From Siphonodentalium dalli (lineage: Eukaryota > Mollusca > Scaphopoda > Gadilida > Siphonodentaliidae), in assembly GCA_032622095.1 (NCBI GenBank), contig CP136062.1, forward strand, positions 32,860,918-32,924,917: a DNA stretch of 64,000 nt, written 5' to 3'. The notes under the pieces were generated by a model, which saw nothing but the letters and a program-made list of their open reading frames with translations, ran no database searches and was not told where the DNA came from. The translations under genes were made by a program, and so were the position numbers. How positions within the stretch are numbered: position 1 is the stretch's first letter; each line of letters starts with the position of its first letter. This document shows, one piece after another, positions 1 through 64,000 of the stretch.

Positions 1-129
1 TTGCCGGACTTGGATACTTTAGGTGTTGCGAGAGTAACATATCATCTGAGTTGATACATAATTATGCCAATACTCACTGATTAGTATGATGCACTCATTG
101 CAGTTATTTTTTATCCATTGATAATCACA

Positions 130-384
130 TTAATGTTTGAGACACAATGATCTAGGCTTAGATGTCCTAGTTACATCAGAACAAGTTTTTATATTCAAGT
201 TTTCATTTCTCGCAGCTTCTTTCCAAAGGGTGTCGGGAAGTTTTTCACCTGGCCGTCCCATGTGCAACTTGCCATAGCTTAATGTCATCTCTACTGAGGC
301 CCATATAATGTCCCAGTAACATGCATATGTTGTTTTTGCAGTTATACTATGTTTTAAACTGTTGCAAATGTCAAACATGGGCAC
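130..384 (-). other. Unassigned 84-codon reading frame
   Basis: This open frame on the minus strand has varied, protein-like composition and a short stretch GRPGEKLPDTLWKEAA that looks coding. I do not recognise a family. It has no signal peptide, no obvious zinc-binding or catalytic motif, and no convincing splice sites. It could be an exon of the minus-strand gene that carries the TSP1 exon, or a fragment of a transposable element. Confidence 0.15.
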
Positions 385-856
385 AAACGATATTTAGTAA
401 AAAAAAATGCACGAGGTTGTAAAAAATGCATTGTTTGCCTCTCAGATCCACCCACCACCCGGTAATATATTCCTGAAATGTGTTATTACCACCCGGTCAC
501 ACAAGAATGCGGAATAAATCCAAAACACAACTAGAATCATAATTCCCCAAGTTAAGGATATAGGTCAAAGGAGGTACAGTTATAAATTCCAAGTATTACA
601 CCTCAATGGAGACATTCTAGACAGGTCCCTGTAAATACGTTTTAAATATAACTTTGCTCACCGCAATTCTGATATAGATGGGTCAGCTCTCTTATCTTCA
701 TATATTTGTTCCAGCTAATATCGCAGAATTGGGCGTTTTACTGTCGACCGTCCATGGGGTTACTTTCTACAGAATGACTTGTACACTGGCGAGTTCATAT
801 TAATCCCATGTAATTAATCGTCCCGTTATCGCGGGCTTTATACATACATCGTCTAA
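385..856. other. Non-coding stretch
   Basis: AT-rich sequence with short homopolymer runs. I see no open frame, tandem repeat or inverted repeat that I can support here. Confidence 0.5.
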
Positions 857-1032
857 ATTGAATAGATCACCTCAATCGTGTCTTCATAATTAAGACGGCC
901 GGTGTGCCTCTTTTTTGGGAGTGATAAACTCTACTCACGAGTGCTCCTCGCTCGTGAGTAGAGTTTATCACTCCCAAGACACACACCGGCCATCTTAATT
1001 ATGAAGACACTCGTTGAGATTATCTATCCAAT
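857..1032. repeat. Long palindromic hairpin element (MITE-like)
   Basis: The two halves are nearly perfect reverse complements, reading GTGTCTTCATAATTAAGA at the left (878-895) and its complement ending at 1010. The match extends with a few mismatches to about 857 and 1032. The centre near 944 is a short loop. No coding potential. It resembles the fold-back elements common in mollusc genomes. A target duplication is not clear. Confidence 0.8.
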
Positions 1033-1049
1033 ACCTATGATATTTTATG

Positions 1050-1255
1050 GAGTGAATTATTATAAATCAGCGGTACCACATCTGCCCCTTATAATAAGTA
1101 ATACCGGTATATATTATACATCAGAGACTACCACCCCAAATCCTTACAATAAGGAATAACCGTCTATATGAATTATTATAAATCAGTTGCTACAACCCCT
1201 ACCCCTTATACCGGTTTATATGGATTATTTCCGTAGATAAGGGGAACCCCCTCAT
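1050..1255. repeat. Two degenerate direct repeats, ~118 bp
   Basis: GAATTATTATAAATCAG recurs at about 1053 and 1170, each followed by related ACC(C)CCTTATA and CCGGT/CCGTCTATAT blocks. A short direct duplication with no further assignment. Confidence 0.5.
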
Positions 1256-1335
1256 TATTATACCATTATCATATCATTTGCATTCGTTACTTCGGCAACT
1301 TTCGCCTCTTTTTGTCACATGTATTATATTCGAGT

Positions 1336-1470
1336 CGTCAAAAATCCGTCGTTTGAAACCAAGACGGATTTCAGACGCAGCACCGACGAAGATTCGTCTG
1401 AATTAGACGGAGATTCGTCTGTGATGCGTCTGAAACGGATCTAATTGTTTCAAACGTCGCATTTTTGACG
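1336..1470. repeat. Small TIR element, ~135 bp
   Basis: It begins CGTCAAAAATCCGTCGTTTG and ends with the near reverse complement (CAAACGTCGCATTTTTGACG). GACG/CGTC inverted blocks fill the interior. A truncated second copy of the left end, with its upstream ATTCGAGTC, occurs at 1501-1530. Non-coding MITE-like element. Confidence 0.65.
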
Positions 1471-1635
1471 CATTTAATACCATTGTGGGTTTGGTATTAG
1501 ATTCGAGTCGACAAAAATCCGTCGTTTGGAGCGGGCTTAAGATGGTCATTGTGTTCAGTATATTTATTCAATTGTAGTAAATTATACATTTAGTATTAAA
1601 ATTAGTATTCAAATGATCACGACTCATAAACTTAC

Positions 1636-1803
1636 CCTGGCACACAGCTTCCTGACACATGTCGAGTTCTGTGCCATGGCCAATGCAATTCTCGGTTGCG
1701 GTTTGGGGATTGTCATTTGAGCAATTTCGCGTCCGGATTAGAACACCTAGTCCACAGCTCACGCTGCACGGACCCTCCTTCCACTGGAGCCATGGGGCGC
1801 CAA
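1636..1803 (-). CDS. Thrombospondin type 1 (TSP1) repeat exon
   Basis: The exon encodes about 56 residues with the TSP1 signature: two spaced tryptophans (WLQW), then CSVSCGLG, an Arg-rich strand (RTRNC), and the later cysteines in ENCIGHGTE, DMCQ and AVC. Six cysteines are present, as expected for the domain, which acts extracellularly in adhesion and matrix proteins. On the minus strand an acceptor (CATCAACAG) precedes it at 1804-1805, and a consensus donor GTAAGT follows at 1635-1630. Both introns are phase 1, the usual arrangement for shuffled TSP1 modules. The signal-peptide exon at 8163-8304 on the same strand ends in phase 1, so the two could splice directly. The rest of the gene would lie to the left, outside the window. 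The TSP1 call is firm; the protein's identity is unknown. Confidence 0.85.
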
Positions 1804-1835
1804 CTGTTGATGTGATATTAAATTCAATACAATTC

Positions 1836-2560
1836 TTTAATCTCAATAAACCAATACATATGGTATATGTGAGATATACAAATGTAACTACAAATACACG
1901 ACAAAAGCACATTTAACAGGTTCATACTTATATAATACTAGCTGGTGGACCCGACTTCGTCCGGGCTGTTTCCCCTCTGCTTTTCGGCGAATTGCGACCA
2001 TTTTGAAGGTCAAGGTCAGGTCGGGGTCACGATTTGACCTTTCCAAAACACTCACTGGCAAAAGTACCCGACAAAAGTACCCGTCGAAATCGTCCGCTTT
2101 TACCCGATTTGACCTTGAATTGACCATTTTGAAGGTCAATGTCAGGTTGGGATCACGATTTGACCTTGAATTGACAATTTTGAAGGTCAAGGTCAGGTCG
2201 GGGTAACGATTTGACCCGTCCAAAATACTCCCCGGACAAAATTACCTCTAGCCGTCCCGTTTTACCCGATTTGACCTTGAATTGACATTTAGAAGGTCAA
2301 GGTCAGATCGGGGTCACGATTTGACCCGTCCAAAACACTCCCTGAACAAAATTATCCCTAGTTATCAAATTTCGTCAAAATTCGTCTGGCAGTTTTCCCG
2401 GCCATAGCTAACACACAGACAAACAAACAGACAGACAGACAGAAATCCCAAAATATATATTAGATATAATATATGTAATATTAATATACATATATGCATC
2501 AAAGGCATTGACGTCACAACCACCCAGAACTTATGTCATGAAACTTTTAAGTGTGAGCGA
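1836..2560. repeat. Dispersed repeat split by a Helitron
   Basis: Sequence 1836-1937 plus 2465-2560 matches 52165-52350 in order and orientation, sharing blocks such as GACAAAAGCACATTTAACAGG and AACTTATGTCATGAAA. The copy near 52.2 kb is uninterrupted, so it serves as a paralogous empty site for the Helitron at 1938-2464. The identity of the host repeat is unknown. Confidence 0.7.
1938..2464 (-). mobile_element. Non-autonomous Helitron (solo copy)
   Basis: Read on the minus strand, the element starts TCTAATATATATTTTGGGA at 2464 and ends CTAG at 1938. A CCCGGACGAAGTCGGG hairpin lies about 8 nt before the CTAG. The flanks are A at the 5' end and T at the 3' end, as for Helitron insertion between A and T without target duplication. 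The interior is tandem-like blocks of TTGACC...AAGGTCAAGGTCAGGTCG and a CAGA-rich 5' subterminal tract. No Rep/helicase frame is present, so it would depend on an autonomous relative. The uninterrupted paralogous site near 52262-52285 supports the boundaries. Confidence 0.85.
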
Positions 2561-2593
2561 AACTCGTCATTGAGAACAGGAGCCCATTCGACA

Positions 2594-2814
2594 GCATTAA
2601 CTAACATTCGGGTATGTATATATACTCGTTAACTAACATTCGGCTATGTATATATACGCATTAACTAACATTCGGGTATGTATATATACTCATTAACTAA
2701 CATTCGGGTATGTATATATACTCATTAACTAACATTTGGGTATGTATATATACTCATTGAGAACAGGACCACGACAGCATTAACTAACATTCGGGTATGT
2801 ATATATACTCATTG
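2594..2814. repeat. Minisatellite, ~35 bp unit
   Basis: About six copies of a unit with CATTAACTAACATTCGGGTA followed by TGTATATATACT. One interruption near 2760 duplicates the GAGAACAGGA flank seen at 2573. It lies in the putative intron of the TSP1 gene. Confidence 0.85.
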
Positions 2815-2942
2815 ACAATGCATTCCTTTTGTACATGTTCAGGAGTTAAGTTCAATAGACGATCAAACATACATGTAGGCTGTTTCCTAATCTTATTGTC
2901 CGAACATTTCGCATATTTAAAAATGGTCTATCTCTTCCTCTA

Positions 2943-3316
2943 TCAATTAATATTGATTTTATTTATAATGTTATGGTATAACATACTTACAATCAATTAA
3001 TATTGATTTTATTTATAATGTTATGGTATGACATACTTACAATCAATTCATATTGATTTTATTTATAATGTTATGGTATAACATACTTACAATCAATTAA
3101 TATTGATTATATTTATAATGTTATGGTATAACATACTTACAATCAATTAATATTGATTTAATTTATAATGTTATGGTATAACATACTTACAATCAATTAA
3201 TATTGATTTTATTTATAATGTTATGGTATAACATACTTACAATCAATTAATATTGATTTAATTTATAATGGTATGGTATAACATACTTACAATCAATTAA
3301 TATTGATTTTATTTAC
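2943..3316. repeat. Minisatellite, 50 bp unit
   Basis: About 7.5 highly similar copies containing AACATACTTACAATCAATTA and a TATTGATTTTATTTATAATG block. Only scattered single-base changes separate the copies, which indicates recent amplification. Confidence 0.9.
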
Positions 3317-3796
3317 GGCTCGTGTTCGTGTTCGTGGAGCGTAGCATGCGGATAACTCTATATCACAGGAAACCCATATAATATCATTGAAAAACCAATT
3401 ACATATTTTATTATCTGTCACCAGTGTGTAATCGCCGGGATACTTGGCATTGCGGCGAGTAAATTACCGCGCGGATTAATACTATTTAGGAAAGCCACGC
3501 TTGAAACTAATACTTGACATTGCAAAATAATTGCTTTGTTCATTAAAATTCAATTATTGTCCAACTTAGTTGTATTGACGAAATAGACACAAAAACAAAG
3601 AGGCAAATGAGGGGACTATATGTTTCGTTGGAAGGCAAAGCGCGCAATACTGTCGTATACGGTTGTGAAGGGTCTTAACCAACGCCGTGCATCTATGCAT
3701 TTTACATGCATTTTCATCATCTTTTAAAGATTTTGATTTGCTAAAAGGCAAAAAGCTCCAGTTTTGTTCCTGTGATATACAAGGTCTTCAACTCGT
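3317..3796. other. Non-coding stretch
   Basis: I see no gene, tandem repeat or inverted repeat. A short GTGTTCGTGTTCGTGG tract follows the minisatellite. The minus frame at 3566-3751 has no recognisable content. Confidence 0.4.
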
Positions 3797-4040
3797 TATG
3801 TTGGTAGGTCAAAATGATGTTGTTTAGAATAAGAAACGTTATATTATATGCGATGTCACTATGTGCATGACCATTCAAATATATAACTATATGTTATACA
3901 ATAGTTTAAAGGGATAATGTAAACTAAATCCGGCTATTTATGGGACCATCTCCTTTTATACTCAACAGCATGTACATGTAAGGGAAAAAAATGAATCAAC
4001 TCGTTTCATATATTTGATCCACAACTCGTCTACGACTCGT

Positions 4041-4518
4041 TGTGTACCATAGTCGAATTGTGGAGGTTAATATTTGCCTGGAAGTCTGTGTAGAGTATGT
4101 TAATAGAACCGATTACCAACTAATCAATAAGTGTGTGGGGCCATGGCTTTACTGGTTCAGAAGTATAGCGAATCATATGTTTGGAAACAGATCAATGTCA
4201 CATGGAAGAAGTCCTACTGGCCTGGAAATATATCGTATCACGGGGAGGCGACCAGTCATGTGACTTGGGGAGAAGCTTGGGAATAAAATAGTACGTTTGC
4301 TTTCGGTCGTGGCTTTTCGGTTATAATTCTCTAAGTGACCGATTGGCCCCACGACAGACTTCAGGCGAATTCTCAAACTGCTAGCTTTGTGAAAGTTGTG
4401 GTGGTAAATATATTTCCATGCATTCTTGATGTTACAATAAAAGATTGTGTATCTACAAAACTGTGTCTGGACCTGAGTTCCCAACGTGGAGAGACGATAG
4501 ACGGCCGATTATAGGACA
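4041..4518 (+). repeat. 5' LTR
   Basis: It starts TGTGTACCATAG and ends TATAGGACA, giving TG...CA termini. It contains AATAAA-type signals (near 4282 and 4437). About 99.4% identical to 7158-7635 by eye (three differences). Confidence 0.9.
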
Positions 4519-4527
4519 CATGTTTTT

Positions 4528-4545
4528 TGGTGCCGTGAGCAGGAT
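4528..4545 (+). other. Primer-binding site of the LTR element
   Basis: TGGTGCCGTGAGCAGGAT begins nine bases after the 5' LTR. TGG would pair with a tRNA 3' CCA. The matching tRNA was not identified. Confidence 0.7.
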
Positions 4546-7143
4546 TCCTAATACAGCTGTTGGTGAATTAGGAAAAATGAAGTTTTAAAGGACAGTGCTA
4601 AGGACAATGCATGAGATACACTTTTGCCGGAAATTCAGTGACATTATGTTGTAAAGAAAATTCTCCCTATTTCCTTGGGTGCACTCACACGGAAGCTAAA
4701 AAGAACTAAGGCGCGTGATAATGATCAAATTCCAGTAATGTCCGACGATATGAGTGCACAAAATTATAAAGACACTGGTAACACAGAATCCATAATAGAA
4801 GTCGATACCGACGTATACATGTCAAGTGAAGAATTTTGAATTAACCATATAACAACTCAGTCTGATCTGACAGTAAACAATCAGAGTTCCCGACGAGACG
4901 AAGTCCAATTTTACATCTGATTGTGCCCATTGTCTGACATGCTAATTTAACAAATGTGTTTAAAGAGAGCAATAGATATCGACTTTATGAATGAGCCGAT
5001 TGTCAAACAAATCGGGACCCAGTTGCCGTTAACTGTCATTTCATGAGAGGTGCTAAAAATACAATTACTGATTTATATAGGCCTCGATCAGACTGGGTAA
5101 TATAATCACTTAATGACGTGTGAGCGAATTGAAGTAAGTTGGGTTAAGTAGAAAACGCTTAAAAGTCGTTATCCGTGTCAACGACAAGTGATAAAATACA
5201 AATTGTGAAAAATAAAATAGTTTTACAGGTGAAAATAGGCCACCAATCTAATAAAGAGCGTTTGTTAAACGTGTCGTTGTTATTCGATGCATCACACTAG
5301 CAGGGTGTGATGCTGGGTTTGAGTTCAATGATCTGTTAAATTAATTGAAAACTAGTGACCAGTATGCTCAATAAGTGTCACTAAAATAAAAGCATATTGA
5401 CCCAAAAGTTAGTGAAAAGGTACTGTTCATTCATTTACATAATGGATTTCGATAATACCGGAAGTTTCGATATATTTACGAAACCGAATAGTATAAGTCA
5501 CGAAATAAAAATTGAAATTCACAACATACAACGGGAAATTGAGTTAAGAATTTACATATTGTAGGAAAATGGGGGATATTCCTATGGTGTACGAGAAATT
5601 GTGTGAAGTCCCTAGGGCTATACAGTTAAGCAAAATGGGTGTGATTTAGGGGATGGAAGGTCCCCAAATCAATTCAGAGAAAGCAATAAAACCAACTTAT
5701 TCTATCATTCTAAACTTGGATGCTTTGGCATTCAAGTTGGAAAAAAAGGGAGAATTTCCCAGGGCACGAAATCCGTGTATCAAAGCGATATACGGAGGGC
5801 GGGTAGCCTCGTAGAGCAGGCGTTTAGGAGAGGCGTCTTTGTGTATCGATCCAAAGCCGTGTATTTCGTGCTGATTCGGGAAAAACAATACTTGACCTGT
5901 TCTAACGAAACGAAAAACAGGATAAATTAATGAGTTTTGGGGGTATGATAAAAATTGTAAACGAGATACATTGTCATAAGAAGCAATTAATTGAATGTAA
6001 TGTGGGTCAAATATAATTGAATATTAACTTCTTATATATAGGCCATGGAAATAGCCATTTATAACACAAAAATATTATAAGTAGGTAAGATTGTAAATGG
6101 GTTTGCAAATTGTAAATGGGTTTGCAAAGTCTAGATAAGTTGTTTTCGTATGGAAGTAAATTTGTCAGATAATTGAATAATATATCTGCGTAGATCAGGC
6201 GAATTCTAAAGTATGTATCACAGACATAAGTGAGAGTAAGTAATTGGAAATAGCTTGACAAGTCTAGGTTAAGTGGTTATGAGAATTGAACGAACATAAT
6301 AGCAGAAATGGAAACGCAAAGAAGTTAATTGTCGTATATCCAAGATGATAATAAGTGGAACACATAACAGATACTGAACTGTTCGAAATATAAATTGTAA
6401 CAAGTATATGGACTTATAGCCGAGATGATAGTAAGACAAATACAGAACAGATATGGACTGTTCAAAATAGAAATTGGGTTGCGATACCAGAGAGAGAGAG
6501 GGGTCGATTGCGCGATGTTCAAGTTAGAAAATATTGACAAGTTGTGGTATTTCAAGCCCGCGGTGGTTTCCAAATAAGTTGGTCAATGATCAGGGTATAC
6601 TGATTAGGTTTTCATGATGTGATTGGTATGTTGTTTTTGAGGGCGTTGTTCCGTCTCTGAGAAAGAGTACAACATATTGAATAGTCACGAATTAAAGTGA
6701 CAACAACAAGTGAAGTTGATAATGAATTCATGAAAACTGAATGATTTGAAATGTATTGATGTTTGTAAAAGATGTTGTTGATGATTATTGATTTTGAATT
6801 GAATGTATCACCATGTATGACATATTGTAGTCAAGTGCGTAATTCCATATGTCTTTTTCATTATGGTACGTGTAGAATTGTTTAGAACTTAAATGAGTTA
6901 TGATGAGGGTGAAATAGAACACCTTAACTGTAATAGTCGATATAATAGAACATTGATGTTATGTAAAGCAGTTTGTTTAGAAGTTGGAGTTGACCGAGCA
7001 TTACACTATGGTAGTTGGATACTGGAAGGGAAGTCATGAACCCTGACAGTGGAACGAAGACATTTGATATCTTCATATGAAATTAATCAACGAAACCGAG
7101 TAATTAACGGTGGAGTTGTTAGTTTACTTAAATAATTAAACTC

Positions 7144-7157
7144 GAAAAAAAGGGAGG
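7144..7157 (+). other. Polypurine tract of the LTR element
   Basis: GAAAAAAAGGGAGG lies immediately upstream of the 3' LTR, the expected site for plus-strand priming. Confidence 0.75.
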
Positions 7158-7635
7158 TGTGTACCATAGTCGAATTGTGGGGGTTAATATTTGCCTGGAA
7201 GTCTGTGTAGAGTATGTTAATAGAACCGATTACCAACTAATCAATAAGTGTGTGGGGCCATGGCTTTACTGGTTCAGAAGTATAGAGAATCATATGTTTG
7301 GAAACAGATCAATGTCACATGGAAGAAGTCCTACTGGCCTGGAAATATATCGTATCACGGGGAGGCGACCAGTCATGTGACTTGGGGAGAAGCTTGGGAA
7401 TAAAATAGTACGTTTGCTTTCGGTCGTGGCTTTTCGGTTATAATTCTCTAAGTGACCGATTGGCCCCACGACAGACTTCAGGCGAATTCTCAAACTGCTA
7501 GCTTTGTGAAAGTTGTGGTGGTAAATATATTTCCATGCATTCTTGATGTTACAATAAAAGATTGTGTATCTACAAAACTGTGTCTGGACCTGAGTTCCCA
7601 ACGTAGAGAGACGATAGACGGCCGATTATAGGACA
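7158..7635 (+). repeat. 3' LTR
   Basis: Same 478 bp sequence as the 5' LTR, ending TATAGGACA. The next bases are GTTGTG, matching the GTTGTG at 4039-4044 that overlaps the 5' LTR start. Confidence 0.9.
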
Positions 7636-8162
7636 GTTGTGAATCAAATTTATCAAACTGGTTTCATAAAATCTTATATCCCAACATAACTCAATTGAGA
7701 TCCTCTATACCTTAAATACTAAACTAGTAACTAATATATGTGCATTATATTATAAAACATGGATATACAATCAATTTTAACTGATAGACGCGTTTCCGGA
7801 AATGTGGTATCGATTCATAATTATTAATTAAGAACAATACAATTAACATTGTGATTATAATGACAATGATCTCATCGTTGGAGTCATACATTTATTTTCA
7901 TTATAATGACCATGTTGTTTGCATCGTTCATATAGCACATGAGTGTATTATGGATTCACCAATTGTTCAAATTCATTCATTTGTTCCATATATACTGTTG
8001 AGTATAAACGGAGATGGTCCCATAAATAAATAGATAATATAACGCTTCTTATTCTAAACAGCATCATTTTGGCCTACCACCATAATAACAGTTTAGCAGT
8101 ATCATTGTACATTAGCAGGACCACATGGCCAGGTGTGATGAATACGCCATATATCAACTTAC

Positions 8163-8304
8163 ATCCGGATCTCAGGTTTGTATCATCTGATTGTTTGTGT
8201 CCTTCGTTGATATCTGTGGCACCCGGGACATTAGGCTTACTGGATAGTCTACCTTCCCCGGTCATTATAGCCGCCAAACACACGATTAGTACTGATGTCA
8301 ACAT
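8163..8304 (-). CDS. Signal-peptide first exon of a secreted protein
   Basis: The minus-strand ATG at 8304 opens a short hydrophobic N-terminus (MLTSVLIVCLAAIM) followed by polar, Gly/Ser/Asp-rich sequence, which fits a cleavable secretion signal. The frame runs about 47 codons to a consensus donor (GAT then GTAAGT) at 8162, leaving phase 1. The next downstream minus-strand exon I can recognise, the TSP1 exon at 1636-1803, begins in phase 1, so a secreted TSP1-containing product is consistent. Beyond the donor the frame continues open for 29 codons without resemblance to a known domain. The intron would be about 6.4 kb and would contain the LTR element, the Helitron and two minisatellites. 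Pairing of these two exons is inference; the signal peptide and donor are seen directly. Confidence 0.6.
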
Positions 8305-9239
8305 ATTGAACCTGGAATGGAATATGTTGATGTATGGTAGAGTCTAAATAACTGATGAAGTTGTGAGGCTGTTACATGTATCTACCAGGATACTATTCTA
8401 AGGTCAGGACGTTCTCGTTTGTGATGAGTTACCTACTTATAGTACGGTGTATTCGAGAAAAAACAGTTATGGTGTGTGTAATTTTGGAATGTATTACGGT
8501 ATACACATATTTCACAGTGTCAAACTGTCTCTTGACTGGACGAAGCACAATAACGTGGCATACATGTAGAGTGATTGTGACCATTGTCCGGCAAGCGAAA
8601 TATGTATCATATCTATCTGTCTGTCTGTCTGTGTTCTATATAAATTAACGTGGGACAATCTCGACAAGAAACCCAATGTCAGAAATGGTAACGCGCTCAA
8701 GATCATATATTATAAACCCAAGAATGTTATTATAGAATATAAAATATATTGGTTTTGCGAATGACCAACTCAGAATTCCGTTAAAATAACAATAACAACC
8801 AGCAACTAATTAACGAACAGGCGGCCGACTCGACCGTCTCCGACCTCAACCCGAAGTGGGTTGCAGAAATTTCTTTCATTTGTAATTGACATATAGTTTA
8901 TCACAAACCAAAACTCAACATTAATCAACGTTGATTAACGACAATAAACGAATTTGAAATTCCCCGACTACACATTTTATCGGTCTCGGCCTCCAGCACG
9001 CAATTTGACTTTTAATCATTCCAAAATTCCCATTCTATAAATCAAACTAATAAAACACCCATTGATAATGTCAGCCCCCACGAGAAGCGAGAAACTCCCA
9101 CCAGTTATACACGCGGCGCGCGTAATTACTCCAAATGTGTCTAACAGGTGTAGTTATTTCTACCGACGTTTTATATTGTCATCACCATGATACGGAGAAT
9201 ATAATGGTGTGGTTGAAATAAACCAAAGTGCCCCATTCG
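8305..9239. other. Upstream region of the signal exon; no gene recognised
   Basis: The promoter of the minus-strand gene should lie here, but I see no decisive TATA or initiator element. A (CTGT) tract at about 8614-8632 is the only simple repeat. Frames in this stretch have no recognisable content. Confidence 0.4.
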
Positions 9240-11480
9240 AAAAAGTGATGGGGAGGGAGAGGCACCAAAAGTAAATAAAGAACTGTTTCGCCGATTTTGC
9301 CACTCTACCCCTTCGTGCACCCTGACTCGGGTGGCGCTATACCATGGAGATGATTAGGCATCAGTTTGTTGGAAATCGGCGACAAAAATATTTCATAATT
9401 TTTGCTTTTCTGACTGTGACACCAACAGCCAGGGATGTGGCTAGAGGGTCTCGCTGGGGGGGGGTGTCCACCTTGGGAAATTCCAACTGCACCCCCCTTG
9501 AGTCGGAATCACACCAACACAACTTTTTGCATAATTCCACTTGCACCCCCCCCCCCCCTTCAGTCGAAATCACACCAACACAACTTTTTGCTTAATTCCA
9601 TTTGCACCCCCCCCTTGTACCTCATGCTCAGGCCTAATTTCCTATATATTCATAAGCCATGCTTCTATGTTCCCAGTATGAGAACATTAAGATATTTTAA
9701 CCTGAAAATTGCCCCAAAAAAACCAACTAGTGGTCTAATTCCAGACAAATGCACACAGTTACCGACACCAGACCAGGAAACACCGGGCCGACCATGGTTG
9801 TTCGGCCCGGTGTGAGAAAATTTTGAAAACTATACAAGAAAATCGCAAATCCTAGCATCTAGACTGGCCTCAACTGAAGCTTTCCTAGTGTTGGAAATTT
9901 CAAACCTCATGCTCCCCCTCAGGTTGGAAAATTCTTCAACTGATGACCATTTATGTCTACAAGTTTGACCAAATGTAGTAAAATATTGTTTTGCTAAACT
10001 AATTAGCAGTTTCGTATTGGCCATGTGGATGGGGCAATGACACACCGGGCCGACCATGGTTCGGCCCGGTGTGCGAACATTTTGAAATCTGAACAAGAAA
10101 ATCGCAAAATCCTAACATCTAGACTAGCCTCAAGTCTTCTTAGAGTTGGACATTTCAAACCTGACACCCCCCACTTAGGTTGGAAAATTTTCAACTGATG
10201 ACAATTCCAATGACAATGTTGACCAATTGTATGACAATATTGTTTTCTTAAATTAACTAGAAGTTTTTGACTGGCCACGGGGGAGGGACCAGGACACAAG
10301 CTTTCCAAGTGTTGGAAATTTCCAACCTGTCACCCCCTAAGGTTGGAAAATTTCCAACTGATGACCATTTCTGTCAAAAATTTGGACCAAAAATAGGAAC
10401 ATATGCAAATATTGGTCGAAAAACAATAAATTCCCCCGAATAAATTGATTTTACCTGAAATTAGGAATTTCCAACTATTGAAAATATAGCTCTCTGTGGG
10501 GGGGGGGGGGGGGGGGTGAGACACCCCCCACACCCCCCTATAGCCACATCCCTGCCAACAGCGTCATTTTAGAAAAATAGAACATCCATTATCTTCCACG
10601 TACAAAGTTACCACTGTTAGACCCATTTGGTGCTATTTAGATGGTCCCCCGTGAAGTTATATAAACCACAGAAACATTCGCAAATATATAGATGCCAAAA
10701 TATGGCGTCTTTAACCAACACTACTTTATTCCTCGTATCATCGGAGGAGAACGTGTAAGAATTTGTGGATATTGGCGCTAAATATATTTTTATCAGTTTG
10801 TGTGAACCGCCCTCCCTACACTGACTCAAGCGGCGCCACTTTTGTCATTTTTAAACAACACACTTAGACTCATTATTAAGATGAATATATATATATAACA
10901 TTGGTGGAAATCGTTGACTAAACACATTCGTATCGGACTTAGTGCCCCCATCTACCATCCAAACGGCGTTAACTTGGCGTCTTTAAATCACACGATTAGA
11001 TACCTCGTATCACAGAAAAAACGTACATCAATTTGGTGTAAATCGGCGTTAAAATGTGTTCGAATGGCCTCATGTTTACATCTTTAAACCACACAATTAG
11101 ACTCCTGATATCATGGCTATGATAATGTACAAGCTTGGTGGTAATCGGCGACTAAACAAATTCTTATAAATTTAAATTTCTCTCACACAAACGGCACCAA
11201 TTTGGCGTCTTTAAATCATAGGATTAGAGCCCTGGTATCATGGAGAATGTGTATCAATTTGGTGAAAATCGGCGCAAACAATATGTTTATCAATGTTGGT
11301 GCCCCTCTCCCCTTCAGTGCACCCTGGTTTAAGCCACATGATGAAACTCCTGATATATCATGGGGAGTCTTATGTATAAATAGTGGTAATCGGCGACTAA
11401 ACAAATTGTTATCAAATTTAGTGACCCCTCCTATTATCTCATCCAAACGACACAGATGGTTCGTGAATATGTTTAGATAA
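9240..11480. repeat. Degenerate ~105-135 bp repeat field split by a hAT element
   Basis: Blocks such as GGCGTCTTTAAA(C/T)CACA, GATTAGA, CTGATATCATGG and GGAAATCGGCGACTAAACAA recur at irregular spacing at 9240-9429 and 10555-11480. The two parts are one field interrupted by the hAT element at 9430-10554. Frames within it are broken by the repeats. Confidence 0.6.
9430..10554. mobile_element. Non-autonomous hAT-like element 1
   Basis: The ends are CAGGGATGTGGCTA...TAGCCACATCCCTG, and an exact 8 bp duplication CCAACAGC flanks it at 9422-9429 and 10555-10562. CAGGG-type termini with an 8 bp target duplication define the hAT superfamily. The 1125 bp interior has C- and G-homopolymer tracts near the ends, repeated GTTGGAAATTTCCAACC blocks, and inverted CACCGGGCCGACCATGGTT segments. 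No transposase frame is present. The G-run at 10498-10516 may be hard to sequence. Confidence 0.9.
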
Positions 11481-12279
11481 CAATACAAAACGTGCGTATA
11501 CCTCAGACTTGTGAAGTACTGCTTGTCTTATACTCCTATTAAAACTGGGTGTATATCATTTGAAAATGAGAAGCTTTCGCAATGGGTAAAGATTATATAA
11601 CAATATAAGGTCACGTGTTGAGTATTATCTCCGTGGACGTACATTTTGACTCCGTTTTGATGAACATATTAATACGGCGTTGTGGTCATAAGTTTGTTCT
11701 CATTGTATAAAACAATACGTTTGTTCAAATAGAAGAGGATGTGGTTACAGCCCCTTAACGTGTTGTGAAACACTGCGGTATGTTGATCAAATAGAAATGA
11801 AGAATAATCGTGATCAAAGTAGATATTTTTACGAATATCAATCCAAATTAACACAACACATCGTCATTCTTATATATTAATTAGATGCAATGACCCTCGA
11901 TACCGAAATCATTTGAGTTAGTTTATCGCCGATAGTAGCATCCCGAATCGAGATGTAAATATTTACAATTGAGCATAGTTCTGAGGATGTTTTCTACGGA
12001 GTGGTATGGTAGATTTCTTAGAAATTTTCGGCGATGTTAGTAGAATGTATATTCCCCGAGTTGGCATAGCGCCTGAGTACGCACATCGACAAATCCATAA
12101 TATGTCTTTAAATTGTTTACGTGGCAGCAACATCCGCGATGTTCTCACGTGAAATCGTTTGTCAACTTGAACAGGGGAATGGCGCGACAGTTCAAGTTTG
12201 CAATTTTCAGCAATGTACTAATTTGTAGGACATTCAAAGGTGTATATGCAACAGTTTCCCCTGAAATGATGGATAAACT
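11481..12279. other. Non-coding stretch
   Basis: I see no recognisable gene, tandem array or terminal repeat. Two minus-strand frames of about 61 codons carry no known motif. Confidence 0.4.
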
Positions 12280-12750
12280 ATCAAACTAAATTTTATTCAG
12301 ATATGATCACACAATCTGAAGTTGTCATCCGAAAACCAAAAATTGACAGGATTCTAAGTGGAAAAATGGCCATAACTCTCGAAAAAATGGGCGGAGCAAA
12401 CTCATTGTCGCACTTGACCTGTATATAGGGCTAGTAAACTCACATACCAAATTTGGTTCAGATATGATAACACAAACTGTAGTTATCATCCGGAAACCAG
12501 AAAATTACAAGATTCTAAGTCGAAAAAGGGCCATAACTCTCGCAAAAATGAGCGGAGCAAACCCATATTCGAACATGACCTGTATTTTGGTCTGATAAAC
12601 TCACCTATGAAATTTGCTTTTGATCTATTAACCGAAACTGAAATTATCATCCGGAAACCATTTCCGGACGGACGGACGGACGCACGGGTGGACACCGGCT
12701 ATTTTAATAGTCCCCCGAAATTGTTTTTCGGGGGACAAAAACGACATGGT
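12280..12750. repeat. Interspersed repeat with ~165 bp subrepeats and a terminal hairpin
   Basis: Subunits carry GATATGAT(C/A)ACACAA, ATCATCCGGAAACCA, GGCCATAACTCTCG and GCGGAGCAAAC. The element ends in (GGAC)n and a hairpin TCCCCCGAAA...TTTCGGGGGA at 12710-12742. Similar wording (ATCATCCGGAAACC, GGCCATAA) recurs at 61900-61970. The class is unknown; the arrangement is common in molluscan interspersed repeats (from memory, not checked). Confidence 0.5.
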
Positions 12751-13081
12751 GCTATAGAATTAGAACGGAAATATTCATATAAAATGCATCTGTACCACAC
12801 CTAACTACGTGAGAAGTACAATTACATGTATTACGCTCCAACTGTAGCGATCATCCCGGAATTTACCTGTAAATAGCATACAGTTATCTCACAAGAATCA
12901 ATCATACAGGTATTTGAAAGCAAATGTCCGTAGCAGCGTTACATCAAGTGGACTACAGTGTAAACACATTTTACTTCTCATGTCGTTCACTTTGGTAAAG
13001 ATGCATCACACATGACTGTTTTCGTTCATATTTTGGCACCATGTAGTTTGTTATGACGAAATGCCTCCAAAATATACCGTA

Positions 13082-13716
13082 TGTTACTCCGAGTTATGTA
13101 GTAACTGACGAGTTTTGTTGTAGCTCACGAGTTACGTAGTAACAATCGACGAGATTTGTGGTAGCTCACGAGTTTTGTAGTAAAATCGACGAGTTATGTA
13201 GTAATTTCAGGTTACGAGTTTTGTAGTAAAATATCGACGAGTTTTGTAGTAAAAAACAAGCTGATTATTTATTTTTCAACTACATGTATTATAATTGAAT
13301 ATGCAGAGTGTAACTTTGTCAAATCACATGGGTATCCACAAGAACGAACCAAGAACCAAGAGGTGGCGTAGAGTTGTCTATATTGCAAAAACAAAGAGAA
13401 ACGATTATTAGTAACAATAACTGTATGGTACGCATGCATGACTCGCCGCTCTCTTTTGTTTCACGGCTACTGTTGGTTGCGTTTATTTCTTAGAGTGCAC
13501 AAGCCGCGAATCCATTATGCACTGAGAGAAAAATGACGTTTGTTTTTTACTACAAAACTCGTCGATATTTTACTACAAAACTCGTAACCCAAACTACTAC
13601 ATAACTCGTCGATTTTACAACAAAACTCGTGAGCTACCACAAAACTCGTCGATTGTTACTACATAACTCGTGAGCTACCACCAAACTCGTCAGTTACTAC
13701 ATAACACGGCGTAACA
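13082..13716. mobile_element. TIR element whose ~180 bp arms are short tandem repeats
   Basis: The left arm (13082-13256) and right arm (13533-13716) are inverted copies. Each is built from a 15-20 bp motif, GACGAGTTTTGTAGTA with variants GAGTTATGTAGTAAC and GTAGCTCACGAG. The exact pentamer CCGTA flanks both ends (13077-13081, 13717-13721), a candidate 5 bp target duplication. The interior of about 275 bp is non-coding. Superfamily unknown. Confidence 0.75.
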
Positions 13717-13941
13717 CCGTATGACGGAATACAATGATCGCTGTCATTTAAAGTGATCAATCTAAAATTACCGATAGAGTGACAGCGCGCCTCAAGAGCG
13801 AACTTGATTGGTTGTGGTGATATTATTTTATATTTAGCACCAACCAACTGTAATCGACAAGACATATTGAAATACTTTTAAATATGTTTATATGTTAAAG
13901 AGTGTGGATGCGTGTGCGACAGAGACTCGAGAGTGAGTGGG

Positions 13942-13953
13942 CGAGAGAGAGAT

Positions 13954-14004
<51 letters not shown>

Positions 14005-14085
14005 AAAAGAAAGAGGGAGAGAGATCACCGAGGTAGAGATAGAGAGAGATCGAATGAGAAGGGAGACACCGAGAGAGAGGGTGTA
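13942..14085. repeat. (GA)n purine tract
   Basis: A long GA dinucleotide run with imperfect edges. It opens in several frames by composition only and is not a gene. Confidence 0.95.
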
Positions 14086-14286
14086 TATGATGGCGTGGGT
14101 GGACTTGAGTGCGTGTGCCTAAATGCATAATACACGAATGAGTAGCGACTGTATGTTATTCCATTCCTTGTGATGTAACTTTGTTTTGTATAAACTTATA
14201 CTTGTATATATGTTGACATATTTGTGTCCATGTTTCTGTGTGTATATGTTCTGTATTCAATAACTCTTCACATATGGAAGACAATT

Positions 14287-14312
14287 AAATATATATATAT
14301 ATATATATATAA
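14287..14312. repeat. (TA)n microsatellite
   Basis: Short uninterrupted TA run. Confidence 0.9.
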
Positions 14313-14543
14313 TTATGATTCCCAACTGCATCCCTGATACAAATTGCAGCTGTCGGATATGTTCAATTTAACACCCCGTTTTGGTTGGAACTATTCCAAC
14401 TGAGAACACTTAGGTCCAGACAATTATCGGAAGTACAAGAATATTCAGTTTGGTCTAAAAACAACACATTGGCTTTGTCTGACCCACATGTTTGTGAGTA
14501 AAGGGGGCGGTGTCCAAAACAATTATCAAAAGCACAAGGACCT

Positions 14544-14833
14544 GTTACGCGCTCCGCTGCCCGCCCCATTTTGCGCTGCCCATATACGCCGCTTCTATAT
14601 ATATACGCGCCTGATTCACGTTAATTGTAGTATAATAATAACTTATTATACTACCATTAACGTGAAGCAGGTGCGTATATAGAAGTAGGGACGTGGCTTG
14701 GGGTATCCACCTTGGGAAATTCCAACTGAACCCCCACACCTTGAATCAGAATCATAATCAGACCAAACACAAGTTTTGCACAATTCCATTTGCACACCCC
14801 TTGCACATCAGTGCTCAGGCCTAAACTCCTCCT

Positions 14834-14871
<38 letters not shown>

Positions 14872-15862
14872 ATGGTTATATTTTCCCGGTATAATCAGAT
14901 CTATTCAGATATTTTAACCTGAAATAGTGCCTTAATCCTAACATCTAGTGGTCTAACTCCAGACAAATGCACATGGCTACGCACAAGAGACCAGGACACA
15001 TCATGTGTGTTCGGCCCGGTGTGAGAAAAGTTTGAAAACTATACAAATCCTAGCATCTAGACTGGCCTCAAATGAAGCTTTCCGAGTGTTGGAAATTTCA
15101 AACATCATACACCCCGCCAGGTTCGAAAATTCTCCAACTGATGACAATTTCAGTCCACAAGTTTGACCAAATGTAATAAAATATTGTTTTGTTAAACTAA
15201 TTAGGAGTTTTGTTTTGGCCATGGGTGAGGGACAACGACACACCGGGCCGAACATGGTTCGGCCCTGTTTGTGAAAATTTTGAAATCTGAACAAGAAAAT
15301 CGCAAAATCCTAGCATCTAGACTAGCCTCAAGCCTTCCTAGAGTTGGAAATTTCAAATTTGACACCCCCACTTAGGTTGGAAATTTTCCAACTGATGACA
15401 ATTCCAATGACAAAGTTGACCAAATGTTGTTCACAATATTGTTTTCTTAAATTAACTAGCAGTTTTTGACTGGCCACGAGGGAGGGACCAGGACACAAGC
15501 TTTCCGAGTGTTGGAAATTTCCAACCTGTCACCCCTCCTATATAAGGTTGGAAAATTTTCAACTGATGACCATTGCAATCCAAATTTTTTACCAAAAATA
15601 TGCAAATATTGGTCCAAAAACAATTAATTCCCCCCAATAAATAGTTTGAAAATAAAACTACAAGATCATTTTCAATCTATTTTTGGTGTGAAATTTCCAA
15701 CTAATGTTTTGGCAGGTATGAAATTTCCAACTGTTGAAAATTTTGACAAAATTTGGGGGGGGGGTGAGACACCCCAAACCCCCCTGTCGCAACGTCTCTG
15801 TATATAAGCGGCCTACAATGTATATGGGCAGCGCAAAGGGGGCGGGTAGCGGAGCGCGTTAC
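14544..15862. repeat. Palindromic element interrupted by hAT element 2
   Basis: GTTACGCGCTCCGCTGCCCG at 14544 pairs with its near complement ending at 15862. Inner parts also pair (GCGCTGCCCATATAC at 14574 with GTATATGGGCAGCGC near 15820; CACGTTAAT with ATTAACGTG around 14617 and 14656). Removing 14686-15800 restores one fold-back of about 200 bp. It is the older insertion. Confidence 0.75.
14686..15800. mobile_element. Non-autonomous hAT-like element 2
   Basis: Same family as the element at 9430-10554, with shared blocks including the ACCGGGCCGAACATGGTTCG region and a terminal G-run before GTGAGACACCCC. The termini have decayed to TAGGGACGTGG and CAACGTCTCTG. Near-identical 8 bp flanks, TATAGAAG (14678-14685) and TATATAAG (15801-15808), fit a hAT target duplication. 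It contains a (TA)n tract near 14836-14867. No transposase frame. Confidence 0.8.
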
Positions 15863-16270
15863 ATACCCTGTGTCAAAAGTAAACAAAATATTTGATGTTT
15901 CTGAAACAAAACTTTCTAAGTCTCAACTAACCAATGGTACCAAGGACTGGGCATTTTCCAACTGAACTTTCGAACTGATGGCGATTTCAGTCTATAATAT
16001 TGACTGCACGTATGACAATTTTAGGATAACGCTGACTTTCACGACCGTTTATCAACAACCAGAGCAGCCATCATTAAATTATTTTAAAATGTATATGTTC
16101 TTATGTGTTCCGTGAAGGTGCTGAGTTTATATCAAATCCCTCGGATTAGCCAAAGACTGTGACAATAATCATATAAGAACAATAACGGCATTTAAATTTA
16201 ACAGTATCAGTTTCCTCCACCAACATACGTATAATTATATCAGCAAGACTCGACAGCATAACAGAACATT
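15863..16270. other. Non-coding stretch
   Basis: It carries short CCAACTGA-type phrases related to the hAT family interior, but no ends. No gene recognised. Confidence 0.35.
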
Positions 16271-16375
16271 AGCATGGCCGCTTAACATCGGGGCTTCTTT
16301 ATACCTGCCCAGACCACATTAGCATGGTATGACCACTAAACATTGGGGCTCCTGTACAACCGCCCAGCCTATTTT
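16271..16375. repeat. Two-copy direct repeat, ~53 bp
   Basis: AGCATGG...GGGGCT...CCGCCCAG-like text occurs twice in succession (about 16271 and 16322) with moderate divergence. Confidence 0.5.
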
Positions 16376-16702
16376 CCGGGTCGTTGCTTGTTGGACCCCG
16401 TTTGCGGGTTTATAACTGGGAATTCACAATACGGCACCCCTCAATTGAACCATATTCCCAAATTAGTCACCTCTTTGTTCGGAATTTTCCAACTGTTATT
16501 GCAGGCCTTCCATGCAGCTGTTAAAAATGTCCAACCAGAAAACCCCGTAATGGTCAAAACGTAAGAGTCAAAACGAAAATGCCAAAAGCAGGAAGACTTG
16601 TGATTTGAGAGGGCAAGACAATCACAAATCCATTCATAAACAATACGTAGAAAATTATAGAAAAAGTTAAAACACGCACTTTATTATCTACCGCTATTAT
16701 GT

Positions 16703-16858
16703 ACGGAAGCACGAACGCTCTTTATAAGAGACGATCGTTGATGGAAGCATGGACGCTCTTTATAAGAGACAATCGTTGGTGGAAGCATGGACGCTCTTTA
16801 AAAGAGACGATCGTTGGTGGAAGCATGGACGCTCTTTATAAGAGACAATCGTTGGAAT
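16703..16858. repeat. Minisatellite, 38 bp unit
   Basis: Four copies containing GACGCTCTTTATAAGAGAC and AATCGTTGGTGGAAGCATG. Each unit holds an inverted CTCTTTATAAGAG palindrome, so each could form a small hairpin. Confidence 0.9.
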
Positions 16859-17221
16859 GTTTGCTCGGCTGACAAAACTAAAATTGCACGTTGAAACTTC
16901 CTCTTTTAACAGTCGATATCTGGTTATCAAAACATCAATGGGTTCACGTGTTTAATCTGCTTCTAGGCGCATACATTAATTGATATACACCCCTCGTTAA
17001 GTTGGTTTAAACAATATTTATTTCTACCATCAAAGAACATATCGATCTCCGATATAACTAGCTGGTTTGCGTCTGCATATACGTACAATCTTGGGTTATA
17101 ATGCGTGTTGGTCAAAATTATACTGCTAAGACAATTAAACTATCGTCATTTTTTATTTGAAATGTCATGTTCCAGTCATTGGTACAACACGAGCGGTTTA
17201 AGAACAAATCTATAGTGATCT

Positions 17222-17414
17222 GCATGAAGCATTCCTGAACATATATAATTTTAAGAATATTTCAATCATGGCTGCTATTGAAGCATTCCTGAACATATAT
17301 AATTTTAAGAATATTTTAATCATGGCTGCCCATGAAGCATTCCTGAACATATATAATTTTAAGAAATTTTTTAATCATGGCTGCTCATGGAGCATTCCTG
17401 AACATATATAATTT
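17222..17414. repeat. Divergent leading units of the 42 bp array
   Basis: Four copies of a longer (~52-58 bp) variant in which GAAGCATTCCTGAACATATA replaces the usual CATGTTTCACACCAC block before TTTTAAGAATATTTTAATC. They mark the array's left edge. Confidence 0.8.
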
Positions 17415-19612
17415 TAAGAATATCTTAATCATGGCTGCTCGTATTTCACACCACTTTAAGAATATATTACTAATGGCTGCTCATGTTTCACACCACTTTA
17501 AGAATATTTTAATCATGGCTGCTCATGTTTTACACCACTTTAAGAATATTTTAATCATGGCTGCTCATGTTTTACATCACTTTAACAATATTTTAATCAT
17601 GGCTGCTTATGTTTCACACCACTTTAAGAATATTTTAATCATGGCTGCTCATGTTTCACACCACTTTAAGAATATTTTAATCATGGCTGCTCATGTTTCA
17701 CATGACTTTAAGAATATTTTAATCGTGGCTGCCCATGTTTCACACCACTTTAAGAATATTTTAATCATGGCTGCTCATGTTTCACACCACTTTAAGAATA
17801 TTTTAATCATGGCTGCTCATGTTTCACACCACTTTAAGAATATTTTAATCATGGCTGCTCATGTTTCACATGACTTTAAGAATATTTTAATCATGGCTGC
17901 TCATGTTTCACACCACATTATGAATATTTTAATCAATGCGCTCATGTTTCACACCACTTTAAGAATATTTTAATCATGGCTGCGCATGTTTCACATGACT
18001 TTAAGAATATTTTAATCATCGCTGCCCATGTTTCACACCACTTTAAGAATATTTTAATCATGGCTGCTCATGTTTCACACCACATTATGAATATTTTAAT
18101 CAATGCGCTCATGTTTCACACCACTTTAAGAATATTTTAATCATGGCTGCTCATGTTTCACATGACTTTAAGAATATTTTAATCATGGCTGCTCATGTTT
18201 CACACCACTTTAAGAATATTTTAATCATGGCTGCTCATGTTTCACACCACTTTAAGAATATTTTAATCATGGCTGCTCATGTTTCACACCACTTTAAGAA
18301 TATATTACTAATGTCTGCTCGTGTTTCACACCACTTTAAGAATATTTTAATTATGGCTGCTCATGTTTCATACCACTTTAAGAATATTTTAATCATGGCT
18401 GCTCATGTTTCACACCACTTTAATAATATTTTAATCATGGCTGCTTTAAGAATATTTTAATCATGGCTGCCCATGTTTTACACCACTTTAAGAATGTTTT
18501 AATCGTGGCTGCTCATCTTTCACACCACTTTAAGAATATTTTAATCATGGCTGCTCATGTTTCACACCACTTTAAGAATATTTTAATCATGGCTGCTCAT
18601 GTTTCACACCACTTTAAGAATATTTTAATCATGGCTGCTCATGTTTCACACCACTTTAAGAATATTTTAATCATGGCTGCTCATCTTTCACACCACTTTA
18701 ACAATAGTTTAGTCATGGCTGCTCATGTTTCACACCACTTTAAGAATGTTTTAATCGTGGCTGCTCATCTTTCACACCACTTTAAGAATATTTTAATCAT
18801 GGCTGCTCATGTTTCACACCACTTTAAGAATATTTTAATCATGGCTGCTCATCTTTCACACCACTTTAACAATAGTTTAGTCATGGCTGCTCATGTTTCA
18901 CACCACTTTAAGAATGTTTTAATCGTGGCTGCTCATCTTTCACACCACTTTAAGAATATTTTAATCATGGCTGCTCATGTTTCACACCACTTTAAGAATA
19001 TTTTAATCATGGCTGCTCATGTTTCACACCACTTTAAGAATATTTTAATCATGGCTGCTCATGTTTCACACCACTTTAAGAATATTTTAATCATGGCTGC
19101 TCATCTTTCACACCACTTTAACAATAGTTTAGTCATGGCTGCTCATGTTTCACACCACTTTAAGAATATTTTAATCGTGGCTGCTCATCTTTCACACCAC
19201 ATTAAGAATATTTTAATCATGGCTGCTCATGTTTCACACCACTTTAAGAAAATTTTAATCATGGCTGCTCATCTTTCACACCACTTTAACAATAGTTTAG
19301 TCATGGCTGCTCATGTTTCACACCACTTTAAGAATGTTTTAATCGTGGCTGCTCATCTTTCACACCACTTTAACAATATTTTAATCGTGGCTGCCCATAT
19401 TTCACACCACTTTAAGAATATTTTAATCATGGCTGCTCATGTTTCACACCACTTTAAGAATATTTTAATCATGGCTGCTCATGTTTCACACCACTTTAAG
19501 AATATTTTAATTATGGCTGCTCATGTTTCACACCACTTTAATAATATTTTAATTATGGCTGCTCATGTTTCACACCACTTTAAGAATATTTTAATCACGG
19601 CTGCTCATGTTT
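17415..19612 (+). repeat. 42 bp minisatellite, ~52 copies, frame-preserving
   Basis: The unit is GCTGCTCATGTTTCACACCA followed by CTTTAAGAATATTTTAATCATG. Because 42 is a multiple of three, one frame stays open over long spans (17377-17973 and 18463-19629) and would read as repeats of AAHVSHHFKNILIM. From about 18480 on, a higher-order pattern appears: a unit with CATCTTTCAC...AACAATAGTTTAGTCATG alternates with GAATGTTTTAATCGTG units every four to seven monomers. Nothing else suggests expression, so I treat it as satellite DNA. Confidence 0.9.
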
Positions 19613-19615
19613 TAG

Positions 19616-21272
19616 CAAAACGACAGTAATATCCATCTTGATTACGGTCGTTTTGAAACAACCAAAAGTGACATTATTAAAATATTTTACAATCTCTAAT
19701 TTTACTAATGTTTTATAAACATAATGACCATTTCCTCCATTATTTATGATTAGTCAAATACCGGGTGATATCATCGCATACTAATATTGGTAGCATATAT
19801 TCCATTGCATTTTATATGGAAATCTCAATGAAGACATAGCCGTTAATAAACTTCGAACCTGAACTAATTAGCTGGTAGTACATAAAGCGGTTGATACTCT
19901 GAGCAACCTTCGTCAATGATCAAATATAAAACAAAATCGCGACATTTGAGCAGCGTATGCGACTGTTTCATGAAAGTATAAATATGGCCGGGTAGTCACC
20001 TCGCTGTGTATAATTGACAGAAAAACAAACAGGACACGCTAACCACTGGACAACGGGAATCCCGAGTAGAAACGTACTGATAACCAATTACCGATTTAGT
20101 TTTATTTTAGGAAATATCTAAACATTTTCATTTAACATTATCGCTTTGACAGACCAACATAACGGTTACATCAATAGGAACCACTAACATCGTCGTATTA
20201 ATCAGGTACAAGAGAAGAGAACAGACTTACCTTGTTAGTACAAATGTAGGATGTTTCCTTGGTCTCTGAACAGTCTGGACAGAAATTACGCTCTGGAGAA
20301 TTACGCTCTGGAGAATTACGCTCTGGAGATTATCCGGCGGTTGAATTATTAATATCAGTTTTGAAGGACTGCGACGTCTGTTATCGCGTTGGGATTTCAA
20401 TCTACCTATCGATACACAAGTCAGAACTAGTCCTGTGTCGATCCCATGACTCAAATTGTTGTTTGCATCGTATCTAAGAGTCTATATTTGCACTAGGAAT
20501 GAAGTCCTTAACAAATTATGCAAAATCATTGTCGACAGTGTGTTCGAATTTTCCAGTCCATAAGGGTGCGTTCATACAGCAGTTACATTGCCTGGCAATT
20601 TTTCCGCAAAATTCTTCATTAGATATTTTTTGTCGCACACGTTTGAATGATAAATGTTGTAATTACATAATGATTATGGCTGTTAGATTATTGCAATGCC
20701 TATTGGAGCAGAGAACTGCCACGAATTATTGTACAACCGATTCATTCCAGAATGTTGAAGGCTAATTTCGGGCAAATGTAGGCCGTAGAACGACTCATGA
20801 AATTACATAGATTTAGCTATGCATGTATAGTAACTTGTAGGAGAAATGTATAGTTTTTGTAGAATTTTCTAAAGTTCAATGCGTTCAAAGTGAACCCAAG
20901 CGCCTTGACCAATACAATGCATACGTTAAGCGAAATCGACAGTACTTGAAACTATATGATCATACGGAAAAATTGCAATCGCAGTGACATGCAGTAACAT
21001 AGGACCATATTATTTTGGTGCTGCGAATATTCGAGAATATTTAAACATATTTTACTGAAACAACATGTTCACCCCCTCGGGGTGAGGGGTGAGTCGTGGG
21101 TATGTTTCTAGGGGGTATTTGGGCGGGCCACCCACACATGCTGTCAAATTGACCGAAAGAGACATTTTTGCGATTTTGGAATAAGGAATAGGGAATAGGG
21201 AATAAATTCCAAAAGCATGTTCGTGATATTTTTACCTGCTATTCTAGAATGGCACAAACTTAGCCAGGTTAA
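19616..21272. other. Non-coding stretch with one small tandem repeat
   Basis: The 15 bp unit AATTACGCTCTGGAG is repeated three times near 20284-20328. An 88-codon plus frame at 20499-20765 begins with ATG but has no recognisable domain, and its start region (GGGTGCGTTCATACAGCAG) looks like interspersed repeat. Nothing else supported. Confidence 0.4.
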
Positions 21273-21752
21273 AGGTACTCAATCTGATCAGACGGCCCCC
21301 ATACCACCAAGATACAACACTACAACAACAACAACAACAACAACAACACCACCATCAACATTTCTTCAAGATACGCTTTAGTTATCAGAATCGATTTATT
21401 GCAACAAAATAATGCTAAACACTGTAAACTAAGGTATCAAATTTCCCAAAACTTGTTATTTATCAACATTATGTTCAACAAAATATGGCCGCATTATCAC
21501 TAAAGTATCACGAAATTTGACCGTATTACCACTTGATTTTAGAGTTATCCATCTTCATCCGCAATTTTGTTCGAGACACTCCGTTTCTGGGCCACATGTT
21601 ATTACATATCTCGAGAAATAACAAACTTCAAAATTCGATATCTGATCACTCTGAGCTTTGATGGGTGGATTCCTCAACTCGAATCAAATATGTTTTACCC
21701 CCGAAGCCCATTAAAATAGTAACTGAGGAGCGTCTGATCTGATTAAGTACCT
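21273..21752. mobile_element. TTAA-flanked MITE, family A
   Basis: TIRs AGGTACTCAATCTGATCAGA and the near complement ending AGTACCT are flanked by TTAA at 21269-21272 and 21753-21756. A TTAA target duplication points to Kolobok- or piggyBac-type transposases; the AGG terminus does not decide. 480 bp, non-coding, contains a (CAA)n run at about 21319-21348. A truncated second copy starts at 25037. Confidence 0.8.
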
Positions 21753-22045
21753 TTAAAACGGTGGCAGGCCGGCATAGTGCGTTAAAATATAAATGGAAGA
21801 ATGGCAATTGGTGGGAATTTATTTGTATGTCGAAAGCGCCGAAAGCGACAAAAAGTGCGCCGAAAGCGCCATTAGCAAGTGGCCCTAATAGGATTCCATA
21901 ATGTCAGTTAGCTAATCATAATAAATCATGAATATTGATTGTCAAGGCGTAATATTCCTTACCTTAGTTTAAAAAACGCTGAATACTATACTATGCGTAC
22001 AAATTATACATTATTATCTAAGTGGATATCCTGAGTCTTCTGCAT

Positions 22046-22853
22046 AAGGGGTACTGTACACTAAATCCGACCATTTAAAGAGGTACTGTACACTAAATCC
22101 GACCATTTAAAGTGGTACTGTACACTAAATCCGGCCATTTAAAGGGGTACTGTACACTAAATTCGAACATTTAAAGGGGTACTCTACACTAAATACGAAC
22201 ATTTAAAGGGGTACTGTACACTAAATCCGACCATTTAAAGTGGTACTGTACACTAAATACGAACATTTAAAGGGGTACTGTACACTAAATCCGGCCATTT
22301 AAAGGGGTACTGTACATTAAATTCGAACATTTAAAGGGGTACTCTACACTAAAAACGACCATTTAAAGGGGTAATGTACACTAAATCCGACAATTTAAAG
22401 GGGTATTGTACACTAAATCCAACCATTTAAAGGGGTACTGTACACTAAATCCGACCATTTAAAGGGGTACCGTACAATAAATCCGACCATTTAAAGGGGT
22501 ACTGTACACTAAATCCGAAAACTTAAAGGGATACTGTACACTAAATACGATCATTTAAAGGGGTATTCTACACTAAATACGACCATTTATGAGACCATCT
22601 CTTTTTATACTAAACTGAATATATGCAATAAATGAATTAATTTTGAGTCATAAATTCATTTTCATTATATGTACCCGTGTTGTTGGCATCGTTCATAGCG
22701 CACACGAGTGTATTTTGCACTAACCCATGGCTCAAATCATTCATTTGTTGCATATATTCTGTTTAGTATAAAAGGAGATGGTCCCATAAATGGTCGGATT
22801 TAGTGTACAGTACCCCTTTAAATTGTCGGATTTAGTGTACAGTACCCCTTTAA
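22046..22853. mobile_element. Inverted element with tandemly amplified terminal repeat
   Basis: About 17 copies of a 32 bp unit (GGGGTACTGTACACTAAATC + CGACCATTTAAA) form the left arm. The same unit appears twice in inverted orientation at the right (22794-22853). Between them is a palindrome, TTTATGAGACCATCTC...GAGATGGTCCCATAAA (22586-22792). A fold-back element's terminal unit has therefore expanded on one side. A TTAA follows the right terminus (CCCCT then TTAA); the left flank reads ATAA. Its core matches the arms at 3797-4040 and 7850-8094. Confidence 0.75.
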
Positions 22854-23904
22854 TAGATATAAGATATTTCTGTCATGACCTCATCTTAGACATGCAAACA
22901 GGCCTGTACCTTTAGTTGATTTTCTTTAGAAAAGCGCATTTGAATTCGAGTGGCTATCCTATAGTTTCGTCTGAGAGAAGATGCATGCAATTTCAGTTGA
23001 ATAGTGATTGGAATTACGCAGGCATACAATGTTCTCATTAATTCCCCTCGGGTGTATACTGTCATACAGATTTTTGAAAGCCGTGGTTCGCTGGGCATCT
23101 GATAAATATATAATGGTTTTTTTTGGGACGTATTAAAAGCTGTAGTGCTACCCCGAATCCGGTAATAGGTGTAGATGTTTTAGGATATTGTAGGAAGGCT
23201 AATCTGGCCGTTTCAAATTGAGCTACCGTATAGCGATGGGATATCTCGCATGACAACACATATCGGGGTTTCGTGGGGTGTGTATTCACTTGATGTCTTA
23301 TAGTTGCAGTATATAACTATTATGACCGCGTTAATTGCTTTCGATGTTTAGGTATGAACAATGGCTGGTCCATGCAATCTTGGCGGGAACACAATGCCTC
23401 CGACTTTTTATCCACACTTAGAAGCTTTCTGGTGTGGTGAATGGGAAACCTGCAGTAATAAGCCGTATTTGTTTGTAATCATTTGAAGAATTGGTTGTTT
23501 AACGGAATTCTGAGGCGGTGCATTCATGTAACCAATATATTTTAAATTATAATTTATATTTATGGCTAATAATATGATCTTGATGGCGTTACCATTTCTG
23601 ATTATGGTTTTCTTGTAAGACATGTGCACCGACTTTCACCTAGTAAACACGGTCATATCATAGCATGAGGGTTCTTGGTATGGGTAAATAAAAGTGCACC
23701 CACCGCGAGGCTATCGGCTCTTGTTTTTTACCAGGTTTCTTGACATAAGATAAGATATACTCATATGCACTGCATATAATCTCTCTGCATCCTAGTAATG
23801 TATGCATGTAAACACATGTCTGAACAACGACCACGCGATGTTATCTGTGATACGATATTAACCCAGAATGAGCGAGCCCTCATAATTGCTTTGTAGTTTC
23901 GTAA
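22854..23904. other. Non-coding stretch
   Basis: No recognisable gene or repeat. The minus frames here are short and lack known motifs. Confidence 0.4.
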
Positions 23905-24225
23905 TCTGCAGCACATGACTGACACAAAACTGGTGATATAATTAAAGTGCTTTATAATATGAAGCATTGTATAATATGTCTCTCTGCATGCTATACTATG
24001 TCGCACGTGACTGACACACCATGTTTTTTTTATAATTAAAGTTATTAGTAATCTGCGGCACATGACGGACACACCATGGTTTTTATAATTAAAGTGATAT
24101 GAAACACTACAGCACATGACTGACACATCATGGGTGATATAATTAAAGTGATATAAAACACTGCTGCACATGACTGACACATCATGTGTGATATAATTAA
24201 AGTGATATAAAACACTGCTGCGGCT
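23905..24225. repeat. Degenerate minisatellite, ~54 bp unit
   Basis: Five to six units containing GCACATGACTGACACATCAT and GATATAATTAAAGTGATATA. The last two are nearly identical and the leftmost are divergent. Confidence 0.75.
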
Positions 24226-24640
24226 CACAACGAATAAACTTGCTCAACGCAGGGAATTTCAATAAATTATGTGTCAAAATTGCCAGATCACAACGCTATT
24301 CTTTCATAATAAAATCATTCACGTCATCGGTGATTTGTTCGGAACGAATTTACGACTCTTTGTGCATAGTTATGTTCTACGAATGGCACAGCCGATGTTG
24401 TTTGAATACTGTGACAATAATAGTGTAACAGTGCATTAGTCCATGGTTGTAGTGACCGAGTCGTAAATTATCAATTTCAGGTAGAGAAATTATGACTTAA
24501 TATGTCTTTTAGATTTACAACTATCGCACTCTCCGTCAAAGACTACTTTATTTTGAACCCCAGCCGCCACCGTTTCTATTGTCCGTCCTCCCACGCCATC
24601 GGTAGGAGATCGTCCTATGTAGACAACATATGAAAATTAA
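24226..24640. other. Non-coding stretch
   Basis: No gene or repeat recognised. Confidence 0.4.
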
Positions 24641-25032
24641 CCCTTTACCCAACAGAAGGGCCCTGTGCCAATGCATTCTCTTATATATGCGAGTCGACCA
24701 TAGGTCGCCTCGCATATATAAGAGAATGCATTGGCTTAACACATTAAAAATTATAAAATTGTTAAAGAATGTAAGAAAAAATGGTAAAAAGTGTTAAAAA
24801 AAGATTTTTTTTAGGCCAATGCATTCTCTTATATATGCGAGGCGACCTATGGTCGACTCGCATATATAAGAGAATGCATTGGCACAGGGTATAACGGTAA
24901 CTATCACAATGTGGTCAAGGAGCCGGTTCCAATGATATCCATATTTGTATGGTTTTATTGAAACAGACCCAAGATAATTTAGGCTGTTGCAGCTTTATTT
25001 GGCCGGTTTTGGCCGGTTTGTTGGGTAAAGGG
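24641..25032. mobile_element. piggyBac-like MITE with two internal hairpins
   Basis: The ends CCCTTTACCCAACA...TGTTGGGTAAAGGG are flanked by TTAA at 24637-24640 and 25033-25036. CCCT termini plus TTAA are the piggyBac pattern. Inside are two long perfect palindromes (24666-24735 and 24814-24884), each built from CCAATGCATTCTCTTATATA and its complement around GCGAGTCGACC. They are also arranged as inverted copies of each other. Non-coding. Confidence 0.85.
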
Positions 25033-25036
25033 TTAA

Positions 25037-25260
25037 AGGTACTCAATCCGATCAGACGTTCCTAAATTACTGTTTCTTTGGCTTCTGTGTCAAAACACTA
25101 TTTTATTCGAGTCGATGAACCCACCCATCAAAGCTAAGAGTGATATCGATATTTGAAGTTTGTTATTTCTCGAGATGTGTAATAATGTGTGACCCAGAAA
25201 CACGCGGTCAAACGGAGGGTCTCGGACAAAATTGCGGATGAACGTGGATAACACTAAAAT
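25037..25260. mobile_element. Truncated TTAA MITE, family A
   Basis: It begins AGGTACTCAATCCGATCAGA directly after the TTAA at 25033-25036, which it shares with the preceding piggyBac-like element. Its sequence matches 21540-21752 in reverse orientation. The far end is replaced by a hAT fragment at about 25260. Confidence 0.75.
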
Positions 25261-25592
25261 TTTGACTGGCCACGGGAGAGGGACCAGGACACAAGCCATG
25301 GAAATTTCCAACCTGACACCCCCCTAAGGTTGGAAAAGTTCCTGCTGATGGACATATCAGTCCAATATTTTGACAAAAAGTCAGAAAATATGCAAATATT
25401 GGACCAAAAACAATAAATCCCCCCAATTAATTGTTTGAAAAATCAAACTACAAGAACATTTTCAACCTATTGTGGGTGTGAAATTTCCAACTAATGTTGT
25501 GTCAGGTATGAAATTTCCAACTGCTGAAAATCTTGACCAACGTTTGGGGGGATGTGAGACACCATTCAAACCCCCTGTCGCCACGTCCCTGT
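25261..25592. mobile_element. 3' fragment of the hAT family
   Basis: It shares GACTGGCCACGGGAGAGGGA, GTTGGAAA-type blocks and the terminal GTGAGACACC...GCCACGTCCCTG with the elements at 9430 and 14686. Only one terminus is present. The 5' half is missing. Confidence 0.75.
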
Positions 25593-26899
25593 AAACGATT
25601 AATCTGGTTGATTGTTATGCATGCCAGTAAACAGCGAGATTTATGCCTGTACATATCGCGACCTGAGTTTCAATCTGTTCTAAGTGCATTTTTTATGATT
25701 TTGAGTAAATCGATTTTCAAAGTTTGAATTGCCGTCACAACTGTAATGTATGGTTTACAGTGGAAAACTTCACATCGTTGGATTCCTTAATGTCTTAGGT
25801 ATTAATTTTTATCAAGACTAATCCACATAAGACTGTTATATCTCTTAAATTTTGAGAAATGTAGACATAGGGTGTGAAATTTAGCACTTGGAGCAAAATA
25901 TAACTAAATACTTGTTGTGGAACACGCAAATGACAATTCAGACCTTAACTCTATTTTAGGGCAAGGTTGTCCCATGTTCCGAAAAATATGTCATTTTGGA
26001 ACTTAGGACAACTAAGAGTTAAAGTATACACTCTATTCACCAGAATAACAAATTGATTTTCGACACTTCTGGAAGCCGCATTTGTCCCAAGTACACTACC
26101 TTGGTCATGTTGGTTTACAGTATGATGAATTTAAATGAGTACCGACATCACTGTAAATACAATGCTACTCGAGAGATGGACTTTACGCATCGTGCATACC
26201 ATAATAATGTATTGCGTCAGCATTGGTAGGAAATTAGTTCACGTATACTCACCAAAGTTTTGTAATCTACCAGATGAACGGAGCTGTCATACCTGCGTAT
26301 TGGAAATTAGCAATATATATAAGTTCCAGGTGAAATATGAACTCAATTTATCACCCCATTCATTAAAGTTGGTCTTTTGACACACTCATTTCAGCTGCTA
26401 CGCTAATATTTGAATATACCATCAATATGTTCATCATTGAACACCATATTAGTAGCTTCCAGCCACACGACCTCCAACTCGAGCGTGAACATCTATGTGG
26501 TTACCATATAGCCCAAGTCATGCACGTTGCTAATAAGGACAGGTGGCGAAATGATCCAGAAGTGTTCACTCACTCAATCTACTGTGCTACGGGCGTCCCT
26601 GTTTGGATCAATGGAAATTTGAACATGGACAAATTGTGGCAGCTATGATTGTTCCAAGAGCACATGCGTTGGTTTTGTTTCGCCAAACGTGCTTCCAATG
26701 TAGACGCTCATGTCTATTAGCTGGCATATGCATCAGCATTGGATATGCGTGTACACCTTGGTATCCTCATCTACTATTTAAGCTGGAGTAAGAATCTATC
26801 TTCAAATTTACTTTTTTCTCTAGATCAATCAGGGGTGTTATCTGAAATGTTTCTCATACAGTTTTTTTCTTTGCGAGAGGGCCATTGCTTGTTGATTCG
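25593..26899. other. Non-coding or unrecognised stretch
   Basis: A 73-codon plus frame at 26427-26648 (ATG start) is varied in composition but matches nothing I recognise. No repeats seen. Confidence 0.3.
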
Positions 26900-29760
26900 A
26901 CAGTTCATTATATATTAGTACGGTGTTCATTTTCGTTCCGATTGCCTGGCCTGAAAGTGTGATGATCAGGTTGGCTTTGTATGTTGTTTGTGCACCAATG
27001 TTGATACTTTATTGTGAGGAACAGCAATGTGCTGTTGAACGCACATTGAAGGTAGTGAAAAATACATGTTTCACATTGATTGATGTTGTGAACCGTTTTT
27101 ACCTCTCCATAGTGACGACCCGCGAACTTCCGGGGTGCCTATACCGCTGCTATTGTGTGGTACATGTGCTCACGTGCAGGTTCATGGGAACGTGACTTCG
27201 TAGAGAACTATCGATGGGGACCGTACACAATTCGCATTCGACGTGTCGGACGTGGGGGTCCTCATATTGCGGCGAACATATCCACGATTAGACTGATTGA
27301 TGTCATGGACAGTTGATGGTATTTTAATTACTGGACGGTGTCTGGATGAAACGCCGCTGTGTGTTCGCTGCAATGTGGTTGTGTGCTTTGATTGACTGAT
27401 TTCATTGTATTGCTGCAATAGTTAAGTAGGTGTATGGTTAAAATTGTAATCCGTGCATTAGTTTCCCGACTGTGCGATGTCGGCGGTTGATGCTGTGGAT
27501 CAGTGTGGGCTATGGACACTTCACATGCATCTGATATATACAACATACACGTACAACGCCTATCGGAAACTGCCATATAATTTCAAGATGACCATAGCCT
27601 ATATGATCATGTAACAGTGTTAAATATTTGCTAATTCGGGACGCTGAATATTGCTGGTGTCTGGGCTGCTGACAGGGATCTTCCAACTTATTGCGGTTTT
27701 AGGTGAAGTTCAAAATTCAAATACCACAAGGAAAGCTATTCATAGAAATGTGTTTCCTTGGATAACATAGACACTGGTAACGGAAAGGAACAAAACATCT
27801 ATGTTATTATGCCTGTCTTGTGTTCGACGTCTGCAAAGCTCCGCTGTATTAAATAGTCCATGTGTCGCTTGCTGTGTTTTTTTTGGTGGGTCTAAATAGC
27901 TGTTCGCTGCAAGTGTCTTTGGGGCGGTCGGCAATGCAGCGTATAAGTGAGCTAGGATGTTACATGTATTTCGTGTGCCAAATGTATGACTCATTGGTCT
28001 ATATATCAGTCACGTGCGTATAAATGCTATCCAATTGAATTATCACAATGGGTATAATAGTGTATGCTAAACACAGAACCCACAACATTCCACCATGCTG
28101 TTACATATACATACATGGCGCGTATTTCGGTTTCTTATCTGCGGAATCGAGTATCTTCGGTAGGCTGATGCGCCGGTCAATGTGGATATATGCTGGGTGT
28201 TATGGTCATAGTTCATGTTTGGTACCTCGTGAGATTAACCCATGGACGCTGACGTATGCAGCCTTTACGTTGTTGGTTGAAGTCTCCCTGCACAAGTTCA
28301 CTACCGTGGTGCGTTTTAGCAACCAGCATTTTACTTGCCAATAAACGTTGTATGTATTAGGGAATATAGGAGGCGCCCATATTGCAGAATAATGTTGTCC
28401 CGTGGGTGTATCGTGTTGTGGCCTTTGTACTCTGGTTCAGAGTTTCACAGCGGCATTTTGTTTCGTGTACTGTGTTTGCCAGTCTTTAAAACCAATGTAC
28501 AAGCCATAGGTGGTGTGTGTCTTTTTAGCAAGTGGATATTGTTGGGTCACATCGATGTGCGAAGTTGTGCAGCTGTCTGCAGTGTTGTAACATAGTTGCC
28601 GTGTACTACTGTTTCTGGGTTGTGGATGCATCGGTCGAATGTACTTTGGTGGATGTGTTTCGAGACACCCAATCCAGACATCATATCCGCCCAGATCTTA
28701 TTCTGACACGAATTGTGACATCGTGTAACTTTATCTGAGCCAGCAATATTCCATCGTCCTCCTCGTACACAAACCTTTGTTGGCGTCGATGGTCACGGTA
28801 TATATATGCATGCCTTGGCCAGTGTCGGGTCGGCTTTGTTCAAGTTGGGCTTTAAATTCGTTGCGCTTTATGCCTTATTGGTGTTGTCCTGTGGTTGTGT
28901 TAAGAGTGAATTCTTGCCTTTCTGAATAGATTTGTACATCCACGAGTATTATGTGGTGCTGGTTCCATGTGCTCCATTCTGTCGATTGCCTGTCGCATGC
29001 GTGACGCTTATGTAGTGCCTGTGAGTTTAGTAAGTTTTCGCCCTTCCTTTGGGCTATCCAATTGCCGATGTACCGCTTATTACGGAGCTGCATGGTTATT
29101 GTGGCACCCTTTGTAGCATTCTTCTGTAGAGGGAACTGGGATGGATGGAGCTTGGATGGAGTTGCCTAACGGAATTATGAAATGACTTAATGTTAACGTG
29201 GTGGAGCGAGTGATGTATGTTAGTGATGAAGATCAAGTTGAATTATGTGCGCGTTTGCTGACTGTTTCTGCATTTACAATACTTTATTCTGATGTACATG
29301 GTGTGGTGGATCAACTTGGGATCTATCGGCTGATGTGCGCTTATGAACAGTCAATATATAACGTCGTCGGGGAGGGTGGCGTTGGTGTTCTACATGTATA
29401 GCAGTCTTCACCCAATGGCTGATCATGTGTTTGGAGTGGCTACGCTGGGTGGTAGTTGATTGCTGAAGTTGACGTTTCTGTTGGCACGACTGAATTTATT
29501 GAATCCCTTTATATGAGCGGTCAGTAATTGGGGCTGGACATATAAGTATGCTGTCCAACACACACGATAACTTTCTAATTATTCTGAATTATATATCCAC
29601 GACTGTGGCGCCCAAGTTGCTCTGGTGTATTTCCAAAACTGGGTGGATAAACTGAACACCAGAAAGTCGTTGATAGATTGTATGCATGTGCGTGTATCTG
29701 TAGTTCTGGTGACTTTCATATATGGTGATCCCATGGCCCTAGTCACAGACGACTAACGGA
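26900..29760 (+). other. G+T-skewed region without recognised gene
   Basis: Over nearly 3 kb the plus strand is visibly rich in G and T, unlike the AT-balanced flanks. Several plus frames of 60-98 codons occur (26923-27195, 28048-28344, 28532-28738, 29198-29401). Two open stretches lack a start but look varied: one around 27160-27315 with a GRGGPHIAANI phrase, and one from 29568 to 29754. A related phrase (GGAGGCGCCCATATTGCAG) recurs near 28369. It could be an old coding region, a decayed element or a long non-coding transcript. No function is assigned. Confidence 0.3.
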
Positions 29761-32714
29761 TAGATACCGTCAAGGCAACAGCATTAAGTCTCATGAATAT
29801 ATGTGTTTTGAATGTCCTTCAACTATAAATTCGCTATAAAATCGAAAATTATAAGGGTTACGAAAAGTAACAAATCCGTATTAACGTGCTATTGTTCGTG
29901 AAGTGGATTCCGCATACCATTAACCATCTGTGCATCATTATTTGTAAATGAAAGTGGTGTATGTCCTAGAAGCGGGAATGACAATAAATAAAATATCAAA
30001 CCAATGCAAACATTGAGAACGTTGGCATGTTGGGACTACATGTACTTATAACATCGAAAGACTGTATGTATGTCAAATATAATTAACCAGTTATGTCATT
30101 GCATGAATAATATAGAATACTAACATATTAAAACTTATATGTACCTTGTTTGGGAAACGGAATATAGCCACCAAGAAACTGGGTGGTTATTCATCTACTC
30201 AATTACAATATTATAGTCTGTTTTGCACTGCGAAGGTTGGAGTAGTTTTATATAAACCTATCTATATAGTTTAAATATGATAAGGTATCGGCTTCGATCA
30301 TATTTTAGATCCATATTGTTCCATGTGGGAAGAAGACTCATACACGTAGAATTCTTCAGACATTGCCAATATTGAAATAGAACAAGATGGAACTACGAAA
30401 TTATATCCACTTGAGTTATATAAACCAATATGGTTTCAGTCCCCAATGTGCATGAAAGCAGATGGAACAAGTCAGTTCTCAACACAACTCACTTTCGCGT
30501 ACTTCGGACAACAAATAACCGTGTTTTACGGCGTTATTGTTCGAAATATCGCTTCGGTGTTGCGACCGTCTTGTAGAGAATTTAATTCCGGTTCCAACGG
30601 TACCCCAACGGACGTTTCGTACCAGAACGGTACTTAGAACAGATTGAAACTCATGTCGCGATATAGCCTATGGTTGAGACACCGTCCTCTACTAATAAAA
30701 GGTTAGCATATACTAATTTTTAAAGTGATTATTACACAATGTATGTCGCTGCAATTAAGCTGACAATTAAGAATGGAGACCGAAGTTCCGCCCGATACAG
30801 GCACATAATATATAAGTATAAACGTGACTAGAAATCAGGGTTAATATTCTCAAAAACAAATTATTCAGCCCTGTAACCAAACTATTCAGTCAACAAATTA
30901 TGTAGGAGATTGGATCAAGTTTGTTCAATTACTTTGTAGTTGGGTTACCTAGCTTAGTCACTTGCTTCACATACGCATGCTAAACAGACAAATTTGTTTG
31001 ACGACCTAAACATTTGATCCTAACTAAACTACCCAGCTATTCTGCTTAAATCATTTTACTGTTTCATAATGTCAGCCAATAGTATCGCTGCATTAAATCT
31101 CCTGTGCACTTTTGTCCCTGCATGCATGTCTCAAATTGTGACAGGGGATCATATTCCTTGAATATCTTGAGGGGGAAGTAAACTACCTGTACACGTATTC
31201 TAGACAATAATTAGGTCGGACGCATTATCCTCGTTATGGGAGGTTTTGGGGACCAGATATGGAATTTCAAAAGAGGAAGCTTTAACGCGTTTTTAATTAC
31301 TGCCAGCCTAGCAAAAATGACAACGACCGTGTCTTATAAAGAGCGTCAACGCTGACGTCGCTCAACACACTGACCAATGTGCCGAAACGTCTACAATGAA
31401 GTGCCGAAACAACCAAGTTTTGAAGACCAAGGTACCGAAATGTCCTGAAAACCGGAGGCCGAAACATCCTGCACCCGCCGGGACCGACCTTCAACTGCAT
31501 GAAATATTTGCCACCATGTTGACACTATGTCCCATGTACCGGCCGGTACTGATTGACTGTTGGCGCACTGTCAATATGAACCATATTGTGGCCGGTACCG
31601 GCATGCTTACGGGGTTACATTTGACATTAACACGAGCGCTTCTATCTTGTTCACTTCTCGGAGGGGCGTTCAATGTAGTGATTTTTTGTGCACAACAATT
31701 GCCTCTATGTCACCAAACACTTAACTCAATATTACGGTACATGTAATAGACGCAAGTATTGATATGTCCCGTATATATCTACATCCACACAATGTTGACA
31801 TCGTTGTGTGCCACCAGTGAGTAATTACACACTTAGAACTAATGTGTTGAATTATGTACAATGTGTTACATTTGCTCACACACAAAATTGTGTAGAAATG
31901 ATAAATGGCAGATTATATATTTAGGTGCAGATTTTCAGTGAATATGCGAGTGTATCATATTGTGTAGTTAAGATGTGTTTGATTGTATACACACATCTCA
32001 CAAAGGTTACATACACGAATTTTGCAGCAGTCTTAACATTTGTTTAGTGTTCAATCTGAACAGCACATAATTGTGATAAAATCTAACATACATACCACTA
32101 ACTTCAGATCCGGTTCCATGGTTTTCCTTAACTTTCCATATATGACATTCATGAATAATTAAAAAGCTCCATATATGGAAATGCTACTCCAAAACTTTGA
32201 CCTGTAGCACCGAAACCACGGAAGCGGGGCTGGATGAATCTATGAAAACACGGAACCACACCAAATATCGAACAAAATTTGTGTAAATTTTGAACAGTAA
32301 GTTTGAAAAGTACCATAAAAAACGAACTATATTTCGAAACGGTGTGATTCGGTTCTCCAATTAGTTTATTAACATAAAAATCTAAACGCACGTGTCACAA
32401 CTCGCGCGGCAAGTCAAGCACAAGAGTTATAATATGCTGCAATTTTGACGAGTAGCTTGCTAAAATCGTCAACAAACCTACAGCTCTGATATTCCATTCT
32501 GTCATTATGTTTGAGTGCCGGAATTGTTCTCAAAGCACACAGGAAATTTGATTTTGGAGTGATCGGATTTCGCCATTTTTGCTGGAAAACCCCATACTAA
32601 ATATAGAAACACAGACTAGTACCCAGCCGGTGACAGAGTCAGAAAGGAAGTGTGACTGGTCCGCTGTGGTAGAGATTGGCTGATCGTGGCGACCTCGACG
32701 TCATCATGTTCCAC
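29761..32714. other. No gene recognised
   Basis: Short frames only (for example 30446-30637 and 31396-31746), none with known motifs. The phrase GTGCCGAAAC recurs near 31380-31412. I see no inverted or tandem arrays. Confidence 0.35.
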
Positions 32715-32914
32715 CTATGGCCACTGGCAGATGAAATGGATAGATAAGCCGACGCCGTCGTGGAACCGCCAGAGGTCACCTTTAGCCAGTGCCATCATAT
32801 GCTCTGGATCACCCGTAGGCTGACTTGACCCCCACTCGATCCAGGTAAGCCGGTCACCATTTCTGTTGCAGAACTCGAACTTATTACCACACCGGATGCC
32901 GTCGATCCATACAT
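32715..32914 (-). CDS. C-type lectin domain, C-terminal exon
   Basis: The minus-strand exon begins after an acceptor (CATGTTACAG) in phase 1 and ends at a TAG stop, so it is the last coding exon. It encodes the second half of a C-type lectin-like domain: VWIDGIRCG, an aromatic strand with FEFCN, W-I-E-W, a QPTGDPEH segment at the long loop, LWRFHDG, and a terminal FICQW. The usual calcium/sugar motifs are changed: QPT stands where EPN or QPD would be, and WRF where WND would be. The loop cysteine and its partner before FIC are both replaced, so the second canonical disulfide is missing. Two extra cysteines (IRC, EFC) may form another. The upstream exon at 35162-35320 ends in phase 1 and joins in frame. 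Confidence 0.85.
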
Positions 32915-33129
32915 CTGTAACATGTATGCGTTCATCAAATGAAATCATGAAAAATATAATGTTATTGGAATTGCATAAACATGTACCAAACTTCAGCTTA
33001 TATCAAATTTTATCAATTTGAAAAGGTACCAAACCTGTATGTTTTTCGTCGGTGGGTTATTATTTATTCGACCTCGCACACTGGATCATCGGGAACAAAC
33101 ACCACTTCAAGCCAGTTTAAGGCATTATT

Positions 33130-35032
33130 GTTATATTGTTTACATGTTATATTGTTTACATATTGTTTGCACAATGTTCACATATTGTTTACATATATTG
33201 TATAGATAATGTTTACATTATTATTGTTTACATATGTTTACATATTGTTTTACATATTGCTTACCTATTGTTTACATTTTGTTTACATCTTGTTTACATC
33301 TTGTTCACATATTGTTTACATATTGTTTACATAATGTTTTACATAATGTTTTACATAATGTTTTACATAATGTTTTACATAATGTTTTACATAATGTTTT
33401 ACATATTGTTTACACACCTGATACAGACCAAGTAGACTGTAATAATACAAAACTATTAGGTAAAAGGCCTCTGTGTTATAGGGTATCTGGCATGCCACTC
33501 CAGTCGTTTAGGCATGCCAATATCCCACAATATGTCAAATATAGCGAATTATCGAAATATGAAATACCGCGAAAAGTGAAATAGGAAAAGACACAGAAAT
33601 TACGGAATGAAAATGCATCGAAATGACGAAATAGCGCGAATTAAAGAAATAATCAATTATTTTTTATTAACTAAATAACTGAGATATTTGAAGAAGTGTT
33701 TTTGACGAAATAACGGAAATATTTGAAGAAGTGTTCTAAAGAGCGTAACCCGAACCTCCCCCAAGCCTACCCACCCTATAAAACAATTATATTTCACCAG
33801 AGTTGATCTATTGTGGTGTTGTACTTTCGCATACAAATCGCCGTTATTTCGTAAAGGTACATTCTTTATAACGACCCCGTTCGGCGCGATTTCGCACCCG
33901 AGCTCGGGTCGTGTATAGGTAACAGGCGGGCGTGCGTTCTTGTGACGTTACACATAAATTACAGTATACCGTGAAAGAGAAATTTTTATTCACACCACAT
34001 TTCCGTGAGAAAATCACGTGACTTCCGGCAGTGGTTTCACAAAATCGCGGAATCAGATATGAAACGAATTTCTACTTCACAACTTCTGATATGTGGCAAC
34101 GGACAACTGATGTATTTATTTATTTATAAACAGTAAGTTGTTATGAATATGTCCTACGTATGTTCATAATATATTAGTATTAGATCAGTTTCCTTTGTTC
34201 ACAAGATGAAGGCAGTTACGGCGTAATGACGTCAAAGCGTCACTTGTCTCTGCGGGCCAGAATCCAGACATGACTGAACGTGTCTTCGCGGACAACTGAT
34301 TTCACCTCACTATAGACTAGCCATATATTGATTAATGTATAGATTGAGCATTTAATCCATGCTCATACACATGTAATCTGAGTTAATTATAATTTCACAT
34401 AAAGTTTTACATTTAAATGCAGCGAAGTGTTGATTTTTTCTGAAGTCAGCAGCCAATACGATGTTTATGTGTACTACTTCCCACTTCATATCAATGGTGT
34501 TCATTTATAAACGTTTAACTATATCATAATGATTATGTAAAGCACCCGTATTCAATAAAAATATAATTCTTACTATTATGACGGGGTCGCTCTACATTTG
34601 TATATGCCTTGCATATTATCATATTAGAGTTATTACTCTTTGGCAATGTTAGGCTTTTAGCATTTCAAAGAGCATGTGGCATGCTTCAACGGCTGGCGAC
34701 GCATGCCACATACCCTATAACACTGAGGCCTTTTAACTAATAGTTTTGTGTTACTACAGAGTAACATTGGTCTGTTTCAGGTGGTTTACACATTGTTTGC
34801 ACAATGTTCACATATTGTTTACATATTGTACACATAATGTTTACATATTGTTTACATATTGTTTACATATTGATTTACAGATTGTTTTACATATAGTTTT
34901 ACATATTGTTTTACATATTGTTTACATATTGTTACATATTGTTTACATATGGTTTTGCATATTGTTTACATATTGTTTACATATGGTTTTGCATATTGTT
35001 TACATATTGTTTTACATATTGTTTACATACTG
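33130..35032. repeat. 12-13 bp minisatellite split by a TIR element
   Basis: Units of TGTTTACATAT(T) and TGTTTTACATAA fill 33130-33414 and continue at 34784-35032. The two parts belong to one array interrupted by the element at 33415-34783. They lie in the intron between the two lectin exons. Frames reading FTYCLHIV-like repeats are by-products. Confidence 0.85.
33415..34783. mobile_element. TIR DNA element inside the minisatellite
   Basis: The left end CACCTGATACAGACC and right end GGTCTGTTTCAGGTG are inverted. The similarity extends about 80 bp inward (ACAAAACTATTAG, AAAAGGCCTC, GTGTTATAGGGTAT, GGCATGC). GTTTACA directly adjoins both ends (33408-33414, 34784-34790), but since the host array is made of that word, the duplication is not decisive. 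The 1369 bp interior is AT-rich with repeated CGAAATA phrases and no transposase. Confidence 0.7.
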
Positions 35033-35161
35033 CATAAAGGACGACGCGTGATCGCAATTGTGGCGTTTTGCATACTTAATATGTAGTATGAATGGTGACA
35101 CATACATATGTATATTTTGCCGCACAAATCGCATACACACATCCGGGTCTACTTAACTTAC

Positions 35162-35320
35162 GGTATTCCAGTTGTGGTGTAACGTAGGCGTGCATGCAAG
35201 AGTTTTCCATTTCGGCCAAATGTCCACCATCTGATTCACACTGCACTTTGGCGAGGCTCCAGGTCTTTCTAGTGTTGTAGTACTTGGTACAGTAGGTTTG
35301 ATCATACCCAGAAGGACACC
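35162..35320 (-). CDS. C-type lectin domain, N-terminal exon
   Basis: The exon encodes about 53 residues: GCPSGYDQTYC, then CTKYYNTRKTWSLAKVQC and the hallmark GGHLAEMEN. These are the first long-form disulfide, the TW..A...C helix and the (D/G)GGHLA strand of C-type lectin domains. The acceptor TTGCATGCAG precedes it at 35321-35322, and the donor GTAAG follows at 35161-35157. Both introns are phase 1, so the exon joins the last exon at 32715-32914 in frame. The domain begins immediately at the exon start. A signal-peptide exon should lie upstream on the minus strand (above 35330), but I could not find it; four Helitrons occupy the first 2.6 kb of that intron. The product would be a small secreted or surface lectin-like protein, of a kind often linked to recognition or shell/mucus matrix in molluscs (inference). 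Confidence 0.85.
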
Positions 35321-35431
35321 CTGCATGCAAAACATGATTAATTTACTATATGCGATGTGTATTTGTTATGATCGAAATTTTAGATAGCGATATTCGTATT
35401 TTGAGTTCAGATGTCCGCCTTTTATATAATA

Positions 35432-36063
35432 CTAGCAGAGGGACCCGACTTCGTCCGGGCTGTTTCCCCTCTGCTTATCGGCGAATTGCGCGATTTGACC
35501 TTGAATTGTCCATTTTGAAGGTCAATGTGAGGTGGGGTCACGATTTGACCCGTCCAAAACACTGCCCGGACAAAAGTACCCGACAAAAGTACCCGTCTAA
35601 ATGCATCCGGGTTTACCCGATTTGACCTTGAGTTGATCATTTTGAAGGTCGAGGTCAGGTCGGGGTCACAATTTGACCCGTCCAAAACACTCAGTGGACA
35701 AATGTAACCCTATGTATCAAATTTCGTGGAAATCCCATAAAATTCGCGATCTGACCTTGAATTGACCCGATTTCAAGGTCAATGTCACGTCACACGGGCA
35801 AATGAATAGGCTTATGACACTCCCCATACGAAAGTATCCCTAGACACTAATTTTCATCAAAATCCCGTGATACTCGGGCGTTTGACCTTGAAATGACCCG
35901 ATTTCAAGGTCAATGTCACGTCGCACGGGCAAATTGATATGCCCATGCCACTCCCCGGCCGAAAGTACCCCCACATACCAAGTTTCATCGAAATCGGCTA
36001 GGCCGTTTTCGAGTCCATCGCGAACACACACACACAGACAGATTTCCCAAAATATATAATAGA
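35432..36063 (-). mobile_element. Helitron array, unit 1 (3'-most on minus)
   Basis: It reads from TCTATTATATATTTTGGGAA at 36063 to CTAG at 35432, with a CCCGGACGAAGTCGGG hairpin before the end and T as the next base. The interior consists of TTGACC...TTGAAGGTCAA blocks as in the solo copy at 1938-2464. An outer CAGAGGG/CCCTCTG pair could extend the terminal hairpin. No coding region. Confidence 0.9.
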
Positions 36064-36661
36064 CTAGCAGGTGACCCGACTTCGTCCGGGCTTTGACCTT
36101 GAATTGACCATGTTGAATGTCAAGGTCAGGTCGTGGTCACGATTTGACCCGTCGAAAACATTCCCCCGATAAAAATATCCCTAGGTATAAATTTCGTCGA
36201 AATCCGTTAATTTTTTAATTTAATTTGAGTTAATTCTGCCTTTTTAATTTTGCCTTTAAATGATGGTACCCGTCCCGTTATCGTACCCGTCCCTAAAAGA
36301 GGTACGTTTGTGTGTACCCGTTTTACGTCACACAACACGCTCATGTCTGGATACAGTCTTACACGCACACGCCCAGACCCAGACGTAAAAATCACATTAC
36401 ACACATACGCTCTTTATCGACGACACTGCGGATACGAACGCTCTTTAACTATCAAAGCGATTAACCCCGCCGTGCCAATGGCGGTAATTTTTTGTGACTG
36501 GGAGTGGAGAATGTGTGCTCTGACGTTCTCAGAAGCGGTGCGATGACACTTCATCTGGGATTTTACCCTTAGATAGGAAGTTTGGGCTCAATCCGTCGGG
36601 CAGTTTTCGAGTCCATCGCGAACACACACACACAGACAGATCTTCCAAAATATATAATAGA
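36064..36661 (-). mobile_element. Helitron array, unit 2
   Basis: It starts TCTATTATATATTTTGGAAG and ends CTAG at 36064, directly abutting the TC start of unit 1. It has the same type of terminal hairpin. About 380 bp of unrelated sequence near 36200-36580 occupies the interior. No coding region. Confidence 0.9.
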
Positions 36662-37155
36662 CTAGCCGATGAGCCCGACGTTGTCCGAGCTATTCAAAAA
36701 CCAAATTTCAAGTCGATAGCTCCACCCGTTTCCGAGATCTGGTTTGCGCATGCGCGAAGCTGGTGTCGCACGGACTCGGCGACCCGATAAAATTCGTATC
36801 CGGGGCAAGATATATTCACACACCAAATTTCAAGTCGATAGCTCCACCCGTTTCCGAGATCCGGTCTGCGCATGCGCGAAGCTGGCGCCGCACGGGCTCG
36901 GCGACCCGATAAAATTCGTATCCGGGGCAAGATACATTCACATACCAAATTTCAAGTCGATAGCTCCACCCGTTTCCGAGATCTCGTCTGCGCATGCACG
37001 AAGCGGGCGCTGCACGGGCTCACCAATACGACAACGTCGACCGCCTGGTCAAACTACACACACGTACCGAGTTTCGTCCCGATCGGTCGAGAATCGTAGA
37101 TTTGTATAAATGACAGACAAACATACAGACAGAGGTCTTCAAAATATATATGAGA
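36662..37155 (-). mobile_element. Helitron array, unit 3
   Basis: It starts TCTCATATATATTTTGAAGA and ends CTAG at 36662, abutting unit 2, with a GCTCGGACAACGTCGGGC hairpin. The interior differs from units 1-2: it holds ~122 bp tandem subrepeats with TTTCAAGTCGATAGCTCCAC and TGCGCATGCGCGAAG. Confidence 0.9.
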
Positions 37156-37995
37156 CTAGCCGATGAGCCCGACGTTGTCCGGGCTATTCAAAAACCAAAT
37201 TTCAAGTCGATAGCTCCACCCGTTTCAAAAACCAAATTTCAAGTCGATAACTCTACCCGTTTCCGATATCTGGTCTGCGCATGCGCGAAGCTGGTGTCGC
37301 ACGGGCTCGGCGACCCGATAAAATTCGTATCCGGGGCAAGATACATTCACATACCAAATTTCAAGTCGATAGCTCCATCCGTTTCCGAGATCTCGTCTGC
37401 GCATGCGCGAAGCTGGTGTCGCACGGGCTCGGCGACCCGATAAAATTCGCATCCGGGGCAAGATACATTCACATAGCAAATTTCAAGTCGATAGCTCCAC
37501 CCGTTTCCGAGATCTCGTCTCATACCAAATTTCAAGTCGATCGCTCTACCCGTTTTCGAGATCTGGTCTGCGCATGCGCGAAGCTGGCGTCGCACGGGCT
37601 CGGCGACCCGATACAATTCGTATCCGGGGAAAGATACATTCACATACCAAATTTCAAGTCGATAGCTCCACCCGTTTCCGAGATCTCGTCTGCGCATGCG
37701 CGAAGCTGGTGTCGCACGGGCTCGGCGACCCGATAAAATTCGCATCCGAGGCAAGATACATTCACATAGCAAATTTCAAGTCGATAGCTCCACCCGTTTC
37801 CGAGATCTCGTCTGCGCATGCGCGAAGCGGGCGCCGCACGGGCTCGCCAATACGACAACGACGACCGCCTGGTCAAACTACACCCACGTACCAAGTTTCG
37901 TCCCGATCGGTCAAGAATCGTAGATTTGTATTAATGACAGACAGACAGACAAACATACATACATACAGACAGAGGTCTTCAAAATATATATGAGA
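37156..37995 (-). mobile_element. Helitron array, unit 4 (5'-most on minus)
   Basis: Same family as unit 3, longer because it carries about five 122 bp subrepeats. It starts TC at 37995, preceded on the minus strand by A (complement of 37996), and ends CTAG at 37156 against the start of unit 3. The hairpin is GCCCGGACAACGTCGGGC. Long apparent frames here (for example 37403-37993) arise from the subrepeats. Confidence 0.9.
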
Positions 37996-39803
37996 TATCT
38001 TCACAAAATCAAGTGTTGTGTGCGTGTGTGCATCTGAGTGTTTATCTGTCACGATTTTGGCGTGTCTAGAAATGCATATGCACCAGCGAAGATATTTTCC
38101 TACATGTCATGTTTATCACCAGTCAATGCCCGCCTCTACTTAAAGGGGTATTTATGAGTTTCTTATCAGCTTAGTATGTATGGAATTGGTCATGGCAAGG
38201 GGGGGGGGGGTGTCATGGAATACGAACATTTGACCTCATATGACTTAAATGGGTCTGATAAATTGCATGATTAATATATGATTGTCCGTTTAATATCAGC
38301 TCAGGAAAAAATGTGAGAAAATCGGTGCACATGCCGAGGTAACATGTCGCGAAAAATGTCTCAGGATAGGTGCCGTTGTCATGATTAAAATATGCACCAA
38401 TAATTAGCCAAACAGGGCGTTTATTATCAGCTCGTTCACATAATGTTACTGCATCATTGGCCGTCAAAAATTACGAGTGACAAACATGACATGCAGGCTG
38501 CAGTCATGTTTGTCACCTGTCATTTTTGACGACCACCCCCCTAGTGTTCCATAATATCCACCTGACAGCTCAAGTCTTCTATTTAACTGTAACATTAAAC
38601 GCTGATTAATTTTGCTGGTCATTCAGTTATGGAAGTGTGAGACGCTCACGATATTTCATTGATTGTACCATGCTTTCTGTCGTGTAGAATATATTGTAAT
38701 ACTAAAGTTCGCCAACATTTCCACATAATCGGGACAATACTTCGAAGTAGGGTCGTATTACGAGAACTTAAGGGGTTATAACGTTAAATTATGTGCTTCA
38801 CACCTATATTAAAAAAAAACAGTCAAAGTCTTTAAAATATACTTTGTATAATACATTGTATGTTTACCACAAATTAATTAAAAAAATTAGATAGACATCA
38901 TATGACAAGGCCATTCTACTTATTTCGGCATTTGAATTGGGTTTTAAGAATTTCACTAGACTTAAAACAGTGTAGTTTATACCTATTATATATTTCTAAT
39001 CATATACATTGGTGGAATATATCTAGTGTGAATCCGATAACATAAGCATAACCGAGCATAAATCACATATTGGTGAGGTAAGTCCATCGGGTCTCTGGCC
39101 AAAAGTAATAGTGCCAAACATGTGGGTTCGGGCATCGCCATTTTTTTCGAGCACGAGGTTGATCGTTGAGACGAAGGTTACACAAGGGTTATCTATTATA
39201 TGTATGTATATTCATGACGGTCGCTCGGTAAATTTCAATTGAGTGAAATTTTTTAAAATGTGCATCTAAAACATTAGAGTGGAATCAGGTAGTTGCTTAG
39301 TGTGAGCTTTTGGTTCGTAATATGCATTACACAACCTCAGGGAAAAGCCTAAAATATTGACTGAAATGGTAAAATGTTCTAATCTAGTCAAAAGCATCAT
39401 CTAATTTGACACTAAACTATTCATTGTGAGATAACCAGTTATATAAATCAATCTCTACCTGTTTTCGATCTGAAAAATATGTCATATGTTTGTGTTATGT
39501 TTTATGCCAGCGGCTATCTAAAGGGCAACAAAGGAATACAGAATAGTAAATCTGCTGGTTGTTCTGTCGTCATGCATATATTGTTTTGCACATAATAAGA
39601 GTATACCATATGTGTCTGCACATCTCCATGGCAGGTAGCTGTCACACACATTAAAGGATTACTCCGGTCTAGCTTTGTTTTATTGTTATCGATCGCCGCT
39701 AATCCACTGAGCACGGTGCCGAAAATTTATTTGTGATAGGCTCCCGTAACTGAAGTTATGCCCATGTATAGATCCATCATGGACTATGCAGTCTGAATAG
39801 TTA
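37996..39803. other. Non-coding stretch with one hairpin
   Basis: A G-run lies at 38200-38210. A minus 84-codon frame (38213-38467) is unrecognised and internally repetitive (GAGCTGATA(A/T)TAAACG twice). Nothing else supported. Confidence 0.4.
38463..38530. repeat. Short palindrome
   Basis: GTCAAAAATTACGAGTGACA and TGTCACCTGTCATTTTTGAC are inverted around a GCAGGCTGC centre; the arms also share AAACATGAC. Confidence 0.75.
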
Positions 39804-40860
39804 ATGTTCCCTCATGTGACGCCACATCAGGGACCACAAGCGACAGGCAGTGTCAAATTCGAAAAGCTGATTCAATTGTCACTGGATAACGCCGCCATAG
39901 AAACTGTATCATCTCACAGGCATCTAGGAATCGTTCTGCAATCAAACCTGGACTGGGATGCCCAAATGAATAATATGTGCAAGAGTATCGCAACAAGACT
40001 ATCACGACTAACAAAGTTGAGATTTCTTTTGAATGGACGCTTAAGATTATGTGTTATGTTTTAGTTCTTCATTTAATGGGTTATGGTGGTGTAATCTGGG
40101 ATAATGCACCATAAGGCCCCATAAGCTAGATGATCTATGTTATAATGCGACACCAATATTAAGTGCTGTCTCTAGATCTGTCTCAAATTATCAAATACTA
40201 ACATATTACTTGAATTGGAAGGAATAATATCCAACAACGCAGTGACAGGCACAAATTACGTCTGACTGATCAAACCTTGCAACACTCACCATCATATATC
40301 CTCAATAAAATCCGCAAAACAGCTGGCAGCATAATGGACGATAGGTATGAGTATGAACAGGTTTTGAAATCCGAACATTGTTAGCGATTTTGTACCTTGC
40401 AGGCAGAAAAGCCTTCCTTCTTCCTTGACTCCTATTTGGAATGGCCTACGGAAAATGGCCCACAACAAAGCAAACCAATTACTACCTTCTCCAACCTTGT
40501 ACACTCCAATACGGGATACTGAAACCACCAATGTTTTATTCAAGCGGCAGAAGAAAAGCTAACATTCTGTTATGCAGACTCCGAAATAAATCCAGCGATT
40601 TGAAAGGTGACACATGTCAAAATCATGTAATAAACAACCTGGAATGTATTTATGGCTACCCAAAACGAGGACGCTGATCATTACTTTTTGATATCACTTT
40701 TACCAAAAAGAAAGGGCACACCTCGAAGAAAAAGTAGCGCTGATTGGAATATATCCAATACATGTTGCCGATCTACTTTGTGGGTCGGTGTCATTTCCAA
40801 TGAAGGAACTTACCAACTGTTTGTAGCTGTCCAAACATATATTATAACCCCATTGCAATT
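39804..40860 (+). pseudogene. Decayed LINE 3' end (non-LTR reverse transcriptase C-terminus)
   Basis: The first segment (39804-40064) reads SHRHLGIVLQSNLDWD and MCKSIATRLSRL. This is the LG(I/V) strand and following helix after the RT active site in jockey/CR1-like non-LTR elements. After several stops and frame changes, 40513-40690 carries GRRKANILLCRLRNKSSDL and a broken cysteine/histidine motif (ECIYGYP, DADHYF) typical of the C-terminal end of these proteins. The RT catalytic core and endonuclease lie upstream and are missing, so this is a 5'-truncated, frameshifted copy. The Ngaro-type element begins a few bases after the recognisable tail. Confidence 0.7.
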
Positions 40861-40870
40861 AGGCGATGAA

Positions 40871-41104
40871 TATATGTTTTGGACGTTTCGTAGAATAGTA
40901 ACAAAACTGTTGTCTAAAGCGGTATACGCTGATTACAACTAAACGGGCGTTAGCACGCTGTTGTATTATAAGCTAGAATAATTCAATTAAAGGGTGTCAC
41001 AATGACAGCCTATTGTGACCTAGTAGAGTGAGTGAGTTAATGAGATCAGTAAACTGAGTCACTTTAGCAGCGTCTTCCAGACTGAACAGGTGTATTTCGC
41101 CAAA
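40871..41104 (+). repeat. A1 terminal direct repeat
   Basis: It begins TATATGTTTTGGACGTTTCG and ends TGTATTTCGCCAAA just before the gag ATG. It matches A2 at 45253-45486 over 234 bp and should contain the element's promoter and 5' leader (inference). Confidence 0.9.
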
Positions 41105-41105
41105 A

Positions 41106-41756
41106 ATGGACGAAACACAAATAGAAAGAAGGATACAAGACGCGATTAAAAAATCACAAGACGACATGTTAGAGAAATTGGGGAAAGTGATAACTACGAA
41201 CTTTAGCACGCTTGTTTCCAGTCAACGACAGATGCAAACGTCGAACACAGACACATACACATTTAAAAAACGTGCACACGAAGAGCAGTTCACGTTAAAC
41301 TCTGAAGTTCAAAACAGGATGGCACAAGCCAAACACCACATGGAACAGAGCGAGCAGAATACAGAGGATGCTTTAAGCGCATTGCGAGAAGGTTTGGACT
41401 TAATAAAACATAGACAGAAGCTGATAAAACTAGCTGATTCTTCGGATTTGGGATGGAAAGTGGTAGACGAGTATCAGAGGCACAGCCTAGCTGACGATTC
41501 CGATGACGAGAAAAGGATTAGGAAGGCCATGAGCCAAGCCAAGCTGAAGGAAAAGGAGAAGAAGAAAAAAGTTCGACATGCACCATATAGTGTACCTGTT
41601 TCATCTTCTGTGTCGTCATCCAGGATAGCATCAGCGTCCACACCAGGAGGGAGGAAACCAGGGAGCTGTTTTCTCTGTCTAGAAGCTGGCCACTGGAAAT
41701 TCGAGTGTCCAAAAAGAGGCCGGAGGGGCTGTTCGGGAAAGAAGCTCAATGCATGA
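41106..41756 (+). CDS. Gag-like protein with zinc knuckle
   Basis: An intact 216-residue frame starts at an ATG one base after the A1 repeat (AAAATGG context). Residues 1-130 are polar and helical with coiled-coil character. A Lys/Glu-rich stretch (KEKEKKKK) and a Ser-rich linker follow. The C-terminus has a CX2CX4HX4C zinc knuckle (CFLCLEAGHWKFEC) and a basic tail, as in nucleocapsid-type proteins that bind the element RNA. The stop overlaps the pol start in ATGCATGA (41749-41756), so pol is probably translated by reinitiation or a frameshift. This is the only undamaged frame of the element. Confidence 0.8.
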   Translation: MDETQIERRIQDAIKKSQDDMLEKLGKVITTNFSTLVSSQRQMQTSNTDTYTFKKRAHEEQFTLNSEVQNRMAQAKHHMEQSEQNTEDALSALREGLDLIKHRQKLIKLADSSDLGWKVVDEYQRHSLADDSDDEKRIRKAMSQAKLKEKEKKKKVRHAPYSVPVSSSVSSSRIASASTPGGRKPGSCFLCLEAGHWKFECPKRGRRGCSGKKLNA

Positions 41757-43911
41757 GCTTAACGTAGAGTCCCATGGGCTTATACAACAAGACGTTCGCC
41801 ACAAGCAAATTACTGACGTGGGAGATATAAAGGGTTGTGTAAAAATTTGGGAGGAAGCAGGGGCTTCAGATTACATAATTTCTGTCATAAATAGCGGGTA
41901 CCGTTTACCTTTTGTTGATGAGCCAACAGCCAAAGTTTTGAATAATAACAAATCTTCCCGGGATAACGCTGATTTTGTAAATCAGGCAATCAAAACATTA
42001 GTAGATAAAGGTTGTGTTTCTGTGGTCGATTATATGCCGACAGTTGTCAACCCATTGACAGTTGCCATAAACAGAAATGGCAAGAAACGATTAGTCTTGG
42101 ACTGTAGACATCTCAACGAGCATCTTGCAAAATATAAATTCCGCCTTGAGGACGGGTCAGTCGCAAGGCTGATACTTGAAATTAATGATTACGTGTTTGA
42201 TTTTGATTTAGAATCTGCATACCATCATATTTGTATAGATCCGATGTACAGAAAGTACTTGGGTTTCAGCTGGATATATGAAGGGCAGTGTATATGTACA
42301 TATTTTGTTTTTAATGTTTTGCCTTTCGGAATTTCGAGTGCAGCCCAGTTATTCACGAAAATCACCAGAGTGATGTTGAAATCATGGAGAAGCGACGGTT
42401 GCAAAGAAGTAATGTATTTAGACGACGGATTAGCGGGCGCGTCCGATTTCGACGCGGCGTTAACTTTAAGCAAGCGAATACAAAACGATATTAGAAAGTT
42501 CGGTTTTGTATCTTCGGTAGAAAAATCGCATTGAATTCCTACCCAGAACATCATATGGCTGGGCTTAGAATGGGATTTCAAAACTGGTACAGTCAGTGTT
42601 TCTCACGAGACAATTGAGGTTTTTTGCGGAGCAATAAACAAGTTGAGTAACGTCATTAGCGCTAATGGTGGCAAAGTTTCCGCTAGAGCTTTGGCAGGCA
42701 TTTTAGGCCAATTGTCGTCCATGAACGGTGCAATAAACGCACAAATTGGTTTAAAAACCAGATTTTTACATATATGTCTGTCCGATAAAACGAGTTGGAA
42801 TGCATCGGTGCATATAAGCGAAGATGCGCGATGAGAACTCGAGTATTGGGCGAGAAATATCGAAAGCGTGAATGGTCAGGACTTGCTTAAGTCGGAACGC
42901 GACTTGATCGCGGGTAGCGTTTACACGGACGCGTCGGGAACCGGTTACGGCGGATTCATTATTTTAGAATCAGTTTGTTCCGAAAACATGGACGCATACA
43001 CACAGCACAATGCATGTATTGCAAAGCGACCAGAAGAAGCGCTAAATCGTGTAGCCCAAGGTCGCGGACGGCGTTCAGGACGCCCAAGGATAGCACCAGG
43101 TGCTAGCGAATCGCATAACAATGCTTTTCTAAATGAGGCCCCGGGCCTAGAGGTCTTCGGGACCTAGTCAGCTTCCGAAGCTGACAGAAGCTCTACGTGG
43201 AGAGAGTTAGAAACCGTGAACCGATTTTGCAAATCGAAAGTGGAGATAATGTCAGGCGGGACATACAAGTTATACACAGATAACAAAGCCACAGTGAGCG
43301 TGATAAAAAAGGGTAGCAATAAAGAGCATTTACACAGGGTTGCTATCGATATAGACGCGACGTGCTCCGAGCACAGAATCGCGTTGGTACCCGAATGGAT
43401 TCCCAGGGAATTCAACGAGAGCGCGGACGCTCTGAGTCGCAAATTTGACTCTGACGATTGGAAAATTTCAGAAAACATTTTCATGAAGCTAGACAATGTT
43501 TGGGGCCCTCATTCGGTAGACAGATTTTCAACAGATTATAATGCGCAGTTGAATATGTTCAACTCAAGGTGGTGGTGTCCGGGTACAGAGGGTGTGGACG
43601 CAATGAAACACAGTTGGAGCGGGGAAAACAACTGGATTGTTCCACCTCCGAAAAAAGTAACTGAAGTTCTGAGAAAAGTTCACAGAGATAACTGTGAGGC
43701 CACTTTAGTATTTCCGATTTGGAAGTCAGCACCATTTTGGCCACTCATTGAAAACGAAATAAATGAGCGGAAATTGGCATCGCCAGTGATGGACCTCGGA
43801 GGTATGTGCGTAGTTTCTCCGGGGAGGGGAGACAACGGCATTTTTGGCCGGAGAACATTACCGTTCTCAATGGGGCCGATGCATATATATATTAAGGACA
43901 TTTTACCATAG
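41749..43911 (+). pseudogene. Pol: reverse transcriptase and RNase H with three in-frame stops
   Basis: One reading frame of 720 codons runs from the ATG overlapping gag to the TAG at 43909. In-frame stops lie at 42532 (TGA), 42832 (TGA) and 43165 (TAG). The reverse transcriptase is visible at residues about 95-260: LVLDCRHLNEHL, VFDFDLESAYHHI, the VLPFGISSA block, and the catalytic YLDD at about residue 222. RNase H follows: the YTDASGTGYGG aspartate (codon at 42928), the STWREL glutamate (about 43204), the LYTDNKA aspartate (about 43273), and ADALSR. The ~60 residues between the first Asp and Glu of RNase H are Arg/Gly-rich and poorly conserved. No integrase domain follows. The element cannot make a full polymerase from this copy unless the stops are read through. 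Confidence 0.85.
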
Positions 43912-43939
43912 CTATTAAACACATATATAATTATGTTAA

Positions 43940-44946
43940 ATTTCATTTATAGGTTTAACAAGACAGATACAATCAGCTGTAAACCAGTCCAGTTTGGTGG
44001 GTTCAAACAGAGCTAATGACTTAACCGGCAAGATGACCGATTTGTTACTCAAATCGAGAGCGGACAATACAGTGAAAAAGTATTACCACCATTTTTCAAA
44101 ATGGAAAAGCTTTGCTCGTGACATTGGATGCAACGAACTTCCCGCGGACTCCATAAACGTGGCACTGTTTCTGACTGATTTGATAGACAAAGGAAGCTCA
44201 CATAGTGTTGTGTCAGCTCACAAATATTCTCTCAAATGGGTTCACGAGCTTCGTGGATTTTCTGATCCAACATCGAACGGTTTAGTTAGCAACATCGTAG
44301 AAGCGGCCAAAAGAGTCGCCTCCAAAAAAGTTACAAAAAAGGACCCTGTTTATTCTGAAGATGTTATTGCAATATGTCAAAAATATGAGAATTCAGTAGA
44401 TTTACCTGTTGTGAGAGATTTGGCTATGATTGTTTTATGAGATTTTCTGAATTACAAAATTTGAAATGCAATAATTTAGAAATAGATTCTGATCATTTAT
44501 CAATCAAAATTGAAAAAAGTAAAACAGATCAGTATAGGCAAGGCGATGAAATACTTATTGCCAAAGGAGAAACGGTCGCATGCCCAGTGAAAATGATCAA
44601 TAGATATATTAGTTTAGCAAATTTGGATGTCAATTCAGACGGGTATTTATTCAGACCCATTTTTGGATCAAAAGAATCACGTAAATTAATTTACAAAAAC
44701 AAGCCTTTAAGTTATACAAGAGCCCGAGTATGTATTGTCGCGCGATTGAAGGAAGTATGTGATGGGAGTGTTAAGCTCGGGCTCCATTCTATGAGAGCTG
44801 GGGGAGCTACCGAAGCCGCTCAACCCGGAGTCAATGAGCGTTGTTGGAAGCGCCATGGGAGATGGCGTTCTTAATCCGCAAAGGACGGATATGTGGTGGA
44901 TTCGGTGGAATCCAGATTAAGTGTTTCAAAAAGTTTGAAATTGTAA
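43940..44946 (+). pseudogene. Tyrosine recombinase, frameshifted and truncated by a stop
   Basis: The frame is open from 43940 but has no ATG near its start. An acceptor-like TTTCATTTATAG at 43941-43952 suggests the recombinase may be spliced from an upstream start (inference). The N-terminal helical core-binding part (DNTVKKYYHHFSKW) is at about 44060-44110. The first catalytic Arg sits in RFSELQNL at about 44440, where a small deletion shifts the frame between 44436 and 44440. KTDQYRQG carries the Lys, LHSMRAGG the His-x-x-Arg (about 44784-44795), and RHGRW the second His. A TAA at 44872 stops translation before the catalytic Tyr (GYV, codon 44890-44892). The frame then continues to 44946. 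This recombinase would act on the circular DNA intermediate. Confidence 0.85.
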
Positions 44947-45200
44947 AATATTTAACATGATATTTGTAAATTGCATGTTCAACATTCATTATAGCAAAAT
45001 TTAAGAGGAAGACGATTAGCATTAGCTAACAAATGTATTTTTATATCAAACGCATTGCCTACATATGCATTTAGTATAGTTATGATCATATATACACATG
45101 TCATCCATGATATAATATTATTCATTATGAGACATTCACATGGAATTTGACAGATTTCAAACGACACCTGGACATTCTTTTGAACAAATTTGTATTAGCA

Positions 45201-45252
45201 GACGCACGCTATCTGCTATATATGTTTTAGTTGTATCTAGTCTAGCGTAGAC
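45201..45252 (+). repeat. B1 direct repeat
   Basis: GACGCACGCTATCTG(C)TATATATG...TCTAGTCTAGCGTAGAC, 52 bp, immediately followed by A2. It matches B2 with one difference. Confidence 0.85.
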
Positions 45253-45486
45253 TATATGTTTTGGACGTTTCGTATAATAGTAACAAAACTGTTGTCTAAA
45301 GCGGTATGCGCTGATTACAACTCAACGGGCGTTAGCACACTGTTGTATTATAAGCTAGAATAATTCAATTAAAGGATGTCACAATGACAGCCTATTGTGA
45401 CGTAGTAGAGTGAGTGAGTTAACGAGATCAGTAAACTGAGTCACTTTAGCAGCGTCTTCCAGACTGAACAGGTGTATTTCGCCAAA
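45253..45486 (+). repeat. A2 direct repeat
   Basis: 234 bp copy of A1, starting TATATGTTTTGGACGTTTCG and ending CGCCAAA. Confidence 0.9.
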
Positions 45487-45883
45487 TTTCCAGCACAGTT
45501 TTTGTGAAAACTGGGCATAACAATTAATATAAGATTGAATGTATTTAAGATGACATGTCAAAACGTTATATAACATTTATGAAAATTAAGATGTATAGCA
45601 CTTGACATACAATGCTTCCAGAGCGTTTTGCCCAAAGGGTTTTATCTCTGGTTTAACGCAGGTTGTTAAGTGTAGAATTTTGTTAGCCGGGAGCCGCTGG
45701 GTTATTTTTGTGTATGTTATATGTAACACTGTATCATATTTTAGATTGTTTACAACATAATGTGTATGCCACATGGAAGCATGTCTTTTTGCTTAATTTA
45801 TTAATTTGGTTTAGTCGATAAACTCTGAATCGTTCCACGGCTTCCGGTTTGTGTATGACTGTACATATATAAATACCAATAAA

Positions 45884-45935
45884 GACGCACGCTATCTGAT
45901 ATATATGTTTTAGTTGTATCTAGTCTAGCGTAGAC
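45884..45935 (+). repeat. B2 direct repeat and right end
   Basis: 52 bp copy of B1 ending GCGTAGAC, taken as the element's right terminus. The ~400 bp between A2 and B2 is non-coding. Confidence 0.8.
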
Positions 45936-46022
45936 CAGATACATTACAATTAGTGAACATCACAGATACATTACAATCAGTGAACATCACCAATCGTTTA
46001 TGAACTTAAATCGAGATAACAG

Positions 46023-46912
46023 TAGGGCTTCACGGTTTTTCGGTATTTAGTCATACAGCCGTTTTGTTTTTAATACCGTGTAGTCGGTATTGGATTATTG
46101 AATAGTCGGTATACCGCTGCACACTATATTTTCTTCTTTTAGTCGGTTTTACAACAGCAAATGTCAATAAAATACATATTCTGAGGCAATAAAGCGTGCC
46201 TGTAAGTAATGAATGGGAACGAGAACTAGCGAGGCGAAACGAGAACCAGTGAGATGGAACGAGAACCAGTCGCACAGAGCGTAACTGCAGCAAAGTGCGA
46301 AAATCTATTATCACAAAGGCAGTGCCAACACGTTGTACGCTGATGGGTGTGTGTTAAAAGTCGTCTCATATGCAGTTCAAATTCGTGTACACAAAGCAAT
46401 AATTAGACTAGGTCGCCATCCATACAATTACGAAATGTAAACTATACTCTGACAATTGTTTTCGTGCTAATGTTTATCCACCATCGAGACACCACGGATA
46501 AATACGTATTGCTTGTGGACCTTTTCAGTATAATCTGGACTTAAATCCTCTCATGGTATAAATTCTTTAGAAAACAAACCAAGAGACATATCAATTTGAT
46601 TCTCGAAATGGAAAAGTTAACACCACCGCCCGTGACAAACTATACACGTATATTTGTTTTTTTTTGCATAAGCGACGTCAGTTGTACCCCACACATTGTT
46701 AATATCACAAGCGACATGCATTGCGTTGTCCTCTTTTCGTGTGTCCGCGTGACACTGCATTCACACGTGAATATTGAATTGCGTACTACATGTTCCAAAG
46801 GATCTTAACTAGTAAAATATTTGGACATTATTCTTGACGGTATTTAGTCATACTGCGGTATGGAATTTAATACCATAGTCGGTATTGTGAAGGTGGATAC
46901 CGTGAAGCCCTA
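46023..46912. mobile_element. Non-autonomous hAT-like element 3
   Basis: Its 14 bp ends TAGGGCTTCACGGT...ACCGTGAAGCCCTA are flanked by GATAACAG (46015-46022) and TATAACAG (46913-46920), an 8 bp duplication with one change. Subterminal TCGGTATT(T/G) / AATACC blocks repeat near both ends. No transposase. It is a different family from the elements at 9430 and 14686. Confidence 0.85.
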
Positions 46913-47299
46913 TATAACAGCGTGCACTAAATATATGACGATAAACTATTTTCCCTTACACCAAACGATCTTTGTCCTACGGAGAGGAGCTCCTCCTAAG
47001 TTGCTATATCACTGTTAGAAAAATGCACCGCGTAACATCGCTGCCAACATTGGACCGTTAAACATATGGTCAGGCTGTAGCATGTTCCAATGTACAAAAC
47101 CGTAACTATCTCAATTTGCTATTTTACCGTAGAATTAACCAAGTTCCCATGGAAACAATATGATTTCCCGGTAGGGATTAGGATTCCACATACGTTGCTA
47201 TAACTTTGGCTCCAATCCGTATTCGTTCTACCTACATTAGTTTGTTATGAAATGTATATTTGGGTTGCTCAATAAGATATGAAACAACACAGCAACAGC

Positions 47300-48470
47300 A
47301 CATGCACCGGGGGATAACCATAACTCAATCAATAGTAGGCACGTCGTACATGTAAGGGGGAAAACTATGACTCAATCAATAGTATGCACGTCTAACTTGT
47401 AACGCGATATAACCATAACTCAATCAATAGTACGCACGTCCCACCTGCAACGGGGGATAACCATAACTCAATCAATAGTACGCACGTCCCACCTGCAACG
47501 GGGGATAACCATAACTCAATCAATAGTACGCACGTCCCACCTGCAACGGGGGATAACCATAACTCAATCAATAGTACGCACGTCCCACATGTAACGGGGA
47601 TAACCATAACTCAATCAATAGTACGCACGTCCCACGTGCAACGGGGATAACCATAACTCAACAGTTCGCACGTCCCACATGTAACGGGGATAACCATAAC
47701 TCAATCAATAGTACGCACGTATCACATGTAACGGGGATAACCATAACTCAATAGTACGCACGGTCCACATGTAACGGGGGATAACTATGACTCAATCAAT
47801 AGTACGCACGTCTTACCTGTAACGGGCGATAACCATAATTCAATCAATAGTATGCACGTCCCACGTGTAACTGGGATAACTATGATTCAATCAATAGTAC
47901 GCGCGTCTCATATGTAGCGGGGAATAACCATAACTCAAAGATAGTACGCAAGTCGCACCTGTTACGGGGGATAAACATAACTCAATCAATAGTACGCATG
48001 TCTCACCTGTAACTGGAGATAATCACAACTCAATCAATAGTACGCACGTCGCATCTGTAACGGGGGATAAACATAACACAACCAATAGTACGCACGTCGC
48101 ACTTGTAACGGGAGATAACCATAACTCAATAAATAGTACGCACATCGCACCTGTAACGGGGGATAACCATAACTCAATGGTACGCGCGTCTCACATGCAT
48201 GTTGCGGGGATGGGCATATGTAACTCAAACATTAGTACGCACATCTCATTCAATCAATATTACGCACGTCTCACCTGTAACGGGGGATGTAACTATGACT
48301 CAATCAATAGTACGATGTACACAATTCAATCAATAGTACGCACGTCTCACATGTAACGGGGTATGTATAGGTCAATCAATATTACGCATGTTCACCTGTA
48401 ACGGGGGAAGTGCCTAACTCAATCAATATTACGCACGTCTCACCTGTAACGGTGGATGTGCCACATGGAT
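47300..48470. repeat. Minisatellite, 48 bp unit
   Basis: About 24 copies containing ATAACCATAACTCAATCAAT, AGTACGCACGTC and CACCTGTAACGGGGG. Central copies (47400-47620) are nearly identical and the right half is more divergent and length-variable. Confidence 0.9.
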
Positions 48471-48486
48471 CAATCGTCAGCTTGTT

Positions 48487-48590
48487 CATGGTGGTAAACG
48501 TGGTGGTAAACAAGGTGGTGGTGGTTGTCGTCGTCGTTGTTGTCGTCGTTATGGTTGATGTTGTGGTCGTCGTGGTAGTCGCTGAGCACA
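48487..48590. repeat. Trinucleotide-rich tract (GTG/GTC/GTT)
   Basis: Runs of GTGGTG, GTCGTC and GTTGTT give threonine/valine/asparagine frames on both strands. Low complexity only. Confidence 0.85.
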
Positions 48591-48599
48591 CATCCGTGT

Positions 48600-49152
48600 C
48601 GTTGTACAACCCTGTTATAGACGATATGATCCCGGTTACGTACTTTGTTTTCCTTCATTACCAAGTTTGAATCAAGTTCACGCTGTCCGTGGCTTATATT
48701 GTCAAAATATTGTTTAAAAATTGGCCAGTACAATTTTCATGTTTGGCCAAATTTTGTTTTAACTATACAAATGGAGACGCTAATAGAAAGCTAATTCAAA
48801 AGCGCTGAATATATCAACAGTCGATGAAGTAAGGCGACGGAAGTATCGCCGCTCTTTGACAGCGGGTTTCGTAATGCATCCTTTGAATATAGTTTTTTAT
48901 CAGCGAGCGCAAGTACTATTAGAGTAAAAACATTCATATCAAAACGCTTAATCTACATACTGGTTATTTAATTACTTGTTGATTAGGCAGTCTGAAAGAT
49001 ACAACACGTAAACGCATTGTCCCATGATTGGATACCATGAACAATAGACCGGTTTCACATCATAAAATGCATTAGATATTCAACATTTATCACCTCACGT
49101 TAATTAGCAACATTTGTTTTTATCTTGGAGAAAATAGTGGTGAAAACTTAAA
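48600..49152. other. Non-coding stretch
   Basis: No gene or repeat recognised. Confidence 0.4.
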
Positions 49153-50198
49153 GTCAATTCACACCGGGCGCGGGCGTGCGATTTTAGGGTCGTTTTCTGT
49201 CGCCCGTAGTGATTAAAAGCGCACGAGGTTTATATTCGTATCGAAAACAACCGTATCGCTGGCCGCGACGCGATCACAGCAGTGATTTTATGCTTCATCG
49301 ATTTCTTGCTTTGTGGGAAACCAGCGAGATAAATGGGTCGCTGTCACCCATGATGTTATATCCGTGCGAATTTGTCATATTTGAAGGCGACACATTCTTT
49401 AAATTGTCGCAGCGATAATAAAAATGATGGAGGGCTTTAGGGACAGACAGATAACTTAAGTGCAACGCCATGTGTGCCTGTGTGATACGAAGTCGAAAGA
49501 TTAAAAGGATAGCAAGAGAAGATACAGGTGCCTGGCAACGGATCAGTGGAACAATAGGATAGTGAGGCATAACGGGTATATTTGGTCTCGATTCCATTCA
49601 AAATAGGCAGTCTAAACTTCTGAAGTCACTTTGCCAACAAATTTAATTATAATTAACAGCCACAAACCCTCCAACCCCCGACAAAAAAAAGTGACAAACT
49701 GGAATTCAATTAAACGCAAATGTTATGCATGGAAATTTAAGTGCATGCCATATTCACCTTAAAAAATATATATTAGATATTAAAATGAGTTTGAAAAACC
49801 CATTTATGTATAATGTTGAACAAATTATGTTTAGAATTTCCATATGCATTGAATTTTTGCCCTGTCTTGCAATTCAAAACTATTTTTCGCTTTGAAATGT
49901 CCATGCATTATTACAATTTTGACCCCAAAACAGTACCTGTGATAATAGTTGAAACTACTGCATATTTTGGTATATTTTCCCCAGCAGTCATAAAATGTAA
50001 AGACAAACGGAAGAATCTCCGGGATAATTTCGGTGACCCAAACATGATTCACTCAAACAATTATCTACACTGAATATCGCGCGCGATAAAGCGATTCAGT
50101 CGCGTTCGGTGTAAACATAAATATCGAGCATTTTGAACCGCACCCCGACGACAGAAAACGGCCGTAAAATTCGCGAGGTCGCGCCGGTGTGAATTGAC
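49153..50198. mobile_element. TIR DNA element, ~1.05 kb
   Basis: The ends GTCAATTCACACCGG...CCGGTGTGAATTGAC are inverted, and the match continues into CGTTTTCTGTCG / CGACAGAAAACG. Flanks TTAAA and ATTTA do not give a clear duplication. Frames inside (49209-49418, 49295-49597) have no known transposase motif. Superfamily undetermined. Confidence 0.7.
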
Positions 50199-52164
50199 AT
50201 TTACGCAGTTCATTACTTTACCAGTTGGCGACCATGTGTCAGCGACATAGAGTTATTGCACTTGTTTAATGGGATTGATGTTATTATAATTGTATAGAAA
50301 ATGTTTGCATTGATGACCCAGCCATTTCCGACTTGGATTTCCATCGTGCGTTTTGTATATATGGTCAGATATGAAATATCGTCGCATTTTTCATTAATTA
50401 ATATTGACTTACAGTATTTACTTTAACGAGTGACATAACACATCTTATGTTTTTTAAAGTTTATTTTTGTGTTGTTTTAATTATCGTTCCATTCTGAGTA
50501 ACAAATAGAGCTTAAAATGAATATGTTAGTCAACAATTGTAAACCGCCCAGAAAATAAAGGTGGGTATATATACCGACCAACCGCCAAAGTCGCTGGCTT
50601 TCAACCTTATATCTCGGCATAGAAACTTACGTCACTTTGTAAACGCGAAGTTAGGGTTTTCCAATGGCTTCCACGAAGGATTGTTTAGATCATTACAAAC
50701 TTATTGCAACCGTATATTTAAACGCATCCTAGTGACAGAAGAATATCGTACCAGGCTACTATTACAAAGCACACACAGCTCGCAATCGTGGTGGTTGCAC
50801 GTTCCACTTAGGCATACCGACGCATATTTCATGCACTTTTCTACTTTCAATTTCACCGTAGTTTGTATTTATTCTCAGTACTTTTGCAGTATATTGGTAT
50901 ATACGATAGTACTTGTGCTAGCCCGTGAGGAATAATGGTACTCCAATCAAGCTATCCACACAGGACGTACAACCAGACTCTGAGTCAGAGCTGGGTTTAG
51001 ATGCAATGGATGATGAAGACAGACAAAGGTGCATCTCAAACTCAGGGTGTGGCAGTGCATATTTAAATACAATTATCGCTATCAACATCAGGTACAGATC
51101 AAGACACACCCACATGGACAGAACCAACCATACAACCAATCATCACCACTTGCCAATTTATTGTTCGATTGCTTTGCCGTTGTTCGGTATTACGCCAATC
51201 ACAGGTGAACCATTTCCAGTTGTGCATGATGGAACTAATGTCATCACGGTGTAAAAAAAATGACACAATATCAGCCACCGTAACCCATCCGATAGAGATA
51301 CGGGTATACCTATATTCCAGCTAGCTTATATGCATCTACATAGGTCAGGTCGTGAAGGAGGTAAAATGTCACAATATCAGCTACATCTACCAATCTGACG
51401 CAGATGCAGGTATACTTACAAACTGGCTTATACATATTAATGATATGGTAATTATGTAATTAGTTGACCAGTGGTTCGTGGTATGGCACTTCGTCAGTAT
51501 ATACATGTAACTATAACGCTACCACTTGTAAATTCGGAAACATTTAGTTTCACATGTGGCATTTTGGTATACAATTATGTCCGCTCGGCCTATTAATAAC
51601 ATTTACATAGGTACTAGAAGTCATCGATTCATTGCAGCGGGACAACTATTTGTAGTGAAGGCCATGACCATGGGGGTTATTGTAGCGTCCCTCCGCCATA
51701 GTAAAAATATTCAGCGATTTGAAATTCCTTCCTGACACAATTTACACCACATATTGGTTGAAATTGTTCTCATTATTTGATTTTCCAACCAGTTATTGGT
51801 GGTAATTATTTGAGCAACAAACCAACCTATATTGTCTACTTTTCGGCAAAATGTTGGTCTAAATAGGCAAACAGTTAAAAATGTTCCAGCCGTAAAGGAC
51901 TGTCGGGTTCGACATTTGCAAAAGTTGGAACGCTTGAGGTACCAGTTGGAAATTCTCAAACCGAAGGTGAGTCTGGTTTGTTTCGAATGGATGCCGTTGG
52001 ATCCATTATGTCTCCCAGAAATCGCAGAACGTTGCTTGGATTGTTCGATGATAACTTGAGCAATATTCAACATCCAATGTTTTGATAATAAATAAATAAA
52101 GCGCCATGTTACTGACCGACGTATACTTCGCACCGATATCAGTATTATACTGAATACCTTTTTT
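50199..52164. other. Unrecognised frames and a two-copy repeat
   Basis: Plus frame 50925-51254 has an acidic, Ser/Asp-rich stretch (DSESELGLDAMDDED), and plus 50561-50935 is varied, but neither starts with a well-placed ATG nor matches a family I know. TGACACAATATCAGC at about 51262 and TGTCACAATATCAGC at 51367 begin two ~105 bp copies. The minus frame 51711-52133 is also unrecognised. Confidence 0.3.
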
Positions 52165-52350
52165 TCAATTTAAATTCTTTAATCTCAGTAAACCAATATA
52201 AATGACATCTGAGATACATAAATATAAATACAAATAAATGACAAAAGCACATTTAACAGGTACATAATTATATTATAGTTTATGTAATATTAATGTATTG
52301 ATTGAAGGCACACCCACCCAAAACTTATGTCATGAAATGCGATTGAGACT
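52165..52350. repeat. Intact copy of the dispersed repeat (Helitron empty site)
   Basis: It matches 1836-1937 plus 2465-2560 without interruption, including GACAAAAGCACATTTAACAGG and AACTTATGTCATGAAA. The junction corresponding to the Helitron insertion lies near 52275. Confidence 0.7.
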
Positions 52351-52583
52351 CTTCCTTATTCGACAGTACTGTGAATATCGCAACGTTGTTGATATGGGAT
52401 CATTGGACACAATGACAACAATAGAAATAAATCAATGAATAAAAAGATAAAGACTAAGCCATGGTGGATGTGCCCGTTACTAAATAAGGACTATCTATTT
52501 ATTTGATACACTCGCGTCATTCATACATGATTTACTGTCATAGCGACATGCAATGCATATACATACATGTATTAAATACTCAC

Positions 52584-52892
52584 ATGCGTCTACAGCAGTA
52601 CACCAACTCCATGAATAGAAAAACACCCTTCGCATGATGGTCGTTGACCGCTCCACCGTGTTTGGTCCACATTGACAGCGATTTGTGCTGTTGCACACCG
52701 AGTTTGGAGAACAATGATGATTTGGATAATAAACTGTGCAGCTATCCCCTGGGTACCTCCAGAAATCTTTACAATTATTGGTTAGCGTGTCGAATCCAAA
52801 GAGACAACCGCATCTGTTATCCAAGCATACATTTGTCTTGTCGGAACATACTGTCGTTTCACCACTATCGCACTCTTCGTCGTAATGGACAT
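52584..52892 (-). CDS. EGF/EB-like cysteine-rich exon
   Basis: This phase 1-1 exon of 103 residues has an acceptor (AATATTGCAG) at 52893-52894 and a GTGAGT donor at 52583-52578. It encodes two cysteine clusters. The first reads ECDSGETTVC...CLDNRCGCLFGFD...C. The second reads GDSCTVYYPNHHCSPNSVC...NRCQCGPN. The spacing C-x5-6-C-x5-C-x5-C-x-C-x2-G is that of EB/EGF-like modules in invertebrate extracellular proteins. The tail (MRRVFFYSWSWC) is hydrophobic and less typical. The rest of the gene was not found: downstream exons would lie below 52500, upstream ones above 52900. I cannot say whether it belongs to a membrane receptor or a matrix protein. Confidence 0.65.
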
Positions 52893-52939
52893 CTGCAATA
52901 TTACATAACAACAAGGGCTAACACAATGTAAAGGAAGGA

Positions 52940-53445
52940 AACTCGTAGACATCGCACATTTTTTGCATAGGATTTTCAAATTGGAGTTCACGTGGAGCCA
53001 TGTATGTTTATCTGAAGATATGAACATGGAATATGTAACTCACTCAGATGAGAAATGGAAAATATGTGCATGCTTTGTAACTCACTGGGAGTAATTTCCA
53101 CATATGTATTAATTATACTTTTGGCATAAAATGAAATCTTGTTTTTGTGTGGTACGTTCTAAAACTATTTTCAAAATTCCAATAAACCGCTCCAGGATCC
53201 AGCTTCCACCTCAAATTCATGCCATCAGAACCAGGAGGAATTTGTCTGCGAGAAATTGGGACCGTGCAGATTTGTCACCCACTAACCTGTATTGGTTAAC
53301 CGATAAAACTCGTACACATCGCACAGTTTTTGAATTTGATTTTCAAATTGCAGTTCATGTGGAGTCACGTATTTTTATCTGAAGATATGAACATGGAATT
53401 GGTAAGTCAATCAGATGAGAAATGGAAAATATGTGCATGAGCAAT
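52940..53445. repeat. Two-copy direct duplication (~140 bp, 368 bp apart)
   Basis: ACTCGTA(G/C)ACATCGCACA, TTTTCAAATTG, TATCTGAAGATATGAACATG and CAGATGAGAAATGGAAAATA occur in the same order at 52940-53085 and 53308-53445. It sits beside the EGF-like exon, probably in an intron. Confidence 0.75.
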
Positions 53446-54520
53446 GAGAAACAAATACTAATATAAGTAAGTGTTGCCATGTGCAAGTTTTTCTACTCCA
53501 TATGCATGACTGGACTATCCTACCGCGGCGATGACTATCGAATTGACGACCGCATGTACCCTGGCTATTGAGCTTCAGACAATACAAACCACCTGAAGTT
53601 TTCAATGAAATTTATGACGGACAAACCAGCTGCGGGAACCGTCTCTGTGTAATACCAATTGGAATATTATTAATGCTCATAATCGATATAGTTATGCGAG
53701 CTCCGTGCAGAGTTCAGTCCCATGCGCAGGACTTACCGCTGCCAGCACCGACACGTAAATTGTCGCAATGTGAAGAAACGTCGCATTTATTTATTTGAGA
53801 TTTGTGTAGGTTACACTTCATTCTGCATTATTCTGAGAAACTGGACTGTCCATATGTATTTGAAGATGGTCTAGATCAAGCCAGAACGAATTGTAACTGG
53901 CAAAACACTTCAATTAAAACAGTTATATTTAATTAAGAAAATACACGTTCCGGCAGCGTTCAGACATCGCGTGGCGAGGGGACTGACTCTGTTTTGCAGC
54001 TTGCTAGTCATGTAGTACTTTTAATGACGAATTAGTTTCAATGCGTTTAATACCGATTATTGTATCGGTAATAAGCCACGTGGCATATTTGTCTTCCCCA
54101 TCCCAACTTCAACAAATCCGTGCGCATATCAAGGTTAGCACACTCATGCAGTAGATAGGTCGACACCACTTTAACAGATGATATTGTGTATAACAATGTT
54201 CTTCTATATCCTCATTGTAAATATGTATTTTATACCCATGCAATGTACCCAATGAGTTTTAAGAGAATAAACAATTTGAGTGGTACGAGGCAATCAAGAC
54301 CGAATATCCTTTCAAACGGAGTCACCTCCATCCGGGCGGAATTCGAATCACAAATGAGACACCACTGGCGTAACTAGTTGACCTAATTACACACATCACA
54401 TATCGCTATGAGAGGCACAGTGGGGCTTATACTATAACACTTCTTTACTTGTAAAGTACAATACTGGTAAATATGAAGTAATTGGTTTATAAGCCAAATG
54501 TAGTATTGTAGATTATAGTA
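53446..54520. other. No gene recognised with confidence
   Basis: A possible small minus-strand exon (53737-53822) is discussed as a finding. Otherwise the stretch is AT-rich without repeats. Confidence 0.3.
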
Positions 54521-54553
54521 ATATATATATATATATAGCTATATATATATTTA

Positions 54554-54606
<53 letters not shown>
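54521..54606. repeat. (TA)n microsatellite
   Basis: Long TA run with a central AGCT palindrome near 54538; likely length-variable. Confidence 0.95.
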
Positions 54607-54609
<3 letters not shown>

Positions 54610-54693
54610 GATTTAAAACTCAAATAGCAAAACAAAGTACAAAATTAGAGTGCAAACATGAACAGATAAACAAGGAACCTACATGTATATACA

Positions 54694-55022
54694 CTGGGGC
54701 CTCGATTGCTAAGTCGTTTAGGGTACAACACCAGGCCGTCCCCCCCCCTCTCCCAACGCTGGCAATGAGGGTTCAAATCCGCATGTTTTCATAATGGACT
54801 TTGTAACTCGAAATCGATATCTGGTGGAGTTCCCAGTTACTCGCCGGTGGTTTGCCTCACATGGTCAACCAGTTTATCAGCCATTGGAATAAATGTTAGA
54901 AAGTGTGCATATTTACTCCACCACTAAAACTGACAATGTCGTGATGTGGCATTATATAATTAGTTGCTGAAAGCGACATTAAACCCCAAAATCAATCAAA
55001 TATCAATCAATCAATCAACCAA
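54694..55022 (+). mobile_element. tRNA-derived SINE
   Basis: The 5' part resembles a tRNA gene: a box A-like TGCTAAGTCGTTTAGGG near 54708 and box B GGTTCAAATCC at 54770-54780, with a C-run between. A conserved central block contains CGCCGGTGGTTTGCCTC. The 3' end has GAAAGCGACATTAAACCCC followed by a (TCAA)n tail. It would be transcribed by RNA polymerase III and moved by a LINE sharing its tail. I know this 3' block as common in molluscs, from memory only. It appears full length. Confidence 0.75.
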
Positions 55023-55062
55023 CAACTATATGCATTGGTACCGCAGTGGCAGTTAAGTTAGT

Positions 55063-55112
55063 ATCATCATCATTATCATCATCATCATCATCATCATCAT
55101 TATCATCATCGA
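55063..55112. repeat. (ATC)n microsatellite
   Basis: Imperfect ATC run. Confidence 0.9.
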
Positions 55113-55761
55113 TATCATGCTATTCGTCGTCGTGGACGTTGTGATCTTCGTCGTCGCCACCCCTTGCATTCACATCACCATCGACAAGAGATAGACATAT
55201 ACAAATGTAATGCACTAGCACTATACATATCCATGTAGGGAATGGAACATACAAAACCCAAACATATTTGAAACATAACACTTGTAAAATCATTATAACA
55301 CATGCATATATTGCCTATGTGCATGCACATAATGACTAGGTGTAAATGTTAAGTGTCTCGAGTTGTGTAAAAAAAACAAAAATAAGTCCCAGTTGATAGT
55401 TTCATGTTGATTATTACATACCTCATGCCGTAGATATTGTAATATAAAATGCGTTCCGCTCTCTGCATTGTTATGTTTCACAGTTTACATAACCGATCCA
55501 CCATAGTATCGCATCGCCTTACACTCTCCTATCCATTTCCATACCTAAATTGTGAGTCCCAGTGACCTGTTTAGAGATACAGATTCTCGGTAAAGTCTAT
55601 AACATACATTGTATGATATACTGTATAACTCAGTCTTAAACTGCCCCATGAAATCCAATTACTATCGAGATTTTGCTACGCCTATCTAAAAATGATATTG
55701 TAATCAATATTGAAAAAACTGCCCCGATGATATCGGGATCGACTCCCTAAACTGCAATTAA
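55113..55761. other. Non-coding stretch
   Basis: No recognisable gene or repeat. Confidence 0.4.
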
Positions 55762-55999
55762 CCCTTCCATGACTGGAGCTTCCTGAAATTTTGCGAACCC
55801 TGTGCCAATGCATTCTATTATTTATGCGAGTTTCCCTTAGGGAGCTTCGCATATATTAGAGAATACATTTGCCCAACAATATCTACATTGACCTTGTAAG
55901 CCAGTGCATTATCTTGTATGCGAGACTCGCATATATAAAAAAAATGCACTTGCACATGATATTTAATGCTTCACCAGCACAGGACCCGCCAGTAAAGGG
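55762..55999. mobile_element. piggyBac-like MITE, second copy (decayed)
   Basis: CCCTTCCATGACTGG...CCAGTAAAGGG is flanked by TTAA at 55758-55761 and 56000-56003. It shares the internal CCCTGTGCCAATGCATTCT and TATGCGAG hairpin blocks with the element at 24641-25032, though both palindromes are imperfect here and the element is shorter (238 bp). Confidence 0.75.
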
Positions 56000-56965
56000 T
56001 TAAGCTACATTTGTAGATGTTTAAGTCACCTTTCCTGGCGCGTTGCACATATTGACGTCCTGTACTATATGACCTCTACAATTGTATACACGTTTCCGGG
56101 TGCGTGGGCGGCTATTTACCAACTTGTGAGTTTACACGTGTGCGCGTTATAGTACCCTCGCAATAAGCCATTTATAACGCTTATAGGCTTACTCGCCTAA
56201 CTGTAGATTATGTAGTGTATTCCCTCGTTCAATTTATAATATTTACATACAAAGTGTTGTCATCACTAAATCCAACATTCTGATTGGTCGGCGCCCACGT
56301 GGCTAGTTGCAATTATTTGTCGGTGAATGCGCAACAGCTAATAACTGCAAGCTCATAACAACATCGATACTTCATTTGGGTTTGGAAAGACGAACGCGTA
56401 ATGTTTTGGGCGCATTTGGATTCGCGCAGGATTGACTTAATAAATCATCGGGTTTCAATTGTTCCTGTTAACTTTTGCCAATGGTGCTATGGGGTATTTT
56501 GGGCTGGTTTTGTCACGATACACTTTTCGTTTTAAATACATTTACAAAAGTGGCTTTTTCGCTAAATGTATATAAATATAAGGATTAACACAAGTTTTAC
56601 ACAAGTTATGACAACTTACCTCACGGTTACAACTCCATATAAACAGTCCACATGACAGTTAATCCTTATTTATGTATATTATATATATGGTGGATAAATA
56701 AACTATGCTTAAACCAACTGTAGATTACAAGAGTGTTCTGCAGTACTGAGCGAAGCTCGGGCTCGGGGAGTTGAAGGCATACATTGTAATGAGATGATTT
56801 CGAGAGTGATATCTCGCGCAGAGCATGGCTATTAATTTACCCCATTCAAAAGTGGAATTACGCGCATGCATCGAGCCAGATTGAGATATTGTGGCAGTCG
56901 AAAGTCGGCGATGATGTTGGGCGACCAAAAGCGCCTTTGTCTCCGTCTTATGAGTACACCACAAT
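56000..56965. other. No gene recognised
   Basis: Short overlapping frames on both strands near 56725-57081 have no known motif. No repeats seen. Confidence 0.35.
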
Positions 56966-59877
56966 CACTGTCGGATACCCGTTTAGGTTCGGACATTCCA
57001 AGATGGCGGCGCCTACTAAATCAGATAAACGGTAAGTGTATATATTTTCCCCAAGCAACAATCAACGACATCTTTCGGTGATACACCTTGAAACAGTTAT
57101 GTAGGAATTTGTATGCCCAACACATACGTAACACGCCTTTTGCATAACAGGCATGTGAATTGTTGTATTTGGCGTGTCAATTCGTCATAATTTTTCGAAA
57201 TTTTATCGAGGCGGCGAAATGTTCGCTTTTTCGTATTTTTCTGCCCTTGGGCTCATGCATCCGCAAATTTATGTATTGTTGAGGATAGATTAGGTCACCA
57301 CACATCCTCGAAATGCAAAACCGGCGATATTTGTATTGTCTAACTGCGAAAAACGACCTTTGAAAATTTCAAAATGTTCAGGTTCGGATTCGCAACATTC
57401 GCGATGATTTTGTTCAGGTTCAGACACAATTTTCGTTCAGGTTCGGACAAATTTGGTTCAGGTTCGGACGCATCAAAAACTTCGCATAAAAATGACACAC
57501 CGAGGTACAGTCGCGTTCTTATTGCGTTTTTGTGCATTTGATTTTCTTCCATTCGTAAAAGAAACGATAAATGGGGAACACGAGGCATGGTTTTAGCCCA
57601 CTCGTGAATAATTTGGGCGGACTTTCTTATTTTATGCGCGTGAGATCTATGCGATAACGTGATTCACCTTCACATCCACTTACGATGCCACGAAGGTCGC
57701 CGATGAGCAGATAGCTGTCCATAACATAAGTTACACGGCCTTTTGAGGAGGATACTGTGTGGTATGCCCCGGTAGAGGCTCGTATCCCCCGAGGCGATCC
57801 CACAGTCTCTATTGACAATATATTCCCAGACATAAAGCGCAGAAACGAGCCACGAACAGTAATTATATTTTGTTAGACTGCTTATACGATGAATGTGATT
57901 ATATAGCTGTTCCCACAATTTGCCCATAAATACTTGCTGATCCAGTTACAAATGTTGAATCCAGTTACAAGTTTACCATTTGTCACACGACTATTATGCC
58001 GGACTATTAATTAGAGCCCGAACATGTTGCGTTCTATTCAGCACTATGCGAACATAGAGAATACCTATATATGGTTGGCCGAATAATACCTGCAATATGC
58101 GAATCTTCACGAGCGGCGATATTTCAGGAATATATTATTCGAGAAACCATATGTGTTCTCTTTATGTTATGCTTATGGTAAGCAATTCTGCAAAAACTAC
58201 AAGTATTTATTTATCGAAACAAGAATTTAGACGCCGAAGTAGCGAAACTTATGCAAGCAACATCAGCCGTTCCGTTGGCAAATTAGCATCTCAAAATTTT
58301 GGTGGAAAATTTCCTTCATGTGCTTAAGAGAATAGTGCCTACCCAATGGTTAAATATTACACACATAAACCCAATTAACAAATATGAATACGTAATAAAA
58401 CGGGATCATTTGTTTTTCTTTAGAACTTATCGCAGTAATATACTATTTTCAGTCTTCCGCGGAATTTCGCGTAGTTTCATTGATAATACACGCGTCAATA
58501 ATTGTGTACCCTTTTTTAAACAGAAGTATCTACAGTGAGATAACGTTTGAAAATTATTATCCATGCCAAGGTCCTGGCGAAAGAGAGCGAATCGTATGTC
58601 ATTTAAAATTACAGCTATTTCATAGGGAAACATTTTACAAACAGCGCTTGTCCCCACACCCGGTTGTAACTAACAATCTGACTGACAACAACGTCACGTT
58701 TAAGTCATGCGCCATGTCCCGTATAACTCTTGACAGTGGGCGTATAAAAGTACGTGAAACATCGTGGTTATGAATTACCCTTGAACTAGCAGTTTCACCA
58801 ATCGTGACATTGTTCTAGCGCGCTGAGCTTAATTGACGTCACCTAAAACAGGATCGATAGGTCTGCTACTGAATTATTCTTATTGGTGCTGATTGGTGTG
58901 AATTTATCTATAAAAACCTATAAAAAGCACACCACATGGTAGCTATTGATGTGGGACAAAATCGTTAGCTCCGCCAACATCGTGGGATACTAGGAGATTT
59001 AATACCCGGATGTCTCTTTTTGAAACCTCTTGGCTTCGCCTCGGGGTTCAAAATCGAGAACCAGGTATTAAATATCCATGTATCCCCGATATTTCAGAAG
59101 ATAAGTATAATACCACTGTTGCTCATATGTAAAATGTAATAATTCCCACTAGCTGGTTTATAGTAGACATTGCTCGAGAATATTCAACTGTGGCTTTTAT
59201 CCCATTAATTCGGAGAATTTACCACCTATATTTGGAAATTTCAGCTGCCATATTTAGAAATAACAAATTAACAGTGCATGTTCGTTAATAACACGCACAA
59301 TAAGATCGAGACGGCACCTCGGCATGTCATTTATAGGTCAGGTTTTGATGCGTCCGAACCTGAACTAAAATTGTCCGAACCTGAACCATATTTGTCCAAG
59401 CCTGAACGAAAATTGTGTCTGAACCTGAACAAAATCATCGCGAATGTTGCGAATCCGAACCTGAACATTTTGAAATTTTCAAAGGTCGTTTTTCGGAGTT
59501 AGACAATAAAAAATATCGCCGGTTTTGCATTCCGAAGATGTGTGGTGACCTAATCTATCCAGAACAATACATAAATTTGCGGATGCATGAGCCCAGGGCC
59601 ATAAAAATACGAAAAAGCGAACATTTCGCCGCCTCGATAAAATTTCGAAAAATTATGACGACTTGACACGCCAAATACAACAATTCACATGCCTGTTATG
59701 CAAAATGCGTATTACGTATGTGTTGGGCGTACAAATTCCTACATAACTGTTTCAAGGTGTATCACCGAAAGATGTCGTTGATTGCTGCTGGGAGACAATA
59801 TATACACTTACCGTTCATCTGATTTAGTTGGCGCCGCCATCTTGGAATGTCCGAACCTAAACGGGTATCCGACAGTG
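56966..59877. mobile_element. DNA transposon with ~540 bp TIRs (Transib-like termini)
   Basis: CACTGTCGGATACCCGTTTA starts the left arm, and its complement ends at 59877. The exact pentamer ACAAT flanks both ends (56961-56965, 59878-59882). CACTG termini with a 5 bp duplication are closest to Transib; Chapaev-type is an alternative. The arms (56966-57480 and about 59340-59877) match over their length. Their inner parts hold direct copies of GTTCAGGTTCGGAC, possible transposase-binding repeats. The ~1.86 kb centre has no transposase frame but includes a small palindrome at 58985-59092. Confidence 0.8.
58985..59092. repeat. Palindromic MITE nested in the TIR transposon
   Basis: GGGATAC...ATTTAATACC...GGTATTAAAT...GTATCCC fold back around CTTGGCTTCGCCTCGGGG. 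Its organisation is like the fold-back at 857-1032. Confidence 0.65.
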
Positions 59878-60750
59878 ACAATGACTTGTATAATATAATG
59901 AGTTCCCAAGTTATTATCAGCTTTTATAAAGGCCATTGGGAGGGGATGTTATATGTATGCTAAAGTAGCTCATATGTGTCATCCATCCCCAATGCCAAAT
60001 TGTATCGTAATACGTATTGTAAATAAATGTTTAAGCGATAGAATGAATAAAACACACATTATAGAAGTGAACAAATAATGCACAAGAATAGGAAAAACAC
60101 TTTCGAAAGAACCTTCGCTCGTGGCTTTGCAGTCGTTATCGACACTAAACATACAAGGACTCGGCAGTTTTCGCCGCTGTAGAACTCCGCTATCTCGTCT
60201 CCCGAGTTGTAGACGGCTGTAAAAAGACACTTGTGCCGGCAGTCGTAACTCGTTCATAGTATTCATTTGGCTTTGCACTTGGGAATAGCGACACAATTCC
60301 TACAAGTACAACTGCCCAGAGCTTTATAATACATGGACCTGGTGTTGAGTTTACGTGTTGGTTGTTATAGTTAAATATATACATGTATACGTTATTTAAA
60401 TATATAATAGCTAGTCGAGGATAAGCTGTAGGGTCCACTTTTTAACAGCCGATCGTTGATATAACCCTTATTCAATAGCACTAGTTGCATAACACATTAA
60501 AAATATTTAATTTCTTCGGCATACAACAAAACCAGGTAATTCTTCAAGGATTGGCCATTTATAAACGGACAATCCGTACCTAAAATGTTCGTTAATTAAT
60601 GGACAATCCGACCACGCGTGGCACGCGAGCTTGGGATTGTCTACTAAATGACGACATGTATAGCTAATCCGGCATGTTAGCTTCATATTTAATATGAAGG
60701 GCAATAAATAAATAATGTTAATTTACTAAATAACGGCGATTTGTATGAGA
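59878..60750. other. No gene recognised
   Basis: Two overlapping minus frames (59979-60296, 60190-60438) are unrecognised. GGACAATCCG occurs at about 60567 and 60601. Confidence 0.35.
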
Positions 60751-61260
60751 AGAAGTGTTTTTGATACGTAGGGTTACTTTTGTCCATTGAGTGTTTTGGA
60801 CGGGTATGTGACCCAGTTTGTGATTTCTAGATGGACTGGTGACAGCACAAGAATACACAAGGATAGCCCCGTGGCTGCTGTGATTATGCATACATATTGG
60901 AATTTGGCAACGATAAATTGTTAGTTTCCTCCACGCACGACTTACACCCAATGTTTGAACAGCTGGACAGGTTAATTGTGACCTAGTTTTTTATTTTGAG
61001 ATGGACTAGTAGCGGCACAAAACGAATCATCGTGGCTGCTATGGTTATGCCTACGCAGGCAATTTAGCAACGAAAACTGACCTTTTTCATTATGTTGACC
61101 CCATGCACGACTTACGCCCAATGTTGAACAGCTGGACGAGCGTATGTGACCTGGTTTGTGATTTCTAGATGGACTAGTCGCGGCACAAGAAGAATCCAGA
61201 ACGGATGGCACCGTAGCTGCTGTGATTATGCATACATACATACAACTAGTAACGTAAGAT
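60751..61260. repeat. Degenerate ~180 bp repeats with a Helitron-derived edge
   Basis: Two and a half units share GTGACC(C/T)(A/G)GTTTGTGATTTCTAGA, TGGCTGCTGTGATTATGC and CACGACTTACGCCCAATG. The left edge (60752-60815) matches the complement of Helitron interior sequence near 35650-35710 (TTTGGACGGGT, GGGTTAC). Phrases are shared with the repeats at 63.5-64 kb. Confidence 0.55.
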
Positions 61261-62528
61261 ATGAAGCTACTCACAAACTCACAAACTCACAAACAACCTT
61301 CAACGGCATTACAGCACAATACATTGGGTTGATACAGTGCAATGCTAATATGGGTGAATCTGTGTTTTTTTTAAATAAGAATTAAAAGATTAGTTAGCTG
61401 GTTTTGAATGAGATGATATATATCGTACCACGGTGCCACACACCAATGCAAACTGTATGTACTCTATATATGTAGACATCAGAGGCTATATAGGTGAAGC
61501 TGTACCTCCCTGGTGTTACTTGTAACAATCTTAGTCGACGAATCTTAATGCGTCATAACGTGTGGAATTATACCTGCTAAGTGAATGGCACCTAATCGTA
61601 TCGTTGTCTCCTAAACTTTTGTGGACCGAACAATGAAGAGCATTTCTTGGATAATTCATGTTTCCGATGGGTGGGTAAGTAGTGTGGGGACCGTGGATAT
61701 AATCTAGGAATCTGGTAAAGATATATACGGCGCGGCAATGCCGATAGTTGTGTCGTTTAGAATAATTCAAGTGTCCGATGGGTGGTCTAGAAATGATACA
61801 CTGATATGAACGTCGCAAATCATATTAAATAAAAGGTCGACCGACCACAATGTCCCTGGACACGGTGGCTAACTGAAGGATTGGATATGTCCGGCATAAA
61901 TGTCATCATCCGGAAACCTCAAATGTTGAAAATCAAGAAAAATCGTCAAACTAGGGGCCATAATTGCGGTAGAAAAGATCGGATAAGTCTGGTTTTCAAA
62001 TAAGTTCAAGATATTTTTTAAAAACAGCTTTTACGCAAAACATTGTTAAAATCGGTTGATATTTGTTCAAGTTATTGCGCTAAGGAGCTAGAAAAGTAGG
62101 GAAAAATGGCAAGAACTCGACAAAAATGGTTCCAACCAAACTCAGAATTGCAGGTTCCAACGATGTTTAATATCTGTGCCAAATTTAAAAAAAATGACTG
62201 GAAAATGACGGCATATGTACACAGGCTCGGGCTAAAGTTGGGTCCCAGGATGTATGATGCTATGTCAAAAATGTTTTCTATTAAATGTGTATGGCAGTGT
62301 GCGTTTTAGTCATGGTTCGGACGATGAAACCATTTCTTTGTGATAGATGCCAAGATTAATCAATTAATTTGCAATTGAGTTAATGGGAGGTAAAAGTTAT
62401 TCTGCATCATAAATTTCAAGATCTATCCAAGTAGACACACGGAGCGTCGATAAACCTAGCGGTATTTTCAATTATGAGATTCATTTCAACAGAACATTGT
62501 GTGTCAGTATCTAAAGAGTTATTTTTAA
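61261..62528. other. No gene recognised
   Basis: A CCGATGGGTGG phrase occurs twice (about 61665 and 61775) in related ~120 bp blocks. 61900-62100 resembles the interspersed repeat at 12280. No coding region supported. Confidence 0.35.
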
Positions 62529-63022
62529 TCACTTATCCAATTCTGTTCGCTGGCGACCATAAAATGCCACAAGTCTCATAAGATTAATATATGGATTTCC
62601 AGAATAACAGGTGCGCCTTGGGTGGTAGAAGCCTTTTGTATTTATCACATTGAGTGCTTCTTTCAACGGTTTACATTTCAACATCAGAATCCCCTTCCTG
62701 CTGAAACTTTGACGAGCGACACATGCCAATCGATATATGTATCGCTGGGCATGTAGTGACAAGGCTGAAATATAGCTCCAGTCTTATAATTGATGCTACG
62801 TACACAGAATGACAATGCTTTCATGAAATTCCTATCCGATTGATTATTACAATACAAATCTGCATTGTCTTGGAGAATGACTATATACATATATTGCATA
62901 TTTTGGTTATAAATGTTGGAATCGTTGTCCGAGTTAAGTTGGCTGAATATTAGGCACAAATCAATTGCTAGTTTTCCGGGTGACATTCTGTCTGAGTGTA
63001 AGCAAGAAGTCAAGACTGTCAC
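62529..63022 (-). other. Two overlapping unrecognised frames
   Basis: A 112-codon frame (62684-63022, including SDRMSPGKLAIDLCLIFSQL) overlaps a 77-codon frame (62529-62762). Together they look like one coding stretch with a frame change near 62700-62760. The composition is protein-like, and I do not recognise a family. It could be a host exon or an old transposable-element gene. Confidence 0.25.
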
Positions 63023-63469
63023 CGTATAATCAACTTGTTTTATAATATTAGTGTATACTTAATGCAGATATAAACAAATAAAAATACCGTAATGCCGCCT
63101 CGCCTCGTACATAGTCCCGGGTTTGGTCAATGGGTCGATAGTCGGTGTGACCATACAGAGCGTTTAGGATTTCAAGTGGGTTTCGCTGATCTCTTCGTGG
63201 TATACCTGCCAGTATCATGGGTTCTGGGACTTATCTTCCCGATATCGTGACGTCGTATCGTTTATACCATATAGACATGGCAGAAAATCGCCACCTTCTG
63301 CTCCTCTGGTATTTAAACAATTAAATCGACAATATGGATAGAGAAACCCCAGATCCATCAGGACCTAAAACTCATACGTATTTTCAACAACAGACTGGGA
63401 GATGTTACAAAAAACAAAGAAATGTTTTTGAAAACCGTTTCGCAGCCCATAAACATGATTACGTAGCTA
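63023..63469. other. Non-coding stretch
   Basis: No gene recognised. A 73-codon plus frame starting at 63334 runs into the repeat that follows. Confidence 0.35.
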
Positions 63470-64000
63470 GAAGCATGGCGGCCTCCCGGGAATCCTTGCA
63501 TTTTCATGCGGTGCCACTCGGTGGGCGTCCACGGGACAGGGACGCAACCATATAACCCCTTCCAAATGTCCGATAATTGGGCTGAAGTCGTGCACGGAGC
63601 TCAACATTGCAATTTTTGTTGCTAAATCGGCTGCGTGACCAGAACCATTGCAGTCACAAGGGAATCCTTCCGTGTATATATGGTCGTGCCCCTGTCATAT
63701 ATAAGATGCCCGCTCGGTGGCACCGCACGGAAATGCCAGGATTCCAGGGTGGCCGCCATGGTTCTGGCTACGCAGCCGATTTAGTAACAAAACGTGCTAT
63801 TTGGTCTCCATGCACGACTTCAGACCAATTTTCGAATATTTTGAAGGGGCTATATAGTCACATCCCTGTCGTATAGATGCCCGCTGGGTGGCACCGCACG
63901 AAAATGCAAGAATTCCCGGGTGGCCGCCATGGATCTGGCTACGCAGCCGATTTAGTATCAAAAGGGTGTATTCGACACTCCATGCACGACTTCAGCCCTA
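63470..64000. repeat. Satellite-like ~170 bp repeats, partly inverted
   Basis: Units with GTGGCACCGCACG, GGTGGCCGCCATGG, CTGGCTACGCAGCCGATTTA and CCATGCACGACTTCAG occur in direct order at about 63640-64000. One inverted copy lies at 63470-63608, giving a fold-back around 63625. The array continues beyond the window. Confidence 0.7.

Follow-up and report, generated by a model that had tools for sequence, protein, structure and literature searches.

The minus strand of the window (the whole stretch of 64,000 bp that was analysed) carries at positions 35432-37995 an array of four non-autonomous Helitrons of the canonical type (TC…hairpin…CTAG) joined without any spacer. Read 5′ to 3′ on this strand, to which all features below refer, the order of the units is u4, u3, u2, u1, each opening with TCT and closing with CTAG. 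The outermost 5′ unit u4 (37156-37995; 840 bp; TCTCATATATAT...CTAG) and u3 (36662-37155; 494 bp) belong to family B, u2 (36064-36661; 598 bp) and the 3′-most unit u1 (35432-36063; 632 bp) to family A. With a slash marking the boundary and the 5′ unit named first, the junctions u4/u3 (B/B; 37155-37156), u3/u2 (B/A; 36661-36662) and u2/u1 (A/A; 36063-36064) read exactly CTAG/TCTCATATAT, CTAG/TCTATTATAT and CTAG/TC, respectively. Only the outer edges carry the A and the T of a single A^T target: the host A lies at 37996 (GAAGATA/TC), and the outer 3′ edge reads CTAG/TATTATATAAAAGG, with the host T and an A/T tract at 35420-35431 (TATTATATAAAA; 12 bp in all) followed by GG. The three exact junctions and the outer A and T confirm the first-pass annotation, which had described four Helitrons head to tail without spacer.

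All four units have the termini of canonical Helitrons (Helitron1), 5′ TC and 3′ CTRR, here TC...CTAG, and as judged from its edges the array lies between A and T without a target-site duplication. The core of the palindrome located approximately 10-15 nt before the 3′ end, a further Helitron1 trait, is also present in all of them, at 37168-37183 in u4 (CCCGGACAACGTCGGG), 36674-36689 in u3 (CTCGGACAACGTCGGG), 36075-36090 in u2 and 35444-35459 in u1 (both CCCGGACGAAGTCGGG). Allowing 0-3 mismatches, this core occurs five times in the window compared to a mean of 0.11 in shuffled sequences, namely once per array unit and once in a single, unstacked A-family relative at 1938-2464 (A/TCTAATATATATTTTGGG ... 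CTAG/TATTATATAA). Folding predicted a 3′ stem in each of u1-u4, with energy z values of −0.99 (u1), −0.62 (u2) and −0.24 (u3), unexceptional for these three, and −2.01 (u4); it added little otherwise, and a search of Rfam gave no result. Helentrons and HINEs are defined by insertion in TT (PMC5148889; this and the other papers are cited here from excerpts) and were ruled out, since the target here is A^T.

The interiors of u1 and u2 differ from those of u3 and u4, as the first-pass annotation had noted, and the units inside each pair are likewise not copies, so that no two units of the array are copies of one another. u1 and u2 have in common 63 bp at the 5′ end (95%), the terminal 29-30 bp (93%) and patches of 82-84% identity. 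u3 and u4 share 91% identity across a 472-bp alignment, and they differ in the copy number of an internal repeat of about 122 bp (494 vs 840 bp). Private divergence amounts to 17/657 (2.6%) in u4, 11/410 (2.7%) in u3 and 23/539 (4.3%) in u1, while u2 is among the units without a divergence date. Among the scored candidates, the best relatives of u1 elsewhere in the genome reach 94%. A tandem satellite formed by local amplification, which would have a regular period and recently duplicated neighbours, was rejected for this array on the basis of the four unit lengths and the unlike interiors.

The genome search for other CTAG-TC junctions, which had been proposed as a check, gave 13,833 exact junctions for families A and B together. 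In the 2.23-Gb genome, 4,094 A/A, 6,396 B/B, 2,838 B/A and 505 A/B junctions matched the exact patterns, and since the reversed-pattern controls gave 0 for each of the four types, stacking exceeds chance. Exact A-family 5′ ends follow CTAG in 7,035 cases (control 0) and A in 5,716 cases (control 1); thus, 55% of the ends in these two sets together have an element directly upstream. No exact head-to-head junction to an A start was found in the genome search (0). Random nesting was rejected as well: by extrapolation from the target logo and counts in the window, an estimated 10.3 million or so genome sites match or exceed the score of the A-family left end, yet 7,035 of 12,751 exact A starts have CTAG upstream.

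For analysis of stack composition, 80 loci were hand-picked in addition to the window from the first 100 listed matches of each of the A/A, B/B, B/A and A/B searches. The sample is non-random, with 79 of the 80 loci lying within the first 62.1 Mb of contig C1, and its share of mixed stacks reflects the hand choice of loci. Five segmental duplicates (L034, L013, L020, L059, L061) were excluded from the neighbour, permutation, edge/logo, flank-profile and age-order tests and from the count of 61 pairs, and were retained for the nearest-relative test, private divergence and the tail-variant age/position test. Divergence dates were obtained for 164 of 179 units. A few other loci do look satellite-like, with a regular period and recent duplicates.

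In the sampled loci and the window, A/A and B/A neighbours behave like random draws. For A/A, 0 of 29 pairs attain at least 95% identity along 80% of the shorter unit, where permutation gives 0.17, and partner sharing above chance was found neither in these 29 pairs (Mantel r 0.006) nor in 18 B/A pairs (Mantel r −0.25; 0 repeated dimers). B/B neighbours are closer: 5 of 32 pairs passed the same threshold vs 1.7 expected (p 0.015), mean similarity exceeds that of permuted pairs (p 0.016), and partners are shared (Mantel r 0.19, p 0.045), with 14 repeated dimers across loci vs 8.9 (p 0.07). Because B/B neighbours are closer than chance, some of them are probably concatemers, duplicates or moved composites. 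The array neighbour was the nearest relative for 3 of 54 aA units (0.71 expected) and 2 of 56 bB units (0.79 expected). How many of the 61 neighbour pairs appear alike depends on the measure, with nine above 95% by the best aligned stretch, five reaching 95% when the aligned stretch has to cover at least 80% of the shorter unit, and one above 95% when pairs alike over their full length are counted.

With divergence taken as a proxy for age, stacks tend to run from younger units at the 5′ side to older units at the 3′ side. B/A junctions outnumber A/B junctions 5.6-fold, and clusters on contig C1 up to 78 Mb comprise 74 B/A vs 5 A/B; an A-start unit lies upstream of a B-start unit in 3 of 23 mixed stacks. 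Family B, mostly located 5′ of A, is less diverged (2.6% vs 3.9%). The less diverged unit is the 5′ one in 48 of 71 neighbour pairs (sign test, p 0.004). At the scale of whole stacks, 38 of 48 show lower divergence in the outermost 5′ unit than in the outer 3′ unit (permutation p 0.0018). Inside same-family runs the gradient is weak (permutation p 0.053; 16/23 for aA/aA and 17/29 for bB/bB). Tail variants, counted by eye, were present at 9 of 100 listed A/A junctions vs 23 of 100 listed 3′ ends (p 0.011), a set that mixes solitary copies and stack ends; after merging clustered places the counts were 9/66 vs 22/82 (p 0.067), and the test in the sampled arrays gave p 0.17. Five pairs of paralogous loci were also compared, and within the sequence compared none of them differed by a new 5′ unit.

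In the sampled arrays the base before the outer 5′ edge is A in 60 of 66 cases and the base after the outer 3′ edge is T in 49 of 51, with edges reading CTAG/ or /TC classed as junctions. Past the 3′ edge, A/T content is 86-98% over positions +1 to +12 and 59% at +13, and the 12-bp A/T tract at the 3′ edge of the window array fits this target tract. The 5′ end of these elements is itself similar to the favoured target, an A^T followed by a 12-bp AT tract. On a target logo built from these 66 five-prime and 51 three-prime edges, the left ends score 7.7 and 5.6, below the target median of 9.2, which was itself scored on the training set.

We consider it likely, with a probability of roughly 77%, that the array in the window is a stack of four independent, stepwise insertions, all but the first having entered at the 5′ edge of a copy already in place. 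In favour are the abundance of exact junctions, the near-independence of A/A and B/A neighbours, the direction of the stacks, the A and T of the outer edges, the zero count of exact head-to-head junctions and the A-type and B-type 3′ ends of two RepHel loci. Against it stand the closeness of B/B neighbours, the weak gradient in same-family runs, the weakened tail-variant test, paralogous loci that differ by an internal unit instead of a new 5′ unit, the mixed stacks with A upstream of B and the modest logo scores of the left ends. From these data we infer the order of events at the locus and the enzymology as follows. The founder, u1 under this preferred reading, would have inserted between host A and T. 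Later copies, u2 and then the B-family units u3 and u4, would have entered the A^T in which the host A meets the initial T of whichever copy was outermost at the time. Each of these later insertions would create an exact CTAG/TC junction without remnant and restore A^T at the outer 5′ edge; therefore, stacks would grow towards 5′. The left end (TC plus AT tract) would be the place where the transposase itself cuts and would at the same time come close to its preferred target, and the RepHel nuclease may therefore nick resident left ends and use them as landing sites in one orientation. In bacterial IS200/IS605 single-strand transposons such as IS608, which work without a helicase, the target is identical to the left-end cleavage site of the enzyme, and a new copy inserting beside a resident left end gives a head-to-tail stack; the two systems may work alike. 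The broader proposition is slightly favoured: that the left end is the transposase's favourite landing site, with copies serving as one-directional docks, more than half of the counted intact A-family 5′ ends hit, and stacks legible as a record whose youngest unit lies at the 5′ edge.

Of the two origins named in the first-pass annotation, repeated targeting of the terminus fits, as insertion at the resident 5′ A^T gives zero spacer. A/T remnants between units, by which stepwise insertion was to be recognised, are not a valid sign of it: because insertion between the host A and the resident first T leaves A and T only outside, the product reads A/TC..CTAG/TC..CTAG/T.

Composite transposition, i.e. 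mobilisation of a pre-formed mixed array as a whole with its internal terminators skipped and a single insertion, is improbable for this array. Bypass of the Helitron terminator is documented (PMC4778049), hybrid units exist at L018 (5′a, 3′B) and L023 (5′b, 3′A), and the recurrence of B/B dimers and the B/B partner sharing point the same way. However, a second copy of the whole window array was not present among 40 scored of 17,236 candidates, and in the 18 B/A pairs the two partners are not inherited together. As a main route it is thus unsupported for B/A junctions, and the B/B hints are weak.

Local tandem duplication or unequal crossing-over from one or two founders is less probable still for this array. 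Two of the five paralogous pairs (L006/L034 and L061/L071) differ by an internal unit, and some clusters are near-regular, such as A/B junctions spaced about 1.06-1.19 kb at C1:188.85 Mb; recombination or duplication also alters unit number in some arrays. This route does not explain unlike neighbours (similarity below 0.3 in 12 of 29 aA and 2 of 32 bB pairs), nor B/A junctions with exact ends and the canonical outer A and T.

The other origin suggested in the first-pass annotation, one insertion of a multimer from rolling-circle replication past the termination hairpin, appears very improbable. In the form considered here, replication would run over a circular intermediate. Helraiser produces circles closed by an exact CTAG-TC junction, and tandem arrays and head-to-tail junctions have been invoked in favour of rolling circles (PMC5876387); the excess of close B/B pairs and the two B units of L026, which are 98.7% identical end to end, also agree with it. 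At the locus in the window, a concatemer from one donor would require near-identical neighbours, and the unit divergence contradicts this. A one-donor concatemer also predicts neither family B 5′ of A nor an age gradient, and A/A neighbours show no excess of close pairs. With unlike units, random-like A/A and B/A neighbours and directional arrays, the proposal found no support, although a minority of B/B pairs elsewhere may be concatemers or duplicates. Stepwise insertion on the 3′ side, at G/T formed by CTAG and the host T, is one of two orders weighed for a pair in maize (PMC2267711) and is the least probable, as it requires insertion into a non-canonical GT target and should leave the youngest unit at the 3′ end, against the age order of outer units and the position of the less diverged family B upstream of A.

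An exact CTAG/TC (G/T) junction between two unlike Helitrons was described at maize r1, where consecutive insertion was proposed, one option being the A^T of the host A and the resident first T (Du et al. 2008, PMC2267711). Hence, the stepwise 5′ A^T route was already in print for one maize pair in 2008, and the genome-scale evidence is the addition made here: the maize case, in the excerpt, is one pair of unresolved order, whereas here 13,833 exact junctions in two families were found and the direction was measured. Tandem Helitrons of bats show perfect head-to-tail junctions (Pritham and Feschotte 2007, via PMC2267711 and PMC5876387); according to Du et al. (PMC2267711), the bat study read these arrays as tandem repeats because it expected an A between independent insertions, an expectation that does not hold when insertion takes place at the 5′ A^T. 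Helraiser/Helibat1 likewise has TC...CTAG termini, an A^T target, a RepHel nuclease-helicase, an AT-rich preference strongest 3′ of the insertion and an AT-rich stretch in the left end, but is a reconstructed active element assayed in cell culture (PMC4778049, PMC5876387); a measure of self-targeting for it was not found in the excerpts of these two papers. Three tandem copies also occur in the fungus Metarhizium acridum, for which two insertions into the 5′ end or rolling-circle replication have been offered (PMC5148889); according to the excerpt this is a single case of non-canonical Helitrons with an unresolved mechanism.

Since most sampled A/A and B/A junctions here look like independent insertions at resident left ends, a CTAG/TC junction alone is no evidence of a multimer. 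If left-end docking is true, many of the tandem arrays cited for rolling-circle multimers would instead be independent insertions piled up one after another, and satellite DNA could start from such stacks. Self-targeting, if confirmed, would tie the enzyme's donor-cleavage site to target choice, send many insertions into existing copies instead of host DNA, order insertions in time and open a path by which dispersed elements become satellite arrays.

Four RepHel loci were examined as candidate autonomous partners, and in two of them (L082 and L084) open frames of 1,697 and 1,650 aa encode PF14214 and PIF1. Their 3′ ends are A-type in L082 and B-type in L084; their 5′ ends were not recognised, with only weak matches upstream, which have 4-5 substitutions and never follow an A. 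The other two loci, L081 and L083, lacked the A or B hairpin. L081 led to a third family, and for family C a by-eye count from the listing gave 48/100.

The assembly holding the window comprises 2.23 Gb in 9 contigs, and the window corresponds to C2:32860918-32924917. On its minus strand, four Helitrons follow one another from position 37995 down to 35432 in the 5′-to-3′ order u4 (840 bp), u3 (494 bp), u2 (598 bp), and u1 (632 bp), each starting with TCT and ending with a GC-rich palindrome and CTAG. The first-pass annotation had described these units as joined without spacer and flanked only once by A and T, and both statements were confirmed: the next TC directly follows CTAG at all units but the last, and the outer edges read GAAGATA before TC (5′) and CTAG before TATTATATAAAAGG (3′). 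Units u1 and u2 belong to family A (5′ end TCTATTATATAT, 3′ core GACGAAGTC), and u3 and u4 to family B (5′ end TCTCATATATAT, 3′ core GACAACGTC). While u1 and u2 have in common 63 bp 5′-terminally, 29-30 bp 3′-terminally, and patches at 82-84%, u3 and u4 share 91% identity across 472 bp and differ in the copy number of an internal ~122-bp repeat; thus, in neither pair are the units copies of each other. A solitary A-type relative at window position 1938-2464 likewise lies between A and T. The four-unit array is of value because it allows multimer and stepwise mechanisms to be distinguished.

The whole genome was searched for junctions with exact patterns, using reversed patterns as controls. 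Zero-spacer junctions of CTAG and TC, which had been proposed as a search target, were numerous in both families: with the upstream unit named first, 4,094 A/A, 6,396 B/B, 2,838 B/A, and 505 A/B junctions were found (control 0 in each case). Exact 17-bp 5′ ends of family A occurred at 5,716 places after A (control 1) and at 7,035 places after CTAG (control 0), so that among these two classes 55% had a unit end directly upstream. For A-type 3′ ends preceding T plus a non-C base, the count was 10,154, with stack ends and solitary copies pooled. An exact 24-bp pattern for head-to-head junctions (reversed A or B start plus A start) gave 0 matches.

Helitrons insert between A and T. The host A preceding a resident copy and the first T of its TC would together form such a target site, and insertion there would yield A-TC...CTAG-TC...CTAG-T with no remnant between the units. 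It would also recreate the A-T site at the outer 5′ edge, available to the next copy, while the 3′ edge would offer G-T, not A-T; consequently, stepwise growth would run towards 5′. Tandem Helitrons are known from bats, Drosophila, rice, maize, and fungi (PMC5876387, PMC5148889, PMC2267711), and earlier work has proposed a stepwise as well as a rolling-circle origin. In 2008, the 5′ route was listed among the options for a maize pair, and the same source describes a bat study as having favored tandem repeats, since an A was expected to separate independent insertions (PMC2267711). This expectation fails for insertion at the 5′ A-T site. An active wheat family is reported to form circles, but PCR in that study detected no tandem copies of a single element in the genome (PMC13286980). 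A genome-scale test of stack direction or left-end targeting was not found in the mostly open-access literature covered, which is weak evidence of absence.

For comparison of neighboring units, 80 loci picked among the first matches listed (79 lie within the first 62.1 Mb of C1) were parsed together with the window array, giving 179 complete units. Five segmental-duplicate loci were removed before the neighbor similarity, close-pair, and dimer tests. The nearest sampled relative was the same-family array neighbor for 3 of 54 units with both ends of family A (expected 0.71) and for 2 of 56 with both ends of family B (expected 0.79). Mean similarity of neighbors was 0.45 versus 0.39 after permutation in A/A pairs (29 pairs, p 0.077), 12 of which had a similarity below 0.3, and 0.66 versus 0.60 in B/B pairs (32 pairs, p 0.016). 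At a 90% threshold both families matched the permutation (A/A 2/29 vs 1.9; B/B 20/32 vs 19.2). Judged by the best aligned stretch, whatever its length, 9 of 61 neighbor pairs exceeded 95%, and a single pair, at locus L026, was nearly identical from end to end (98.7%). When dimers were compared across loci for recurrence, how similar one partner was did not predict how similar the other was for A/A (Mantel r 0.006, 29 pairs) or B/A (r −0.25, 0 repeated dimers, 18 pairs). Taken together, the similarity and dimer tests indicate that A/A and B/A stacks behave as independent insertions.

Rolling-circle concatenation, duplication, or joint movement probably accounts for a minority of B/B pairs. Identity of ≥95% over ≥80% of the shorter unit was found in 5 of 32 B/B pairs (1.7 expected, p 0.015), and this excess of close neighbors counts against purely stepwise insertion, whereas A/A neighbors show no such excess (0 of 29 pairs, 0.17 expected). 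Similarity of one B/B partner also slightly predicted that of the second across loci (Mantel r 0.19, p 0.045, 32 pairs), with 14 repeated dimers versus 8.9 expected (p 0.07). Alike B/B dimers of ~380 + 390 bp recur at L036, L063, and L068, whose flanks are not shared in the sample; they may represent composites that moved, or a subfamily of high abundance.

The direction predicted for stepwise insertion was reflected in junction order and relative age. B/A junctions outnumbered A/B junctions 5.6-fold (exact patterns), and on C1 up to 78 Mb there were 74 B/A versus 5 A/B clusters (listed places merged within 20 kb). Against this order, an A-start unit lay upstream of a B-start unit in 3 of 23 mixed stacks. 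As age proxy, the private differences of a unit from the majority of its 4-8 closest relatives elsewhere were used, leaving out the unit ends selected by the search patterns; 164 of the 179 units were dated. Mean private divergence was 3.9% for A and 2.6% for B units, and in the window array 2.6% (u4), 2.7% (u3), and 4.3% (u1), u2 being among the undated units. With segmental duplicates excluded, divergence was lower on the 5′ side in 48 of 71 neighbor pairs (sign p 0.004, Wilcoxon p 0.007), including 14 of 16 B/A pairs. Of the two end units of a stack, the 5′ one showed the lower divergence in 38 of 48 cases; with unit order permuted within stacks, p was 0.0018. Same-family runs alone showed a weak trend (p 0.053; A/A 16/23, B/B 17/29), which counts against the stepwise reading; much of the direction signal is thus due to less-diverged B lying 5′ of A. 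An A-family variant whose tail beyond the hairpin is longer was more diverged (5.1% vs 3.6%, p 0.003) and made up 9 of 100 upstream units versus 23 of 100 3′ ends adjoining host T among the matches listed (Fisher p 0.011), or 9/66 versus 22/82 after merging clustered places (p 0.067). Its position in the sampled arrays gave p 0.17, and its placement is only suggestive as an additional sign of direction.

Further results count against the stepwise reading: paralogous loci differing in an internal unit indicate that stacks are also edited by recombination, and some clusters are nearly periodic. Among five pairs of loci sharing flanks, two (L006/L034 and L061/L071) differed in unit number, in both cases by an internal unit, with no new 5′ unit in the fetched stretches. 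L071 (C1:22.7 Mb) has one unit more than L061 (C1:1.02 Mb), making this pair useful for studying unit gain and loss. Hybrid units were seen at L018 (~1302-2117), L023 (~2339-2836), and L034 (~1291-2089; element-strand coordinates, i.e. the reverse complement for L018 and L034), combining one family's 5′ with the other's 3′ end, or carrying an A-type hairpin in a B-like 3′ region. At C1:188850292-188868848, 17 A/B junctions at near-regular spacing of ~1.06 or 1.19 kb resemble a satellite derived by amplification of a Helitron dimer. Further dense clusters lie at C2:103.71-103.75 Mb (A/B search) and C1:31.74-31.83 Mb (B/B).

For target preference, outer edges reading CTAG (5′) or TC (3′) were tallied as junctions rather than host edges. 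A was present at 60 of 66 outer 5′ edges and T at 49 of 51 outer 3′ edges; the other 5′ bases were G in five cases, with readable mutated CTAG-like ends, and T in the remaining one. A/T content was 86-98% at +1 to +12 of the 3′ flank and dropped to 59% at +13; the 5′ flank had only a short A/T gradient. For Helraiser, the available text reports an AT-rich target bias, strongest 3′, as well as an AT-rich stretch close to where the left end is cleaved (PMC4778049). Since the first 15 positions of the A-family 5′ end are all A/T save the C of TC, it resembles a target, and left ends may be preferred targets. Their logo scores were 7.7 (A) and 5.6 (B), compared to a median of 9.2 when the real targets from which the logo had been built were themselves scored, and ~10.3 million genome sites, extrapolated from one window, would reach the score of the A end; target likeness in sequence alone is therefore insufficient. 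We infer that RepHel, obliged to cut A-TC at donors, would also nick resident left ends, which could then serve as landing sites on one strand. Such one-strand use would likewise be consistent with finding no head-to-head junctions.

A PF14214 profile search of the genome gave at least 151 matching places (150 of 457 candidates scored), and four RepHel loci were fetched. L082 and L084 contain open frames of 1,697 and 1,650 aa, respectively, both with Helitron_like_N and PIF1 helicase domains. The 3′ end is A-type in L082 (...GGTCAAAGCCCAGACGAAGTCGGGTCACCTTCTAG followed by T) and B-type in L084; 5′ ends were not recognized within the fetched stretches. At L081:5840-5960, a RepHel-bearing copy of a third family ends with CCCGTCATTTTGTGACGGGCAACCCCCTAG, directly followed by TCTATATATATAAAA. 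TCT followed 48 of 100 3′ ends of this family among the matches listed (counted by eye; many clustered), and it seems to stack as well.

Besides Helitrons, the window contains a tandem array of ~52 copies of a 42-bp unit (17413-19612), part of which forms an open frame of MAAHVSHHFKNILI repeats. Retroelement-like frames lie at 41106-43911; of these, the central frame has a reverse transcriptase match (PF00078, 2.9e-12), and the preceding one, without a Pfam match, has a zinc-knuckle-like C-terminus by eye.
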